Of a stretch of DNA of 64,000 bases, positions 1-64,000 are shown piece by piece. Below the pieces are notes generated by a model. It made no database searches and had not been told where the DNA came from. It was given only the letters and a program-made list of their open reading frames with translations. How positions within the stretch are numbered: position 1 is the stretch's first letter; every line of letters begins with the position of its first letter. This DNA is from Aeromicrobium choanae (GTDB taxonomy: Bacteria > Actinomycetota > Actinomycetes > Propionibacteriales > Nocardioidaceae), in assembly GCF_900167475.1 (NCBI RefSeq), contig NZ_LT796768.1, forward strand, positions 3,100,001-3,164,000, written 5' to 3'. A program made the position numbers and the translations under genes.

Positions 1-1
1 C

Positions 2-322
2 TCGATCGCGGGGATGCTGCGCGAGGACGTGCGCTGCTCGATGCCGCCGACGCCGGGACTGCAGATCGGCCGCGATGCGGTCGTGGGCGACTGGGTCGAG
101 AGCGGGTTCGAGAGCATGACGGGCCTGCGCGTCGTCGCCACCTCGGCCAACCGGCAGCCCGCCGTCGGGGCCTACCTGTGGCGGGAGCAGGAGAACGCCT
201 ACCTGCCCCTCACGGTCGACGTGCTGCGGATCGAGGGCGGGAAGATCAGCGAGATCCTCACGTTCCACGGTGACCAGTTCCCGCGGCTGGGACTGCCCGA
301 GCGTCTGGAGGCGGCGTCATGA
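2..322 (+). CDS. ECF sigma factor, SnoaL-tailed (C-terminal end only)
   Basis: This is the 3' end of a gene that starts before the window. The reading frame is open from base 2 to the TGA at 320-322. The visible ~106 residues read as a SnoaL/NTF2-like fold, with LREDVRCSMPPTPG near the start and a closing segment with ILTFHGDQFPRLGLPERL. This tail is typical of extracytoplasmic sigma factors of the SigX5/RpoE (TIGR02960-like) kind, where it modulates the sigma core. The sigma-2 and sigma-4 domains are outside the window, so the call rests on the tail. It overlaps the next gene by ATGA, implying translational coupling. A stand-alone SnoaL protein is the alternative. Confidence 0.7.
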   Translation, partial: SIAGMLREDVRCSMPPTPGLQIGRDAVVGDWVESGFESMTGLRVVATSANRQPAVGAYLWREQENAYLPLTVDVLRIEGGKISEILTFHGDQFPRLGLPERLEAAS

Positions 323-741
323 GCGGCGCCACGGAGGCCCGGATCGGCACCCGGCCCCGGCTCGGCAGGGTCACCGTCACCGGCGTCGGTGCCGCGGTCG
401 TGGCGGCGGCGGTCACCACGGCCTGCGCCGCGCTCGCGAAGGCGGCCGGCGTCGACTTCGAGGTCCCCGACGGGGGCGAGGCCATCCCCGTGGGCGGCTT
501 CGCCACGGTGACCGGGTTCTTCTCGCTCGTCGGCGTGGCCGTCGCGCTCGCACTCGGGCGCAGGAGCGCTCGCCCGGCGCAGCGGTTCCTGCAGGTGACG
601 CTGGCCCTGACCACGGCCTCGCTGGTCCCGCCGTTCCTCGCCGGAGGCAACGCGGCGACGACCGCCACCCTGGTCGGGCTACACCTCGTCGCCGCGGCCG
701 TGGTGATCCCGGTCGTGGCGCGGGCGCTCCGCACTCCGTGA
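319..741 (+). CDS. DUF6069-like four-helix membrane protein
   Basis: The 140-residue protein has about four hydrophobic segments (roughly residues 18-40, 57-78, 88-108 and 114-136) and no signal peptidase motif. It looks like a small integral membrane protein of the DUF6069 kind, which I recall as a frequent neighbour of SigX5-type sigma factors. The ATG at 319 overlaps the sigma factor stop, so the two genes are probably coupled. No catalytic residues are apparent and the function is unknown. Its last 63 bases overlap the 3' end of the convergent hydrolase gene. Confidence 0.75.
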   Translation: MSGATEARIGTRPRLGRVTVTGVGAAVVAAAVTTACAALAKAAGVDFEVPDGGEAIPVGGFATVTGFFSLVGVAVALALGRRSARPAQRFLQVTLALTTASLVPPFLAGGNAATTATLVGLHLVAAAVVIPVVARALRTP

Positions 742-1422
742 GAGCCACGCGCTGATCGCGGGCAGCACGAGATCGATGCGCCGCAGCATCCCGTCGTGGT
801 CGAGCCCCGGCACGACCTCGTACGGGATGCCGCGTGCGTCGAGGTCTCGCTCCAGCTGGACGGGGGAGAGGAGCGACGCCACCACGGCGTCCTCCTCGCC
901 CCACCAGGCGCGGAGCGGGCGGTCGAGGTCCGCCAGCGCGGCGCGGGGCAGCGAGGCGATGTCGTCCCAGAAGGCCTCGGCGGCCACCGGGTCGTAGGTC
1001 GCGAGGACCTCCTCCCACGCCTGCGGGTCCTGGCGCGCCGCGGCGTTGCGGGCCCGAGCACGATGGCCCATGCCGGTGAGGTCGGCGGTGAGCGGGAAGC
1101 CGCCGCAGGCCACCGCGGTGACGCGGGCACTGCTCCGGGCGAGCCGTGCGGCCATCACGCCGTTCATCGAGTACCCGAACGTGGCGTACGAGTCGATGCC
1201 GAGGTGGTCCAGCACCCGCTCGACGTCGCGCACGAAACCGCTCATGTCGTACGACCCCGGACGCTCGCTCGGCCCGAAGCCGCGCGGGGCCACGATCACC
1301 ACCCGGCACCGCTCCGTGAGGGCGGACAGGTCCATCGACGACCAGTCGACGTTCAGGCGCGGCACGACGACCGCGGGCCCCTCGCCCACCGAGGACCACC
1401 AGACCCCGTCGAGCTCGGCCAT
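679..1422 (-). CDS. Alpha/beta hydrolase
   Basis: The 247-residue protein has an alpha/beta hydrolase core. The nucleophile elbow is GYSMNG with Ser85, an oxyanion-region loop APRGFGPSERPG lies near residue 45, and a C-terminal GLDHDG supplies the likely catalytic His; the acid is probably the Asp of WWGEEDAVV. The substrate is unknown. The start is the ATG at 1422-1420, where similarity to hydrolases begins; the open frame extends further upstream but runs through the Rrf2 gene. It lies 5 bases downstream of the Rrf2 regulator on the same strand, so it is probably co-transcribed. Its 3' end overlaps the convergent membrane protein gene by 63 bp, which is unusually long. Confidence 0.85.
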   Translation of the reverse strand: MAELDGVWWSSVGEGPAVVVPRLNVDWSSMDLSALTERCRVVIVAPRGFGPSERPGSYDMSGFVRDVERVLDHLGIDSYATFGYSMNGVMAARLARSSARVTAVACGGFPLTADLTGMGHRARARNAAARQDPQAWEEVLATYDPVAAEAFWDDIASLPRAALADLDRPLRAWWGEEDAVVASLLSPVQLERDLDARGIPYEVVPGLDHDGMLRRIDLVLPAISAWLSRSAERPRHDRDHHGRGDEV

Positions 1423-1427
1423 GGGCC

Positions 1428-1904
1428 TCAGGGCATCCCGGCCATCGACGTGAGCGCCGCGTAGTCGTCGGCGTCGAAGCCCGCGTCCGTGAGGACGTCC
1501 TTCAGCGAGATCGCGTCGAGCCGCGCGACGATGGCGTCCGCCACGCGCCGGTCGAGGTCGGTCAGCACCCCCTGGATGCTGCCGCCGACGGCGCACGCCG
1601 GGTTCGGGCCGTGGATCCCGAGCACCGGATCGTCGCCCTGGAGCAGCTTCCAGACCTGCGCGAGCGTGACGGCTGCGGGGTCGGCGGCCAGCTCCCAGCC
1701 ACCGCGGGCGCCGGGGCGGGAGCGCACCAGCCCGCCGGCGCGGAGGGGGCCCAGGACCTTGCGCACGTGCACGGGGTTCACCGCGGTGCTGCCGGCCAGC
1801 TCCTCGGAGCCCACGGGCGCGACGCGACCCGCCGCCGCGCTGGCGGCGAGGTACGTCAGCACATGCACTGCCACCGCGAACTGGGTGTTGGTCGACCTGG
1901 CCAT
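1428..1904 (-). CDS. Rrf2-family transcriptional regulator
   Basis: The 158-residue protein has an Rrf2 winged helix: NTQFAVAVHVLTYLA, then VNPVHVRKVLGPLRAGGLVRSRPGARGGW as the recognition helix and wing. A single Cys in the middle region (NPACAVGG) does not make the three-cysteine Fe-S cluster of IscR/NsrR, so it is probably a cluster-free member like YwnA. It is divergent from the SDR gene at 1985, a common arrangement for Rrf2 proteins that control an NAD(P)H:quinone oxidoreductase. A CAAGAT box (1916-1911) lies 6 nt before the ATG, suggesting a leaderless transcript. It probably represses itself, the hydrolase and the SDR gene. Confidence 0.9.
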   Translation of the reverse strand: MARSTNTQFAVAVHVLTYLAASAAAGRVAPVGSEELAGSTAVNPVHVRKVLGPLRAGGLVRSRPGARGGWELAADPAAVTLAQVWKLLQGDDPVLGIHGPNPACAVGGSIQGVLTDLDRRVADAIVARLDAISLKDVLTDAGFDADDYAALTSMAGMP

Positions 1905-1932
1905 GCCCCCATCTTGTCATATCGCCATCGGC

Positions 1933-1970
1933 GTGACTACAGTTAGGAACTGTCATCACCGTAACTACAG
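1933..1970. promoter_or_regulatory. Candidate operator between the Rrf2 and SDR genes
   Basis: The divergent gap holds two near-identical direct copies, GTGACTACAG (1933-1942) and GTAACTACAG (1961-1970). Overlapping the first is the palindrome CAGTTAGGAACTG (1940-1952). Paired sites of this kind between a regulator and its divergent target are the usual place for autoregulatory binding. Rrf2 binding is inferred from position, not shown. Confidence 0.5.
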
Positions 1971-1984
1971 ATCGGGAAACCCCC

Positions 1985-2830
1985 ATGACCCTCGCCATCA
2001 CCGGTGCCTCCGGCCAGCTCGGCCGCCTCGTCGCCGATCAGCTCCTCGCCACCGTCGATCCCTCCGAGGTCGTGCTGCTCACGCGCGACCCCGCCAAGCT
2101 CTCGGACTACGCCGACCGCGGTGCGACCGTCCGCGCCGCCGACTTCGGCCAGCCGGAGGGACTCGTCGACGCGCTCGCGGGCGTGGAGCGGATGCTGCTG
2201 ATCTCCACCGACGTCGTCGGAGCCCGGCTCGACGGCCACCGCGCCGCCATCGAGGCCGCGGTGAAGGCCGGCGTGCGGCACGTCGCCTACACGTCGATCC
2301 CCGAGCCGACGGAGGACAACCCCTCGGGCGTCGTCCCCGACCACGCGGCCACTGAGGACGCGCTCCGCGAGAGCGGCCTGTCCTGGACGATGCTGCGCAA
2401 CAACCTCTACGCCGAGATGCAGGTCGGCACGGTCGAGCAGGCGGCCGCCAGCGGCCAGCTGTTCACCAACACCGGTGACGGCGGAGCCGCCTACGTCACC
2501 CGCGACGACGTCGCCGCCGTCGCGGTGGGCGTCCTGACTGGCGAGGGCCACGAGGGCCAGGCCTACGACGTGACCGGTCCCGCGGCCGTGACCGCCACCG
2601 ACCTGGCCGCGCTCGCCACGAAGCTCGCCGGACGCCCCATCGAGGTCATCAACGTCGACGACGAGGCCTACGAGGGAGGACTCGTCGCCGCCGGCGTGCC
2701 CGAGGCGTTCGCGCCGCTGCTCGTGTCGTTCGGCGCCTCGATCCGGCTCGGCAAGCTCGCCCGGGTCACCGACGTGGTCGAGCGGGTCGGTGGCCGCACG
2801 CCCACCGCCCTGGAGAGCCTGCTCTCCTGA
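1985..2830 (+). CDS. NmrA/QorB-like SDR, probable NAD(P)H:quinone oxidoreductase
   Basis: The 281-residue protein opens with the Rossmann nucleotide loop ITGASGQLGR (residues 4-13) and follows the atypical-SDR NmrA pattern, with a VRHVAYTSIP strand and SGLSWTMLRNNLYAEM where QorB-type proteins bind substrate. It lacks the classical YxxxK catalytic pair, as expected in this group. It probably reduces quinones or senses the NADP(H) state. It is divergent from an Rrf2 regulator with shared candidate operators. Its TGA ends at 2830, directly abutting the stop of the convergent GyrA-like gene. Confidence 0.87.
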   Translation: MTLAITGASGQLGRLVADQLLATVDPSEVVLLTRDPAKLSDYADRGATVRAADFGQPEGLVDALAGVERMLLISTDVVGARLDGHRAAIEAAVKAGVRHVAYTSIPEPTEDNPSGVVPDHAATEDALRESGLSWTMLRNNLYAEMQVGTVEQAAASGQLFTNTGDGGAAYVTRDDVAAVAVGVLTGEGHEGQAYDVTGPAAVTATDLAALATKLAGRPIEVINVDDEAYEGGLVAAGVPEAFAPLLVSFGASIRLGKLARVTDVVERVGGRTPTALESLLS

Positions 2831-3148
2831 TCAGGACCGACGGCGCTGCTGCTCCAGGGCGACGACCAGTTCGTCCTTCAGCTCGTCGAGCTGCTGGCTG
2901 AGCCGCTCTCTTTCGTGCTCGGAGGTCCGTCTCAGCTGGGTGTCCATCACGGCCTGTGCCTGGAGGTCGTCGAACCCCATCAGCTCGCGCAGTCGACGCC
3001 TGGCGTGCTGCTCCGACTTCGAGGAGTGGACCACGTCGGAGACCTCGGGCCACCGCTGCAAAGCGTCGTGGATGGGCTGCAGGACGTGCAGGCGTTCACG
3101 GATGAGGCGGACGTCGTCGTCTGAGTACTCGTATGCCTCGTCGTCCAT
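2831..3148 (-). CDS. Stand-alone GyrA/ParC tower-like small protein
   Basis: The 105-residue protein resembles the C-terminal part of the GyrA breakage-reunion domain (tower and coiled coil). It has RERLHVLQPIHDAL and PEVSDVVHSSKSEQHARRRL, and then GFDDLQAQAVMDTQLRR, close to the gyrase pattern IQAQAILDMQLRRL, followed by a charged coiled coil to the C-terminus. It lacks the catalytic Tyr, winged helix and beta-pinwheel, so it cannot be a topoisomerase subunit alone. It might bind gyrase or be a retained fragment. I chose the ATG at 3148-3146 because the residues before it in the open frame do not look conserved. It is convergent and abutting with the SDR gene. Confidence 0.72.
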   Translation of the reverse strand: MDDEAYEYSDDDVRLIRERLHVLQPIHDALQRWPEVSDVVHSSKSEQHARRRLRELMGFDDLQAQAVMDTQLRRTSEHERERLSQQLDELKDELVVALEQQRRRS

Positions 3149-3246
3149 GCGCGCATTCCATGGGCCGACGCGGGCGGAGGGTGTGTTCGCGCAATGGGCG
3201 CACCGGTCAGAATGGTCACGCCCCACGTGTTCGAAAGGTGATGCCG

Positions 3247-4374
3247 ATGCGCGCGCTCGTCCTCGATGCCGTCCGGGCCCGGCCGGAGATCCGTGAGGTC
3301 CCCGAGCCGGCGGCTCCGGACGGTGGAGTGGTGGTCCGCGTGGTCGCCACGGGCCTGTGCCGGAGCGACTGGCACGCGTGGGCCGGCCACGACGACGGCG
3401 TCGCGTTCCCCCACGTGCCGGGCCACGAGCTGGCGGGTGTGATCTCCGAGGTCGGGCCGGGCGTCACGCTCTGGCAGGTGGGCGACCGCGTCACGGTTCC
3501 GTTCGTCGCCGGCTGCGGCACCTGTGAGTGGTGCCTGGCCGGCGACGCGCAGGTCTGCCCCGACCAGCAGCAGCCCGGCTTCACCTACTGGGGCTCGTTC
3601 GCCGAGTACGTGGCGGTGCACGCCGCCGACGCCAACCTCGTGCGGATCCCCGAGTCGGTCGACTTCGCGACCGCGGCCAGCCTGGGCTGCCGTTTCGCGA
3701 CGGCCTACCGCGCGTTGGTCGGGCGCGCTCGCGTCGTCGAGGGCGAGTGGGTCACGGTGGTCGGCGCCGGGGGAGTGGGCCTGAGCTCGGTCATGATCGC
3801 CCGCGCGCTCGGCGCCCGCGTCATCGCCGTGGACCGCAACGCGGAGGCGCTCGCCGTCGCCGCCGACCTCGGCGCCGAGCACACGCTGCTCACGGAGTCG
3901 GGCCTCTCCGGGGCCCCTGACCCCGCGCCCGCCGCGACTTTTGTGTCAGCATTCGCCGCGGAAGCCGGGCGGGAGCCGAACCGCTTCACAAATGTGGCCC
4001 GGGCTGTCGCGGACCTCACCGGCGGCGGCAGTCACGTCGCGGTGGACGCAGTCGGGAGCGAGCAGACCTGCGCCGACGCGGTCCTCAGCCTCCGCCGTCG
4101 CGGCCGCCTCGCCCAGGTGGGCCTGCTCCCGGCCATCGAGGGCCACCCGCGCGTCCCGATGGAGCGCGTCATCGGCTGGGAGCTCGACCTCCTCGGGAGC
4201 CACGGCATGGCCGCCGCCGACTACCCGGGCATGATGGCGCTCATCGAGCAGGGCGCGCTCGAGCCGCAGCGCCTCATCGAGCGCACCATCGGCCTCGACG
4301 AGGCCGCGGCCCTGCTCCCGGTCTTCGACCGGGCGAAGCTCGCCGGCATGACGATCATCGACCCGAGGCGCTGA
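3247..4374 (+). CDS. Zinc-dependent alcohol dehydrogenase (MDR family)
   Basis: The 375-residue medium-chain dehydrogenase has a catalytic zinc site (GLCRSDWHAWAGH, PGHELAG), a structural zinc loop (GCGTCEWCLAGDAQVC) and an NAD-binding GAGGVGLS motif. It should oxidise or reduce an alcohol/aldehyde; the substrate is unknown. The start is ATG 3247, because AAAGG at 3234-3238 is well spaced for it; ATG 3241 is too close. Residues ~217-255 contain an extra segment rich in Pro/Ala that typical relatives lack, encoded by locally less GC-rich DNA (see findings). Its 3' end overlaps the convergent ABC ATPase by 20 bp. Confidence 0.88.
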   Translation: MRALVLDAVRARPEIREVPEPAAPDGGVVVRVVATGLCRSDWHAWAGHDDGVAFPHVPGHELAGVISEVGPGVTLWQVGDRVTVPFVAGCGTCEWCLAGDAQVCPDQQQPGFTYWGSFAEYVAVHAADANLVRIPESVDFATAASLGCRFATAYRALVGRARVVEGEWVTVVGAGGVGLSSVMIARALGARVIAVDRNAEALAVAADLGAEHTLLTESGLSGAPDPAPAATFVSAFAAEAGREPNRFTNVARAVADLTGGGSHVAVDAVGSEQTCADAVLSLRRRGRLAQVGLLPAIEGHPRVPMERVIGWELDLLGSHGMAAADYPGMMALIEQGALEPQRLIERTIGLDEAAALLPVFDRAKLAGMTIIDPRR

Positions 4375-5071
4375 CGGACGCGTCCTGCTCGAGGGGGCGC
4401 AGCCGTCCGTCGATCATCATGTGGGCACTGGTCAGACGAGGCAGGATCCGCTGGTCGTGCGTGACCAGGATCGTCGCCGTGTCGTGCTCGGCCGTGAGCC
4501 GCAGCAGCAGGTCGACGATCTGGGTGCCGCGTTCCTGGTCGAGCGCGCTGGTGGGCTCGTCGACGATCAGCACGGAGGGACGGTGCATCAGGGCGCGGGC
4601 GATGTTGACGCGCTGGCGTTGTCCACCCGAGAGCTGCGACGGTCGTTTGCCGGCGTCCCGGCTCAGGCCGACGGCCTCGAGGAGCTCGGCGGCTCGGTTC
4701 CTGGCCGCGTGCCGTGCGCCACGGCGCCGGCGGTCGGTCGTGAGCTCGTTCATCACGAGCAGCTGCTCGAAGGCGGTCAAGGAGGACAACAGGTTCGACT
4801 GCTGGAAGACCAGTCCCACTCGCGTGCGGCGGAGCTCGGCCCGCTCGGGCAGGGAGAGCCCGGATGCCTCGATGCCGTCGATGGTGACGGTGCCGCGGTC
4901 GGGCGTGGTCAGCGTGGAGGCGACGGCCAGCAGGCTGGACTTCCCGGATCCGGACGGGCCCGTGATGCCCACCGTGGATCCGGCCTCGACGTGCAGGCTG
5001 GCGTCGTCGATCGCGGTGACGCGGGATGTGCCGTCGGGGAAGGTCAGGGTGATGTGGGCGAGGTCGATCAT
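4355..5071 (-). CDS. ABC transporter ATP-binding protein, MacB/LolD-like
   Basis: The 238-residue ATPase has Walker A (GPSGSGKSS), a Q-loop (VFQQSNLL), the LSGGQRQR signature, Walker B (VLIVDEPTSALD) and an H-loop (LVTHDQ). The family is that of MacB/LolD/FtsE-type ATPases, which energise FtsX-like permeases to export lipids, peptides or drugs or to drive mechanotransmission. Its ATG overlaps the permease stop by ATGA, so permease and ATPase are translated together. The divergent two-component system suggests a signal-responsive exporter, possibly for antimicrobial resistance. Confidence 0.93.
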   Translation of the reverse strand: MIDLAHITLTFPDGTSRVTAIDDASLHVEAGSTVGITGPSGSGKSSLLAVASTLTTPDRGTVTIDGIEASGLSLPERAELRRTRVGLVFQQSNLLSSLTAFEQLLVMNELTTDRRRRGARHAARNRAAELLEAVGLSRDAGKRPSQLSGGQRQRVNIARALMHRPSVLIVDEPTSALDQERGTQIVDLLLRLTAEHDTATILVTHDQRILPRLTSAHMMIDGRLRPLEQDASVSASGR

Positions 5072-6135
5072 CGGTTGCTCCCGAGGGCGGTGAGGGGGTC
5101 GATCCGGGTGACGGATCGGGTGGCGAGCCCGGCGCCGGCGAGCCCGAGTGCGGTCATGATGAGCCCGGGCAGCAGCGTCGTCAGCGGACTCAGGATGAAG
5201 GGCAAGGCAGCGCCGGCCGCGGTGCCCAGCACAGCGGTCACCCCGATTCCCGTCGTCACGCCCAGGAGCAGGACGACGGCGGCCTGTCCCAAGGCGTCGA
5301 ACGTGAGCATGCGGTTCGTGGCGCCGAGCGCCTTGAGCACCGCGATGTCCGGTTGTCGCTGGATGCTCCACACGGTGAAGAACGCGCCGACGACCAGAGC
5401 CGAGATGCCGAAGAGCATCCCCACCATGAGCAGCAGTGATCCGATCTCGGACTTGAACGACCCGAGGGCCGTGAGCGAGGACAGCACTCCCGTGGACTCG
5501 GTGCCCGCGCCGGCGTCGGCAGCGCCGAAGTCGATCTCCGACCCGGAGACCGCCAGGACGGTGGCGAACGTCGCCGGCTCGCCGGGCCTTGCGGCGAGCT
5601 CCTGCCAGTCCTCCAGCGCGAGGTTCGCCACCGGCAGGTGGGAGTACCAGGACGCGTCCCGCGTGGCGTCGACGACGAAGGTCCGGTCGGCGATCCGGAC
5701 CGGATCCCCGGCGTCGACGCGCAACTCGTCCGCCGTCTCCGTGCCGAGGACGACGTGGCCGGGTCGAGGTGACGCCTCGCTGGATGAGGGCGGACCGCCA
5801 CCGAACAGTGCGACGGTCTCGTGCCGGTCGGCGGCCGAGACGCGTCCGGTGCTGATGCCCAGCGGGTGGACGGCGGTCACTCCGTCCTGGCGCGCCCAGT
5901 CGGCTGCCTGGGCCCGCGAGACCGCCGAGTCGGCGTAGGACGGCGCCTCGTCGTCCGAGGCCGCGAACACGATGCGGTCCGCGTCGAGCGACGTGATGGC
6001 CGAGACGTTCTGCTGGGCCAGCCCTCCGGTGAGTCCGGCCAGGAAGGTGACGAGGACGGTGATGAGGGTGACGACGACCGCGATGAGCGCGAATCGCCCC
6101 TTGGCCACTTTCAGGTCGCGCCAGGCGACGAACAT
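5068..6135 (-). CDS. FtsX-like ABC transporter permease
   Basis: The 355-residue membrane protein has one N-terminal transmembrane helix (about residues 15-37), a large extracytoplasmic domain (about 38-230) and three C-terminal helices, the MacB/FtsX layout. The mid-region IQRQPDIAVLKALGATNRML is the conserved cytoplasmic coupling segment of this family. The start is the ATG at 6135-6133, preceded by GAAGGA at optimal distance; upstream residues in the open frame are not hydrophobic or conserved. It pairs with the ATPase gene by a 4-base overlap. The substrate cannot be read from sequence. Confidence 0.9.
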   Translation of the reverse strand: MFVAWRDLKVAKGRFALIAVVVTLITVLVTFLAGLTGGLAQQNVSAITSLDADRIVFAASDDEAPSYADSAVSRAQAADWARQDGVTAVHPLGISTGRVSAADRHETVALFGGGPPSSSEASPRPGHVVLGTETADELRVDAGDPVRIADRTFVVDATRDASWYSHLPVANLALEDWQELAARPGEPATFATVLAVSGSEIDFGAADAGAGTESTGVLSSLTALGSFKSEIGSLLLMVGMLFGISALVVGAFFTVWSIQRQPDIAVLKALGATNRMLTFDALGQAAVVLLLGVTTGIGVTAVLGTAAGAALPFILSPLTTLLPGLIMTALGLAGAGLATRSVTRIDPLTALGSNR

Positions 6136-6301
6136 GGGAGTCCTTCGAGATCGGGTGCGCACGATCCTGATGACCGGTGCGTCTCCTCCACCGTCGCTCG
6201 ATTCCGGCGCTGCGCCATCGTGCACCCGAACGCTTTCCGACCGACGAAGGAACGACCAGGATTTACACCTTTCGGACGACGGAACGGCCCTGCGCCGGTC
6301 C

Positions 6302-6307
6302 TAGACT
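6302..6307 (+). promoter_or_regulatory. Likely -10 box TAGACT of the histidine kinase gene
   Basis: TAGACT lies 17 nt before the GTG at 6325. The same hexamer precedes several other genes in this window (fmt, pheS, the RluA-like gene). No clear -35 is seen. Confidence 0.45.
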
Positions 6308-6324
6308 GGATCGGTGATGCGGGT

Positions 6325-7518
6325 GTGAAGCGGGACGAAAGCAGTGGTCGGATCGGCCCGATCTCGACGTGGCTCTCGATGTCCCTGCACGCTCTCGTGG
6401 TCGCTCTGATCGCGATCCTGGTGCTCAACTCCACCGACGGCACCCTCGCGCACGGCGTCGCGGTGCTCTCGCTCTCGACGCTTTTCGCCGCCACGTACGT
6501 CCTCGGCGTCCTGCCGGACGGCGCGTTGCCCGAGCCCGGACGTCGGGGCACGTGGTGGATCGGAGCCCTGACCCTGGAGTGGCTCGCGCTGTTGTGGCTG
6601 AGCGTGGAGGCGACCTACTTGGTCTTCGCCCTGTTCTTCCTCTACCTGCGCCTGCTCGGCACGGTGCGGGGCATCGTCGCAGTGATCGGCACGACGTTGG
6701 TGGCGATCTGCGCCTTCGGGCTGCACCGGGGCTTCGACGTCGCCGGCATCGTCGGGCCGGTCCTGGGAGCGGGAGTCGCCATCGTGATCGGGCTGGGCTA
6801 CGAGGCCCTGAATCGCGAGGTCGCGCGACGGCAGCGGCTGATCGAGGAGCTGACGCGGACCCGTGACCAGCTGGCGGTCGCCGAGCACGCCGCCGGGGTG
6901 GTGGCCGAGCGCGAGCGGCTGGCGCGGGAGATCCACGACACCGTCTCGCAGTCCCTCTCGAGCGTCATCATGCTGCTGCACGCTGCGCAACGCAGCGGTC
7001 CCGGCACGGAGAAGGGCGGCGAGCGGCTGGAGCAGGCACGACAGGCGGCCACCGAGGCCTTGGCGGAGACCCGCGAGTTCATCCATGCCCTCGCCCCGCC
7101 GGCGTTGAGGAACGCCGGCATCGGGGATGCGCTGGTGCGCCTGGGAGCACGGACACGGGACACCACCGGTCTGCAGGTCGAGGTCGCCGTGCCGGAAGAC
7201 ACCGGCATCGTGCCCACGCCCGTGGAGACGGCACTCCTGCGGATCGCCCAGGGTGCGATCGCCAACGTGATCCAGCACGCGCACGCCACTCGGGTCGACC
7301 TGACCCTGACGCGGCTGGACGACGAGATCATCCTCGACATCGTCGACGCCGGCGTCGGGTTCGACCCGGCTCACCTCGGCACGCTCGGCGACGGCTCCAC
7401 GTCGTTCGGGCTGGCGGCGATGCAGGAGCGCGCCACCTCCCTCGGTGGGCGACTCGTCGTGGAGTCGCGTCCGGGGCACGGCACCAGCGTCGTGGCGAGC
7501 TTCGCGGTGGCCCCATGA
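6325..7518 (+). CDS. NarL-type sensor histidine kinase
   Basis: The 397-residue kinase has about five N-terminal transmembrane helices (to about residue 165), a coiled linker, a HisKA_3 dimerisation domain with phospho-acceptor His204 in EIHDTVSQSLSS, and a HATPase_c domain with an N-box-like AIANVIQHAHA and a G-box DAGVGFDP. It has no extracytoplasmic sensor domain, so it probably senses signals in the membrane, as in BceS/LiaS-like systems. Start GTG 6325 is inferred from hydrophobicity and the nearby TAGACT. It overlaps the response regulator by ATGA and is divergent from the ABC exporter, which it probably controls. Confidence 0.9.
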   Translation: MKRDESSGRIGPISTWLSMSLHALVVALIAILVLNSTDGTLAHGVAVLSLSTLFAATYVLGVLPDGALPEPGRRGTWWIGALTLEWLALLWLSVEATYLVFALFFLYLRLLGTVRGIVAVIGTTLVAICAFGLHRGFDVAGIVGPVLGAGVAIVIGLGYEALNREVARRQRLIEELTRTRDQLAVAEHAAGVVAERERLAREIHDTVSQSLSSVIMLLHAAQRSGPGTEKGGERLEQARQAATEALAETREFIHALAPPALRNAGIGDALVRLGARTRDTTGLQVEVAVPEDTGIVPTPVETALLRIAQGAIANVIQHAHATRVDLTLTRLDDEIILDIVDAGVGFDPAHLGTLGDGSTSFGLAAMQERATSLGGRLVVESRPGHGTSVVASFAVAP

Positions 7519-8144
7519 GCGTGCGCGTCCTCGTCGTCGACGACCACCCGCTCATGCGGGCCGCTCTCTCGGCCCTGTTCGAGACCGAGGGGACGATCGA
7601 GGTCGTCGCGGCCGTGGGCTCCACCTCGGAGGCACTCGACGAGGCCAGACGGAGTCATCCGGACGTCGTGCTGATGGACCTGCAGTTCAACCGCGTCTTC
7701 GAGGGTGCGCGGGCCACGCGCGAGATCCGCGAGCTGCCGGATCCGCCAGCGGTGCTCGTCCTGACGAACTTCGACACCGACGCGGACGTCATCGAGGCCA
7801 TCGAGGCGGGTGCCGCCGGATACCTGCTGAAGGACGCCGCTCCGGAGGAGATCACCGCGGCGATCCATGCCGCCGCCGCAGGGCAGACCGCGCTCTCACC
7901 CTCGGTCGCGACGCGCCTCCTCGCGCGGATGCAGCAGCCGCAGACGTCCCTGAGCGCGCGAGAGCTCGAGGTGCTCAGCCTGGTCGCCGCGGGGCACAGC
8001 AACACCGACATCGCCCGTCGGCTGCACCTGAGCGAGACCACCGTGAAGTCCCACCTGGCGCACATCTACCCGAAGCTGGGCGTGAACTCGCGCACTGCGG
8101 CGGTCGCCGAGGCACGCCGCAGGGGTGTCATCGGCCGCGCCTGA
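7515..8144 (+). CDS. NarL/LuxR-family response regulator
   Basis: The 209-residue regulator has a receiver domain with the acidic pair in VVDDHPLM, phospho-acceptor Asp55 in VLMDLQF and the Lys of LLKDAAP. A LuxR-type HTH follows (LSARELEVLSLVAAGHSN, then LSETTVKSHLAHI). It is coupled by ATGA to the histidine kinase gene. It probably activates or represses the divergent ABC exporter operon. Confidence 0.95.
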   Translation: MSVRVLVVDDHPLMRAALSALFETEGTIEVVAAVGSTSEALDEARRSHPDVVLMDLQFNRVFEGARATREIRELPDPPAVLVLTNFDTDADVIEAIEAGAAGYLLKDAAPEEITAAIHAAAAGQTALSPSVATRLLARMQQPQTSLSARELEVLSLVAAGHSNTDIARRLHLSETTVKSHLAHIYPKLGVNSRTAAVAEARRRGVIGRA

Positions 8145-8160
8145 TGAGAGGCTCGCTCCC

Positions 8161-8715
8161 ATGGCATCGAAGGCGGCGAGCATCACCAGGGCGACCGGAA
8201 CCGCGTGGACCTCGTGGGACGAGTGGCTGACCGGGCAGGGAGCCCAGCAGCTTCCGCACCCCGACATCGCGAAGCTCGCGCTGGGGCGCGTCCACGAGCT
8301 CGGCATCACGAAGCACGCCGAGAACGGGAAGCCGTTCAACGACGGCTGGTGGGCCCAGACCATCGCGATCGAGTACGGACACCAGCACGGCCTGCGGGAG
8401 AAAGGGCAGCTGTCGGCGGGCGACCACGCCGTGTCGGCGTCGAAGAAGGTCGTGGGGTCGCTCGACGAGCTGCTCGAGCGCTGGCTCGCGCTCGTGGCCC
8501 AGGACACCTTCGACGGCGTGGCGCTGGCGGGGGAGCCGCGCATCAGCTCGACGGAGAAGTGGCGGTACTGGCGGGCGAAGCTGGCGGACGGCTCATCGGT
8601 GAACGTCGACATCTCGGCCGACCGCATCGCGGTCCAGCACGCCGGGCTCGGGTCCGCGGACGAGAGTGAGCGGTGGCGTCCCTACTGGAAGGCCCGCCTG
8701 TCCGATCTCGCGTGA
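8161..8715 (+). CDS. DUF4287-like protein of unknown function
   Basis: The 184-residue soluble protein has the pattern TGTAWTSWDEWL, then a short helix, then WWAQTIAIEYGHQHGLREKG. I associate this pattern with DUF4287-type proteins, which are often next to or fused to SRPBCC/AHSA1 domains. The C-terminal ~70 residues (GEPRISSTEKWRYWRAKLAD) could be a degenerate SRPBCC-like end. No catalytic motif is visible. The ATG at 8161 is 16 bases past the response regulator stop. It ends close to the convergent helicase gene. Confidence 0.75.
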   Translation: MASKAASITRATGTAWTSWDEWLTGQGAQQLPHPDIAKLALGRVHELGITKHAENGKPFNDGWWAQTIAIEYGHQHGLREKGQLSAGDHAVSASKKVVGSLDELLERWLALVAQDTFDGVALAGEPRISSTEKWRYWRAKLADGSSVNVDISADRIAVQHAGLGSADESERWRPYWKARLSDLA

Positions 8716-8739
8716 GGTCGGTGTCCTGCTCGTGACGGA

Positions 8740-10554
8740 TCAGACTCCGTCCTCGGTCAGGGCCGTCGCGGGCAGCCAGTCGGCCCCGAGGAGCTGGGCG
8801 AGCTCGCTGAAGCCCGAGGTGTCGCCTCCCGCGGTGTCGGAGGCTGCGGCGATCCGCTCCACCATGACTCTGCCGACCTGTTCCTCCACGGTGCCCTCGG
8901 CGTAGGCGATGTGCCACGGCGAGACCTGGTGGTCGCGGTGGGTTCGGCCGGTCACCTGCCGTCCGGCGATGCCCGAGAATCGCGCTTGGTGGAAGATGCC
9001 GACCCGCGGCTCGGTGCTCCCACGGCGACCGTCGGCGAGGGTCTCGCCGGCGTGCAGACTGATCGAGGCGACTGTCGTGAACACGCAGACCTTCGCCTGT
9101 CCCGTCTGGAACCGGAGCCGCTCGGCTTCGACGTCGAACCGGTCGCGGCCGTAGATGCTGGCGACCTCGATGCCGGTCTCGCGCAGTCGGTCGGCGATCG
9201 GGTCGGCGGCGGTCGCCACGAACTCGACGGAGCACGCGACCTGGCGCTCGGCCTCGACCTGCTGGGCGATCCAGGCGACGGTCGAGTCGACGCGGATCAG
9301 TCCGGCCTTCTGCCGGAAGCGCAGCAGCGCGGAGCGGCCCTTCGCGACATTGCGGCCGCGCCGGGCGACGTCCATCTCACGACAGAACTGGCCCCATTCG
9401 GACTCATAGGCCGTCCGTTCCGCCGGGGTGAGCGCCACGGGCATGCCGAAGATCGGCACCGGCCCCCACGGTGCGGAGCGGTGCAGCATCGCCGGTGGCC
9501 GTTCCTCGGCCAGCCAGCCACGCACCAGCTTGAGGTCCGCCGCGCGCCGAGCGGGGTCGGTGGTCCACGTCGCGCCGTAGCGCCCGCGCTCCACCCCGAC
9601 GCCGTGGCGCTCGAGCGCGTCGGCGAACACGGCTGCGGGCTGCGTCGCTGAGGTCCACTCCTTCATCGGCTCGCCGAGCACCTGCGCATAGGACGGAGCG
9701 AGGTACGGCAGCTCGAGTGGCGTGTGCCCGGGCGTCGCGGTGGTCGCGATCACGAACGGCGCCTTGTCGTGCGGTCGCCCGTGTCCGGAGATCCGGGCCC
9801 AGAGCTTCCATCGCTTCGTCGTGGTGCGTCGCAGCGCGTGAGCCTCGTCCGCGATGATCACGTCCCACGTGTGGTCCTTGACCTTCTCCAACCGGTCCCA
9901 CGTGATGACCACCCATTCGAGGCCGCCGTCGCCGAGTGCCGTGATCGTGCGGCACCAGTGCCCGATCGTGATCGCCGCGGGTCGGTCGGCCACAACCAGC
10001 ACCCGCCGCGCACCGCGGAGATCTCCCACCGCCGTCGCGCCGAGAACCGCGGAGATCGTCTTGCCCACGCCGGGCTCGTCGGCCAGCAGGAACTGCCGCC
10101 CGCCCGCCGCGGCACGCGCCGCGATCGCGTCGGCCGCCTCGAACTGGATCCTCCGAGGCTCAAGTTCGTCGGTCGGTTCGGGGCTCGGCGTCGGATGGTT
10201 TGGGTTGAGGGAGTTCTCGATGAATCGACCGAGCGTGTGGGGTCCCGGAGCGTAGGGGGCGAGGTGTTCGGGCAACGCGCGTCCGACGTGGAGATGGGTC
10301 TTGACCGCCGGGTGCCAGGTGGCGCCGTCGACCTGTGTCCCATACGGAACGTCGAGCACCCACACCCGTTCACCCGGACCGGCGGCCGGCAACGGCCGCG
10401 ACTTCTGTCGCGCCCCGCCACGGCGCGCAGACGCGGTGCGTCGGCGAGCGCTGGATCGGCGAGGACTGGCCACCCCTCGGACGCTATCGGGGTGTCCGAC
10501 CCGAACAGAGCTGGCTCGCCCGGGGGAGGCGTCCCGGTCGCCGTCCCCACCCAT
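8740..10554 (-). CDS. Orphan phage-type SNF2-like DEAH helicase
   Basis: The 604-residue superfamily 2 ATPase has motif I DEPGVGKT (Lys165), motif II DEAH (Asp236-His239), motif III TTATPG, and a C-terminal RecA-like lobe ending with the motif-VI-like QVTGRTHRDHQ. The first ~60 residues are Arg/Ser-rich and may not be translated; a later start is possible. Single-gene SNF2-like helicases of this build are common in actinophage genomes, where they act in DNA replication or recombination. No other phage gene is adjacent, so this may be a domesticated or stranded copy. No nuclease domain is seen. GC content resembles the surroundings. Confidence 0.8.
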   Translation of the reverse strand: MGGDGDRDASPGRASSVRVGHPDSVRGVASPRRSSARRRTASARRGGARQKSRPLPAAGPGERVWVLDVPYGTQVDGATWHPAVKTHLHVGRALPEHLAPYAPGPHTLGRFIENSLNPNHPTPSPEPTDELEPRRIQFEAADAIAARAAAGGRQFLLADEPGVGKTISAVLGATAVGDLRGARRVLVVADRPAAITIGHWCRTITALGDGGLEWVVITWDRLEKVKDHTWDVIIADEAHALRRTTTKRWKLWARISGHGRPHDKAPFVIATTATPGHTPLELPYLAPSYAQVLGEPMKEWTSATQPAAVFADALERHGVGVERGRYGATWTTDPARRAADLKLVRGWLAEERPPAMLHRSAPWGPVPIFGMPVALTPAERTAYESEWGQFCREMDVARRGRNVAKGRSALLRFRQKAGLIRVDSTVAWIAQQVEAERQVACSVEFVATAADPIADRLRETGIEVASIYGRDRFDVEAERLRFQTGQAKVCVFTTVASISLHAGETLADGRRGSTEPRVGIFHQARFSGIAGRQVTGRTHRDHQVSPWHIAYAEGTVEEQVGRVMVERIAAASDTAGGDTSGFSELAQLLGADWLPATALTEDGV

Positions 10555-10567
10555 CGCCCCTAGGCTC

Positions 10568-10583
10568 GGGACGCTTGCGTCCC
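10568..10583. promoter_or_regulatory. Small inverted repeat between helicase and amidotransferase genes
   Basis: GGGACGC-TT-GCGTCCC is a perfect 7-bp inverted repeat in the divergent gap. It may be an operator for either gene. No T-tract follows, so it is not a standard terminator. Confidence 0.35.
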
Positions 10584-10649
10584 TTCGAGTGCGCGGGCCT
10601 GTGCCGACCGACCACGTCCCGGATCATGATCGATCAGTGAAGGAAGCCC

Positions 10650-11600
10650 ATGTGCCGCGTTCTGGCCTATCTCGGATCAGAAGTACCGCTGGAAGACCTG
10701 CTGCTCAAGCCTGAGAACAGCCTCATCAACCAGGCCCTCGATCCAGAGCGCCACCCTCAGCTCCAGCTGGCCGGCTGGGGATTCGGAGCGTGGAGCGAGC
10801 ATCTGCTCAAGGCGGACAAGCCGTTCCTCTACCACCGCCCCATGGCTGCCTTCTACGACGACAACGTCGCCGGCATCGTGCCGAGCCTCCAGGTCAGCAC
10901 CATGCTCGCCCATGTGAGAGCGGCGGACTACAACTCCAAGACCGTGCTGGCCGACGAGAACTGCCACCCCTTCTCCTTCGAGGGGACTCCGTGGATCGTC
11001 GCGCAGAACGGTGACGTGCCGAACTGGCAGCTCCTGCAGCGCGAGCTGCTGCAGCACTGCAAGGACGAGTACCTGGAGCAGATGGTGGGCACCACGGACA
11101 CCGAGTTCCTCTACGTGCTGCTGCTGTCCCTGCTCGAGAGCAACAGCGACGAGGACGTGAAGCGCGCCTTCGAGCAGGTCATGAGACTCCTCGTGCAGGC
11201 GATGAAGGACCTCGATCTGCCGGCACTGGCCAAGCTGAAGCTGGCCCTGGTCTCCCCGAACCGGATCATCGGGGTCAACGTCGGCACCGGGCACCACGGT
11301 GAGCCTGATCCGGCGGGGGACTGGGAGGAGCTGCGCAAGTCCGGCCCCGGCACGGACGACTACGCCCTCTCCATGCTCCTGGAGCCGATGTACCTGCTGA
11401 TGGGTCGCCACTTCGACCACGACGGCCCGACCTACGACTTCGAGGAGTGCACCGTCTCGGACGCGACCGGCGTCATCTTCGCCTCCGAGCCGTTGACCGA
11501 CAGCAAGGCCGACTGGGGCACGTTGGAGTTCGGCGAGATCGTGTTCCTCGAGAGGGACGGCGAGAAGATCTCCAAGACCGTCGACAAGCTGAAGGTGTAG
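10650..11600 (+). CDS. Class II glutamine amidotransferase
   Basis: The 316-residue protein begins Met-Cys, so removal of Met exposes the N-terminal nucleophile Cys typical of Ntn-type amidotransferases. The family glutaminase pattern is present: HVRAADY, ENCHPFSFEGTPWIVAQNGDV, and TDTEFLYVLL for the acidic residue. It should hydrolyse glutamine to pass ammonia to a partner or act on a gamma-glutamyl compound. It resembles stand-alone YafJ/EgtC-like proteins, but no ergothioneine genes are nearby, so the substrate is open. AAGG upstream supports ATG 10650. Confidence 0.88.
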   Translation: MCRVLAYLGSEVPLEDLLLKPENSLINQALDPERHPQLQLAGWGFGAWSEHLLKADKPFLYHRPMAAFYDDNVAGIVPSLQVSTMLAHVRAADYNSKTVLADENCHPFSFEGTPWIVAQNGDVPNWQLLQRELLQHCKDEYLEQMVGTTDTEFLYVLLLSLLESNSDEDVKRAFEQVMRLLVQAMKDLDLPALAKLKLALVSPNRIIGVNVGTGHHGEPDPAGDWEELRKSGPGTDDYALSMLLEPMYLLMGRHFDHDGPTYDFEECTVSDATGVIFASEPLTDSKADWGTLEFGEIVFLERDGEKISKTVDKLKV

Positions 11601-11780
11601 CGCGCAAGAGAGGGAGCCTGTCGTCGTCGCCGGTTGGCGTCAGGCTCGAAGTCTCAGAGATGACGTGCGCTGTGGAGGGCAACTTGGTACAAAGATGTCG
11701 CTCTCGCGGCCGCAACGTCGAAAGATCCGGCAGGACCGGTGGGCCGTCGGCGGGCGAGAGCAGCAAGCGCCAACCCCACT

Positions 11781-11842
11781 GATAACCTGACGCCGAACCA
11801 TCCTTTAACCACCGTCCTGTGAGGCGGAGAAGGAGGTCGGGC
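11781..11842 (+). promoter_or_regulatory. pyr operon leader with PyrR-binding motif
   Basis: The gap before pyrR (11601-11842) is otherwise empty. It holds a possible -10 GATAAC (11781-11786) and then GTCCTGTGAGGC (11814-11825), which fits the PyrR RNA-binding loop pattern TCCnGnGAGGC. The motif runs into the Shine-Dalgarno AAGGAGG (11830-11836), 6 nt before the TTG start. The layout suggests that UMP-bound PyrR blocks ribosome access, as proposed for mycobacteria, rather than acting through a terminator: no T-tract is present. Confidence 0.7.
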
Positions 11843-12376
11843 TTGAGCACCGTCATGGATGCCACCGACATCTCGCGTGCGCTGACACGCATCACCCACG
11901 AGATCCTCGAGCGCAATCGCGACGCCGAAGGCGTGGTGATCCTGGGGATTCCGACCCGCGGGGTCGAGCTCGCCGAGCGGATTGCCGCGAAGATGGCCGA
12001 GGTCGAGGGGACCACCATCAAGCCGGGCGCGCTCGACGTCACGATGTACCGCGACGACCTTCGCCTGAAGGCTCCCCGCGCGCTCGAGGCCACCAACGTC
12101 CCCGAGGACATCGACGGCCGCGTCGTCGTCCTGGTCGACGACGTCCTCATGAGCGGCCGCACGATCCGGGCCGCGCTCGACGCGCTGAGCGACCTCGGTC
12201 GCCCCAAGGCGGTCCAGTTGGCCGTCCTCGTAGACCGCGGTCACCGCGAGCTGCCGATCCGCGCCGACTTCGTGGGCAAGAACCTGCCCACCTCGAAGAC
12301 CGAGAAGGTCCGGGTCCGGCTCACCGACACCGACGGTGCTGCCGACTCGGTCTCGATCGAGGGGAGCGACGCATGA
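11843..12376 (+). CDS. pyrR: PyrR, pyrimidine operon regulator / uracil phosphoribosyltransferase
   Basis: The 177-residue PRTase-fold protein has [13 protein letters not shown] and the PRPP-binding loop [17 protein letters not shown]. PyrR binds UMP and attaches to the pyr leader RNA to lower pyrimidine synthesis. The start is TTG 11843, placed 6 nt after AGGAGG; ATG 11855 is the alternative. It overlaps pyrB by ATGA, and all six pyr genes overlap in sequence. The RNA site it would bind lies directly upstream. Confidence 0.95.
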
Positions 12377-13305
12377 AGCACCTCCTGAGCGCCGGCGACC
12401 TGAGCCGCGACGAGGCCACCTTGATCCTCGACACCGCCGAGCAGCTGCTGAGCGTCGCCCAGCGTCCGATCAAGAAGCTGCCCACCCTGCGCGGCCGCAC
12501 GATCGTCAACCTGTTCTTCGAGGACTCCACGAGGACCCGGATCAGCTTCGAGGCCGCCGCCAAGCGCCTCTCGGCCGACGTCATCAACTTCAGCGCCAAG
12601 GGCTCCAGCGTCAGCAAGGGCGAGAGCCTCAAGGACACCGCGCTCACCCTTCAGGCCATGGGCGCCGACGCGGTCGTCATCCGCCACCACGCCTCGGGCG
12701 CGCCACACCGCCTCGCCACCTCCGAGTGGTCCAAGGGCGCCGTGGTCAACGCCGGCGACGGCACCCACGAGCACCCCACCCAGGCCCTGCTCGACGCCTT
12801 CACGATGCGCTCGCGCCTGGGCGACCTGGCCGGCAAGAACGTCACGATCGTCGGCGACGTCCTGCACAGCCGCGTCGCCCGCTCGAACGCGCTGCTGCTC
12901 GACACGCTGGGCGCGAACGTCACGCTCGTCGCCCCGCCCACGCTGTTGCCGGTGGGCGTCGAGACCTGGCCGGTCGAGACCTCCTACGACCTCGACGCCA
13001 GCCTCGAAAAGGCCGACGCGGTCATGATGCTGCGGGTCCAGCGCGAGCGGATGAACGCCTCGTTCTTCCCCAGCGCCCGCGAGTACAGCCGCCGCTACGG
13101 GCTCGACGTCGCCCGCATGAACCGACTGCCCGACCACGCACTCGTCCTGCACCCCGGACCCATGAACCGGGGCATGGAGATCAACGCCGACGTGGCCGAC
13201 AGCGACCGCTCGGTCATCGTCGAGCAGGTCACCAACGGCGTCGCCGTCCGCATGGCCGTCCTGTACCTGCTGCTGGGTGGCGCCACCGAGGGAGAAACTG
13301 CATGA
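12373..13305 (+). CDS. pyrB: Aspartate carbamoyltransferase catalytic subunit
   Basis: The 310-residue enzyme condenses carbamoyl phosphate with aspartate. Visible are the carbamoyl-phosphate loop [13 protein letters not shown] (about residues 53-65), the SKGES loop, the [10 protein letters not shown] segment and [11 protein letters not shown] near the C-terminus. There is no pyrI regulatory subunit nearby, as usual in actinobacteria. It is coupled by 4-base overlaps to pyrR and pyrC. Confidence 0.98.
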
Positions 13306-14579
13306 GCACCGTCATCAAGGGCGCCCGGATCCTGGGCGACGAGGCCACCGACATCCTCATCGAGGACGGGGTCATCACCGCGATCGGCGCCGACCTCAGC
13401 GGCGACGAGACCGTGGACGCCACGGGCCTCATCGCCCTGCCCGGCCTGGTCGACCTGCACACCCACCTGCGCGAGCCCGGCCGCGAGGACGCCGAGACCG
13501 TCCTCACCGGAACCCAGGCCGCCGCGCGCGGCGGGTTCACGTGCGTCTTCGCGATGGCCAACACCGAGCCCGTCGCCGACACCGCCGGCGTCGTCGAGCA
13601 GGTCTGGCGCCTCGGCCGCGAGCACGGCTACGCCGACGTGCAGCCCATCGGCGCCGTCACCGTCGGACTGGCGGGGGAGCGGCTCTCCGAGCTCGGCGCG
13701 ATGGCCGACTCGGCCGCCCAGGTGCGCGTCTTCAGCGACGACGGCAAGTGCGTCAGCGACGCCGTCCTCATGCGCCGCGCGCTGGAGTACGTCAAGGCGT
13801 TCGACGGCGTCATCGCCCAGCACGCGCAGGAGCCGCGCCTCACCGAGGGCGCCCAGATGAACGAGGGCCCGCTCTCGGGCGAGCTCGGCCTCACCGGCTG
13901 GCCCGCGGTCGCCGAGGAGGCGATCATCGCCCGCGACGTCCTGCTGGCCGAGCACGTCGGCAGCCGCCTGCACGTGTGCCACCTGTCCACGCGCGGCTCG
14001 GTCGAGATCGTGCGCTGGGCCAAGAGCCGCGGCATCGACGTCACCGCCGAGGTCACGCCCCACCACCTGCTGCTCGACGACGAGCTGGTGCGCAGCTACG
14101 ACCCGATCTTCAAGGTCAACCCGCCGCTGCGCAGCAAGGACGACGTCCTCGCCGTCCGCGAGGGCCTGGCGGACGGCACGATCGACATCGTCGCCACCGA
14201 CCACGCTCCGCACCCCATGGAGGACAAGGAGTGCGAGTGGGGTGCCGCCGCCTTCGGGATGATCGGGCTCGAGACCGCGCTGTCGATCGTGCAGCAGACC
14301 ATGGTCGACACCGGCGCGCTCACCTGGAGCCGTGTCGCGGAGGTCATGAGCGCCAACCCGGCGCGCATCGGCCGAGCCACCTCCCACGGCCGTCCGCTCG
14401 CGGTCGGTGAGCCGGCCCACGTCGTGCTCTACGACCCGTCGGTCACCCGTACGATCGAACCCGCCGACACCGCGAGCCTCTCGCGCAACACGCCGTACGC
14501 CGGAAGGGAACTCCCGGGCCGCGTGGTCGCGACGTTCCTCGCCGGCAAGCCCACCGTCCTGGAAGGAAAGCTGCTTTGA
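13302..14579 (+). CDS. pyrC: Dihydroorotase
   Basis: The 425-residue class I dihydroorotase has metal-binding [10 protein letters not shown], internal His ligands (PHHLLL, HVCHLS) and the catalytic ATDHAPHP loop. It cyclises carbamoyl aspartate to dihydroorotate. The ATG at 13302 overlaps the pyrB stop; its own stop overlaps the TTG start of carA. No extra small membrane gene lies between pyrC and carA, as I recall occurring in some relatives. Confidence 0.98.
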
Positions 14580-15686
14580 CGACGTTCACTCCCGCCATCC
14601 TCGTGCTCGAGGACGGACGCACCTTCCGCGGCCGCTCGTACGGAGCCACCGGCACCACGGTCGCCGAGATCGTCTTCAACACCGGCATGACCGGCTACCA
14701 GGAGACGCTCACCGACCCGTCCTACCGCGGCCAGATCGTCGTCATGACGGCCCCGCACATCGGCAACACGGGCGCCAACCCCGAGGACTTCGAGTCCGGC
14801 CGCGTGTGGGTCGACGGCTACGTCGTGCGCGACCCCGCCCGCCAGCGCTCCAACTGGCGCTCCGACCGCTCCCTCGACGACCTGCTCGCCGAGCAGGGCG
14901 TCGTGGGCATCAGCGGCATCGACACCCGCGCCCTCACCCGCCACCTGCGCGAGCGCGGCTCCATGCGCGCCGGCATCAGCACCGAGGTCCTCGACCCCGA
15001 GGCCCTGCTGGAGCAGGTCACGGCCGCGCCGAGCATGACCGGCTCGAACTACCTCGCCGACGTCACCGTCGACGAGGCGCACGTCGTGCCGGCTGAAGGC
15101 GACAAGAAGTACACCGTCGTCGCGCTCGACCTCGGCATCAAGGGCATGACCCCGAAGCTGATGGCCCAGCGCGGCATCGAGGTGCACGTGCTGCCCGCCA
15201 CCTCCACGCTCGACGAGGTGCTCGAGCTCAACCCCGACGGCGTCTTCATGTCGAACGGCCCCGGCGACCCGGCCACCGCCGACCACCAGGTCGAGCTCGT
15301 GCAGGGCGTGCTGGAGCGCGGCACCCCGTACTTCGGCATCTGCCTGGGCAACCAGATCTTCGGCCGCGCGCTCGGCCGGGGCACCTACAAGCTCAAGTAC
15401 GGCCACCGCGGCGTGAACCAGCCCGTGCAGGACCGCACCACCGGCAAGGTCGAGATCACGGCGCACAACCACGGGTTCGCCGTGGACGCGCCGCTGGACA
15501 CCGACTTCGAGACGCCCTACGGCCCCGCGCGGGTCACCCACGTGTGCCTGAACGACGACGTCGTCGAGGGCATCGCACTGCTGGACCGCCCCGGGTTCAG
15601 CGTCCAGTACCACCCGGAGGCCGCCGCGGGTCCGCACGACGCCGGCTACCTCTTCGACCGCTTCACCGACCTCATGGAGGCAGCAC

Positions 15687-15703
<17 letters not shown>
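14576..15703 (+). CDS. carA: Carbamoyl-phosphate synthase small subunit
   Basis: The 375-residue glutaminase subunit has the N-terminal CPSase_sm_chain domain ([14 protein letters not shown]) and a C-terminal class I amidotransferase with nucleophile Cys in [11 protein letters not shown] and the YHPEA catalytic His-Glu. It supplies ammonia to CarB. The start is TTG 14576, formed by TTGA overlap with the pyrC stop and preceded by GGAAGGAAAG. It overlaps carB by 17 bases. Confidence 0.98.
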
Positions 15704-18997
<3,294 letters not shown>

Positions 18998-19001
<4 letters not shown>

Positions 19002-19819
19002 GCTTCGGCAGCCGCGCCCACGTGGCGATGCAGGCGTACGGTCCGCTGTGCGTCGGCATCGACCCGCATGCCCAGCTGCTCGAGCAGTGGGGGCTCGAGG
19101 ACTCCGTCGAGGGTCTCGACCGGTTCGCCGCCACGTGCGTGGAGGCCTTCGCGGGCAAGGTGGCGTTCGTGAAGCCGCAGTCCGCGTTCTTCGAGCGGTT
19201 CGGCGCTGCCGGGGTGGCGATCCTCGAGCGCACACTGCAGGACCTGCGGCACACCGGCTCGCTGACGATCCTCGACGTGAAGCGCGGCGACATCGGCTCC
19301 ACCGCGACCGCCTACGCCGACGCCTACCTCGACGACGACGCCCCGATGGCGGCCGACGCGATCACCGTCAGCCCGTACCTGGGGTTCGGCTCGCTGACGC
19401 CGTTCTTCGCGGCGGCCGAGAAGAACGACGCGGGCGTGTTCGTGCTCGCGTTCACCTCGAACCCGGAGGCGATCCGCTTCCAGGCCGCCACCACGTCGTC
19501 GGGCATGTCCGTGGGCGACGAGATCCTCGTCGAGCTCGGGCAGGCCAACGAGGGTGCTTCTCCGATGGGCTCCTTCGGTGCCGTCATCGGTGCCACGGTG
19601 GCTCACCTCGACACGCAGCGGCTCGGCTTCAACGGCCCGATCCTGGTGCCCGGCTTCGGCGCCCAGGGCGGCACGATCGACGACCTGCGCCGCCTCTTCG
19701 AGACCGTCACCGACCAGATCGTCCCGTCGACCTCGCGCGACGTCCTCGCGAAGGGCCCCGACGTCAACGCCCTCCGCGCCGCCGCCGCCGCCACCAACGA
19801 CGCGCTGTCCCTGCTGTAG
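18998..19819 (+). CDS. pyrF: Orotidine 5'-phosphate decarboxylase (mycobacterial type)
   Basis: The 273-residue decarboxylase makes UMP from OMP. The catalytic motif is [15 protein letters not shown], and [10 protein letters not shown] lies near the N-terminus; the length fits the longer type-2 family. It is the last gene of the pyr operon. In many actinobacteria mihF follows pyrF; here 5.7 kb of opposite-strand genes lie between. A large inverted repeat follows its stop. Confidence 0.97.
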
Positions 19820-19826
19820 CCCTGGG

Positions 19827-19876
19827 AGTGACGTTTCGGGGGTCTCACACGGCGTGTCGCCCCCGCAAACGTCACT
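19827..19876. terminator. 50-bp inverted repeat between pyrF and the CHAT gene
   Basis: Left arm 19827-19842 (AGTGACGTTTCGGGGG) pairs with right arm 19860-19876 over 16 bp with one bulged base; ACAC/GTGT within the loop can extend it. It sits in the 74-bp gap between two convergent genes, so it could end transcription from both sides, although neither end has a T-tract. It could alternatively be a dispersed REP-like element. Confidence 0.55.
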
Positions 19877-19893
19877 GCCAGCGCTCCGTCAGC

Positions 19894-22332
19894 TCACCAG
19901 CCGGCGCCGAAGCTGACGAACGAGGTGGGGCGGTCGCCGGTCGCCTCCGCGAGCGCGACGGCCGGGGCAGTGCCCGCCGCCATCAGGCGGTGCACGTCCT
20001 GCAGGACCTCGCAGGCCTCGTCGTCCGCGACGGCGGCGGGCGAGGCGATCACGCAGCGCGCACCGGCGTGGAGCCACGCGGTGACCATCCCCAACGACTC
20101 CTCGGCCCAGCGCTGCGTCGAGCGGCCGACCTCGCAGGCCGACAGGATCACGATCTGGGGCACCTCGGCGATCCGGTCGAGGTCGTATCCGAACAGGGGT
20201 CCGTCCTCCAGCAGCACGCCGGAGAACAGCGGGTTCTCGGCGGCGTGGCGACCATGCGCGGAGACGTGCAGGAGATCGACCCCGTCGGCGAGCCCGAGCG
20301 TGGCTCCCACGGTGGCCTCCGCGTCGGTGAGTGCGCTGGAGCCGGCCCAGCGGGCCGCCGACTGCTTGACCTCCTCCACGGCACGAGCGACGCCGGGACC
20401 GGCGACGAAGCCGGCACTGCGCGGCGGGTCAAGGTCGCGCGTGGCCAGCCATCGCGTGGCGGTGACCGGCACGGTCACGGGCCGGCCGGTGAAGCCCGGC
20501 AGCATCGACCACGGCAGACCAGACAGCAGTCCCGCCGGCGTGATCACGACGCGACGGTCTCCGAGGTGGGGAAGCACGGGATCGACCAGCAGCCGTGAGA
20601 GCTCCGCGAGGCGCCGGTCGCGTGAGCCGCGCACGGCCCGCTGCATCGCCGGCATCAGGGTGGCGGCCGCCATGTCGAGGTCGGCCTGCAGCCCGCCGAG
20701 CCGTTCGACGAAGGGCTCGTGCGGCCCGAGATCGAGCAGGACGGAGTCGCGGTCGGTGATCACGAGGGCGTGCACCCGGCGCCGGTCCCACAGGTAGCTC
20801 ACCAGCGCGTCACGGTCGCCGAGGGAAGCGGTCAACTCGGCGGGCTCGACCACGTCGCCGACCTCGCCCGAGCCACGTTCGAGCCAGGCGCGGTGCCGCA
20901 CCCGGTCGCGCAGGCGCTCCAGCTCCTGCGCCTCGGGGGAGTCCTCGTCGGGCTCCTCCACCGTCAGCTGGCGGATCTGGGTGAGGTCGGCGGCGGCGTC
21001 GGGGTCCACAGGCGGCCTCACGGGCACGACGCGGCTGGTCAGCTCGCGCGCCCGCTCGGACCACTCCAGCACGAGCGAGGGATCGCCCGAGGCGAGCGCC
21101 TCGCGGATGCCCGTCAGCGCCAGCGCGCGGCCGCTGCCCGCCACGCCGACCGCGAGGTCGAGGCTGCCGAACGACGACTGCCAGTCGTGCAGGAGGTCGA
21201 GTCCGCGGCGCAGGTGGGCGAGCGCCTCGCGCCGGCGCCCGCGCGCGAGCGAGCGCGCCGCCAGCGCCGACCGCTCCAGCAGCCGCTCGGTGAGGCCGTC
21301 CCGCTCGATCGTCCGCCCGCGCTTCAGCAGCACGGTCGCCCGGTCGAGGTCGCCGAGGACGGCCGCGAACCGTGCCGCGAGCAGGTCGAGCAGCTGGGCG
21401 AAGTGGTCGAGTCCGTGCCGCCGCAGGGCACCCGAGGTCGTCTCGGCCCGGTCGAGCCACGCCACGGTGGGCGGGGAGATCGAGGCCTCGGCGGCCAGCG
21501 CCACCGTGTCGGCGCGCAGCGCCCACCACTCGCTGCCCGTGCCGCGCAGGCGACGGGCCGCCTGCCGGGCCAGCCGGCGCGATCGGCGCGGGTCGCTGAA
21601 CAGCAGCACCCGCGCGGCGGTGGCCTCGCACTCGCCCTGGTGCTGGCGCAGACGTGCCTGGGCGAAGACGCGCGCCGCGGCGAGGATGAGGTCGACGGCC
21701 TCGTGGGTCTCGCCCGCGGCGAGCAGGGCCTCGGCGGTGTCCTGGTCGCACACGGCGGCGGCGACGGGGGAGAGGTCGGCCAGGTGCACGCGCGCCGCAT
21801 CCATCGCGGCCAGCGCCCCGACCAGGTCGCCACTCTGCAGTGCCGCGTAGCCGTCGTTGTGGCGCGCCTGGGCCCACCCGGTCTCGTCCCCGTCGGCGTC
21901 GAACAGCTCGGCCGCCTCGCGGAAGTCGCACCGGGCGCGAGCGAGGCGCCACTGCTGCAGGTGCAGCACACCGCGGTTCATCAGGGCGTTCGCGCGCGCC
22001 GTGCCCGTCAGCGCCGGGACCGCGAGGTCGTACAGGGCCGACGCCCGATCAGCCTCGCCCGCGTTCAGGTAGAGACCGGCCCGCTGACTGTGCACGAGCG
22101 CACGCACCGCGGGAGCCCGCGCCAGCCGGGCAGCCTCGTCGCACCACCGGAGCGCCTCCTGCGCATCGCCGAGGGTCGACTCGACGTGCGAGAGGTTGAC
22201 CAGGATCCGCACCTCCCGGTCGGGATCGGCGTTGCGCTCCAGCGCCGTCAGCAGCTGGCGCCGCGCCGTGCGGTAGCGACCGGCATCCATCGAGGCTCGG
22301 CCCCGCCGGTGCAGCTCAACGGCCGAGAGCAC
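19894..22332 (-). CDS. TPR-CHAT protein, caspase-like protease
   Basis: The 812-residue protein has an N-terminal array of TPR-like helical hairpins (roughly residues 1-400), a linker, and a C-terminal CHAT domain (roughly 520-812). The caspase-type dyad is complete: His693 in HVSAHG and Cys733 in LSACEVG. CHAT proteases are clan CD peptidases, related to separase and caspases; several bacterial ones cleave a partner protein after a signal. There is no signal peptide, so it is cytoplasmic. GTG 22332 is 6 bases past the S8 peptidase stop, so the genes are one operon. The nearby peptidase with repeated Arg-Gly sites is a plausible substrate. Confidence 0.93.
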   Translation of the reverse strand: MLSAVELHRRGRASMDAGRYRTARRQLLTALERNADPDREVRILVNLSHVESTLGDAQEALRWCDEAARLARAPAVRALVHSQRAGLYLNAGEADRASALYDLAVPALTGTARANALMNRGVLHLQQWRLARARCDFREAAELFDADGDETGWAQARHNDGYAALQSGDLVGALAAMDAARVHLADLSPVAAAVCDQDTAEALLAAGETHEAVDLILAAARVFAQARLRQHQGECEATAARVLLFSDPRRSRRLARQAARRLRGTGSEWWALRADTVALAAEASISPPTVAWLDRAETTSGALRRHGLDHFAQLLDLLAARFAAVLGDLDRATVLLKRGRTIERDGLTERLLERSALAARSLARGRRREALAHLRRGLDLLHDWQSSFGSLDLAVGVAGSGRALALTGIREALASGDPSLVLEWSERARELTSRVVPVRPPVDPDAAADLTQIRQLTVEEPDEDSPEAQELERLRDRVRHRAWLERGSGEVGDVVEPAELTASLGDRDALVSYLWDRRRVHALVITDRDSVLLDLGPHEPFVERLGGLQADLDMAAATLMPAMQRAVRGSRDRRLAELSRLLVDPVLPHLGDRRVVITPAGLLSGLPWSMLPGFTGRPVTVPVTATRWLATRDLDPPRSAGFVAGPGVARAVEEVKQSAARWAGSSALTDAEATVGATLGLADGVDLLHVSAHGRHAAENPLFSGVLLEDGPLFGYDLDRIAEVPQIVILSACEVGRSTQRWAEESLGMVTAWLHAGARCVIASPAAVADDEACEVLQDVHRLMAAGTAPAVALAEATGDRPTSFVSFGAGW

Positions 22333-22338
22333 GGGACC

Positions 22339-24057
22339 TCACTCCGGGTCGGTGAGGCGACCGATCGCGGCGATCGCCCTCTCCACGGCCTGCTCCGGAT
22401 CGTCGGCCGCTCCCTCGAGCGGGAGGTCCTTGACCAGCGCGGTCGCCAGCTGGGCGGCGAACACGGGCGCGGCGAACGACGACCCGCTCCACACCGCGAA
22501 GCCGCTGGCGAAGTCGTCGGGGTCGACGGTCTCGCGGGTGCGGCCCCGGAAGGTGGCGCGAGCGATCGGCTGGAGGCCGCCCTCGAACGGCGGGATCGTG
22601 CTGACGAGGGAGGCGCCCGGCCTGTACACGTGGACCCACGGACCGGTGTTCGTGAACATGGCGTCGGTGCGACCGTTCGGGTTCAGCGCTCCCACGGCGA
22701 CGATCGGCGTGGCGCGGGGATCGCGGCGCACGACCTCGTCGGCCGGGTCCTCCCACGGTCCGAAGGCCGCGGGGAAGAGGGGGCGCGACGTCGCGTCGTT
22801 GCCGGCCGCACAGACCACGGTCGTGCCGGTCCTGCCGATCAGGGCGAGCAGCTCGTAGAGGGTCGGGTCGAACTCCAGGTCGTACGGCGTCTCGTGGTAG
22901 TAGCCGAACGACAGGTTCAGCACGTCGAGGCTCAACCCGTTCTCGGCGCCGTCACCGGCGCGGACGAGCTGCGCGATGCGGATCAGGGCGGTGACGAAGT
23001 CGGACTCGGCGAGCGTGCCGTCGGAGTCCATGACGCGCCACCAGTGGATGTCGGCGTCGGGGCAGCCCTGGTGCAGGAGGCCCACGATGAACGTCCCGTG
23101 GCCCGAGGCGTCGTCGATGGAGCCGTCGAGCGGGCCGCTGACGTTGCCGAGCGTCTCGGGGTCGGTGGGCGCGTCGTCGCGACCGATGGTGACCCCGGCG
23201 ATCAGCTTCGTGCCGTCCTTGACGGCGCCGTTGGTGAACCAGGGGTGCTTGCCGCAACCGGAGTCCAGTACCCCGACCCGCGGGCGGCGCTGGCCGTCGG
23301 GATCGTCGGGGGAGCGGGTGGGGGCCGGGCCGACCCAGGCCACCGGCTGACGTCCGCCGGAGCCGACGTCGCCGTACGAGTCGACGGCCATGCTCGCACC
23401 CCGCGTGAACGGGGCTCCGCGCGTGAAGGGAGCGCCCCGCGTGAACGGAGCCCCGCGGGTGAACGGGGCCCCGCGCGTGAAGGGAGCGCCTCGCGTGAAG
23501 GGAGCGCCCCGGGTGAACGGCGCGCCCCGGGTGAACGGGCTGCTCTGCAGGACGTGGTCGAGGCCGATCCCGTGCAGCAGGTCGGTCCCCTTCTCAGGCT
23601 CTCGACCCAGGGCCAGAGCACGGGCCGCCTGGAGCAGCGACCAGGCGTCCGGCGGACGGGCGTGCGAGCGGGCCGTGGCGGAGATGACGACCCGGGCCAT
23701 CCCGACGCTGCCGGTGGTGGTGAGCCAGGGATAGCGCTCAGCGCGCTCCCGGCGCTCCTCCTCGGTCTCCTCGATCTGGATCCGCGGGTAGGTCTCGTCC
23801 TCGACGACCTGCCAGTTGAAGACCTCGGCGGCGTCCTTCAGCAGCTGGATCGCGGCATCGACGTCGACGAGCGTGGAGATGAGCAGCTTCGTCGAGAGAT
23901 ATGCGGTGGGGTGGGCCTCACGCCCACCGGGACCCACGGTGGCCTTGGAGGGGTCGAGGGTCGCGCCCTCGCGCGCGGCGACGCTCTCCAGCTCCTGCTC
24001 CCGCTCCCACGGGTCCTGCTCTTCCCAGCGCGGGGGCTCCTGGCCAGTCGGACGCAT
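22339..24057 (-). CDS. Subtilisin-like serine protease (S8) with PFTRGA repeats
   Basis: The 572-residue protein has an N-terminal region (~1-172), a 48-residue tract of eight PFTRGA repeats (~173-221), and a subtilase domain (~258-550) with the full triad: Asp265 (VGVLDSG), His320 (SGHGTF) and Ser527 (SGSSFAAP). No signal peptide is seen, which is unusual because most subtilases are secreted; it should act inside the cell. The N-terminal region could serve as an inhibitory or targeting module. GAGGAG supports ATG 24057. It is followed within 6 bases by the CHAT gene and preceded within 10 bases by the small beta-rich gene. The repeats may be the processing site. Confidence 0.92.
   Translation of the reverse strand: MRPTGQEPPRWEEQDPWEREQELESVAAREGATLDPSKATVGPGGREAHPTAYLSTKLLISTLVDVDAAIQLLKDAAEVFNWQVVEDETYPRIQIEETEEERRERAERYPWLTTTGSVGMARVVISATARSHARPPDAWSLLQAARALALGREPEKGTDLLHGIGLDHVLQSSPFTRGAPFTRGAPFTRGAPFTRGAPFTRGAPFTRGAPFTRGAPFTRGASMAVDSYGDVGSGGRQPVAWVGPAPTRSPDDPDGQRRPRVGVLDSGCGKHPWFTNGAVKDGTKLIAGVTIGRDDAPTDPETLGNVSGPLDGSIDDASGHGTFIVGLLHQGCPDADIHWWRVMDSDGTLAESDFVTALIRIAQLVRAGDGAENGLSLDVLNLSFGYYHETPYDLEFDPTLYELLALIGRTGTTVVCAAGNDATSRPLFPAAFGPWEDPADEVVRRDPRATPIVAVGALNPNGRTDAMFTNTGPWVHVYRPGASLVSTIPPFEGGLQPIARATFRGRTRETVDPDDFASGFAVWSGSSFAAPVFAAQLATALVKDLPLEGAADDPEQAVERAIAAIGRLTDPE
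23396..23539 (-). repeat. Eight tandem 18-bp units encoding PFTRGA
   Basis: Eight head-to-tail 18-bp units lie within the S8 peptidase gene. The DNA copies differ at several third codon positions, but every unit encodes the same hexapeptide. That points to selection on the peptide rather than recent DNA duplication alone. Confidence 0.95.
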
Positions 24058-24067
24058 CCGGTGCTCC

Positions 24068-24505
24068 TCAGATCTCGAAGGTGGGGGTCGCCAGCTCGGT
24101 GTCGCCCGAGAAGTAGATGCGGATCAATCCGGCCGGCAGCGCGTCGAACTCGAAGCGGCCGTCGGTGACGTCGGCGGTCCACGTCTGGTCGCCCGACGTG
24201 AGGCGCGCCTCGCTGGCCCCGGTGCCGGTGACCCAGCCGTCCACGCGTCGGGTGGTCTCGTCGACCTCGGCCACGCGCAGCAGGATGGACGTCTCGTCGT
24301 GGGAGAACTCGATCGTGATGACGCCCGAGCCTCGGGTGCCGACGAGCTCGGTGCTGCGGCCCAGCAGGCTCAGCAGCTCGTAGTCGGCGTCGAGGTTCTC
24401 CGCGGCGACCGCGGCGATCATGGCGTCGGTCAGGTGGGCGGGCGGTGGATCGAGCACCTCGTACATCGCTCGCAGGTTCGTGAAGATCGGATCGCGTTCG
24501 GTCAT
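24068..24505 (-). CDS. Small beta-rich protein of the sigma/S8/CHAT cassette
   Basis: The 145-residue protein has no named family that I recognise. The first ~50 residues are helical (FTNLRAMYEVLDPPPAHLTDAM), and the rest is strand-rich, ending in GRFEFDALPAGLIRIYFSG. That ending resembles the beta-sandwich of carboxypeptidase-regulatory-like domains. There is no transmembrane helix or cysteine. Its ATG (24505-24503) overlaps the sigma factor's TGA as ATGA, the usual place for an anti-sigma factor or sigma partner, though no zinc motif is seen. Because of the shifted sigma frame, the upstream sigma-2 frame now runs into this gene (see findings). Confidence 0.8.
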   Translation of the reverse strand: MTERDPIFTNLRAMYEVLDPPPAHLTDAMIAAVAAENLDADYELLSLLGRSTELVGTRGSGVITIEFSHDETSILLRVAEVDETTRRVDGWVTGTGASEARLTSGDQTWTADVTDGRFEFDALPAGLIRIYFSGDTELATPTFEI

Positions 24506-25051
24506 GACGTGGCCCCCTCGCCGGAGATGACGGACTTGAGCTTCTCGAGGCAGCGTCGGCGTGTCGGGCCGATGCTCCCCACGGGCATGCCCAGGTCCTC
24601 GGAGATGTGCTGGTAGTCGGGCCGGTCGTCGAAGCCGGTGGTTCTCGTCGGCCGAGACGGCCTCGGACTCGGCGGCGGGCGAGCTCGGCAGCGCAGGCGC
24701 CAGCAGCTCGTCGTCGACCGCGTCCTCGCGCCGGTTCCGTGAGGCGACCCGCCACGCCTGGCGGCGGGCCGTGATGATGAGCCACGACGAGACCGCACGC
24801 GGGTTGTCCACGCTGTCGGCCTTGCGCACGAGGGTCAGCCAGGTGAACTGGATGACGTCCTCGCACACGTCCTCGTCGAGTCGGTAGGCGCGCACCACGT
24901 GCCACAGCACGGGGGTCATCTCGCGCACGAGTTCGTCGATCGCTCCGCGGTCCCCGTCACGCCAGCGTGCGAAGGCCTCGCCGGAGCGGATCCACGGGCC
25001 GTCGTCGGATTCTGCTGGTTCGTGTGACTTTTCGCTGGTCACGAAGTTCAT
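24502..25051 (-). pseudogene. ECF sigma factor with out-of-frame deletion
   Basis: The frame from ATG 25051 encodes a clear sigma-2 domain (AIDELVREMTPVLWHVVRAYRL, EDVIQFTWLTLVRKADSV, SWLIITARRQAWRVA). It reaches SADENH at about 24638 and then loses similarity. The +1-shifted frame there supplies FDDRPDYQHISEDLGMPVGS, then TRRRCLEKLKSVI, the end of sigma-4, and stops at 24502 with ATGA overlap to the next gene. The start of sigma-4, roughly 20 residues, is missing at the junction (24634-24641). The simplest reading is a small deletion that broke the gene; an assembly error is possible. GTG 25060 is an alternative start. Confidence 0.72.
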
Positions 25052-25146
25052 TGTGCGCACATCCGGGACGAGGCAGGAAGGGGGCGCGCTGATACACGCG
25101 GTCGACGGACCGCCGGCAGGGCGGTGCTCGCTAGTAGCCTGTCGGG

Positions 25147-25578
25147 GTGCGACGACCCTCCCTCCTGCTGTCCGTGGTCCTCGGTCTCGCGACCCTGACG
25201 GGCTGTTCCGGCGGGGGTCCCTACTGCGACGCGGTCGACGACGGCCGCGAGTCGCTGGCCACCTTCGGCCAGCAGAACGACGCCGCGTTCGCCACCTACG
25301 CCGACGTCACGACGAAGGTCGCCCACGAGGCGCCCGAGGACATCGCGCAGGAGTGGACCGACATCGCCAAGGCGACCAAGAAGGTCGTGATCGCCCATCG
25401 CAAGGCCGACTTCGCGCTCGAGGACATGAAGAGCGAGGAGAAGGTGAACGCCCTGTCCCAGCAGGACATCGACCGGATCACCGCCGCCCACGAGGCCTTC
25501 AACGACACGAAGGCCCAGCGCGAGGACGTGGTCGAGCACGTGCACGACGAGTGCGGCATCGACCTGTCGAAGAAGTGA
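25147..25578 (+). CDS. Putative lipoprotein
   Basis: The 143-residue protein has a lipoprotein signal peptide: two Arg, a hydrophobic stretch, then the lipobox L17-T-G-C20. The mature part is helical and highly charged, with two further cysteines (YCDAV and DECGI) that could form a disulfide. It is probably anchored on the outer face of the membrane. The family is unknown. GTG 25147 starts the signal. It lies 10 bases before mihF, whose start codon follows GAGGAG. Confidence 0.8.
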   Translation: MRRPSLLLSVVLGLATLTGCSGGGPYCDAVDDGRESLATFGQQNDAAFATYADVTTKVAHEAPEDIAQEWTDIAKATKKVVIAHRKADFALEDMKSEEKVNALSQQDIDRITAAHEAFNDTKAQREDVVEHVHDECGIDLSKK

Positions 25579-25588
25579 GGAGTTGACC

Positions 25589-25909
25589 GTGGCCCTGCCC
25601 GACCTGACCGACGAACAACGCCGCGAGGCGCTGGCCAAGGCGGCCGCCGCCCGCCAGGTGCGTGCCGAGGTGAAGAACCGTCTGCGCCACTCCGGCGCGA
25701 GCGTCGCCGACGTGCTGGCCGAGGCCAAGCGCAACGAGGCCGTCGCCAAGATCAAGGTGCTCGACCTGCTCCAGAGCATCCCCGGCATCGGGAAGCTGAC
25801 GGCCCAGCAGATCATGGCCGACCTGAGCATCGCCGAGAGCCGCCGCCTGCGCGGCCTCGGCTCGAACCAGGCCAAGGGCCTCGTCGCCGAGATCGCCCGT
25901 CGTGGCTGA
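25589..25909 (+). CDS. mihF: Actinobacterial integration host factor
   Basis: The 106-residue nucleoid protein matches mycobacterial/streptomycete [30 protein letters not shown], then a helix-hairpin-helix-like [17 protein letters not shown]. It binds DNA without strong sequence preference and shapes the nucleoid. I chose GTG 25589 (ALPDLTDEQ), 6 nt after GAGGAG, over the TTG at 25583. It overlaps gmk by 8 bases, the usual mihF-gmk order. Confidence 0.96.
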
Positions 25910-26489
25910 AGGCGAGCGTGGCCGCCTGATCGTGCTGGCCGGGCCCACCGCGGTCGGCAAGGGCACGGTGGCGGCCTGGGTGCGCGAGCACCACCCCGAG
26001 ATCTGGATGTCCGTCTCGGCCACCACCCGGCCCGCGCGTCCGGGCGAGGTCGACGGACGGCACTACCACTTCGTCAGCCCCGAGGAGTTCGACCGCCTCA
26101 TTGCCGAGGACGGCCTGCTCGAGTACGCCACGGTCCACGGCGTCAATCGCTACGGCACCCCGCGCGCCGCCGTGGAGGAGAAGCTGGAGCAGGGCGAGTC
26201 GGTCCTGCTGGAGATCGACCTGCAGGGTGCGCGCCAGGTGCGCGAGCGGTTCCCGGAGGCGTTCCTGGTGTTCCTGGCGCCGCCCAGCTGGGACGAGCTG
26301 GTGAACCGCCTGGTCGGCCGGGGGACCGAGACCGAGGCCGAGCGGGAGCGCCGCCTGGCCACCGCGCGCGAGGAGCTGGCGGCGGTGTCGGAGTTCGACG
26401 CCACCATCGTCAACACCGAAGTCGAGGAAGCGGGGCGGGAGTTGGTAGACTTGTTCAGATCACGCCCGCCAGCCGACCCTGCCGGGTAA
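25902..26489 (+). CDS. gmk: Guanylate kinase
   Basis: The 195-residue kinase phosphorylates GMP to GDP. Its P-loop is [10 protein letters not shown], a slight variant of the usual GPSGVGKGT. The GMP-binding segment [21 protein letters not shown] and the EIDLQGA motif are intact. GTG 25902 overlaps mihF. It is followed 25 bases later by rpoZ, forming the conserved gmk-rpoZ-coaBC-metK block. Confidence 0.98.
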
Positions 26490-26514
26490 TCCTCGAAACT
26501 TCTGGAGATTCTGA

Positions 26515-26811
26515 GTGTCCACGACACGTTCTGCCGCCGAAGGCATCACCAACCCGCCGATCGACGACCTGCTCGAGAAGGCGGACTCCAAGTACAAGCT
26601 CGTCCTCTACAGCGCCAAGCGCGCTCGCCAGATCAACGCGTACTACTCCCAGCTCGGCGAGGGCCTGCTCGAGTACGTCGGCCCCCTGCTCGAGACCGAG
26701 GTCCAGGAGAAGCCCCTGTCGATCGCGCTGCGCGAGATCAACGCCGGCCTGCTGACCGTCGAGGACATCACCCCCGACGACGACGCGCCCGCGACCACCG
26801 ACGAGGCCTGA
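26515..26811 (+). CDS. rpoZ: RNA polymerase omega subunit
   Basis: The 98-residue omega subunit aids RNA polymerase assembly. It has the [18 protein letters not shown] and [12 protein letters not shown] segments of actinobacterial RpoZ and PLSIALREI near the C-terminus. GTG 26515 follows TGGAG. Confidence 0.97.
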
Positions 26812-26824
26812 GCCTGACGCCGCG

Positions 26825-28027
26825 ATGAGTCGCATCGTCCTCGGGGTCACCGGCGGCGTCGCCGCCTACAAGGCGGCGCTGCTGCTGCGCCTGTTCACCG
26901 AGGCCGGGCACGACGTCCGCGTCGTGCCCACCGAGTCCGCGCTGGAGTTCGTCGGCGCCCCCACGTGGGAGGCCCTCTCGGGGAACCCGGTCCAGACCGG
27001 CGTGTTCGAGAACGTCCCCGAGGTGCCGCACGTGAAGCTGGGCCAGACGGCCGACCTCGTCGTCGTCGCCCCGGCCACGGCCAACACCCTCGCCCGCGCG
27101 GCGCACGGGCTGGCCGACGACCTCCTGACCAACACCCTGCTCACCGCCCGCTGCCCGGTCGTGATGGCGCCGGCCATGCACACCGAGATGTGGGAGCACC
27201 CCGCCACCGTGGCCAACGTCGCCACCCTGCGCGAGCGGGGCGTCCTGGTCATCGAGCCCGACTCCGGGCGCCTCACCGGCGCCGACACCGGACCCGGCCG
27301 GCTGCCCGACCCCGAGGCGATCCACGCGGTGTGCCTGCAGGTGCTGCAGGGCCGCCCGCGTGACCTCGCCGGCCAGCACGTCGTGGTCTCGGCCGGCGGC
27401 ACGCGCGAGTTCCTCGATCCGGTGCGCTTCCTGGGCAACCGCTCGTCGGGCCGCCAGGGGATCGCCCTCGCCGAGGCAGCCCTCGCCCGCGGCGCCTCGG
27501 TCACGCTGGTGGCCGCGAACGTGTCCGTCGACGTGCCCGCCGGCGCCGAGGTGGTGCGGGTCGTCACCACGTCCGAGCTGCGCGACGCGATGCTCAAGGC
27601 CGCCGAGTCGGCCGACGCCGTCGTGATGGCGGCCGCACCGGCCGACTTCCGGCCCGTCTCCTTCGCCGACGCGAAGATCAAGAAGCAGCCCGACGGCGTC
27701 GCGCCGTCGATCGAGTTGACCGAGAACCCCGACATCCTCGTCGAGCTCGTCCGCACGCGGTCCGGGCGCCGTCCGGTCATCGTCGGATTCGCCGCCGAGA
27801 CCGGCGACGCGAACGGCTCGGTGCTCGACCACGCCCGCGCCAAGATGGCCCGCAAGGGCTGCGACCTGCTCGTCGTCAACGACGTCGGCTCCGAGCGCAC
27901 GTTCGGCCAGCCCGACAACGAGGTCACCATCCTCACGGCCGAGGGGTCCGAGCATCCCGTGGCCCGCGCGGCCAAGTCCGAGATCGCCCACGCGATCTGG
28001 GACGCGGTCGTCCAACGGGTGGAATGA
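26825..28027 (+). CDS. coaBC: Bifunctional CoaBC (coenzyme A synthesis)
   Basis: The 400-residue fusion has an N-terminal FMN-dependent phosphopantothenoylcysteine decarboxylase (CoaC, ~1-180; VTGGVAAYKA) and a C-terminal CTP-dependent phosphopantothenate-cysteine ligase (CoaB, ~185-400; SAGGTREFLDPVRFLGNRSSG). The decarboxylase motif reads PAMHTEMW, with His where the canonical PxMNxxMW has Asn; I recall the same change in mycobacterial CoaBC. Two sequential steps of CoA synthesis are covered. ATG 26825 is 13 bases after rpoZ. Confidence 0.97.
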   Translation: MSRIVLGVTGGVAAYKAALLLRLFTEAGHDVRVVPTESALEFVGAPTWEALSGNPVQTGVFENVPEVPHVKLGQTADLVVVAPATANTLARAAHGLADDLLTNTLLTARCPVVMAPAMHTEMWEHPATVANVATLRERGVLVIEPDSGRLTGADTGPGRLPDPEAIHAVCLQVLQGRPRDLAGQHVVVSAGGTREFLDPVRFLGNRSSGRQGIALAEAALARGASVTLVAANVSVDVPAGAEVVRVVTTSELRDAMLKAAESADAVVMAAAPADFRPVSFADAKIKKQPDGVAPSIELTENPDILVELVRTRSGRRPVIVGFAAETGDANGSVLDHARAKMARKGCDLLVVNDVGSERTFGQPDNEVTILTAEGSEHPVARAAKSEIAHAIWDAVVQRVE

Positions 28028-28052
28028 ACCCGCCCCGTCATCACCCGCCCAC

Positions 28053-28081
28053 TACAGTCATCACGACGTCTGAGACGTCGT
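28053..28081 (+). promoter_or_regulatory. metK promoter region with palindrome
   Basis: A possible -10 TACAGT (28053-28058) is followed by the perfect inverted repeat ACGACGTC-TGA-GACGTCGT (28063-28081) at or just after the expected transcription start. No T-tract follows, so it is more likely an operator or a 5'-UTR hairpin than a terminator. It lies 23 bases before the GTG of metK. No SAM riboswitch consensus is seen. Confidence 0.5.
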
Positions 28082-28104
28082 AGCCACCAGCCAGAGAGGT
28101 AACC

Positions 28105-29292
28105 GTGAGCCGTCTATTCACCTCGGAGTCCGTGACCGAGGGTCACCCGGACAAGATCGCCGACCAGATCAGCGACAGCATCCTCGACGCACTGCTCGCC
28201 CAGGACCCCAAGAGCCGCGTCGCGGCCGAGACGTTCGTGACCACGGGCCTGGTCCTGGTCGGCGGCGAGGTCACCACCGAGGCCTACGCCGACATCGCGC
28301 GGATCGCGCGCGACCGCGTGCTCGCGATCGGCTACGACTCGTCCACCAAGGGCTTCGACGGTGAGTCCTGCGCCGTGCAGGTCACCCTCGACGCGCAGTC
28401 GCCCGACATCGCCCAGGGCGTCGACACGGCTGAGGAGGCCCGCCTCGGCGGCGCCACCGACCCGCTCGACCTCCAGGGCGCCGGCGACCAGGGACTGATG
28501 TTCGGCTTCGCCTGCGACGAGACCCCCGAGCTGATGCCGCTGCCGATCACGATCGCGCACCGTCTCTCCGAGCAGCTGACCAAGGTCCGCAAGGACGGCA
28601 CGCTGCCGTACCTGCGTCCCGACGGCAAGACCCAGGTCACCATCGAGTACGACGACAACGACAAGCCCGTGCGCGTCGAGGCCATCGTCATCTCCACCCA
28701 GCACGAGGAGGGCGTGGACCTCGAGCACCAGCTGCCCTCCGACCTCAAGAAGCACGTCATCGACGAGGTGCTGAGCCAGTACGACATCGACTCGTCGAAC
28801 TACAAGTCGCACATCAACCCGACGGGCAAGTTCGTCATCGGCGGCCCCATGGGCGATGCCGGCCTGACGGGCCGCAAGATCATCGTCGACACCTACGGCG
28901 GCTACGCCCGTCACGGTGGCGGCGCGTTCAGCGGCAAGGATCCGAGCAAGGTCGACCGCTCCGCCGCGTACGCGATGCGGTGGGTCGCCAAGAACATCGT
29001 GGCGTCGGGTCTGGCCACCAAGGCCGAGGTCCAGGTCGCGTACGCGATCGGCGTGGCCCACCCGGTCGGCTTCTACGTCGACACGTTCGGCACCGAGGTC
29101 GTCCCGGTCGACACGATCCGCGACGCCGTGCTGGAGATCTTCGACCTGCGCCCGGCCGCGATCGTGCGCGACCTCGACCTGCTGCGCCCGATCTACGCCG
29201 AGACGGCCGCCTACGGCCACTTCGGCCGCCCGGGCCTGCCGTGGGAGAGCATCGACCGCGCCGACGCCCTGCGCGCGGCCGCGGGTCTCTGA
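28105..29292 (+). CDS. metK: S-adenosylmethionine synthetase
   Basis: The 395-residue enzyme makes SAM from methionine and ATP. It has the signature regions [29 protein letters not shown] and the P-loop-like [19 protein letters not shown]. The length fits the family. GTG 28105 follows GAGAGGTAACC. It has its own upstream palindrome and so is probably not only driven from gmk/rpoZ. Confidence 0.99.
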
Positions 29293-29326
29293 TCCCGTGC
29301 CCCGGGGCCCTGTCGGGCCCTGCTGG

Positions 29327-29332
29327 TAGAAC
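29327..29332 (+). promoter_or_regulatory. Likely -10 box of priA (leaderless)
   Basis: TAGAAC lies 6 nt before the GTG at 29339, so the transcript would start at or next to the start codon. No -35 is evident. Confidence 0.45.
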
Positions 29333-29338
29333 AGCCGA

Positions 29339-31234
29339 GTGAACCAAGCACAGCGGCGTGTCGCGAGAGTCCTCGTCGACACGCCGCTGTCGCATCTGGA
29401 CCGCCCCTTCGACTACGCCGTCCCCGACGAGCTCGTCGAGGCGGTCGTGCCGGGATGCCGGGTCAAGGTCCGCTTCGCGGGGCGGCTCGTCGACGGATTC
29501 GTCCTCGAGCTCGCCGACGACTCCGAGCACGACGGGAAGCTCGCGGCGGTCGCCAAGGTGGTCTCCTCCGAGCCGGTCCTGACCCCGGAGGTCGCCGCGC
29601 TCGCCCGCGCGCTGGCCGACCGCTACGCGGGCACCGCGGCCGACGTCCTGCGGCTCGCGATCCCGCCCCGCCACGCGCGAGCCGAGGCCCACCCGCCGGC
29701 CGAGCCTTCGCCACGACCGCCCGACATCGGCAACGCCTCGTGGCATGCCTACGTGCACGGGGCGGCCTTCGTCGAGGCGCTCGCGGCGGGAGAGTCACCC
29801 CGCGCGGTGCTGAACGCGCTGCCGCGCCATGAGCCAGAACGCGCCGTGGCCGAGGCGGTGTCGGCGGTCGTGCGGTCGGGCCGCGGGGCGGTCGTCTGCG
29901 TCCCCGACGTGCGCGAGGTCGCTCGCTGGCACGCGGCCTTCGCCGAGGCTCTCGGCCCCGACGCCCACGTGGCGCTCACGGCTGCCGACAAGCCCGCGGC
30001 CCGCTACCGGAACTTCCTGCGGGTCTCCCGCGGTGAGGTGCAGGTCGTGCTCGGCACCCGTGCCGCCGCCTACGCGCCCGTGCGCGACCTCGGTCTCGTC
30101 GTGATCTGGGACGACGGCGACGACCTCCACGCCGAGCCCCGCGCGCCCTACCCCCACACCCGCGAGGTGCTGCTGACCCGCGCGATCGAGACCGGCGCCG
30201 GCGTGCTGATCGCCGGCCATGCCCGCATGGCCGAGGCCCAGTCGCTGGTGCAGCAGGGCTGGTGCGCCGAGATCGTCGCCGACCAGGCCTCCCGGCGTCG
30301 CGAGTGGCCGGTCGTCGAGGTCACCGACGGCACCGAGCACGGCGCGGCCGCCGCCCGGCTGCCCGCCGCGGTGTTCCAGGCGGTCCGGGCCGCCGAGGGC
30401 CCCGTGCTCGTCCAGGTGCCCCGGCGGGGCTACCGCACCTCGCTGGCCTGCCAGGACTGCCGCACGCCGGCCTCCTGCCCGCAGTGCCACGGGCCCCTGC
30501 TGCAGCACCGGGCCGACGCCCCCCTGGTGTGCCGCTGGTGTGCCACCGAGGTGCCCCGCTGGCGGTGCACCGAGTGCGGTGGCACGCGCCTGCGCGCCCC
30601 GGTGGTGGGCCAGCTGCGCACCGCCGAGGAGTTCGGCGCCGCCTTCCCCGACCGCACCGTCCTCACCTCGGGCGGCGACACGGTGCTCGAGACGGTGGAC
30701 CCCGAGGGAGACCCGCTCGTGCTGGCCACTCCGGGCGCCGAGCCGCCCGTCCCCGGCGGCTACGCCGTGGTGGTGCTGCTCGACACATGGCTCATGCTCG
30801 GACGCGACGACGTGCGCGTCGTCGAGGAGTCGTACCGGCGCTGGTTCAACGCCCTGGCGCTGTCGGCCTTCGGGGCCCGGGCCGTCGCGGTCGGTGACAC
30901 CACGGTCCTGCAGGCGCTCGTCCGCGCCGACCCGGTGGCCGTCGCCGCCCGCGAGCTCTCCGAGCGGGCCGAGACCCATCTGCCGCCCGTCGGGCGCCTC
31001 GCCACGGTCGACGGCACCGACGACGTGATCGGGGTCCTGGCGCGCCGGTCGTGGCCGGCGTTCGTCGACGTCCTCGGCCCGGTGCCGCTGGAGCCGGGCC
31101 GCGAGCGCCTCATCCTGCGGGTGCCCCGGCGCGAGGGTCTGGCGCTGGCCGGGGTGCTCAAGCAGGTCGCCTCCGAGCGCAGCGCGGCCAAGGAGACCCC
31201 CGTGCGGATCCAGGTCGACCCCGTCGCCTTCTGA
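29339..31234 (+). CDS. priA: Primosomal protein N', helicase motifs absent
   Basis: The 631-residue protein has the PriA N-terminal DNA-binding domain (VLVDTPLSHLDRPFDYAVPDEL) and the zinc-binding cysteine cluster (CQDCRTPASCPQCHGPLL, CRWCATEVPRWRCTECGG). The Walker A loop is missing, and where DEAH is expected the sequence reads IWDDGDDLHAE. Actinobacterial PriA proteins commonly lack the ATPase motifs and are thought to work as assembly factors at stalled forks rather than helicases. This gene fits that type and is full length, so it is not a pseudogene. GTG 29339 is 7 bases after TAGAAC. Confidence 0.93.
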   Translation: MNQAQRRVARVLVDTPLSHLDRPFDYAVPDELVEAVVPGCRVKVRFAGRLVDGFVLELADDSEHDGKLAAVAKVVSSEPVLTPEVAALARALADRYAGTAADVLRLAIPPRHARAEAHPPAEPSPRPPDIGNASWHAYVHGAAFVEALAAGESPRAVLNALPRHEPERAVAEAVSAVVRSGRGAVVCVPDVREVARWHAAFAEALGPDAHVALTAADKPAARYRNFLRVSRGEVQVVLGTRAAAYAPVRDLGLVVIWDDGDDLHAEPRAPYPHTREVLLTRAIETGAGVLIAGHARMAEAQSLVQQGWCAEIVADQASRRREWPVVEVTDGTEHGAAAARLPAAVFQAVRAAEGPVLVQVPRRGYRTSLACQDCRTPASCPQCHGPLLQHRADAPLVCRWCATEVPRWRCTECGGTRLRAPVVGQLRTAEEFGAAFPDRTVLTSGGDTVLETVDPEGDPLVLATPGAEPPVPGGYAVVVLLDTWLMLGRDDVRVVEESYRRWFNALALSAFGARAVAVGDTTVLQALVRADPVAVAARELSERAETHLPPVGRLATVDGTDDVIGVLARRSWPAFVDVLGPVPLEPGRERLILRVPRREGLALAGVLKQVASERSAAKETPVRIQVDPVAF

Positions 31235-31252
31235 GCCGCCCGGCGGCACGAC

Positions 31253-31292
31253 CTAGACTCGGCGGGTGAAGACTAGACTCGCCAGGTGAAGA
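31253..31292 (+). repeat. 20-bp tandem duplication over the fmt promoter and start codon
   Basis: 31253-31272 and 31273-31292 are 18/20 identical; each holds a TAGACT -10 box and a GTG spaced alike (GTG at 31266 and 31286). The upstream GTG opens a frame of only seven codons (MKTRLAR) before a TGA that overlaps the true start. This could be a duplicated promoter with a mini-ORF. Confidence 0.85.
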
Positions 31293-32209
31293 TCGTGTTC
31301 GCCGGGACCCCGGCCACCGCCGTGCCGACGCTCGAGGCGCTCGTCGCCAGCCGCCACGAGGTGGTCGCCGTGATCACCCGTCCCGACGCGCGGGTCGGCC
31401 GTGGCCGGTCGCTGCAGCCCTCGCCCGTGGCGGTGGCCGCCGAGGCCCACGGGATCGACGTGCTCAAGCCGGCGTCGACGTCCGATCCCGAGTTTCTCGA
31501 CGCGCTGGCGGCCACGGAGGCACGCCTGGGCGTGATCGTGGCGTACGGGGCGCTGCTGCGCCGCGACGTGCTCGACGCCCTCGAGTTCGGCTGGATCAAC
31601 CTGCACTACTCCGTGCTGCCGGCCTGGCGCGGGGCCGCCCCGGTGCAGCGCTCGATCATGGCCGGCGACGAGATCACCGGCGCCACGGTCTTCAGCCTCG
31701 TGGAGGCGCTGGACGCCGGTCCGGTGCTCGGCACGATCACCGAGCGGATCCAGCAGGACGACACCACGGGAACGCTCCTGGACCGCCTGTCCGACCAGGG
31801 CGCCACCCTCGTCGTCGACGTCGTCGACCACATCGAGGCGGGCGACATCGGCGCGGTGCGCCAGCCGGAGGACAACGTCTCCTACGCCCACAAGCTGACC
31901 ACCGAGGACGCCCGCATCGACTGGCACCGTCCGGCCTTCGCCGTCGACCGCCAGATCCGCGGCTGCACGCCCGCGCCGGGCGCCTGGACCGAGGTCGACG
32001 GGGCGCGCCTCAAGGTCGGGCCGCTCACGATCGCCGAGGAGTCCACGCTGAAGCCGGGCGTGGCCTCCATCGGCAAGCGCGAGGTGCGCGTCGGCACCAC
32101 CACCACCGACGTCGTGCTGGGCGAGGTGCAGCCGCGCGGCAAGAAGGCGATGCCCGCCGCGGACTGGGGCCGTGGCCTCGGCGGAGCCACCGAGGTGGTG
32201 TTCTCGTGA
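31286..32209 (+). CDS. fmt: Methionyl-tRNA formyltransferase
   Basis: The 307-residue enzyme formylates initiator Met-tRNA. It has MKIVFAGTPATAVPTLEAL, the catalytic region NLHYSVLPAWRGAAPVQRSI with Asn/His, and EALDAGPVL with the catalytic Asp. A C-terminal OB-like domain follows. GTG 31286 lies within a duplicated promoter/start repeat. It overlaps rsmB by GTGA. Confidence 0.97.
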   Translation: MKIVFAGTPATAVPTLEALVASRHEVVAVITRPDARVGRGRSLQPSPVAVAAEAHGIDVLKPASTSDPEFLDALAATEARLGVIVAYGALLRRDVLDALEFGWINLHYSVLPAWRGAAPVQRSIMAGDEITGATVFSLVEALDAGPVLGTITERIQQDDTTGTLLDRLSDQGATLVVDVVDHIEAGDIGAVRQPEDNVSYAHKLTTEDARIDWHRPAFAVDRQIRGCTPAPGAWTEVDGARLKVGPLTIAEESTLKPGVASIGKREVRVGTTTTDVVLGEVQPRGKKAMPAADWGRGLGGATEVVFS

Positions 32210-33474
32210 GCACGCCCACCGACCCGCGCGAGGTCGCGTTCGATGTCATGTCGGCGGTGCGCACCCGCGACGTCTACGTCAACCTGCTGCTGCCGACCCT
32301 GCTGGACGGCCTCTCCACCCGCGACGCCGCGCTGGCCACCGAGCTGACGCACAACACGATCCGCCACCAGGGCACCTACGACGCGATCATCGACACGGTG
32401 GCCACCGGCACGGTCCACCCCGCGGTGCGCGACGCCCTGCGCCTCGGCGCCCACCAGCTGCTCGCGATGCGCGTGCCGGCCCACGCCGCCGTCGACACCA
32501 CCGTGCAGCTCGTGCGCCGCAAGATCGGGCACAGGCCCGTCGGCTTCGCGAACGCCGTGCTGCGCAAGATCGGCGGCAAGGACCTCGACACCTGGCTGGC
32601 CGAGGTCACCGCCGGGCGCGACCGGCTCGACGCGCTGGCGATCAGGTACTCGCACCCGCGTTGGGTCGTCGAGGCGCTCGAGGCCGCCGTGGGCACCGAC
32701 GAGCTGGAGGCCCTGCTGGCGGCCGACAACGCGCCGCCACTGGTCACCCTCGTCGCCCGCCCCGGACTCGTCGACCCGCGCTCGCTGCCGGGGGAGACGG
32801 GCCGGCTCAGCCCCTACGCCCGCGTGATGACCGCCGGGGGAGACCCGGGGTTCGTTCCCGCCGTGCGCGACGGCCGCGCCGGGGTGCAGGACGAGGGCTC
32901 GCAGATGGTGGCGATCACCACGGCCGAGGCGCCGCTCGAGGGGTACGACACGCACTGGCTAGATCTGGCCGCCGGTCCCGGTGGCAAGGCCGCGCTGCTC
33001 GGCGCCCTCGCCGCCCAGCGAGGTGCCTCCTTGGTGGCCAACGAGATGCAGCCGCACCGCGCCGAGCTGGTACGCCAGTCCGTGCGGGCGCTCAACAACG
33101 TCGAGGTCACCGTGCACGACGGCCGCGAGGGTCCGTGGGAGGAGGAGTCGTTCGACCGTGTGCTGCTCGACGCTCCGTGCACCGGGCTCGGCGCCCTGCG
33201 CCGTCGTCCCGAGGCCCGCTGGCGCCGCCGCGCCGAGGACGTCCCCGAGCTGGTCACGCTGCAGCGGCAGCTGCTGACCCGCGCCGTCGACCTCGTCCGG
33301 CCCGGGGGAGTGGTGGGCTACGCCACCTGCTCGCCGCTGCCCGCCGAGACCCGCGAGGTCGTCGAGTCGGTCGTCGGGGAGCGGTCCGACGTGACCGTCG
33401 AGTCCGAGCACCACTGGTGGCCGCACACCGACGGCACGGACGCGATGTACCTGGCGCTGCTGCGCCGCGGCTGA
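32206..33474 (+). CDS. rsmB: 16S rRNA m5C967 methyltransferase RsmB
   Basis: The 422-residue protein has an N-terminal NusB-like RNA-binding domain ([21 protein letters not shown]) and a C-terminal SAM methyltransferase domain ([14 protein letters not shown]) with both catalytic cysteines ([14 protein letters not shown]). It methylates 16S rRNA. It is coupled to fmt by a 4-base overlap, a conserved arrangement. Confidence 0.95.
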
Positions 33475-33490
33475 CGGATACGCTCGCCCC

Positions 33491-34147
33491 ATGCGCATCA
33501 CGCCGAGCCTGCTGAACGCCGACTTCGCGAACCTGGCGGGGGAGGCGGCCCGGATCCCGACGGCCGACTTCCTGCACATGGACGTGATGGACAACCACTT
33601 CGTGCCGAACCTCACGCTCGGCGCGCCCGTGATCGAGGCGCTGGCGAAGGCCGCGCCCCAGCCGATCGACGCGCACCTGATGATCGAGGAGCCCGACCGT
33701 TGGGCGCCGCAGTTCGTGGAGGCGGGCGCGTCGAGCGTCACCTTCCACGTCGAGGCCGCCAAGGCGCCGGTGCGGCTGGCTCGCGAGATCCGCGCGCAGG
33801 GCGCTCGCGCGTCGATGGCGCTCAAGCCCGCGACGCCGATCGAGCCCTACGAGGACCTGCTCCCCGAGCTGGACATGGTGCTGATCATGACGGTCGAGCC
33901 GGGCTTCGGCGGGCAGAAGTTCCTCGACCTGTGCCTGCCGAAGATCCGTCGCACGCGCGCGCTGCTCGACCGGGTCGGCGGGGACATCTGGCTCCAGGTC
34001 GACGGCGGCGTCTCGCTGGAGACGATCGAGCGCTGCGCCGAGGCCGGCGCCGACACCTTCGTGGCGGGCTCGGCGGTCTACAGCGCCGACGACCCGGGCG
34101 CCATGGTGGAGCGTCTGCGTGAGACGGCCGTCGGCGCCTGCCACTGA
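33491..34147 (+). CDS. rpe: Ribulose-phosphate 3-epimerase
   Basis: The 218-residue TIM barrel interconverts ribulose-5-P and xylulose-5-P. It has [13 protein letters not shown], the metal/catalytic segment [12 protein letters not shown] and the phosphate loop [12 protein letters not shown]. Ribulose-5-phosphate is also the substrate of RibB in the following rib operon, which may explain the conserved neighbourhood. The FMN riboswitch lies between rpe and ribD. Confidence 0.97.
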
Positions 34148-34181
34148 GCCGCTAGACTTTCCGTGTACGAGCTAATCGCTC

Positions 34182-34312
34182 GCGTGCTCCGGGGTCGGTG
34201 CAAGTCCGAACCGGCGGTGACAGTCCGCGACCCGAGGCCCTGCTCGCAGGGCTGAGGTTGAACCGGTGGAACTCCGGTACCGACGGTGAAAGTCCGGATG
34301 GAAGGCGCACGC
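34182..34312 (+). ncRNA. FMN (RFN) riboswitch
   Basis: Conserved RFN elements are present: GAACCGGCGGT (34208-34218), CAGTCCGCGACCC (34221-34233) and GATGGAAGG (34298-34306). The closing P1 stem pairs GCGTGC (34182-34187) with GCACGC (34307-34312). FMN binding is known to shut down riboflavin synthesis genes. It is placed 68 bases before the ribD start. Confidence 0.97.
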
Positions 34313-34313
34313 T

Positions 34314-34338
34314 GCTCGGACGCATCCTGCGTCCGAGC
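34314..34338 (+). promoter_or_regulatory. Perfect hairpin after the FMN riboswitch
   Basis: GCTCGGACGCA-TCC-TGCGTCCGAGC gives an 11-bp stem and 3-nt loop directly after the aptamer. No T-tract follows, so it is probably part of a translational expression platform or competes with other folds. The ribD Shine-Dalgarno (AAAGGGAG, 34368-34375) lies downstream. Confidence 0.7.
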
Positions 34339-34379
34339 CGTCCCCGGTGTCCCGTGAGCCCGAAGGCAAAGGGAGACCG

Positions 34380-35450
34380 GTGGCCAGTCAGACCGAGACC
34401 GACGCGATGCGCCGGGCCGTCGAGGCCGCCCGCGCCGTGGGTCGCACCCTGCCCAACCCGCCGGTCGGCTGCGTGCTGCTCGACGACGAGGGCCGTGAGA
34501 TCGCCGTGGGCGTCCACCGGGGCGCGGGCACGCCGCACGCCGAGGTCGACGCCCTCCAGCTCGCGGGCGACCGCGCCCGCGGCGCCACCGCCGTCGTCAC
34601 CCTCGAGCCGTGCAACCACACCGGCCGTACCGGCCCCTGCACGCAGGCCCTGATCGCCGCGGGGGTCGCCCGCGTGGTCTTCGGCACCACCGACCCCGCC
34701 GAGGGCGCCGGGGGAGCGAAGGTCCTCGTCGAGGCGGGCCTCGAGGTCGAGGACGGCGTCCTGGCCGACGAGACCGACGAGCTGGTCCGCTTCTGGTCCC
34801 ACCGCCACCTCCACGGGCGGCCGTTCGTCACGTGGAAGTACGCGGCCACGCTCGACGGACTCAGCGCCGCTCCGGACGGCAGCAGCAAGTGGATCACCAG
34901 CGAGACGGCACGCCGCGACGTCCAGGTGTTCCGCGCCGAGTGCGACGCCATCATGGCCGGCACCTACTCCGTGCTCGCCGACGACCCGCGACTCACGGTG
35001 CGCGACGCCTCCGACCTGCCCCTGCCGTACGACCGCCAGCCGCTGCGCGTCGTCGTGGGGGAGTCGAAGATCCCCGCGTACTACCGCGTGTTCGACCGCG
35101 TCGCCCCCACGCGGCAGATCCACTCGCGCGACCCGCACGTGGTGCTCGCCGAGCTGCAGGCCGCGGGCATCCACCACGTCTGGCTCGAGGGCGGACCCCG
35201 GCTCGCCGGCGCGTTCTGGGGCGAGGGCCTCATCGACCGCGTGATCGGCTACATGGCTCCGGCGATGCTGGGCTCCGGCCGCGCCGCTCTCGAGGGCGAG
35301 GCGACCACGCTCGCGGACATCCGCCCCATCGAGATCACCGACCTGCGGATGGTCGGTCCCGACATCCGCATCGTCGGCACGCCGGGCCGGATGCCGCGCG
35401 AGGACATGGACACACCGATCGAGGAACCTGACAGCGAGGGCACGAACTGA
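34380..35450 (+). CDS. ribD: Bifunctional riboflavin deaminase/reductase RibD
   Basis: The 356-residue fusion has an N-terminal zinc deaminase (HAEVDAL; EPCNHTGRTGPC) and a C-terminal NADPH reductase (KYAATLDGLSAAPDGSSKWITS). It catalyses the second and third steps of riboflavin synthesis. GTG 34380 gives the family N-terminus; a longer upstream extension lies within the leader RNA. Its TGA overlaps the ribE ATG by one base. Confidence 0.97.
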   Translation: MASQTETDAMRRAVEAARAVGRTLPNPPVGCVLLDDEGREIAVGVHRGAGTPHAEVDALQLAGDRARGATAVVTLEPCNHTGRTGPCTQALIAAGVARVVFGTTDPAEGAGGAKVLVEAGLEVEDGVLADETDELVRFWSHRHLHGRPFVTWKYAATLDGLSAAPDGSSKWITSETARRDVQVFRAECDAIMAGTYSVLADDPRLTVRDASDLPLPYDRQPLRVVVGESKIPAYYRVFDRVAPTRQIHSRDPHVVLAELQAAGIHHVWLEGGPRLAGAFWGEGLIDRVIGYMAPAMLGSGRAALEGEATTLADIRPIEITDLRMVGPDIRIVGTPGRMPREDMDTPIEEPDSEGTN

Positions 35451-36049
35451 TGTTCACGGGCTTGGTGGAGGAGAAGGGCACGGTCGTGGCCCTCGACGAC
35501 CTCGGCGACGCGGTGCGGATCACGATCCGCGGACCCGTCGTCACGTCGGACGCCGGACACGGCGACTCGATCGCGGTCAACGGCTGCTGCCTGACGGTGA
35601 TCGACCCGACCGAGGACACGTTCAGTGCCGACGTCATGCGCGAGTCGCTGGACCGCACCAGCCTCGGCGACCTGGAGGCAGGATCCCTCGTCAACCTGGA
35701 GCGCGCGATGCAGGCCGGCGCCCGGATGGGCGGCCACATCGTCCAGGGCCACGTCGACGGCACCGCCACGCTGATCGACCGCACCCCGAGCGAGCACTGG
35801 GAGGTCGTCCGGTTCAGCCTGCCGGCCGAGCTGGCGCGCTACGTGGTCGACAAGGGCTCGATCACGGTCGACGGCACGTCGCTCACCGTGGTCGAGGCCG
35901 GTGACGACTGGTTCAGCGTCTCCCTCATCCCCACCACCCTGGCCGACACCGTGCTCGGCACCCGCAAGCCCGGCGACCGCGTCAACCTCGAGGTGGACGT
36001 CATCGCCAAGTACGTCGAGCGACTGCTCGAGAAGGGAGCTCACTCATGA
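35450..36049 (+). CDS. ribE: Riboflavin synthase alpha subunit
   Basis: The 199-residue enzyme has two tandem lumazine-binding repeats, the first beginning [12 protein letters not shown] and the second after [14 protein letters not shown]. It turns two lumazine molecules into riboflavin. It overlaps ribD by one base and ribBA by four. Also named ribC in some species. Confidence 0.97.
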
Positions 36050-37290
36050 TCGAGGAGCAGCACACCGGAGTCCGCCTCGACAGCATCGAGCGCGCGATCG
36101 CCGACATCCGCGACGGAAAGGCGATCGTCGTCGTCGACGACGAGGACCGCGAGAACGAGGGCGACATCATCTTCGCCGCCTCCAAGGCGACGCCCGAGCT
36201 GATGGCGTTCCTGGTCCGCTACTCCAGCGGCCTGGTCTGCGCGCCGATCACGGGCGAGATCCTCGACCGGCTGGCGATCCCGCTGATGACCCCGCACAAC
36301 CGCGACCGGCTGCGCACGGCCTACACCGTGTCGATCGACGCCCGCGACGGCGTCACCACCGGCATCTCGGCGTCCGACCGGGCGCGCACGTGCCGCGTGC
36401 TCGCCGACTCGGCCACCGAGCCGTTCGAGCTCGTGCAGCCCGGCCACATCGTGCCGCTGCGCGCCAAGCCCGGCGGTGTGCTGGAGCGCGCCGGCCACAC
36501 CGAGGCCGCGGTCGACTTCGCCCGCCTCGCGGGCCTGACCCCCGCCGGCGTGATCGGCGAGGTGATGAACGACGACGGCACGCTCAAGCGCGCGCCTGAG
36601 CTGCGCGAGTTCGCCGACGAGCACGATCTCGCCCTGGTCTCGATCGCCGACCTGCAGGTGTACCTGCGCCTGCACGAGTCGCAGATCACCCGCCTGGCCG
36701 ACGCCCACCTGCCCACCGAGTTCGGCACGTTCCGCGCCATGGGCTTCAAGGACCGCATCGACGGCGCCGAGCACGTGGCCCTCGTCCACGGCGAGCCCGG
36801 AACCGAGGACGTGCTGGTGCGGCTGCACTCCGAGTGCCTCACCGGCGACGTCTTCGGCTCGCGCCGCTGCGACTGCGGCCCGCAGCTGGAGGCCGCGATG
36901 GCCGAGGTCGTCTCCGCCGGCGCCGGCATCGTGGTCTACCTCCGCGGCCACGAGGGCCGCGGGATCGGCCTGCTGCACAAGCTGCGTGCCTACGAGCTGC
37001 AGGACCAGGGCCAGGACACGGTCGACGCGAACCTCTCGCTGGGCTTCGGCGAGGACGAGCGCGACTACGCCGCCGGGGCGCAGATCCTGCGCGAGCTCGG
37101 CGTCACCTCGGTGCGCCTGCTGACCAACAACCCCGACAAGTCCACCCAGCTGGAGCAGTACGGCGTCAAGGTCGCCGAGCGGCTGCCCGTCGTCATCGCG
37201 CCCACGCCCGACAACCTGCGCTACCTGCAGACCAAGGCCGCCCGCATGGGCCACGACCTGCCCGACCTCAAGCTCGACGAGGAGATCTGA
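36046..37290 (+). CDS. ribBA: DHBP synthase / GTP cyclohydrolase II fusion
   Basis: The 414-residue bifunctional enzyme has an N-terminal RibB domain ([17 protein letters not shown]) and a C-terminal RibA domain with zinc ligands ([17 protein letters not shown]) and the GTP-binding RGHEGRGIG. RibB uses ribulose-5-phosphate, RibA uses GTP; these are the two entry reactions of the pathway. Confidence 0.98.
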
Positions 37291-37291
37291 C

Positions 37292-37771
37292 GTGGCCGGA
37301 CACGGAGCACCCGAGATCACCGTCGACGGCAGCGGCGCGAAGGTCGCCGTCGTCGCGTCGAGCTGGCACACCGTGGTGATGGACGGCCTCATCGCCGGCA
37401 CCGACCGCGCGCTGAAGGAGGCCGGCGTCACCGACACGACGCTGCTGCGGGCGCCCGGCTCCTTCGAGCTGCCGATCATCGCGCAGGCCTGCGCGAACGC
37501 CGGCTACGACGTGGTCGTCGCGCTCGGCGTGATCATCCGGGGCGGGACGCCCCACTTCGAGTACGTCTCGGCGGCGACCACCGACGGGCTGTCCCGCGTG
37601 GCGCTGGACACCGGCGTGCCGATCGGCTTCGGCCTGCTCACGTGCGACACCGAGCAGCAGGCGCTCGACCGCGCCGGCCTGCCGGGATCGCCCGAGGACA
37701 AGGGGCGCGAGGCCGCCGAGGCCGCGCTCTCGGCATGGGCGACCGTCCGGGGCCTGACGCCCCGCCGATAG
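37292..37771 (+). CDS. ribH: Lumazine synthase
   Basis: The 159-residue enzyme condenses the RibB and RibD products to lumazine. It has [23 protein letters not shown] and the phosphate-binding [17 protein letters not shown] 37292 follows the ribBA stop by one base. It ends the riboflavin operon. Confidence 0.97.
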
Positions 37772-37774
37772 GAT
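37769..37774 (+). promoter_or_regulatory. Likely -10 box of hisE (leaderless)
   Basis: TAGGAT overlaps the ribH stop and is 7 nt before ATG 37782, so hisEG may have its own leaderless promoter inside the rib operon end. Confidence 0.4.
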
Positions 37775-37781
37775 GACCACG

Positions 37782-38045
37782 ATGAAGACGTTCGATGGCC
37801 TGTTCGCGGAACTGTCCGAGAAGGCCGCCTCCCGCCCCGAGGGCTCGCGCACCGTCGCCGAGCTCGACGCGGGCGTGCACGCGATCGGCAAGAAGCTCGT
37901 GGAGGAGGCCGCCGAGTCGTGGATGGCCGCCGAGCATGAGGGACCTGCGCGTGCGGCCGAGGAGATCAGCCAGCTGCTGTACCACGCGCAGGTGATGATG
38001 ATCGCCGCTGGCATCTCCCTCGATGACGTCTACTCCCACCTCTAG
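37782..38045 (+). CDS. hisE: Phosphoribosyl-ATP pyrophosphatase
   Basis: The 87-residue protein is a MazG-like all-helical pyrophosphohydrolase ([32 protein letters not shown]) that catalyses the second step of histidine synthesis. ATG 37782 ([10 protein letters not shown]) matches family N-termini and the upstream TAGGAT; ATG 37773 adds three residues. It is followed 10 bases later by hisG. Confidence 0.95.
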
Positions 38046-38055
38046 GAAGCCCCAC

Positions 38056-38901
38056 ATGCTCAAGGTCGCCGTCCCCAACAAGGGCGCCCTGTCCGAAGCC
38101 GCCGCCGCCATGCTGACCGAGGCGGGCTACCGCCAGCGTCGCCACGCCAAGGACCTCGTCACCGTCGACGCCGACAACGACGTCGAGTTCTTCTACCTGC
38201 GTCCGCGCGACATCGCCATCTACGTCGGCGAGGGCACGCTCGACGTCGGCATCACCGGCCGCGACCTGCTCCTGGACTCCGGCGCCAAGGCCGACGAGGT
38301 CATGGAGCTGGGCTTCGCGGGCTCCACGTTCCGGTTCGCCGCCCCCGAGGGCCAGATGACCAGCGAGTCCGAGCTCCAGGGCCGCCGCATCGCCACGTCG
38401 TACCCCGGCATCGTGCGTCCGCACCTCGAGCGGCTCGGCATCGACGCCCAGGTCGTGCGCCTCGACGGCGCGGTGGAGTCCTCGATCCGGCTCGGTGTCG
38501 CCGACGCGATCGCCGACGTGGTCGAGACCGGCACCACGCTGCGCCAGGCGGGCCTCGAGGTCTTCGGCGACCCGATCCTCACCTCCGAGGCGCTGCTGAT
38601 CGCGCGGTCGGCCGCCGAGGTGCCCGCGGGCGTCGACGTGTTCCAGCGCCGCCTGCAGAGCGTGATCGTGGCGCGCACCTACGTGATGATGGACTACGAC
38701 ATCCGCGTCCAGAACGTCGACGAGGCCGTCCGGCTGACCCCGGGCATCGAGTCGCCCACGGTGTCGCCCCTTCATCGGGAGGGGTGGGTCGCGGTCCGGG
38801 CGATGGTCCCGCGCGAGGCCACCCAGAAGATCATGGACGAGCTGTACGCCCTCGGCGGCCGCGGCATCCTCGTCACGGACATCCTGTCGTGCCGGATCTG
38901 A
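38056..38901 (+). CDS. hisG: ATP phosphoribosyltransferase (long form)
   Basis: The 281-residue long-form HisG has a periplasmic-binding-like catalytic domain (VAVPNKGALSE; DVGITGRDLLLD; the PRPP site region ADVVETGTTLR) and a C-terminal ACT-like regulatory domain (about residues 210-281) for histidine feedback. It starts histidine synthesis. AGGAAG supports ATG 38056. Confidence 0.97.
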   Translation: MLKVAVPNKGALSEAAAAMLTEAGYRQRRHAKDLVTVDADNDVEFFYLRPRDIAIYVGEGTLDVGITGRDLLLDSGAKADEVMELGFAGSTFRFAAPEGQMTSESELQGRRIATSYPGIVRPHLERLGIDAQVVRLDGAVESSIRLGVADAIADVVETGTTLRQAGLEVFGDPILTSEALLIARSAAEVPAGVDVFQRRLQSVIVARTYVMMDYDIRVQNVDEAVRLTPGIESPTVSPLHREGWVAVRAMVPREATQKIMDELYALGGRGILVTDILSCRI

Positions 38902-39326
38902 CGATGGGCCAGTCCTCCTCGCGGCGCACGTTCCGCCCCATCGGCGTCATCGTCGTCATGTGGGCGTGCGTCGTCGTGCTCGCCGTCCTCGCCGCGATGA
39001 TCGGGATCCGCCTGCCCGAGGAGTACAAGTTCACGACCTCGCAGACCGTCACGATCTGGGTGCTCATCGGCTTCGTGGCGCTGTTCGCCCTGTTCGTCTC
39101 GCGCAGCCACGTCACGGCGGACGACGCTGGGCTGACCTTCGTCAACGGCTGGCGCCGTCGCACGCTGCGCTGGGACGAGATCTCCGTGGTGTCGATGCGC
39201 CCCGGCACGCCGTGGCCCACGGTCGAGACGAAGGACGGCCGCCGCTTCGCGCTGTTCGCTATCCAGGGCAGCGAGGGCGATCCGGCGCGCGACGCCGTGA
39301 CCTGGCTGTCCGGTCACGTGCGATGA
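38889..39326 (+). CDS. PH-domain membrane protein
   Basis: The 145-residue protein has two N-terminal transmembrane helices (about residues 18-40 and 54-73), followed by a bacterial PH-like domain (VTADDAGLTFVNGWRRRTLRWDEIS, then a LFAI strand). Such proteins commonly sit next to hisG in actinobacteria; the function is unknown. The GTG at 38889 overlaps the hisG end by 13 bases; ATG 38904 is an alternative. It overlaps the next gene by ATGA. Confidence 0.8.
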   Translation: MPDLTMGQSSSRRTFRPIGVIVVMWACVVVLAVLAAMIGIRLPEEYKFTTSQTVTIWVLIGFVALFALFVSRSHVTADDAGLTFVNGWRRRTLRWDEISVVSMRPGTPWPTVETKDGRRFALFAIQGSEGDPARDAVTWLSGHVR

Positions 39327-39811
39327 GCCACGGTGACGACTCCTGGGGTGGCGGACGCTCCCTGGCCGAGCCGGCGTTCCCCGGCGACGATGGCGGCGTC
39401 GACCCCTCGCTCGACCTGACCGACGACACCACGCTGCTCGCCACGCTCGGCACGGCGCGGGTCTTCGTCCCGGTCGTCGCGGTGCTGGGGGAGCGGGCCA
39501 CCGACGGCAGCGACAAGAACTCCGACATGGCGGCGGTCCTGATGACCGGCGCCGACGGTCGCACCGCACTGCTGGCGTTCAGCTCGCTGGAGACGATGAG
39601 CCGCTGGAACCCGACCTCGCGTCCCGTTCCCGTCTTCGGCCGCGACGCCGCCCGGGCCGCGCTCGCCGACGGCGCCTCGGCCATGCTGCTCGATCTCGGA
39701 CAGCCCACCTTCGGCGTCGTCGAGACCGAGGACCTCGAGCACGTCGCCGCCGAGCACGTGCTGGTGCGAACCGCCGCCGGCACCGCCTGGATCGAGCCGG
39801 CGGGCGACTAG
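39323..39811 (+). CDS. SseB-family protein
   Basis: The 162-residue protein has an SseB-like fold: VFVPVVAVLGERATDGSDKNSDMAAVLM, TALLAFSSLETMSRWNP, and a DGASAMLLD strand. The family has no firm biochemical role. It is coupled to the PH-domain gene. Its TAG stop shares the CTAG tetramer with the TAG of the convergent acetyltransferase gene. Confidence 0.87.
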   Translation: MSHGDDSWGGGRSLAEPAFPGDDGGVDPSLDLTDDTTLLATLGTARVFVPVVAVLGERATDGSDKNSDMAAVLMTGADGRTALLAFSSLETMSRWNPTSRPVPVFGRDAARAALADGASAMLLDLGQPTFGVVETEDLEHVAAEHVLVRTAAGTAWIEPAGD

Positions 39812-40809
39812 TCCTGCAGCGGTGACACGCCCGCCAGCGGCACCGTGATGTGGACGTTCCCGTCGTGCCGCTCGACCCGGGCGACGAATCCGGCCCGCCC
39901 CACGGTGCGCAGCAGGGTGTCGTTCGCGGTGGCCGTGACGAAGGTGAGCCGTTGCGCGCCGAGCGCCCTCGCCCGTCCGGCGCCCTGCTTGACGAGCATC
40001 GTGCCGATGCCCCGGCCCTGCCACGCGTCCTCGACGATCAGGTGGAACGTCCACCGGTCCTCGACCTGCTCCACCAGGCCGTGCCCGACGATGTCCAGCC
40101 CCGACTGCACGACGATCGCCAGGCCGCTGTCGGGAACGACGAGCCGACGGGCCAGCCGGGTGGTCATCGGCATGCGCAGCGGTGCCTGGTACCGGTGGTA
40201 GATCGTCTCCGCGCTGCAGCGCTGGTGCAGGGCGGCGACACCCTCGATGTCGGCGAGGGTGGCCCGGCGCGTGAGGGGCAGGGGGGTCCGCTCGGCCGGC
40301 TGGAGCAGCGGTACGTCCATCCCCGCGTCGCTGACGAGGGAGAGCAGCGCCTGCGCTCGCGACCGCTCGGCCGGGGTGAAGGGGACCGCCCGGCTGATTC
40401 TCAGGCTCGTGCCGTTGCGGCGCTGCAGGTCGAGCACGTCGTGGCCGTTGTAGTCCAGGACGTCCGGGGGCGTCGTGCCCAGGAGGTCGCGCAGCACGCT
40501 CTCGACGTCCCGCCCGCCCTCCAGCACCTCGTGCATGCCGCGCAGGTAGCGGGTCGCCTCGTCGTCGAGGGCGTCGGGGCCCGTCCGGGTCACGGCCACC
40601 CGCGTGCCGCCGGCCTTCTCGAAGACCTCGGCCAGCTGCAGGTCGGTCATGCCCGGTGCCGCGCTCACCACGAACTCGTCCGTCACGGTCGGGTCGCCGG
40701 GGAACACCTGCATGCTCGCGATGTTCACCTCAGCCTGTCCGCACGCGAGGGCGATCTCGGCCAGGATGCCGGGCCGGTTCTCCAGGGTCGTCCGCACGCG
40801 CCACATCAT
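39808..40809 (-). CDS. ACT-domain GNAT acetyltransferase
   Basis: The 333-residue protein fuses an N-terminal ACT domain (~1-75; RVRTTLENRPGILAEIALACG) to a C-terminal GNAT domain (~185-325; VEDAWQGRGIGTMLVKQG, the acetyl-CoA loop). The middle region is a linker. ACT-GNAT fusions in actinobacteria have been reported as protein acetyltransferases controlled by amino acid binding at the ACT part. This protein could acetylate lysines in response to an amino acid. Start ATG 40809; the preceding residues in the open frame are not conserved. It faces infC, which is divergent. Confidence 0.88.
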   Translation of the reverse strand: MMWRVRTTLENRPGILAEIALACGQAEVNIASMQVFPGDPTVTDEFVVSAAPGMTDLQLAEVFEKAGGTRVAVTRTGPDALDDEATRYLRGMHEVLEGGRDVESVLRDLLGTTPPDVLDYNGHDVLDLQRRNGTSLRISRAVPFTPAERSRAQALLSLVSDAGMDVPLLQPAERTPLPLTRRATLADIEGVAALHQRCSAETIYHRYQAPLRMPMTTRLARRLVVPDSGLAIVVQSGLDIVGHGLVEQVEDRWTFHLIVEDAWQGRGIGTMLVKQGAGRARALGAQRLTFVTATANDTLLRTVGRAGFVARVERHDGNVHITVPLAGVSPLQD

Positions 40810-40868
40810 GCGACCAGTCTGACCCGCCGGTGTTTCGTCCCGATTTCCTCCGGGAAGGATTCGGCTGC

Positions 40869-41051
40869 TAGCATGGTTGATCGAAGTGGAGGTCACTCCC
40901 ACCTGCCGGGTTCAAGGATCCGGGGGTCACCCGCTGCGGGTCGTTCTCGGACGATCTCGCGGCGTGCGGCACCGTACGGTGCGTGTGGTGGCTTTCGCTT
41001 CGACGGAGGCCACCTTTTTCGTGTCCTCCAAACCCGATCTCAGGAGGATCC
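40869..41051 (+). promoter_or_regulatory. infC leader with promoter
   Basis: An extended -10 (TGC-TAGCAT, 40869-40874) begins a ~170-nt leader before the AUC start. The leader holds several possible stems, an attenuator-like hairpin (40987-41019), and then the Shine-Dalgarno AGGAGG (41042-41047). Long structured leaders before infC-rpmI-rplT are known targets of autoregulation by IF3 or L20; which applies here is not known. Confidence 0.65.
40987..41019 (+). terminator. Attenuator-like terminator in the infC leader
   Basis: GGTGGC (40987-40992) can pair with GCCACC (41009-41014), followed immediately by TTTTT (41015-41019). This fits a Rho-independent terminator upstream of infC, so readthrough may be regulated. 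The stem is only 6 bp, so strength is uncertain. Confidence 0.65.
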
Positions 41052-41741
41052 ATCAGCACAGATCTGCGCGTCAACGAGCGCATTCGCGTACCGGAGGTCC
41101 GGCTCGTCGGACCCAGCGGTGAACAGGTCGGCATCGTTCGCATCGAAGATGCCCTGCGCCTGGCCGCCGAGGCCGATCTCGATCTCGTCGAGGTCGCCCC
41201 CCAGGCCCGGCCCCCGGTCTGCCGCCTCATGGACTTCGGCAAGTTCAAGTACGAAGCCGCCCAGAAGGCGCGCGAGTCGCGACGCAACCAGACGAACACG
41301 GTCATCAAGGAGATGAAGCTCCGCCCGAAGATCGACCAGCACGACTACGACACCAAGAAGGGTCACGTCGTGCGGTTCCTGAAGGCCGGAGACAAGGTCA
41401 AGATCACGATCATGTTCCGCGGTCGCGAGCAGCACCGTCCCGAGCTCGGGTTCCGGCTGCTGCAGAAGCTCGCCGCCGACGTGGAGGATCTCGGCTTCAT
41501 CGAGTCGAACGCCCGCCAGGACGGTCGCAACATGACGATGGTGCTTGGACCTCACAAGAAGAAGTCCGAGGCGCAGGCCGAGGTCAAGGCCGAGAAGGCC
41601 GTGACCACCGCCGCCCGCGAGGCTGAGCGCGAAGCCGAGGCCGTGGCCGAGAAGGTCCATCGCGAAGAACACCAGAAGACAGCGCCGCCGAAGAAGCCTC
41701 GCCGGCGCTCCGAGAACCTCGATCCAGACATGGAGGCATAA
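41052..41741 (+). CDS. infC: Translation initiation factor IF-3 (AUC start)
   Basis: The 229-residue factor has an N-domain ([37 protein letters not shown]), a linker ([17 protein letters not shown]) and a C-domain ([32 protein letters not shown]). A charged Lys/Glu tail of ~40 residues follows. No ATG/GTG/TTG fits the conserved N-terminus; the codon 4 nt after AGGAGG is ATC. Non-standard infC starts (AUU in E. coli) are known and let IF3 restrain its own synthesis. Confidence 0.95.
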
Positions 41742-41743
41742 CC

Positions 41744-41938
41744 GTGCCGAAGTTCAAGCCCCACTCGGGCATGAAGAAGCGCATCAAGATCACCGGCAAG
41801 GGCAAGCTCCGCCGCGAGCAGACCAACCGCCGCCACCTGTTGGAGGTCAAGTCCTCGACCCGAAAGCGTCGCCTCGACGGCACGACGTCGGTGTCGAAGG
41901 CTGACACCAAGCAGGTCAAGAAGCTGCTCGGTCTCTGA
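41744..41938 (+). CDS. rpmI: 50S ribosomal protein L35
   Basis: The 64-residue basic protein has the L35 start [20 protein letters not shown] and the [16 protein letters not shown] core. GTG 41744 is two bases after the infC stop. It is part of infC-rpmI-rplT. Confidence 0.98.
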
Positions 41939-41977
41939 GCGCCCCCGAACTTTACGAAGATTTGAAGGAGTAACACT

Positions 41978-42370
41978 GTGGCACGCGTCAAGCGTTCAGT
42001 GAACGCGCAGAAGAAGCGCCGCGAGATCCTCGAGCGGGCCTCCGGCTACCGCGGACAGCGCTCGCGCCTGTACCGCAAGGCCAAGGAGCAGGTCACCCAC
42101 TCGCTGGTCTACTCGTACAACGACCGCAAGGCTCGCAAGGGCGACTTCCGTCGTCTCTGGATCCAGCGCATCAACGCCGCCGCGCGTGCGCAGGGCATCA
42201 CGTACAACCGCTTCATCCAAGGCCTTAAGGCCGCCGAGGTCGAGGTCGACCGCAAGATCCTCGCGGATCTGGCCGTCAACGACATCGCGGCGTTCAACGC
42301 CCTCGTCGAGGTCGCCAAGGCGAACCTCCCCGAGGACGTCAACGCTCCCAAGGCCGACTCGGCCGTCTGA
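41978..42370 (+). CDS. rplT: 50S ribosomal protein L20
   Basis: The 130-residue protein has [20 protein letters not shown] and the helical [22 protein letters not shown]20 organises 23S rRNA early in assembly and represses its operon in some bacteria. GTG 41978 follows GAAGGAG at proper spacing. Confidence 0.98.
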
Positions 42371-42389
42371 GCTCAGGCTCAGTTCCCAC

Positions 42390-43178
42390 GTGGCGAGCCC
42401 CGGCGATCTGACCGTCCGTTCCGGACGGGTCAAGACCGCTCGGCGGCTCGCCACGCGTGCGTTCCGGGTGAAGACCGGCGAGTTCCTCGCCGAGGGTCCC
42501 CAGGCCGTGCGTGAGGCGCTCGACGCGCCGGGCGCGGTCATCGAGGTGTTCGCCACCGTCGACGCCACCGAGCGGTACCCCGAGCTGGCCGAGCGTGCCG
42601 AGTCGTGGCACGTCGTCACCGACGACGTCGTCGAGGAGATCGCCGACTCGGTCACCCCGCAGGGGCTCGTGGCCCGCTGTCACTCGATCCTCACCACGCT
42701 GGCCGACGTCCCGCAGGACGCGCGGCTCGTCGTGGTCTGCGCCGAGATCCGCGACCCCGGGAACCTGGGCGCGGTCATCCGGTGCGCCGACGCGGCCGGA
42801 GCGGCGGCCGTCGTCGTGGCCGGCGACAGCGTCGACCCCCTCAACCCGAAGGTCGTCCGCGCCACCGCGGGCTCCCTGTTCCACCTGCCGATCGCCGTCG
42901 AGCGCGACGTCGAGGCCGTCATCGCCGAGCTGCAGCGCCGAGGCTGCCAGGTGCTGGCCGCCGACGGCGGTGGCGAGACCGGCCTGTTCGATGCCGACCT
43001 CGACCTGACCGTGCCCACCGCCTGGATGATGGGCAATGAGGCGCACGGCCTCCCGGCGGAGTGGGCTGCCGCCGCCGACCGGGTGGTCCACGTGCCCATC
43101 CTGGGCCGTGCCGAGAGCCTGAATCTGGCCACGGCCGCGGCGGTCTGCCTCTACGCTTCAGCGCGCGAGCAGGGCTAG
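42390..43178 (+). CDS. TrmH/SpoU-family RNA methyltransferase
   Basis: The 262-residue protein has an N-terminal RNA-binding domain (VKTARRLATRAFRVKTGEFLAEG) and a C-terminal knotted SPOUT domain with the motifs EIRDPGNLGAVIRCADAAGA, MGNEAHGLP and VPILGRAESLNLATAAAVCLY. It should 2'-O-methylate rRNA or tRNA; the precise site is unknown (often annotated TsnR/RlmB-like). GTG 42390 follows rplT by 19 bases, a conserved position. Confidence 0.93.
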   Translation: MASPGDLTVRSGRVKTARRLATRAFRVKTGEFLAEGPQAVREALDAPGAVIEVFATVDATERYPELAERAESWHVVTDDVVEEIADSVTPQGLVARCHSILTTLADVPQDARLVVVCAEIRDPGNLGAVIRCADAAGAAAVVVAGDSVDPLNPKVVRATAGSLFHLPIAVERDVEAVIAELQRRGCQVLAADGGGETGLFDADLDLTVPTAWMMGNEAHGLPAEWAAAADRVVHVPILGRAESLNLATAAAVCLYASAREQG

Positions 43179-43181
43179 GCT
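43176..43181 (+). promoter_or_regulatory. Likely -10 box of the PAS kinase gene (leaderless)
   Basis: TAGGCT lies 6 nt before GTG 43188 and overlaps the methyltransferase stop (43176-43178). Confidence 0.4.
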
Positions 43182-43187
43182 CTGGCC

Positions 43188-44225
43188 GTGCCCTTCGAAG
43201 ACTTCCCTGACGGCATCATCGTCGCCGACGAGCACGCCAAGGTGACACTCGCCAACAAGTGGGTCCGGTACTGGGCGCGCGCCGAGGGCGACGAGATGAT
43301 CGGCATGGACCTGCGGGACGCGGTCCCGTTCGACGACCTCGCCGGCAACAGCTGGTTCGACTCCGTCCACCCGTACGACGGGCTCGCGATCCGCAAGCGC
43401 ATCAGCGAGTCCTCCTGGTACTCCCCGCGCGGCAGCGAGTACCTCATCACCGCCTCCCTCGTGCGCGAGCGGCCCGCGGGCCGGGTCATCAAGGTGATCG
43501 TGAGCATGCGCAACGCGCGTGTGCGCCTCCAGCGCGACCGGCAGAAGTCCGACATGGTGGCCACGGTCGCCCACGAGCTGCGCTCGCCCCTGACGGGCAT
43601 CAAGGGCTTCTCGGCCACCCTGCTGAGCCGCTGGGACGCGTTCACCGAGGACCAGCGCCTGTTCATGCTGCAGACCATCGATGCCGACGCCGACCGGCTC
43701 AGCCGGCTCATCACCGAGCTGCTCGACGCCGCGCGCATCGACGCGGGACGACTCTCCCTGCGCACCGAGCCGGTCCGGCTCGACGAGCTCGCCGGCCGGG
43801 TGCTGAACTCGGTGTTCTCCGCGGTCGACGAGCCTCCCCAGCCCCGCGTCGCGAGCGAGGTCCCGGTCGTGTGGGGCGACGCCGACCGCGTCACCCAGGT
43901 GCTCACGAACCTCATCGAGAACGCGATCCGGCACGGCGAGGGACTGCGCGAGCTCGTCGTGGCGTCCGAGCCGCGCGGCGACATCGACGGGGTGGTGGTG
44001 CGGATCGTCGACAACGGACCGGGCATCCCCGAGGAGTCCCGCGTCCGCATCTTCAGCCGCTTCTGGAGGTCCGGTCCCGGCGCCGGCAGCGGCCTCGGCA
44101 TGTTCATCGTGCGCGGCGTCGTCGACCAGCACGGCGGCTCGATCATCATCGAGGACGCCGACGACGGGGGAGCGTCGATCTGCGTGTGGTTCCCGGTGAA
44201 CGAGCCGGACACCATGGCGTCCTGA
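43188..44225 (+). CDS. PAS-domain sensor histidine kinase (orphan)
   Basis: The 345-residue cytoplasmic kinase has an N-terminal PAS-like domain (~1-105), a HisKA domain with His129 in VAHELRSPLTG, and a HATPase domain with N-box LTNLIENAIRHG, G1 DNGPGIPEES and GSGLGMFIVRG. No response regulator gene is adjacent, so its partner is elsewhere. I recall kinases of this type between the rRNA methyltransferase and pheS in other Nocardioidaceae, which suggests a link to translation or amino acid status, though that is inference. Confidence 0.92.
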   Translation: MPFEDFPDGIIVADEHAKVTLANKWVRYWARAEGDEMIGMDLRDAVPFDDLAGNSWFDSVHPYDGLAIRKRISESSWYSPRGSEYLITASLVRERPAGRVIKVIVSMRNARVRLQRDRQKSDMVATVAHELRSPLTGIKGFSATLLSRWDAFTEDQRLFMLQTIDADADRLSRLITELLDAARIDAGRLSLRTEPVRLDELAGRVLNSVFSAVDEPPQPRVASEVPVVWGDADRVTQVLTNLIENAIRHGEGLRELVVASEPRGDIDGVVVRIVDNGPGIPEESRVRIFSRFWRSGPGAGSGLGMFIVRGVVDQHGGSIIIEDADDGGASICVWFPVNEPDTMAS

Positions 44226-44233
44226 CGCGCCGA

Positions 44234-44239
44234 TAGACT
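44234..44239 (+). promoter_or_regulatory. Likely -10 box of pheS (leaderless)
   Basis: TAGACT ends 7 nt before GTG 44247. No Phe-rich leader peptide or T-box is seen ahead of pheST. Confidence 0.45.
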
Positions 44240-44246
44240 CGAGGGC

Positions 44247-45350
44247 GTGTCTGCGCCCAATTCCGACTACGACCCGGTCGAGGTGACGCCCCTGCGCGCC
44301 GACGAGGTCGAACGCATGCGTGACGAGGCCCTCGCGGCCATCGCCGCGGCCGAGTCCCTCGACGCCCTGAAGCAGGTGCGCATCGACCACACGGGCGATC
44401 GCTCGCCCCTCGCGCTGGCCAACCGCGAGATCGGCGCGCTGCCGCCCGCGGCCCGCAAGGACGCCGGCCAGCGCGTCGGCCAGGCGCGCGGCGCCGTCAA
44501 CCAGGCGCTGGCCGCCCGCACCGCCGAGGTCGAGGCCGTCGAGTTCGAGCGTCGCCTCGCCGAGGAGACCGTCGACGTCACGCTGCCGGTCGACGTCGAG
44601 CCCGTGGGCGCACGCCACCCGATCACCACGATCCAGGAGCACGTCGCCGACATCTTCGTCGCGATGGGCTGGGAGGTCGCCGAAGGTCCCGAGGTGGAGG
44701 CCGAGTGGCTGAACTTCGACGCCCTCAACCTGGGCCCCGACCACCCGGCGCGCACGATGCAGGACACGTTCTGGCTCGATCCCGAGTCGGCCGCGATGGT
44801 GCTGCGCACCCACACCTCGCCGGTGCAGGCGCGCACGATGCTCACGCGTCAGCCCCCGATCTACATCGTCTGCCCGGGCCGCGTCTACCGGACCGACGAG
44901 GCCGACGCCACGCACATGCCGGTCTTCCACCAGGTCGAGGGCCTGGCGATCGACAAGGGCCTGTCGATGGCCCACCTCAAGGGCACGCTCGACCACTTCG
45001 CGCGCGCGGTCTACGGCACCGAGATCACCACCCGGTTCCGTCCCTCGTACTTCCCGTTCACCGAGCCCAGCGCCGAGGTCGACCTGCTCTGCTACGTGTG
45101 CCACAACGATCCCGCCGAGGTCGCCTCGTGCCGGACGTGCGGCGGCGAGGGCTGGGTCGAGTGGGGTGGCTGCGGCGTCGTGAACCCGCGTGTCCTGGTC
45201 GCGTGCGGCGTCGATCCCGAGGAGTACTCGGGCTTCGCGTTCGGCATGGGCCTGGACCGCACCGTCACCAGCCGCTACGACATCGCCGACCTGCGCGATC
45301 TCTGGGACGGCGACGTCCGCTTCACCGAGCCGTTCGGAGTTGGTCTCTGA
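44247..45350 (+). CDS. pheS: Phenylalanyl-tRNA synthetase alpha subunit
   Basis: The 367-residue catalytic subunit has an N-terminal coiled coil, then class II motifs: HPITTIQEHVADIF, motif 2 region VCPGRVYRTDEADATHMPVFHQ, and motif 3 GFAFGMGLDRTV. GTG 44247 follows a TAGACT box, suggesting a leaderless mRNA. It pairs with pheT starting one base after its stop. Confidence 0.98.
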   Translation: MSAPNSDYDPVEVTPLRADEVERMRDEALAAIAAAESLDALKQVRIDHTGDRSPLALANREIGALPPAARKDAGQRVGQARGAVNQALAARTAEVEAVEFERRLAEETVDVTLPVDVEPVGARHPITTIQEHVADIFVAMGWEVAEGPEVEAEWLNFDALNLGPDHPARTMQDTFWLDPESAAMVLRTHTSPVQARTMLTRQPPIYIVCPGRVYRTDEADATHMPVFHQVEGLAIDKGLSMAHLKGTLDHFARAVYGTEITTRFRPSYFPFTEPSAEVDLLCYVCHNDPAEVASCRTCGGEGWVEWGGCGVVNPRVLVACGVDPEEYSGFAFGMGLDRTVTSRYDIADLRDLWDGDVRFTEPFGVGL

Positions 45351-45351
45351 C

Positions 45352-47862
45352 ATGCGTGTCCCCGTGGAGTGGCTGCGGTCACTCGTCGAGCTTCCCGACG
45401 CCGTCACGACGGAGCAGCTGGCCGATCGCCTGACGATGTACGACCTCAAGCTGGAGGAGATCGTGGGCGGCGGGCTCAGCGGCCCGTTGACCGTCGGTCG
45501 CGTCCTGGCGATCTCGCCCGAGGAGCAGAAGAACGGCAAGACGATCAACTGGTGCCGGGTCGACGTCGGCGCGCAGAACGATCCGTCCGTTCCCGACGCC
45601 CCCGGCGAGGACGTGCCGTCGCGCGGCATCGTCTGCGGCGCCCACAACTTCGGCGTGGGCGACCTCGTCGTGGTGTCGCTGCCCGGCACGTACCTGCCCG
45701 CGCTGGGCTTCGAGATCGGCTCGCGCAAGACGTACGGCCACGTGTCCGACGGCATGATCTGCTCCACCACCGAGCTGGACCTGGCCGAGGACGAGACCTC
45801 GGCCCACGGCATTGTCGTGCTGCCAGCCGGCTCGGCCGAGCCCGGCGACGACGCGATCGCGCTGCTGGGCCTCGGCGACCAGACGCTCGACCTCGAGGTC
45901 AACCCCGACCGCGCCTACGCGCTGAGCCTGCGCGGCGTGGCTCGCGACACCGCTCTCGCGTTCGACGTGCCGTTCACCGATCCCGCCGACCGCGAGGTCC
46001 CGTCCACCGACACCGCTGCCTACCCAGTGCGCGTCGAGGACCCCACGGGCTGCCCCGTGTTCACCACGCTCGTCGTGGAGGGCATCGACCCGTCGGCCAC
46101 CACGCCGGCCTGGATGGCCAAGCGCATCGCCGACGCCGGCATGCGTCCGATCTCGCTCACCGTCGACATCAGCAACTACGTGATGCTCGAGCTGGGCCAG
46201 CCGAACCACTGCTACGACCGCGCCAAGGTCAACGGCGAGATCGTGGTGCGCCGCGCGACCGAGGGCGAGCGGCTCACGACGCTCGACGGCGTCGACCGTG
46301 CCCTCACGACCGAGGACCTGCTGGTGGCGGACGCGTCCGGGCCGATCGGACTGGCCGGCGTCATGGGTGGCGACCACACCGAGATCGACGCGACGACGAC
46401 CGATGTCCTCGTGGAGGCCGCCTACTGGGATCCGGTGACGATCTTCCGCGCGGTCAAGCGCCACAAGCTGCCGTCCGAGGCCGCCAAGCGGTACGAGCGC
46501 GGTGTCGACCCGGCGCTGCCGCTCGTCGGCGCGGCCCGGGTCGCCGAGCTGCTGGTCGAGCTGGCCGGTGGCACGCTCGCGCCCGGTGCCACCGTCGTGG
46601 GGACCGCGCCCGCGCGGAAGCCGGTCACGTTCTCCTCCGATCTGCCCGCCCGCATCAGCGGACTGCCGATCACGCCCGAGCAGGCTCAGGACACCTACGA
46701 GCGCAACGGCTGCACGGTCGAGCTGGCCGGCGATCGCTTCACCGTCACCCCGCCGTCCTGGCGCTTCGACCTCAACGACCCCTACGACTTCGTCGAGGAG
46801 GCGCTGCGCACCGCCGGGTATGAGAACGTCCCCTCGGTGCTGCCCACGCCCACGGGCGGCCGTGGGCTCTCGCGCGACCAGGAGCTGCGCCGCCGGGTGG
46901 GCCACGTGCTCGCCGGTGCCGGGCTCGTCGAGGTCACCACGCTGCCGTTCGTCGGGCCCGCCGACCTCGAGAAGCTGGGCCTGCCCGCCGACGATGCGCG
47001 ACGCGACCTCGTCCGGCTGGCAAACCCGCTGTCGGCCGAGGAGCCCGGGCTCACGCCCACGCTCCTGATCGGCCTGCTGCGAGCGGCGTCGCTCAACATC
47101 GGCCGCGGCCACGAGTCGGTCGCCCTGAGCGAGATCGGCCGGGTGTTCCACCCGCGCGAGGGCCGCCCCGTGGCACCGATCCTGGGCGTCGACCGCCGCC
47201 CCACCGACGAGGAGCTCGCGGCCCTCGACGCCGCCCTGCCCGAGCAGCCCCGCCACACCGGCTTCGTGCTGGTGGGGGAGCGCACGCGCTCCGGCTGGAC
47301 CGGCCCGGGACGCGCCGTCGCGTGGACCGACGCGCTCGCGATCGCCCAGCGCGTCGCGGCGAACCTGCACGTCGACCTGACGGTGGAGGCGGCGAGCCTC
47401 GCTCCCTTCCACCCGGGCCGTTGCGCCCGGCTGAGCATCGGCGACCGTGTCGTCGGCCACGTCGGCGAGCTGCACCCGCAGGTGGCCGAGACCTACGGTC
47501 TCCCGGGCCGCGTGGCCGCCGGCGAGCTCGACCTCGACGCCCTGATCGAGTCTGCGCCGGCGATCGGCCCGAAGCCCCACTTCTCGGCCTTCCCGGTCGC
47601 GAAGGAGGACTTCGCCTTCACGGTGGACTCCGCCCTGACCGCGGGCGAGCTGGAGTCGGCGATCTCGTCGGCCAGCCCGCTGCTGGAGTCGGTGCGCCTG
47701 TTCGACGTGTACACCGGCGACCAGGTCGGCGAGGGCCGCAAGTCGCTCGCGTTCAAGGTGCGCCTGCGCGCCGAGGACCGCACGCTGACCGACGCCGACA
47801 TCAAGGCCGCGCGCGAGCGGATCGTGGCAGCCGCCGCGACACTCGGAGCCGAGCTGCGCTGA
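45352..47862 (+). CDS. pheT: Phenylalanyl-tRNA synthetase beta subunit
   Basis: The 836-residue subunit has an N-terminal tRNA-binding OB domain (IVCGAHNFGVGDLVVVSLPG), B3/B4 editing domain (VDISNYVMLELGQPNHCYD), B5, a pseudo-catalytic domain, and a C-terminal ferredoxin-like anticodon-binding domain (FSAFPVAKEDFAFTVD). It forms the alpha2beta2 enzyme with PheS. In many actinobacteria argC follows pheT; here aspA does. Confidence 0.98.
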   Translation: MRVPVEWLRSLVELPDAVTTEQLADRLTMYDLKLEEIVGGGLSGPLTVGRVLAISPEEQKNGKTINWCRVDVGAQNDPSVPDAPGEDVPSRGIVCGAHNFGVGDLVVVSLPGTYLPALGFEIGSRKTYGHVSDGMICSTTELDLAEDETSAHGIVVLPAGSAEPGDDAIALLGLGDQTLDLEVNPDRAYALSLRGVARDTALAFDVPFTDPADREVPSTDTAAYPVRVEDPTGCPVFTTLVVEGIDPSATTPAWMAKRIADAGMRPISLTVDISNYVMLELGQPNHCYDRAKVNGEIVVRRATEGERLTTLDGVDRALTTEDLLVADASGPIGLAGVMGGDHTEIDATTTDVLVEAAYWDPVTIFRAVKRHKLPSEAAKRYERGVDPALPLVGAARVAELLVELAGGTLAPGATVVGTAPARKPVTFSSDLPARISGLPITPEQAQDTYERNGCTVELAGDRFTVTPPSWRFDLNDPYDFVEEALRTAGYENVPSVLPTPTGGRGLSRDQELRRRVGHVLAGAGLVEVTTLPFVGPADLEKLGLPADDARRDLVRLANPLSAEEPGLTPTLLIGLLRAASLNIGRGHESVALSEIGRVFHPREGRPVAPILGVDRRPTDEELAALDAALPEQPRHTGFVLVGERTRSGWTGPGRAVAWTDALAIAQRVAANLHVDLTVEAASLAPFHPGRCARLSIGDRVVGHVGELHPQVAETYGLPGRVAAGELDLDALIESAPAIGPKPHFSAFPVAKEDFAFTVDSALTAGELESAISSASPLLESVRLFDVYTGDQVGEGRKSLAFKVRLRAEDRTLTDADIKAARERIVAAAATLGAELR

Positions 47863-47898
47863 CCGGCGCCCGGCCTGTCCGGGTGATTGGATGGGCGT

Positions 47899-49332
47899 AT
47901 GACCGAGATCACACGCGTTCGGATCGAGCACGACCTGCTCGGAGAACGTGAGGTACCGGCGGACGTCTACTGGGGCGTGCACACCCTGCGCGCCCTGGAG
48001 AACTTCCCGATCACCGGTGTCCCCATCGCCATCAGTCCGTACCTGCCCCAGGCGCTCGCCGCCGTCAAGGAGGCCGCCGCCGAGGCGAATCACGACCTCG
48101 GCCTGCTCGACGACGAGCGGCACGCGGCCATCGTGCAGGCGTGCCAGGAGATCCGTCGCGGCGACCTGCACGACCAGTTCGTCGTCGACGTGATCCAGGG
48201 CGGTGCCGGCACCTCCACGAACATGAACGCCAACGAGGTGATCGCGAACCGCGCCCTCGAGATCCTCGGTCACCCGCTGGGCGACTACATGCGACTGCAC
48301 CCCAACGAGCAGGTCAACCTCAGCCAGTCGACGAACGACGTCTACCCGACGGCCGTGAAGATCGCCGTCATCAACGCGACGCACGACCTCATCGCCGCGA
48401 TGGGCGACCTCCAGGAGGCCTTCGCCGCGAAGGCCGTGGAGTTCCACGACGTGCTCAAGATGGGCCGCACCCAGCTGCAGGACGCCGTGCCGATGACGCT
48501 CGGCCAGGAGTTCGGCACGTACGCGCTGATGATCGCCGAGGACCGCACGCGGCTGCGCGAGGCCGTGATGCTGCTGCACGAGATCAACCTCGGCGCCACC
48601 GCGATCGGCACCCAGCTCAACGCACCGGACGGATACGTCCCGCTGGCCCGTCAGCACCTCTCGCGGATCACCGGCCTCCCGCTGGTGACGGCCGTCGACC
48701 TCATCGAGGCCACCCAGGACTGCGGCTCGTTCGTGCAGATGTCCGGCGTTCTCAAGCGGGTGGCGGTGAAGCTGTCGAAGATCTGCAACGACCTGCGGCT
48801 GCTGTCGTCGGGGCCGCGCGCGGGGCTGGGCGAGATCAACCTGCCGGCGCGCCAGGCCGGGTCGAGCATCATGCCCGGCAAGGTGAACCCGGTGATCCCC
48901 GAAGTGGTGAACCAGGTGGCGTTCCAGATCATCGGGCACGACGTCACCGTGTCGATGGCGGCCGAGTCGGGCCAGCTGCAGCTCAACGCCTTCGAGCCCG
49001 TGATCTGCTACTCGCTGTCGGCCGGGCTGTACCGGCTGCGCACGGCCATCACGTCCCTGACCGAGAACTGCGTCAAGGGCATCACCGCCAACACCGAGCA
49101 CCTCGCGATGGAGGTGGCGAACTCGATCGGCCTGGTCACGGCCCTCAACCCGTACCTGGGCTACCAGACCGCGACCGAGCTGGCCAAGGAGGCGCTCGCC
49201 ACCGGCCGCGGCGTGGCCGAGCTCGTGCTGGAGAAGGGCCTGCTGCCGCAGGACGAGCTCGAGCGGATCCTGCGACCGGAGACGCTGGCCCACCTCGGTC
49301 CGAAGCCGGCCGACCGTTCCGGCGGCGTGTGA
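47899..49332 (+). CDS. aspA: Aspartate ammonia-lyase
   Basis: The 477-residue fumarase/aspartase superfamily enzyme has the substrate loop GSSIMPGKVNPVIPE, VIQGGAGTSTNMNANEVIANRA and NQVAFQIIGHD. The N-terminus RIEHDLLGEREVPADVYWGVHTLRA fits aspartase better than fumarase. It converts aspartate reversibly to fumarate and ammonia. ATG 47899 is chosen over the upstream TTG. It lies between pheT and the cimA attenuator. Confidence 0.93.
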   Translation: MTEITRVRIEHDLLGEREVPADVYWGVHTLRALENFPITGVPIAISPYLPQALAAVKEAAAEANHDLGLLDDERHAAIVQACQEIRRGDLHDQFVVDVIQGGAGTSTNMNANEVIANRALEILGHPLGDYMRLHPNEQVNLSQSTNDVYPTAVKIAVINATHDLIAAMGDLQEAFAAKAVEFHDVLKMGRTQLQDAVPMTLGQEFGTYALMIAEDRTRLREAVMLLHEINLGATAIGTQLNAPDGYVPLARQHLSRITGLPLVTAVDLIEATQDCGSFVQMSGVLKRVAVKLSKICNDLRLLSSGPRAGLGEINLPARQAGSSIMPGKVNPVIPEVVNQVAFQIIGHDVTVSMAAESGQLQLNAFEPVICYSLSAGLYRLRTAITSLTENCVKGITANTEHLAMEVANSIGLVTALNPYLGYQTATELAKEALATGRGVAELVLEKGLLPQDELERILRPETLAHLGPKPADRSGGV

Positions 49333-49360
49333 GGGGTGAGCTGGCGTGGCGGCAGGGGTG

Positions 49361-49366
49361 TACCCT
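49361..49366 (+). promoter_or_regulatory. Likely -10 box of the cimA leader transcript
   Basis: TACCCT lies 6 nt before the ATG of the leader peptide at 49373, so that peptide would be read from a leaderless mRNA. It sits inside a 10-bp inverted repeat (49348-49357 with 49363-49372, one G-T pair), which may be an operator. Confidence 0.5.
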
Positions 49367-49372
49367 GTCGCC

Positions 49373-49411
49373 ATGACCACCTTCGTGATCATCATTGGAA
49401 AGCGCGTCTGA
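49373..49411 (+). CDS. Ile-rich leader peptide of cimA
   Basis: The 12-residue ORF reads MTTFVIIIGKRV: a Val codon followed by three successive Ile codons (ATC ATC ATT). It precedes a strong terminator and the isoleucine-pathway gene cimA, the classical layout for ribosome-mediated attenuation. Low charged Ile-tRNA would stall the ribosome and favour readthrough. Confidence 0.85.
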   Translation: MTTFVIIIGKRV

Positions 49412-49430
49412 ATCCTCATCCCAGACGCGC
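49402..49430 (+). promoter_or_regulatory. Leader hairpin upstream of the cimA terminator
   Basis: GCGCGTCTG (49402-49410) pairs perfectly with CAGACGCGC (49422-49430). The left arm covers the last codons of the leader peptide, so a translating ribosome would disrupt it. It is the likely pause or competing structure; a clean antiterminator helix was not evident by eye. Confidence 0.7.
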
Positions 49431-49431
49431 C

Positions 49432-49459
49432 GCCTCCCGTACCCGGGAGGCTTTTTTTT
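49432..49459 (+). terminator. Rho-independent attenuator of cimA
   Basis: An 8-bp GC-rich stem (GCCTCCCG-TACC-CGGGAGGC, 49432-49451) is followed by eight T residues (49452-49459). It lies 26 bases before the cimA start and after the Ile leader peptide. This is the strongest intrinsic terminator I see in the window. Confidence 0.93.
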
Positions 49460-49484
49460 GGCCCGACCAGACAGCAGGACGACC

Positions 49485-51086
49485 ATGAGCACCACCTTCG
49501 GGAAGCACGACCCGGCGGACTTCCACGTCTACGACACGACGATGCGCGACGGCGCCCAGCAGGAGGGGCTCAACCTCTCCGTGCAGGACAAGCTCGCGAT
49601 CGCGCAGCACCTCGACGACCTCGGCGTGGGCTACATCGAGGGCGGCTGGCCCGGCTCGAACCCCAAGGACACCGAGTTCTTCGCGCTGGCCGCCAAGGAG
49701 CTCGACCTGAAGCACGCCACGCTGGCCGCGTTCGGCTCCACGCGCCGTGCCGGGGTCGCCGCGGCCGACGACCCGCTGATCGCCGCGCTCCGCGACTCGG
49801 GCGCGTCCGTGGTCACGATCGTGGCGAAGAGCCACGACCAGCACGTCATCAAGGCACTGCGGACCACGCTGGAGGAGAACCTCGCGATGGTGCGCGACAC
49901 GGTCGAGTACCTGCGGGCCGAGGGCCAGCGGGTGTTCGTGGACTGCGAGCACTTCTTCAACGGCTACCTCGACAACCGCGACTACGCGCTGGAGGTCGTC
50001 CGCACCGCCATCGAGGCGGGCGCCGAGGTGGCCGTCCTGTGCGACACCAACGGCGGGATGCTGCCGCACCAGGTGGGCGAGATCGTGGCCGACGTGCTGG
50101 CCTCGACGGGCGCGCGACTGGGCATCCACGCACACAACGACACCGGCTGCGCGGTCGCGAACTCGATCGAGGCGGTGCGCTCCGGCGCCACCCACGTGCA
50201 GGGCTGCATCAACGGCTACGGCGAGCGCACGGGCAACGCCGACCTCGTCACGTGCGTGGCCAACCTGGAGTTCAAGCTGGGCATGAGCGTGATGCCCGAG
50301 GGCGTGCTGGCCGACGCCACGCGCATCTCGCACGCGATCAGTGAGATCACGAACTACCCGCCGGTGGCGCGCCAGCCGTACACGGGCGTGTCGGCATTCG
50401 CCCACAAGGCGGGCCTGCACGCCAGCGCGATCCGGGTGGATCCCGACCTCTACCAGCACATGGAGCCCGCGCTCGTGGGCAACGACATGCGCCTGCTCGT
50501 CTCGGAGATGGCCGGTCGCGCGACGATCGAGCTCAAGGGCCGCGAGCTCGGCTTCGACCTCTCGGGCGACAACGAGCTGCTCACCCGCATCACCGAGCAG
50601 GTCAAGCAGATGGAGCAGGACGGCTACACGTTCGAGGCGGCCGACGCGTCGTTCGAGCTGCTGCTGACCGAGGCGGTCACGGGTCGCCGTCCGGAGTACT
50701 TCGACGTCGAGTCGTGGCGCGTCATCGCGGGCTCGGCCGGCGACGGCGGTGCCGAGGCGATCGTCAAGGTCGTGGCCGGTGGCACCCGCACGGCGGTGGT
50801 GGGGGAGGGTAACGGTCCGGTCAACGCCCTCGACCACGCGTTGCGCCAGGCGATCGAGCGGATCTACCCGGACGTGGCCCAGTTCCACCTCATCGACTTC
50901 CGCGTGCGGATCCTCGACCAGGGCCACGGCACCGACGCCGTCACGCGCGTCCTCATCGAGACGACGGACGGCAAGAGCTCGTGGGTGACCGTGGGCGTGG
51001 GTCCGAACATGATCGAGGCGTCGTTCGAGGCGCTCGTGGACGCGCTGACGTATGGCCTGCGCTCTCACGGGGTCGCTGCGCTGTAG
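49485..51086 (+). CDS. cimA: Citramalate synthase
   Basis: The 533-residue HMGL-like enzyme has the catalytic N-terminal barrel (YDTTMRDGAQQEGL, GGWPGSNPKD, HAHNDTGCAVANS) and a C-terminal LeuA dimer regulatory domain (~390-530) where isoleucine-type feedback acts. It condenses pyruvate and acetyl-CoA to citramalate, a threonine-independent route to isoleucine. Its Ile-rich leader agrees with this role over leucine synthesis. AGGA 5 nt upstream supports ATG 49485. It overlaps the convergent HNH gene by 22 bp. Confidence 0.93.
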   Translation: MSTTFGKHDPADFHVYDTTMRDGAQQEGLNLSVQDKLAIAQHLDDLGVGYIEGGWPGSNPKDTEFFALAAKELDLKHATLAAFGSTRRAGVAAADDPLIAALRDSGASVVTIVAKSHDQHVIKALRTTLEENLAMVRDTVEYLRAEGQRVFVDCEHFFNGYLDNRDYALEVVRTAIEAGAEVAVLCDTNGGMLPHQVGEIVADVLASTGARLGIHAHNDTGCAVANSIEAVRSGATHVQGCINGYGERTGNADLVTCVANLEFKLGMSVMPEGVLADATRISHAISEITNYPPVARQPYTGVSAFAHKAGLHASAIRVDPDLYQHMEPALVGNDMRLLVSEMAGRATIELKGRELGFDLSGDNELLTRITEQVKQMEQDGYTFEAADASFELLLTEAVTGRRPEYFDVESWRVIAGSAGDGGAEAIVKVVAGGTRTAVVGEGNGPVNALDHALRQAIERIYPDVAQFHLIDFRVRILDQGHGTDAVTRVLIETTDGKSSWVTVGVGPNMIEASFEALVDALTYGLRSHGVAAL

Positions 51087-52213
51087 CGCACGGGCGCGTC
51101 GAGGTGGCGGTCGTCGAGGTGACCGTGGGACTTCATGTTGTGGTGCTTGCGGCACAGGCAGCGGAGATTCTTCGCTGAGGTCTGGCCGCCGGAGTCGTAG
51201 GCCTTCGCGTGATCGAGGTCGGTCTCGAACACGGGAGCCCGACATCCGGCGACTCGACACGTGCCGTCGCGCCAGTGCAGCGCTTGTCGCAGGGACTCGG
51301 TGGGCCGGTAGCCGATGATCGTGGTGTCGAGGATCTCGCCGACCGGGTCGAGCACCAGTCGCCGGAACACGGTGTGCTCGCTGGCCGCCAGCTCGCGGAC
51401 CCACGCTGGCCCGAGCGGCTCGCCGTCGCGGGTGATCCCGGGGCCGCCGGTGAGGCCGATGAGGTCGGTGGCGGCGATGCTGATGGCGATCTCGGCGCGG
51501 ATGTCGGTGGTGGTGCCGGTGCAGGACGTGAGCCACTGACCGAGGACATCGGCCTGCTTCTGGTCGCGGGTCCGCGTGTCGCGGAGGCCGGTCTCGGGGT
51601 CGATGGAGGGCTCGGCCTTGGCTGCCTTGCGGAGTCGTTCGGCAGCGGCGATGGCGACCCCCGTGGGCAGCAGCGCGTTGAGCCAGCTGGTGCCGTCGCT
51701 GAGGTGGGTGACCGACACGCGGCGCTCGTCGAGGGCCTTCGCGGTCTCCTCTGCGGTCTCCTCGGGCTCGATGCGGGCACGGAAGCGCCGCAGCCACGCC
51801 CGCAGCTCGCTGATGGTGTGGGTGGTGGCGTAGTCGACGACGGTGGTCTCGAGCTTGGCCCAGCTCTCGCGCTCGACGAGGCGTTCGGCGGTGTCGGCGA
51901 TCGCACTGGCACGCGCCGCGTCGAGGTCGCCGAGCCGGAACGCGTCCCAGACGAGTGGCGTGCGCTCGCGCAGCGTCTCGGCCTCGAACACGATCGCCCA
52001 CACCCGATGTTCGGTGACCCTCAATGCCTGGGCGATCTCGAGCGTGACCTCGCGCCGCGCCAGGTCCTTGCCCAGGACGATCTCGTCGGATCGATCGATC
52101 TCGGCGACCCGCCGGCGGTGGTGCGCGGCGATGAGCTTCCACTCCTCGAACTCCGCCACCGCGCGGGCGCGACGCGCCGCGTCGAGCGCGCGAGCGGTGA
52201 GTTCCGAGGTCAT
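51065..52213 (-). CDS. DUF222 / HNH endonuclease (13E12 repeat family)
   Basis: The 382-residue protein has an N-terminal helical DUF222 domain (~30-270) and a C-terminal HNH nuclease (CRVAGCRAPVFETDLDHAKAY, then CRKHHNMKSH). This is the 13E12-repeat type, present in many copies in actinobacterial genomes; some are thought mobile or linked to DNA processing. The role of this copy is unknown. ATG 52213. No flanking inverted repeats were noticed. Confidence 0.9.
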   Translation of the reverse strand: MTSELTARALDAARRARAVAEFEEWKLIAAHHRRRVAEIDRSDEIVLGKDLARREVTLEIAQALRVTEHRVWAIVFEAETLRERTPLVWDAFRLGDLDAARASAIADTAERLVERESWAKLETTVVDYATTHTISELRAWLRRFRARIEPEETAEETAKALDERRVSVTHLSDGTSWLNALLPTGVAIAAAERLRKAAKAEPSIDPETGLRDTRTRDQKQADVLGQWLTSCTGTTTDIRAEIAISIAATDLIGLTGGPGITRDGEPLGPAWVRELAASEHTVFRRLVLDPVGEILDTTIIGYRPTESLRQALHWRDGTCRVAGCRAPVFETDLDHAKAYDSGGQTSAKNLRCLCRKHHNMKSHGHLDDRHLDAPVRYSAATP

Positions 52214-52304
52214 GCACCCAACGTAGTGAGCCCCACCGACACCGGTCCTGGGTCATTGCACGAGCACGATTCCCCCTGCGGTTCCAGTTTCGTGATGCGA
52301 CGAG

Positions 52305-52547
52305 CTACGCCCGATGGAGTCCTGGCTGCACGACCCGCTCGGTGGACGCGGGATTCGCGCTGAGATGCGCGGCAGGACGCACGGGGCGGCGCTGGAGGTC
52401 ACCGCCGCAGTTCGGGCACTCGCCGTGCAGGCACGTCTCGGCACATCGCGCGCACCACGTGCACTCGAAGGTGCAGATCATCGCGTCCATCGCCTTCGGG
52501 GGCAGATCGGTGTCGCAGCATTCGCATCCCGGGCGCAGTTCCAGCAT
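52305..52547 (-). CDS. DUF1272 zinc-ribbon-like protein
   Basis: The 80-residue protein is Cys-rich (CECCDTDLP, CTFECTWCARC, CPNCGGDLQRRP), matching DUF1272. The cysteines probably bind two zinc ions. The function is unknown. ATG 52547. A relative of this family often has 60-85 residues, so it is full length. Confidence 0.88.
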   Translation of the reverse strand: MLELRPGCECCDTDLPPKAMDAMICTFECTWCARCAETCLHGECPNCGGDLQRRPVRPAAHLSANPASTERVVQPGLHRA

Positions 52548-52585
52548 TCGGCCATTCTTGCGCGTCTCGCGGCCTCAGGTGTTCC

Positions 52586-52966
52586 TCAGAAGGGCTCGAG
52601 GACGAAGCGCCCCCAGGCGAGAAAGGCGAAGAGACCGAGAAAGACCAGGTCGCCGAGCAGGTAGTTCCACTCCATCCGGCGGAAGCGGGTGGTCGCGGCG
52701 CCGGACATGAACAGCGCCAGGCCGCACGCGGCGACCGGTGTCAGGACCGGCACGATCCCCAGCGCCGCAGGAAGGATCAGCCCTGTGGCGCCGATGAGCT
52801 TGGTGGTGCCGATGGCCTTGATCTGCCCGGAGGTGAAGTCGTCGACCCAGTACTGGCTGCGCCCGAGCCGGCGGTAGCTCTCCTTGGTCTTGGTCAGCTG
52901 GGCGAGAGCCCCGGCGGTGAACGCGAGGGCGAGTGCTCCGGCAAGGATCCACAGCACGATGTTCAT
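52586..52966 (-). CDS. DoxX-family membrane protein
   Basis: The 126-residue protein has four transmembrane helices (about 3-21, 54-70, 74-92, 101-120) and the DoxX-type FTSGQIKAIGTTKLIGATGLILP segment. Some DoxX proteins take part in redox or thiosulfate metabolism; the role here is unknown. It is divergent from an ECF41-like sigma gene, and DoxX genes are frequent partners of such sigma factors. GGAGAACC precedes ATG 52966. Confidence 0.88.
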   Translation of the reverse strand: MNIVLWILAGALALAFTAGALAQLTKTKESYRRLGRSQYWVDDFTSGQIKAIGTTKLIGATGLILPAALGIVPVLTPVAACGLALFMSGAATTRFRRMEWNYLLGDLVFLGLFAFLAWGRFVLEPF

Positions 52967-53003
52967 GGGTTCTCCTTCGTGGTTACCTGAACGCGGTTGG
53001 GCA

Positions 53004-53019
53004 CGTCATGGAGATGACG
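53004..53019. promoter_or_regulatory. Palindrome between DoxX and sigma genes
   Basis: CGTCAT-GGAG-ATGACG is an exact inverted repeat in the 77-bp divergent gap. Outside it, GGTTACCT (52981-52988) and AGGTAACC (53035-53042) form a second inverted pair. CGTC matches the -10 part of the ECF41 promoter consensus that I recall; no matching TGTCACA was found. Confidence 0.45.
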
Positions 53020-53043
53020 GACCCGAGCGAGAAGAGGTAACCG

Positions 53044-53949
53044 ATGGACCCCGACGACGACCTGGCCGACCTCTTCGAGGCGGACCGCTCCCGCCTGGTC
53101 GCGATCGCGACCCGAGTGGTCGGGAGCCGCGCCGACGCCGAGGACGTCGTCCAGGAGGCCTGGGTACGGCTAGCGCGTCAGGAACCCGGGAAGATCGAGA
53201 ACGTCCACGCCTGGCTGACCACGGTCGTGGGGCGACTCAGCATCGACGTGCTGCGGTCGCGCACCGCCGAGCTCCCCTACGAGCTGGACCTGAGCGAGCT
53301 GGACGTGGCCGAGGACACCGTCGCCGACGCACCGGAGGAGCGAGCTCTCCAGGCCGACTCGGTGGGGATCGCGCTCCTCGTCGTGCTCGGGACGCTGGGC
53401 CCCGACGAGCGGTTGGCGTTCGTGCTGCACGACCTGTTCGCCGTTCCCTTCGCGCAGATCGGCCCCATCCTGGGCAAGAGCGCCGATGCGGCGAAGATGA
53501 CGGCCAGTCGCGCCCGCCGGAAGGTGCACGGCGCGGGGGACACGGTGCGACCTCGCAGCAGTCGAGGCGAGCAGCGTGCGGTCGTCGACGCCTTCCTCAC
53601 GGCGGCGCGCGAGGGCGACTTCGCGGCACTGCTGGAGATTCTCGATCCGCAGCTGCGGTGGGAGATCCACACCTCGCACCGGGTCACGGTGGGCCTCGGG
53701 ACGGCTGAGATCCTCCGTGCGGTCCAGCACGGCGACCCGTCGCGCATCACCGCCCGACGGGTCCTGGTCGACGATCAGCCCGGAATCGCGGCGTGGGGGC
53801 CGAACGGCGCGCTGGTCAGCCTGATGAGCTGCACCGTCGAGGGTGGACGGATGACCAGGATCGTGTCGATCCTCGACCGGAAGGTCCTCGACAGGATCGA
53901 TCTCCCGGTGGTGGCCGATCAGCCGGAGTCGGACGGCTTCACGACCTGA
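53044..53949 (+). CDS. ECF41-like sigma factor with SnoaL tail (SigJ-type)
   Basis: The 301-residue sigma factor has sigma-2 (FEADRSRLVAIATRVVGSRADAEDVVQEAWVRLA), sigma-4 (LGPDERLAFVLHDLFAVPFAQIGPILGKS) and a C-terminal SnoaL-like domain (~170-290) that in ECF41 factors works as a built-in regulator instead of an anti-sigma factor. It is divergent from DoxX, its probable target. Its 3' end overlaps the convergent reductase by 11 bp. Confidence 0.92.
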   Translation: MDPDDDLADLFEADRSRLVAIATRVVGSRADAEDVVQEAWVRLARQEPGKIENVHAWLTTVVGRLSIDVLRSRTAELPYELDLSELDVAEDTVADAPEERALQADSVGIALLVVLGTLGPDERLAFVLHDLFAVPFAQIGPILGKSADAAKMTASRARRKVHGAGDTVRPRSSRGEQRAVVDAFLTAAREGDFAALLEILDPQLRWEIHTSHRVTVGLGTAEILRAVQHGDPSRITARRVLVDDQPGIAAWGPNGALVSLMSCTVEGGRMTRIVSILDRKVLDRIDLPVVADQPESDGFTT

Positions 53950-54514
53950 GGTCGTACGTCAGCCACACGGAGCCGTTGGGCGTCGGTGACGCGCTCGTCA
54001 GCCGCAGCCGGCGCAGTGCCTGGACGTCGGCGAACAGTCGACGACCGGTGGGATCGAGCGTCGGCCCGACGACCAGGTTCAGCTCGTCGACCAGGCCGGT
54101 GGCGAGCAAGGACTGCGCGAGCTGGATGCTGCCGTGGACGCCGATGTCGCGCCCGGGCCGGGCCACGAGCTCGGCGATGATCCCGGGAAGCGCGCCGGTG
54201 AACGTCGTGACCTCGCCCCATTCCCGGGCCAGCGGCGTCGAGGTCACGACGTACTTGCGCACCCCGTTGATGAAGTCGGCGAAGGGCTGCTCTTGGGAGC
54301 TCGGCCAGTACCCCGACCACTCGTCGTAGGTGTTCCGGCCGAGCAGGACGGCGTCCTGACGGTCCGTCAGGGCCGTCTCCATCTCCATGAGCACCGGATC
54401 GAATGCCGGCGCACCGTGGTGGTCGACGTGATCGTCAGGGAAGTAGGCCCCGGGCTCGTCGACCGCCCCGTCGATCGAGGTCAGCGTGTAGAGAACGACT
54501 CGTCGTCCACCCAT
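53939..54514 (-). CDS. RibD/DHFR-like reductase
   Basis: The 191-residue protein has the dihydrofolate-reductase-like RibD C-terminal fold: VVLYTLTSIDGAVDEPGAYF, DAVLLGRNTYDEWSGYW and DIGVHGSIQLAQSLL, then a LVDELNLVVGPTL strand. It probably binds NADPH; the substrate is unknown. These are numerous in actinobacteria. ATG 54514 starts at the first strand. Confidence 0.9.
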   Translation of the reverse strand: MGGRRVVLYTLTSIDGAVDEPGAYFPDDHVDHHGAPAFDPVLMEMETALTDRQDAVLLGRNTYDEWSGYWPSSQEQPFADFINGVRKYVVTSTPLAREWGEVTTFTGALPGIIAELVARPGRDIGVHGSIQLAQSLLATGLVDELNLVVGPTLDPTGRRLFADVQALRRLRLTSASPTPNGSVWLTYDLRS

Positions 54515-54558
54515 GGGCCCAACCTGCCACAGAGATCGGGACGCCCGCCAGCGGCGCC

Positions 54559-54564
54559 TAGACT
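54559..54564 (+). promoter_or_regulatory. Likely -10 box of the RluA-like gene (leaderless)
   Basis: TAGACT ends 6 nt before ATG 54571. Confidence 0.45.
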
Positions 54565-54570
54565 CGGGGC

Positions 54571-55485
54571 ATGCCCCCACGATCTCCGCTGCCGTCCCGT
54601 CACGGTCTGGCGGCAGCGTGGATGCGGACGCCCGATCGGCACCAGGACGGTCCGCCGTGGCCGACGATGGCGGCCTGGCTGGAGCACCGGCTCGCGGCGC
54701 ACGCGGACGTTGGCGAGATGCTGGCAGACGAGCGGCTCGTCTACGACGACCTGAGGCCCGTGGGAGCGGACGACCCCTACGCGCCGCACACGTTCGTGTG
54801 GTTCCACCGCGACCTGCGCGACGAGGTCGAGGTGCCCGGCGAGATCCGGATCCTGCACCGCGACGAGCGGATCGTCGTCGTCGACAAGCCGGCCTTCCTG
54901 TCGACGATCCCTCGCGGCCAGCATGTCGTGCAGAGCGTCGTCGTGCGGCTCCGCGCGCAGCTCGACCTGCCCGAGCTGACGCCCTTGCACCGGCTCGACC
55001 GGGTGACCTCCGGGGTGCTGCTGATGGCGACCGAGCGCCGCTGGCGCGGGCCCTACCAGACCCTCTTCGAGCACCGCCGGGTCAGCAAGACCTACCGCGC
55101 CCTGGCGGCGTGGCAGGCCGCGCTCGAGTCGCCGGTCGTGGTCCGCAACCACCTCCGCAAGGAGCGCGGCGCGCTGCGGGCCGAGGTCGTCCCCGATGCC
55201 CCGGTCAACGCCGAGACGCTGGTCGAGATGGAGGCCCGTGATGGGGACCTGGCCGTCTACCGGCTCTCGCCGAGGACGGGCCGCACGCACCAGCTGCGCC
55301 TCCACCTGGCCGGCCTCGGCAGCCCGATCGTCGGAGATCCGCTCTACCCGACGGTCACGGACGCGTCGGTCGACGACTTCTCCCGTCCGCTCCAGCTCAT
55401 CGCGAGTGAGCTCCGGTTCACCGACCCGGTGGACGGCGCCGATCGCCGCTTCGTCAGTGACCGGACCTTTCCGCTCCGCCCTTGA
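54571..55485 (+). CDS. RluA-family pseudouridine synthase
   Basis: The 304-residue protein has the catalytic motif HRLDRVTSGVLL with Asp, preceded by RDERIVVVDKPAFLSTIPRG and followed by RTGRTHQLRLHLAGLGSPIVGDPLYP. It converts uridine to pseudouridine in rRNA or tRNA; the target is unknown. No S4 domain is clear in the N-terminal ~85 residues. ATG 54571 follows TAGACT. Confidence 0.94.
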   Translation: MPPRSPLPSRHGLAAAWMRTPDRHQDGPPWPTMAAWLEHRLAAHADVGEMLADERLVYDDLRPVGADDPYAPHTFVWFHRDLRDEVEVPGEIRILHRDERIVVVDKPAFLSTIPRGQHVVQSVVVRLRAQLDLPELTPLHRLDRVTSGVLLMATERRWRGPYQTLFEHRRVSKTYRALAAWQAALESPVVVRNHLRKERGALRAEVVPDAPVNAETLVEMEARDGDLAVYRLSPRTGRTHQLRLHLAGLGSPIVGDPLYPTVTDASVDDFSRPLQLIASELRFTDPVDGADRRFVSDRTFPLRP

Positions 55486-55495
55486 ACGGGAGCGA

Positions 55496-55523
55496 TTGAC
55501 AGGCAAGTGACCACTTGCATAAT
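55496..55523 (+). promoter_or_regulatory. Promoter and operator of the ArsR-glyoxalase pair
   Basis: A good sigma-70-like promoter is seen: TTGACA (55496-55501), 16-nt spacer, CATAAT (55518-55523). Between them lies the perfect inverted repeat GCAAGTG-AC-CACTTGC (55503-55518). An ArsR repressor bound there would block RNA polymerase. Confidence 0.85.
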
Positions 55524-55531
55524 CTGCGGAT

Positions 55532-55813
55532 GTGGGTGACGTCTTCAGGGCCATCGCGGAGCCGACGCGTCGTGCTCTGCTGGACGAGCTCCTGGAGCGG
55601 GACGAGCAGACCTTGTTCGAGCTGTGCTCGCGTCTTGCGATGAAGCACGGGCTGACACCCACCCGACAGGCGGTCTCGCAGCACCTCGACGTCCTGGAGG
55701 ACGCAGGTCTGGTGCGGACGGAACGCCGTGGCCGCTACAAGCTGCACACGATCGACACCACGCCGCTCGCCCAGATCGCTGAGCGATGGCCACCACGAGA
55801 GGAACCGAAATGA
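55532..55813 (+). CDS. ArsR-family repressor
   Basis: The 93-residue winged-helix protein has FRAIAEPTRRALLDELLERDEQTLFELCSRLA and the recognition helix region PTRQAVSQHLDVLEDAGLVRTERRGRYKLH. The single Cys does not form the CxC metal site of ArsR/SmtB, so it is a non-metal type, probably binding an organic ligand. GTG 55532. It overlaps the glyoxalase gene by ATGA, and its promoter holds a matching palindrome. Confidence 0.93.
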   Translation: MGDVFRAIAEPTRRALLDELLERDEQTLFELCSRLAMKHGLTPTRQAVSQHLDVLEDAGLVRTERRGRYKLHTIDTTPLAQIAERWPPREEPK

Positions 55814-56202
55814 AACTGCAGACGGTCAGCATCTTCGTCGACGACCAGCAGAGGGCCGTCGACTTCTACACGGGCACACTCGGCTTCGAGGTGACCGCCG
55901 ACGTGCCGATGGGCGAGCACCGATGGCTCACCGTGCGCCTCGGTGACAGCCCGGACGCCACGGAGGTCTCCCTCGAGCCGAAGGCGCATCCGGCAGCGGC
56001 CTCGTTCACGGCGGCGCTGCTCGAGGACGGGATCCCGTTCTGCATGCTCGGTGTCGACGACGTGGAGCGCGAGCACGAACGACTCGTCGCGTCGGGCGTG
56101 ACCTTCAGTCAGCCGCCGACCGATGTCGGCCCGGTGATCATCGCCGTGTTCGAGGACGGCTGCGGGAACCTCCTCCAACTGGCCCAGTTCAAGGACGCCT
56201 GA
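55810..56202 (+). CDS. Glyoxalase/VOC-family protein
   Basis: The 130-residue protein has the VOC fold: QTVSIFVDDQQRAVDFYTGTLGFEV and FEDGCGNLLQLAQF with the C-terminal Glu-type metal ligand position. Members include glyoxalases, dioxygenases and antibiotic-binding proteins. It is coupled to the ArsR gene, so it is probably induced by a small molecule. Confidence 0.9.
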   Translation: MKLQTVSIFVDDQQRAVDFYTGTLGFEVTADVPMGEHRWLTVRLGDSPDATEVSLEPKAHPAAASFTAALLEDGIPFCMLGVDDVEREHERLVASGVTFSQPPTDVGPVIIAVFEDGCGNLLQLAQFKDA

Positions 56203-56212
56203 GTCGCTCGCG

Positions 56213-57205
56213 TCACTCAGGGCGAGGTGAGAAGCGCTGCCGATACGAGGTGGGAGTGGTCGCGTAGGACGCGGAGAAGTTCTGCCGGAAGGTCACCACG
56301 CTGCCGAAGCCGCAGGCGTCGGCGATGCGTGCGATCGGCCAGTCGGTCGTCTCCAGCAGGCGTCGCGCCTCGTCGAGTCGGCGCTGGAGGACCCAGCGGG
56401 CCGGGGTGGAACCGGTCAACTCCACGAAGCGGCGGGTGAAGTTCCGCCGGCTCATGCGGGCGTGGGCGGCCAGGTCGTCGACCGAGAGTGGCTCGTCGAG
56501 CCGGCTCAGCGCCCAGTCGATCGTGGGCCCGAGGTCGCCCACGCCGCCGGGCTCGGGCATCGGGCGGGCCACGTACTGGGCCTGGTCTCCCTCACGGTGC
56601 GGCGCCACGACCAGCTGGCGCGCCACTGTGGCCGCGGCCTCCGAGCCGAGACGCGTGCGCACGACGTGGAGGCAGGCGTCGATGGCCGAGGCCGTGCCCG
56701 CCGAGGTGAGGACGTCTCCGTGATCGAGGTACAGGGCGGCCGCGTTCACGCCCAAGCCGGGCCGCCGTGTCCGGAGACGATCGACCGCACCCCAGTGCGT
56801 CACGACGTCCCGTCCGTCGGCGAGTCCGCTGTCCACGAGCGGGAACGCGCCCAGGCACAGCCCTGCGACGCTGCTGCCGCGATCCCGGGCCGCGCGCAGG
56901 CTGCCGATCAACACCGGATCGGCGGGTGGGAGGTCGGTCGGCCAGGACGGGAGGACGACGAGGTCGGCCTCCTCGACCACCTCGGGTCCGGAGACGTCCT
57001 CGATCCGAGGTCCCTCCGCGGTGCGGATCCCCTTGCCGTCCGCTGTCCAGACCACCGGGTCCCAGCCCTCGGCCAGCCCTTGGCGACCGACCTCGCCGAA
57101 CACCAGCAGCGGTGCCGCGAGGTGGAACATGGTGATGCCCTCGAAGGCGTGGACGACGATGCGCACGACTGGCCCGATCTCATCGATAGATGGCTTTGGT
57201 GCCAC
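56213..57205 (-). CDS. GlxA-like AraC regulator
   Basis: The 330-residue protein has an N-terminal DJ-1/PfpI-like domain (~13-190), with GLCLGAFPL at the nucleophile-elbow position, and a C-terminal AraC DNA-binding domain (two HTH: SVDDLAAHARMSRRNFTRRF; PIARIADACGFGSVVTFRQNF). It likely controls the divergent isochorismatase gene. The GTG at 57205 may not be the true start; GTG 57166 (RIVVHAFEG) is a good alternative. Confidence 0.9.
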   Translation of the reverse strand: MAPKPSIDEIGPVVRIVVHAFEGITMFHLAAPLLVFGEVGRQGLAEGWDPVVWTADGKGIRTAEGPRIEDVSGPEVVEEADLVVLPSWPTDLPPADPVLIGSLRAARDRGSSVAGLCLGAFPLVDSGLADGRDVVTHWGAVDRLRTRRPGLGVNAAALYLDHGDVLTSAGTASAIDACLHVVRTRLGSEAAATVARQLVVAPHREGDQAQYVARPMPEPGGVGDLGPTIDWALSRLDEPLSVDDLAAHARMSRRNFTRRFVELTGSTPARWVLQRRLDEARRLLETTDWPIARIADACGFGSVVTFRQNFSASYATTPTSYRQRFSPRPE

Positions 57206-57273
57206 TCACGGTACCCCGGGCAGACCGGCAGGGTCGATCCCAGAGCACCCGACCACGCCACTCAGGAGGCACC

Positions 57274-57909
57274 ATGAACGCCCCGCGCCGCGCCCTGATC
57301 GTCATCGACGTCCAGAACGAGTACTTCGACGGAGTCCTGCAGATCCAGTCGCCGCCGCGCGATCAGAGCCTCGCCCACATCACGAAGGTCATCGAGGTGG
57401 CCGCAGCGCAGGGCCTGCCCGTCGTGGTGGTGCAGCACCAGACGCCCGAGGGTGCGCCGGTCTTCGCCGAGGGCAGCCACGGCTGGTCGCTGCACCCCGA
57501 GATCGAGGCCCTCGCCCAGCCGACCTGGAAGCGGGTCGTCAAGCACAAGTCGAGCGTCTTCGCCGATACCGACGTGGCCTCCTGGCTCGCCGAGCAGGGC
57601 GTCGACACGATCAGCATCGTCGGCTACATGACGAACAACTGCGACCTGGGCACCGTCTTCGGCGCCGAGGAGCTGGGCCTGGATGCCGAGGTCCTCTCCG
57701 ACGCCACCGGCGCGATCCACCTTGCCAACGAGGCCGGGAAGGTCTCCGCGGCCGAGCTCCACGCGGCGCTGCTGGTGCTGCTGCAGTCCAACCTCGCCGC
57801 TGTCGCCAGCACGGAGGACTGGGCCGCCGCGGTCCGAGCCGGCGCGGCACTGCCGAAGAGCGACCTCGGCACCTCGGCCACGCAGGGTCGGGCGGCCTTC
57901 GCGGGCTGA
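57274..57909 (+). CDS. Isochorismatase-like cysteine hydrolase
   Basis: The 211-residue hydrolase has a full Asp-Lys-Cys set: Asp in ALIVIDVQNEYF, Lys in VVKHKSSVF and Cys in YMTNNCDLG, with the cis-peptide region before it. It hydrolyses an amide or vinyl ether; the substrate is unknown. CAGGAGG supports ATG 57274. It is divergent from a GlxA-like regulator, a common pair. Confidence 0.93.
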   Translation: MNAPRRALIVIDVQNEYFDGVLQIQSPPRDQSLAHITKVIEVAAAQGLPVVVVQHQTPEGAPVFAEGSHGWSLHPEIEALAQPTWKRVVKHKSSVFADTDVASWLAEQGVDTISIVGYMTNNCDLGTVFGAEELGLDAEVLSDATGAIHLANEAGKVSAAELHAALLVLLQSNLAAVASTEDWAAAVRAGAALPKSDLGTSATQGRAAFAG

Positions 57910-57937
57910 CCTCGCCTCGCGGGACTGCGCGCCGGAA

Positions 57938-58351
57938 TCACGCTTCGGGCGTCGGCCCCGCGGCGTACTCATCGTCGCTGACCGGCTCGAGCCAGTTCAC
58001 GACGTCGTGGTCGTCGTCGCCCTCGTTGATGGCGAGGTGGACCATGAGGCGCTGGGGAGTAGCGCCGTGCCAGTGCTCCTCACCGGCCTCGAAGAGGACA
58101 CGGTCACCGGGGCGGATGACCTCGACGGGTCCGCCGCGCCGCTGGCACAGGCCGACGCCCTCCGTGACGAACACGGTCTGGCTCAGCGGGTGGCGGTGCC
58201 AGTGGGTGCGGGCGCCGGGCATGAAGTGCACGAGGTTGGCGGTGACGCGCGAGGGCGCCGGGGCGGCCGCGACGGCGTCAATGTAGACGTCGCCGGTGAA
58301 CCAGTCGGCCGGTCCCTTGGCGGTGTCCAGTGAGCTGCGCGTGATCTGCAT
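57938..58351 (-). CDS. Cupin-domain protein
   Basis: The 137-residue single cupin has metal-binding GARTHWHRHPLSQTVFVTEG with three His and the second motif PGDRVLFEAGEEHWHGATP. It resembles small cupins related to carboxymuconolactone decarboxylase-linked proteins. The role is unknown. Its ATG is 7 bases downstream of the XRE regulator's stop, so they are probably co-transcribed. Confidence 0.92.
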   Translation of the reverse strand: MQITRSSLDTAKGPADWFTGDVYIDAVAAAPAPSRVTANLVHFMPGARTHWHRHPLSQTVFVTEGVGLCQRRGGPVEVIRPGDRVLFEAGEEHWHGATPQRLMVHLAINEGDDDHDVVNWLEPVSDDEYAAGPTPEA

Positions 58352-58358
58352 GGTGCTC

Positions 58359-59243
58359 CTATCGGTGTGTGGCGGTGTCCGCCGATGCGGCCCAGGAAGC
58401 GAGCAGGCGGAGTCGCTCGGCGGACGGCGAGCCGGGCTCGGCGGTGTAGACGAGCAGGACGAGGCCCGGCTCGGCGGTGATGGCGAGCTCCTCGTAGGCG
58501 AACGTCAGCTCGCCGACGACGGGGTGGTGGAAGCGCTTCGTCCCCGTGCCGTGGGTGCGGACGTTGTGGTCGGCCCACAGCCGCCGGAACGTCTCGCTCT
58601 GGGTGGAGAGCTCGCCGACGAGGTCCTGCAGCTCGCGGTCGTGGGGGTCGCGGCCTGCCTCGGCGCGCATGATCCCGACGCACATCTCGGCGAACAGGTC
58701 CCAGTCCGGGTAGAACTCGCGCGAGGTGGGATCGAGGAACTGGAAGCGGGCCAGGTTCGGCGTGCGGCCGCCCTCGCCGATCACGGGGGAGTAGAACGCC
58801 CGGCCGAGGGTGTTGGTGGCGAGCAGGTTCTGGTGGGAGTCGCGCACGAAGGCGACACCCTCGGTGATCGCCTCCAGCGCCCACTGCAGGCTCAGCCGCG
58901 ACGCGGCCTTGCCCGGGGAGCGGCGCCGTGGCCTGCCCGAGGCGGGGATGCCGTCCGCGGCGCGGGCGAGGTCGTAGAGGTGCGTCCGCTCGGTCTCGTC
59001 CAGCTGCAGGGCGCGCGCAAGTGACTCGAGCACTCCGGAGGAGGCCCCGGCGATGTGCCCGCGTTCCAGCCGGGCGTAGTACTCGACGCTCAGCCCGGCG
59101 AGCGAGGCGACCTCGCTGCGGCGCAGGCCGGGCACGCGACGGGTGCCGGTGGTCGGGAGGCCGACCTGGTCGGGGGTGATGCGCGCACGCCGGGTGGTGA
59201 GGAACTCGCTCACTTCCCGCCGGGCGTCCTGACGGTTGTCCAC
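58359..59243 (-). CDS. XRE-family regulator with MmyB ligand domain
   Basis: The 294-residue protein has an N-terminal HTH (RRARITPDQVGL; VPGLRRSEVASLAGLSVEYYARLERG) and a C-terminal MmyB-like PAS-type ligand-binding domain (ALEAITEGVAFVRDSHQNLLATN; RTPNLARFQFLDP). GTG 59243 matches the family N-terminus; the open frame continues much further upstream without similarity. It is divergent from the alcohol dehydrogenase at 59403, its probable target. Confidence 0.93.
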   Translation of the reverse strand: MDNRQDARREVSEFLTTRRARITPDQVGLPTTGTRRVPGLRRSEVASLAGLSVEYYARLERGHIAGASSGVLESLARALQLDETERTHLYDLARAADGIPASGRPRRRSPGKAASRLSLQWALEAITEGVAFVRDSHQNLLATNTLGRAFYSPVIGEGGRTPNLARFQFLDPTSREFYPDWDLFAEMCVGIMRAEAGRDPHDRELQDLVGELSTQSETFRRLWADHNVRTHGTGTKRFHHPVVGELTFAYEELAITAEPGLVLLVYTAEPGSPSAERLRLLASWAASADTATHR

Positions 59244-59358
59244 GTCTTCGAGCCTACGGCCGTTCAGCGGCTCGTGCGGACCACGAGGGATGCCCTGCCA
59301 GTACACCCATTCGCAGTGACTTCCTGCCCGCCGGCGCGACCGGTTCACTGGATCTCGT

Positions 59359-59375
59359 GGTGCCGTGCCGGCACC
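59359..59375. promoter_or_regulatory. Inverted repeat before the alcohol dehydrogenase gene
   Basis: GGTGCCG-TGC-CGGCACC is a perfect 7-bp repeat in the 159-bp divergent gap, 27 bases before the dehydrogenase start. It may bind the MmyB-type regulator. The rest of the gap shows no clear promoter. Confidence 0.4.
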
Positions 59376-59402
59376 GCGGACGACGAGAAACAGGAGCGAT
59401 CG

Positions 59403-60422
59403 ATGCGCCAGGTAGTCATGCACGCACCCGGAGACGTGAGGGTCGAGGACCGCGAGGATCCGAGGATCATCGAGCCCACCGACGCGATCATCCGACTCTC
59501 GGCGACCTGCATCTGCGGCAGCGACCTGTGGCCCTACCGCGGCGCCGAGCCGGTCGACCACCAGGTGATGGGTCACGAGTACGTCGGCGTCGTCGAGGAG
59601 ATCGGCTCGGACGTGCGGACCGTCAAGGTCGGCGACTTCGTGGTCGGCTCGTTCTGGGCCTCGGACAACACCTGCGAGATCTGCCGCGCCGGCTACCAGG
59701 CGTACTGCACGCACCGGGTGCTGATGGGAACCCTCGGCACCCAGTCCGAGCTCGCCCGCATCCCGCTCGCGGACGGCACGCTCGTCGCGACACCGGGGAT
59801 GCCCGAGCCGGATCTGATCCCGTCCCTCATGGCCGCCTCGGACGTGCTGGGCACGGGCTGGTTCGCCGCCGTCGCGGCCCAGGCCGGACCGGGCAAGACC
59901 GTCGCGGTCGTCGGTGACGGCGCGGTCGGCCTGCTGGGCATCCTCGCCGCCCAGCAGCTCGGTGCCGAGCGCATCATCGCGTTCAGCCGGCACGCCGATC
60001 GTCAGGCCCTCGCACGGGAGTTCGGCGCGACCGACATCGTCGAGGAGCGCGGCGACGCCGGCGTGGCCCGCGTCAAGGAGCTCACGGACGGCCTCGGCGC
60101 CCACTCGGTGATCGAGGCCGTCGGCACGCAGGAGGCGATGATGCAGGCCATCCACTCCGCACGGCCCGGCGGCCACGTCGGCTTCGTCGGCGTCTCCCAC
60201 GACGTCGCGATCCCCGGTGACGAGCTCTTCATGGCCGGCGTCCACCTCCACGGCGGACCCGCGCCCGTGCGCCAGTACCTGCCCGAGCTGATCCAGCTCA
60301 TCTGGGACCGGAAGATCGAGCCCGGCAAGGTGTTCGACCTCACGCTGCCGCTCGAGCGCGCCGCCGAGGGCTACCGCGCCATGGACGAGCGCACCGCGAC
60401 GAAGGTGCTGCTCACGCTGTGA
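59403..60422 (+). CDS. Zinc-dependent alcohol dehydrogenase
   Basis: The 339-residue MDR protein has catalytic-zinc residues ([18 protein letters not shown]), a structural zinc-like cluster ([12 protein letters not shown]) and NAD(P)-binding [14 protein letters not shown] 59403 follows CAGGAG. It overlaps the acetyltransferase gene by GTGA. Regulator divergence suggests induction by a small molecule. The substrate is unknown. Confidence 0.92.
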
Positions 60423-61018
60423 GCGACGTCGGGATGGACCTGCCGCGGTTCCTGGCCCACGTGGCCCGAGGCGCTCTCATCGAGGGTGGCTCGGAGCAGC
60501 ACCGCTTCATGCACGATGCCGCCCAGGATGCCTTCCGCATCACGAGCCGGCTGAACTCGGGCTACCGCACACCCGAGGAGATCCGCGACCTGCTGGCCGA
60601 GCTCACCGGACGGGCAGTGGACGAGTCGGTCGCGCTCTTCCCGCCCTTCCACAGCGAGTTCGGCAAGAACCTCATCCTCGGCGAGGACGTCTTCATCAAC
60701 CTCGGGTGCCGCTTCCAGGACACCGGCGGGATCACCATCGGGGACGGCACGCTCATCGGACACGGCAGCACGCTGACCACCCTCAACCACTCCGTCGACC
60801 CGGACCGCCGAGCGGACATGCTGCCGGCCCCGATCGTGATCGGGCGCCAGGTGTGGCTCGGCGCGTCCGTGACGGTCGTCCCCGGCGTGACCATCGGGGA
60901 CGGGGCGATCATCGGCGCCGGCTCCGTCGTCACGAAGGACGTGCCGGCCCACGCCATCGTCGCCGGCGTCCCGGCGAGGGTGCTGCGCGAGACGGGGTTC
61001 GGCCCTCAACCCGGCTGA
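60419..61018 (+). CDS. Sugar O-acetyltransferase, left-handed beta helix
   Basis: The 199-residue enzyme is of the maltose/galactoside O-acetyltransferase kind: [17 protein letters not shown] (Mac domain), then hexapeptide repeats ([21 protein letters not shown] with the catalytic His, [22 protein letters not shown]). It transfers acetyl from acetyl-CoA. It is coupled to the alcohol dehydrogenase by a 4-base overlap. Confidence 0.92.
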
Positions 61019-61055
61019 TCGGGACGTTCCTGCCAGCCTCACGCGTCCGGCCCGT

Positions 61056-61061
61056 CACAAT
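61056..61061 (+). promoter_or_regulatory. Likely -10 box of hen1 (leaderless)
   Basis: CACAAT ends 6 nt before GTG 61068. Confidence 0.4.
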
Positions 61062-61067
61062 GGGCGG

Positions 61068-62465
61068 GTGCTGTTGACGATCACCGCCACCCGGAGCGAT
61101 GCGCTCGCCGATGCGAGCGACCTCGGCTACCTGCTCCACAAGCACCCCGACCGCGTGCAGACGTTCGACGTGTACGGCGGGACGGCGACGGTCCTGTACC
61201 CCGAGGTCTCGCCCGAGCGCTGCACCGTCGCGCTCGTGCTCGAGGTCGACCCGATCGCCCTGGTGCGCGGGCGTCGCGGGCGGACCGAGGGATTCTCGCT
61301 CGCGCAGTATGTGAACGACCGGCCCTACGCCGCGACGTCGCTGCTGTCGGTCGCGATGGGCAAGGTCTTCCGCAGCGCCCTGAACGGTCAGTGCAAGCCA
61401 CGTCCCGAGCTCGTCGGCCAGCCACTGGACCTGCGCATCGAGGTGCCGACCATGCCCGGCGGCGCCGACCTGGTGACCCGCATGTTCGGGCCGCTCGGGT
61501 GGGACGTCGTCGCGGAGCCGATCGTGCTCGACCCGGCGATCCCGGCGTGGGGCGAGTCCGACTTCTGTGCCGTGACCCTCACCGGGTCGTTCACCCTCAG
61601 CGAGGCGCTCAACCACCTCTACGTGCTGGTGCCCGTGCTCGACGGCGGGAAGCACTACTGGGTCAGCTCCGACGAGGTGGACAAGCTGGTGCGGGCCGGG
61701 ACCGGCTGGCTCGCGACCCACCCCGAGCGCGAGCTGATCAGCCGCCGCTACCTGGCGCGCCAGCGGGACATGGTCGACGAGGTCCGCGAGCGACTCGACG
61801 AGCTGGACGGGTCGACCGAGCCCACCGCGCCCGAGGAGGCGGTCGAGCCGCCGCTCGTCCGCCTGCGGCACGACGCCGTGGTCGAGCAGGTCGAGCAGCT
61901 GCGCCCGGGGTCCGTGCTCGATCTCGGTTGCGGGCAGGGCGCCCTGCTCCGCCGCCTGCTGGAGACGCAGGGGGTCGAGCGAGTGGTCGGCACCGAGGTG
62001 TCGGCGAGCTCGCTCGACGTCGCGTCCAAGCGACTGCACGTCGACCGGATGACCGAGCGCCAGGCGGATCGGCTCGACCTCTGGCTGTCGTCGCTGCAGT
62101 ACCAGGACCCGCGGCTGTTGGGCTTCGACCTCGCCGTGCTGATGGAGGTCGTCGAGCACGTCGACGAGGACCGGCTCCCGGCGGTCGTGGCGAACGTCTT
62201 CGGCTTCATGCGCCCCGGATCGGTCGTCGTGACGACGCCCAACACCGAGTACAACGCCCTTTACCCGGCACTGGCGGCGGGCGGGTTCCGTCACGTCGAC
62301 CACCGGTTCGAGTGGACGCGCAGCGAGTTTGCGGCGTGGAGCGACGGCGTCGCCGCCCGGTACGGCTACACGGTCGAGCGCGCCGGCATCGGCGCCGAGG
62401 ATCCCGAGCGGGGCACCCCCACCCAGCTGGCCGTGTTCCGTCGAGCCGAGGAGGTGGCCGCATGA
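61068..62465 (+). CDS. hen1: Hen1, 3'-terminal RNA 2'-O-methyltransferase
   Basis: The 465-residue protein has the bacterial Hen1 N-terminal domain (~1-240) and a C-terminal SAM methyltransferase (VLDLGCGQGALL, Asp285 region) with metal-binding EVVEH. Bacterial Hen1 works with Pnkp to repair ribotoxin-cleaved RNAs and 2'-O-methylates the junction so it resists recutting. GTG 61068. It overlaps pnkp by ATGA. Confidence 0.96.
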   Translation: MLLTITATRSDALADASDLGYLLHKHPDRVQTFDVYGGTATVLYPEVSPERCTVALVLEVDPIALVRGRRGRTEGFSLAQYVNDRPYAATSLLSVAMGKVFRSALNGQCKPRPELVGQPLDLRIEVPTMPGGADLVTRMFGPLGWDVVAEPIVLDPAIPAWGESDFCAVTLTGSFTLSEALNHLYVLVPVLDGGKHYWVSSDEVDKLVRAGTGWLATHPERELISRRYLARQRDMVDEVRERLDELDGSTEPTAPEEAVEPPLVRLRHDAVVEQVEQLRPGSVLDLGCGQGALLRRLLETQGVERVVGTEVSASSLDVASKRLHVDRMTERQADRLDLWLSSLQYQDPRLLGFDLAVLMEVVEHVDEDRLPAVVANVFGFMRPGSVVVTTPNTEYNALYPALAAGGFRHVDHRFEWTRSEFAAWSDGVAARYGYTVERAGIGAEDPERGTPTQLAVFRRAEEVAA

Positions 62466-64000
62466 GCGTGCTCCAGGTGCCCGAGGTGTCGCTCGTCGTG
62501 CTGGTCGGCGCGAGCGGCTCGGGCAAGACGTCGTTCGCGGCGCGGCACTTCCTGCCCACGGAGGTCGTCTCGTCGGACGCCTGCCGTGCGTTGGTGTCGG
62601 ACGACGAGAACGACCAGTCGGCGACGACCGACGCTTTCGACCTCCTCGAGTTCATCGTCGGCAAGCGCCTGTCGCGGGGACTGCTGACGGTCGTGGACGC
62701 CACGAACGTGCAGCCCCACGCCCGCAGGAGCCTCATCGCGGTGGCGAAGGACCACGATGTGCTGGCCACCGCCGTGGTGCTCGACGTGCCGCCGGCGGTC
62801 TCGGTCGCGCGGAACGCCGAGCGGCCCGACCGCACGTTCGGCGCGTCCGTCGTCAAGCGGCAGCACGACCAGCTGCGACGGTCCCTGAAGTCGCTCCGGC
62901 GCGAGGGCTTCCGTCACGTCCACGTGCTGTCGTCGGTCGAGGAGATCGAGGCGGCGACGTTCGAGCGCACCCGTCTGCACAACGACCTGCGCGACGTCAC
63001 GGGCCCGTTCGACGTCATCGGGGACGTCCACGGGTGCCGGGCCGAGCTCGAGCAGCTGCTCGACGACCTCGGCTACGCGATCACCCGCGACGGCGCCGGG
63101 CGGCCCGTCGACGCGAACCATCCGGACGGACGCCGGGCGATCTTCGTGGGTGACCTCGTCGACCGCGGACCCGACTCGCCGGGCGTCCTGCGGCTCGTCA
63201 TGGGCATGGTCGCGTCGGGCCACGCGTTCTGCGTCGCGGGCAACCACGAGGCGAAGCTGTCGAACGCGCTGTCCGGCCGCAAGGTCACCGTCAGCCACGG
63301 CCTCGAGACCACGCTCGCCCAGCTCGAGTCCGAGTCCGACGAGTTCCGTGCCGAGGTCGCGGGCTTCGTCGACGGTCTCATCGCGCACTACGTGCTGGAC
63401 GGCGGACGCCTCGTCGTGGCCCACGCCGGGCTCAAGGAGAGCTACCACGGCCGTGCCTCCGGTCGCGTCCGTGCGTTCGCGCTCTATGGGGACACGAGCG
63501 GCGAGACCGACGAGTTCGGCCTGCCGGTGCGGTACCCGTGGGCCGAGGACTACCGCGGTCAGGCGATGGTGCTCTACGGCCACACGCCGACGCCCACGCC
63601 GGAGTGGATCAACAACACGATGTGCCTCGACACCGGCTGCGTCTTCGGGGGCTCGCTCACCGCATTGCGCTATCCCGAGCGCGAGGTCGTCCAGGTCCTC
63701 GCGGCGGAGACGTACTACGAGCCGGTCCGGCCCCTCGCGCCGCCGGAGCGCGAGCCGGACACGCTGCGCCTCGACGACGTCCTCGGTCCTCGGATCATCG
63801 AGACCTCGACCATGGGCCGGATCTCGCTGCGCGAGGAGAACGCGGCCGGCGCACTCGAGGTGATGAGCCGCTTCGCCGTCGAACCGACGCGCCTGGTGTA
63901 CCTGCCGCCGACCATGTCGCCGAGCGACACCTCGTCGCTCGAGGATCACCTGGAGCACCCGGAGCAGGCGTTCACGCACTTCGCCCGGACCGGCGCCGGC
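62462..64000 (+). CDS. pnkp: Pnkp, RNA end-healing kinase-phosphatase-ligase (3' end cut)
   Basis: 513 codons of the frame are present; the gene runs past the window. Domains in order: 5'-kinase with Walker A GASGSGKT (residues 16-23); a metallophosphatase with GDVHG (187-191), GDLVDRGPDSPG, GNHE and VLYGHTPT; then the start of the ligase-like adenylyltransferase domain. Pnkp heals broken RNA ends and, with Hen1, seals them. The full protein is usually ~850 residues, so about 40% is missing only because of the window edge. Confidence 0.96.
   Translation, partial: MSVLQVPEVSLVVLVGASGSGKTSFAARHFLPTEVVSSDACRALVSDDENDQSATTDAFDLLEFIVGKRLSRGLLTVVDATNVQPHARRSLIAVAKDHDVLATAVVLDVPPAVSVARNAERPDRTFGASVVKRQHDQLRRSLKSLRREGFRHVHVLSSVEEIEAATFERTRLHNDLRDVTGPFDVIGDVHGCRAELEQLLDDLGYAITRDGAGRPVDANHPDGRRAIFVGDLVDRGPDSPGVLRLVMGMVASGHAFCVAGNHEAKLSNALSGRKVTVSHGLETTLAQLESESDEFRAEVAGFVDGLIAHYVLDGGRLVVAHAGLKESYHGRASGRVRAFALYGDTSGETDEFGLPVRYPWAEDYRGQAMVLYGHTPTPTPEWINNTMCLDTGCVFGGSLTALRYPEREVVQVLAAETYYEPVRPLAPPEREPDTLRLDDVLGPRIIETSTMGRISLREENAAGALEVMSRFAVEPTRLVYLPPTMSPSDTSSLEDHLEHPEQAFTHFARTGAG

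Follow-up and report, generated by a model that had tools for sequence, protein, structure and literature searches.

The subtilase (S8) and the TPR-CHAT protein of a four-gene cassette probably form a two-protease module, in which a groove of the CHAT protein formed by TPR1-6 would bind a multi-copy P-hydrophobic-x-x-[G/S/P/T]-x motif in the S8 linker. This reading is drawn from sequence comparison. The presence of the motif as a tandem array, selection on it at the protein level, its change between species, its covariation with the TPR and its prediction at two sites in held-out loci together argue that TPR-CHAT docks on the array of the S8 zymogen. The original prediction had joined the two proteases in a proteolytic cascade; a functional link between them is supported by the covariation of the S8 motif with the TPR of the CHAT protein, which is not evidence of cleavage.

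In the window, the whole stretch of 64,000 nucleotides that was analysed, SMALL, S8 and TPR-CHAT are tightly packed on the minus strand (Table 1). The four-gene cassette proposed earlier holds for these three genes, and its sigma gene is broken. The placement between pyrF and mihF also stands in part: pyrF lies on one side, and on the other a lipoprotein gene precedes mihF, so that the cassette is not directly against mihF.

Table 1. Features of the cassette and its flanks, in positions of the window
Feature	Position	Strand	Basis or remark
ECF sigma region 2 and linker	24635..25060	-	In frame to deletion point; Sigma70_r2 3.5e-08, G091 alignment
Sigma region 4 remnant	24502..24634	-	Out of frame with region 2; G091 comparison
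SMALL, 145 aa	24068..24505	-	Candidate regulator of the sigma factor
S8 subtilase, 572 aa	22339..24057	-	Pfam and AF2 model
S8 N-terminal domain, residues 50-171	23545..23910	-	AF2 model, pLDDT 80
PFTRGA x8 array, residues 174-221	23395..23538	-	8 identical units; pLDDT <50, predicted disordered
S8 catalytic domain, residues 259-541	22435..23283	-	Pfam match; triad conservation
TPR-CHAT protein, 812 aa	19894..22332	-	Pfam match and structure model
First six TPRs, model residues 4-205	21718..22323	-	Proposed hexapeptide-reading groove; covariation and held-out tests
CHAT protease domain, residues 574-798, H693/C733	19939..20613	-	Pfam match; His/Cys conservation
pyrF	18998..19819	+	Left edge of cassette site
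Lipoprotein gene	25147..25578	+	Named by eye; right edge of cassette site
mihF	25583..25909		Next after lipoprotein gene

The array consists of eight perfect 18-bp units placed between the N-terminal and catalytic domains of S8. At least three perfect tandem units with a period of 5 to 7 are found in 77 of the 89 called cassette S8 genes, against 6 of 1,059 other called genes in the same stretches, and a period-6 tandem array makes up the S8 linker in 89 of 108 loci. Unit phase was fixed by placing P plus a hydrophobic residue first. Units are identical within most proteins and different between species, giving 80 distinct units, and 85 of 95 arrays are perfectly identical at the protein level. 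Synonymous and protein-level divergence among array units differ widely (pS 0.503 vs pN 0.018), and by these sequence-derived values the array is under strong protein-level selection. Unit turnover is fast, reaching 3.2 of 6 residues at an S8 catalytic distance of 0.2-0.3, and copy number varies among close relatives (PFTRGA 7 or 8; PLTRGN 5 or 6). Some full cassettes, for example L025, L026 and L206, have an S8 without an array. When the unit motif was sought in SMALL, SIG and CHAT, the best matches were no better than in shuffled pairing. The sole 6/6 unit match in SMALL occurs in L180, whose presumed SMALL frame has 692 residues and 5 copies and thus includes S8. The array was not described in the titles and abstract beginnings covered by a literature search, which left most subscription papers outside and is hence no proof; the operon context is already known (ECF54; PMC8999054, in the passages available).

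S8 matches Peptidase_S8 (4.1e-16, 59.6 bits against a cut-off of 21.8) and is classed as a subtilase; its full triad, D265/H320/S527, is present as predicted and kept in 107 of 107 aligned sequences. The CHAT protein matches the CHAT domain (9.5e-22, 78.2 bits against a cut-off of 24), and the predicted His693 and Cys733 recur in 95 and 96 of 97 sequences, the remainder being gaps. With TPR helices in its model it is classed as a TPR-CHAT protease, and in Foldseek the best structural matches of this model include Csx29 chains; LGN complexes are also listed. In our reading of the AF2 model, the N-terminal domain of S8 has a propeptide-like order of helices and strands, and the Foldseek matches of the whole S8 model include the pro-forms 2z2z, 3whi and 3afg. 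This domain alone (residues 45-172) has no match in Pfam at E values up to 5, the I9 propeptide included.

Covariation of the unit positions is stronger with the TPR of the adjacent CHAT protein than with other domains. Mutual information (MI with APC) was computed over the 89 of 108 S8 loci with a P- or T-initial hexamer unit, 79 of these for CHAT columns. The top four pairs all lie in the TPR (position 2 with C195, z 8.7; position 2 with A191, 5.8; position 5 with V45, 5.5; position 2 with V194, 3.8), and the best pair outside it has z 3.7. In 39 tree-independent pairs, drawn from the 79 loci whose CHAT sequence has 600 residues or more, the top six tests are all in the TPR, the best of 8,155 being position 2 with TPR site 195 (table 14/3/1/21, p 6e-7). 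Among variability-matched tests, p<0.005 is reached in 36 of 1,555 for the TPR against 23 of 3,350 elsewhere (odds ratio 3.4), in 1 of 590 for the CHAT domain and in 11 of 845 for the S8 catalytic domain. For charge opposition with position 4, TPR115 has the most negative value among 548 columns. Site 195 did not stand out in a linear test of side-chain volume.

In a confident structure model, most of the covarying sites lie on A helices; the enrichment of these helices over the rest of TPR1-6 is borderline in the pair statistics (15/76 vs 10/106, p 0.052). A polar ladder is conserved (Q83 in 91, N119 in 93, N159 in 97 and D198 in 94 of 97 sequences), and in the model its residues occupy an equivalent step in each successive A helix. 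Distance-based partial correlations, taken over the 76 loci with all four proteins, are modest: 0.17 for the A helices of TPR1-6 and, in close pairs, 0.17 for S8 catalytic and SIG beside 0.20 for TPR. In the same loci, nearest neighbours by these helices differ at 2.97 of 5 word positions, a modest difference from the 3.25-3.50 of other sets, with 4.02 at random. Row L156 of alignment A5, in a wrong frame, was excluded.

For held-out prediction, 60 further loci were fetched and 44 used, the 16 without a P- or T-initial hexamer unit or without CHAT being dropped. In switches among these loci, TPR195 ranks first of 1,278 CHAT and S8 columns for position 2 and TPR122 first of 1,249 for position 3; sites 45, 46, 53, 89, 90, 115, 152 and 191 are unranked and 155 is 37th of 1,282. 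The two best columns for position 4 are in S8, the best for position 5 are other TPR sites (15, 16, 46), and those for position 6 are scattered across several domains. Rules written beforehand were correct for position 2 in 27 of 32 held-out loci, and a nearest-relative predictor in 24 of 32. Where position 2 departs from the nearest relative (9 loci), the rule was correct in 7 and the relative in 3; where the two agree (23 loci), the rule was no better (20 vs 21). The rule that D, E or S at position 4 goes with K or R at 155 was correct in 13 of 14 loci, against 11 of 14 for the nearest relative; its Fisher value (2.8e-7), like the others, overstates independence, since some of the held-out loci are near relatives that form groups with a common word. 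The rule for D or E at position 4 with R or K at 115 (7/8) is hardly above its base of 35/43, and that for G at position 5 (9/16) shows no gain on a base rate of 26/43.

Through docking, the CHAT protease would stay attached to the S8 zymogen where cleavage of subtilisin zymogens usually occurs. The register may be read as one contiguous unit in approximate order, with TPR helix 6A reading position 2, helices 2A to 5A positions 3 and 4, and 1A/2A positions 5 and 6, so that subtilisin-type cleavage following the P-hydrophobic pair would abolish each docking site. Copy number would then set the extent of cutting required to free or reorient CHAT, and the freed or activated CHAT, by analogy with the CRISPR protease Csx29, may act on the SMALL/sigma pair to give a transcriptional output. 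We tentatively put forward, as a possibility short of an even chance, that a species-specific tandem six-residue word on a zymogen is read by the TPR groove of a caspase-like partner, as a partly predictable code and a count-and-release switch. If the code is true, word and reader turn over together with the word staying perfectly repeated; if the switch is true, the CHAT partner stays docked until enough array copies are cut. The natural set of about 80 words with their readers might serve to learn a code for TPR-peptide recognition and to design orthogonal protein pairs.

The window sigma gene is 59 bp shorter than its counterpart in G091, and in alignment with it the frame shifts in region 4. 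Region 2 and the region-4 tail lie in different frames, not in the single reading frame that defines an ECF sigma factor, and the intact factor originally predicted is not borne out in this copy. The upstream sigma frame continues into SMALL (ORF 25060-24068). The cassette model gives two separate sigma matches in the window, of 178 and 69 bits; it gives two only in L085 among the other loci with a sigma match. Because the gene is broken, transcriptional output is probably lost or altered in this genome. Window SMALL has no Pfam match up to E 0.1; that of L068, one of three proteins scanned, has a weak CarboxypepD_reg match (0.028) below cut-off. Among the top 300 column pairs, SIG-SMALL pairs number 28 against 9.7 expected, a weak hint of a candidate anti-sigma; CHAT domain-SIG pairs are also enriched (35 vs 15.6), so that shared history may explain both excesses.

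All four genes occur together at 101 of the 108 fetched S8 loci and at 52 of the 60 further loci, both sets selected by their S8 gene, which agrees with the expected co-occurrence of the four families. Presence and absence at the pyrF-mihF site were likewise observed: mihF was matched in 45 of 49 genomes of the genus, and the cassette is present at 7 of the 30 loci made from these. Most of pyrF lies inside the 1.5 kb beside mihF at 21 of the 23 cassette-free loci; of the other two, L231 has only the pyrF end and L232 no pyrF in 1.5 kb. A scan of the genome contigs with the window protein found one locus only. Carriage by phage or plasmid was set aside, the collections giving no close match: one plasmid record, of 11.85 Mb, matches at 35% identity over 62% of S8, and viral contigs give six matches at 22-28% identity. 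A defence or programmed-death cascade, with the variable word driven by conflict with phage proteins, is rather unlikely. The patchy presence of the cassette (77 of 294 family genomes, besides the mihF loci) and the rapid unit turnover would fit it; patchiness by itself is no evidence of defence, and in the PADLOC library CHAT matches BovA weakly (7.6e-05) and no other cassette protein matches. This reading concerns purpose rather than mechanism and is compatible with docking.

As with the small peptides bound by RRNPP-type TPR receptors, the array could be a multi-copy peptide precursor whose freed hexapeptides signal to a TPR-CHAT receptor within or between cells. Identical tandem units under strong protein-level constraint, species-specific words read by TPR and the position at a zymogen-type junction would all suit this reading, which we consider unlikely: the covarying register is contiguous over positions 2-6, and cleavage behind the P-hydrophobic pair would split it; cutting at the border between units would put proline at P1', where it is usually poor for cleavage; and none of the four genes is itself a transporter gene.

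That the units are sites cut by the CHAT protease, with the TPR just presenting them, is improbable, and this reading was set aside. Csx29, also a TPR-CHAT protease, cleaves a partner protein (PMC10028731, in the passages available) and every window unit holds one arginine, but many units have neither R nor K and unit covariation is least in the CHAT domain itself (1/590), with which cuts outside the units would still be compatible. Also set aside was the idea that the units serve as subtilisin P2-P1 sites and covary with an S8 pocket, the S8 catalytic rate (11/845) lying below that of the TPR (36/1,555); it is retained only for the proposed effect of a cut on the docking sites. That the array is functionless low-complexity slippage with covariation from shared ancestry is very improbable, for although copies differ between close relatives (PFTRGA 7/8; PLTRGN 5/6), synonymous divergence far exceeds pN, domains of equal ancestry covary less (among them the CHAT domain, which shares its polypeptide with the TPR), and the covariation holds in tree-independent pairs and ranks first at two sites in held-out loci.

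The docking proposed here resembles known TPR-peptide complexes, in which concave A helices read an extended peptide. LGN/Pins-Inscuteable, with LGN in the Foldseek list, and RRNPP receptors share this mode; the cassette ligand differs in being tandem, species-variable and located within a partner protease. Subtilisin zymogens share a propeptide-like domain before the catalytic domain, with unprocessed pro-forms among the Foldseek matches, whereas the S8 linker holds a tandem hexapeptide array and its N domain has no Pfam match. The type III-E CRISPR system Cas7-11-Csx29 (CASP/Craspase), with Csx30 and CASP-sigma, comprises a TPR-CHAT protease, an ECF-like sigma and a sigma-inhibiting protein (PMC10028731, passages available). 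The cassette likewise has a TPR-CHAT protease adjoining an ECF-like sigma, and the structural matches to Csx29 and TPR-CHAT have low sequence identity (11-13%). In those passages Csx29 is activated by an RNA-guided complex, whereas the partner of the cassette CHAT is a subtilase with a peptide array, and Cas7-11 has no match among the four cassette genes. ECF54-type sigma factors have conserved carboxypeptidase-, subtilase- and CHAT-domain neighbours according to the available passages of PMC8999054, and the cassette, with subtilase and CHAT beside an ECF sigma, may by this description be ECF54-like, the carboxypeptidase-type match of SMALL staying below cut-off. It differs in the broken sigma gene of the window and in the hexapeptide array and proposed TPR recognition, neither of which those passages mention. 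A testable mechanism is offered for a sigma-factor neighbourhood that those passages describe only as conserved context, and the ECF sigma neighbourhood is joined to caspase-like proteases of the Csx29/separase kind.

The four-gene cassette of the window and the features within it are listed in the table. An S8 profile was run against overlapping genome sets. It matched 58 of 293 genomes in the order, 23 of 393 in the class and 77 of 294 in the family. In the families of genomes G410 and G205, 9 of 199 and 53 of 198 genomes had a match, as did 55 of 215 in the genus of G071. Co-occurrence of the four families, as put forward in the original prediction, is found in 101 of the 108 S8 loci fetched, which carry sigma, SMALL, S8 and CHAT genes on one strand; these counts are conditional on S8, because the loci were picked by that gene. 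Two gene orders account for 78 and 20 of these loci, and three have an additional SMALL-like copy, which lies upstream of the sigma gene in L080, L170 and L176. The other seven comprise four with S8 and CHAT only, two without CHAT in the fetched stretch, and one lone second S8 copy (L162), which is without an array. In locus L180, the frame holding SMALL has 692 residues with a hexapeptide array inside, which could mean that SMALL and S8 are fused into a single gene at that locus.

Features of the cassette and of its repeat unit
Feature	Location	Strand
Sigma gene, SMALL (145 residues), S8 subtilase, TPR-CHAT protein	Between pyrF and lipoprotein gene, then mihF	minus
Frameshifted sigma frame	Window 24068-25060	minus
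PFTRGA array (8 exact copies)	S8 residues 174-221
Further PFTRGA-coding match (locus L221)	G000:C1:3188673-3188689

Insertion between pyrF and mihF had likewise been suggested. A match to mihF is present in 45 of 49 genomes of the genus, and 7 of the 30 loci examined hold the cassette. Most of pyrF lies within 1.5 kb beside mihF in 21 of the 23 cassette-free loci, while L231 has only the pyrF end and L232 none of it; the site therefore shows presence and absence of the cassette within the genus. One of the four genes had been read as encoding an ECF sigma factor; the alignment shows that this gene is broken: 59 bp are absent relative to the counterpart in G091 (locus L059), the closest relative found, and the frame is shifted within region 4. 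Cassette models detect two separate sigma pieces in the window, as they do among other sigma-matching loci in L085 alone, a second case in this family of a sigma gene split in two (116 and 122 bits). As the shifted frame continues into SMALL without a stop, the window may encode a fusion of region 2 with SMALL. Differences between the window and G091 are mainly synonymous, with dN/dS of 0.05 for S8, 0.09 for CHAT and 0.12 for SMALL; since the sigma deletion may be recent, these low values are no proof that the three proteins work without sigma.

The hexapeptide array of the window S8 sits between the N-terminal and catalytic domains in a region predicted to be disordered, and the modelled order of helices and strands in the N-terminal domain is propeptide-like. 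Every one of the eight 18-bp units has a different DNA version, and all encode the same peptide (pS 0.58, pN 0). The single further match in the genome outside the array is in frame by eye, in a gene that resembles those of the ROK family, and by rough estimate could be at about chance level.

Tandem repeats were found in 96 of the 108 S8 loci, with period 6 in 89; the period 4 repeat of L195, counted among the 96, is spurious and falls in the catalytic domain. The 12 loci without a called tandem repeat include L023, L061, L063 and L072 with spaced PYWKVP- or PYWKIP-type cores, L081 with PHVAF cores, L173 with three near-identical units, and L089 with a broken S8. The array-less cassettes of L025 and L026 adjoin genes that by eye resemble those of contractile tail or injection particles (sheath- and tube-like proteins). 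The CHAT protein of L025, whose S8 is array-less, has short LTNTG repeats just N-terminal of its CHAT domain, and none are present in its close relative L026. Protein-level identity is perfect in 85 of 95 arrays (453 units) and synonymous sites vary (pS 0.503, pN 0.018). Distinct units number 80 in 96 loci, in two of which the unit was set by hand. Of the 75 distinct units of six residues, 72 begin with P, and the fifth residue is exclusively G, S, P or T; PFTGAH in L310 is an exception to the latter rule found later. For 60 further loci, counted from the output list of the repeat finder, a tandem unit was reported in 57 and period 6 in 47. In one genus (g16), 8 of 10 fetched loci (L274 and L276-L282) have, in place of the hexamer at S8, repeats with periods of 7 to 10 that are mostly rich in glycine.

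Each unit position was scored for covariation against well-occupied columns of S8, CHAT, SMALL and SIG in 89 loci (79 for CHAT columns). As genes of one cassette largely share their history, the other domains can be used as a control. The TPR part of the CHAT protein gives the strongest signals, with 36 of 1,555 tests passing p<0.005; outside it 23 of 3,350 do so, and for the CHAT domain, which belongs to the same polypeptide, the count is 1 of 590. For position 2, the residue at column TPR195 is G, A or S in all 21 loci with Y, V or I in all 10 with L, and C or V in 23 of the 25 with F. Position 4 and site 115 show opposite charges: all 14 loci with R in the unit have N, T or D at the site, and all 19 with D or E have R or K. 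In 39 tree-independent pairs, position 2 with TPR195 is top of 8,155 tests (p 6e-7).

Predictions were fixed before 60 more loci were fetched, of which 44 were usable, several being near relatives of one another. At position 2 and site 195, Y was found with G, A or S in 18 of 19 (base 26/42), L with V or I in 1/1, F with C or V in 7 of 11 (base 11/42) and H with C in 1/1. At position 4, D, E or S occurred with K or R at site 155 in 13 of 14 (base 16/42); at site 115, R or K was not opposite R or K in 2/2, and D or E was opposite R or K in 7 of 8 (base 35/43). At position 5, T was paired with G at site 45 in 3/3 (base 8/43), and G with V, A, L or I in 9 of 16, not above the base of 26/43. Failure had been defined beforehand by comparing the position-2 rule with a nearest-relative predictor; the rule was correct in 27 and the relative in 24 of 32 held-out loci. 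For the nine loci whose position 2 differs from that of the relative, the respective numbers are 7 and 3, and for the 23 with the same position 2 they are 20 and 21. When switches in the held-out loci were ranked over CHAT and S8 columns, TPR195 was first of 1,278 for position 2 and TPR122 first of 1,249 for position 3; TPR155 was 37th of 1,282, and sites 45, 46, 53, 89, 90, 115, 152 and 191 were unranked. Given this outcome, the unit-TPR pairing holds at the level of sequence, and the proposed contact list is validated in part only.

The structural model of the CHAT protein is confident (pLDDT 92). Within residues 1-225, 23 sites reach p<0.003, and the model places them in A helices (14), loops (7) and B helices (2); at the p<0.005 cut-off, enrichment in A helices is borderline (p 0.052). 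Sites paired with position 2 of the unit fall on helix 6A (188-195) and those paired with position 3 on 2A-4A; for position 4 they are mostly on 4A and 5A, and for positions 5 and 6 on 1A and 2A. The A helices that carry covarying sites also bear a conserved polar ladder (Q83, N119, N159, D198), as is expected of a solenoid groove that holds a peptide backbone. Covariation thus described supports binding of the S8 hexapeptide unit by the TPR of the CHAT protein. The partner would be either a released free peptide or the S8 zymogen, on which CHAT would dock via the hexapeptide units; docking on the zymogen is favoured because of the register: the docking site would be lost if a subtilisin-type cut fell behind the P-hydrophobic pair.

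For an array with a coevolving reader, no description was found in the titles and abstract openings of the literature searched. The operon is not new, since a review already names carboxypeptidase, subtilase and CHAT neighbours for the ECF54 group and mentions that proteolytic control has been proposed (PMC8999054). Output from the docked proteases may run through SMALL and sigma; this is suggested by a weak excess of SIG-SMALL covariation (28 seen vs 9.7 expected; 35 vs 15.6 for the CHAT domain with SIG) and by analogy with Csx29, which is reported to cleave Csx30, a sigma inhibitor (PMC10028731).
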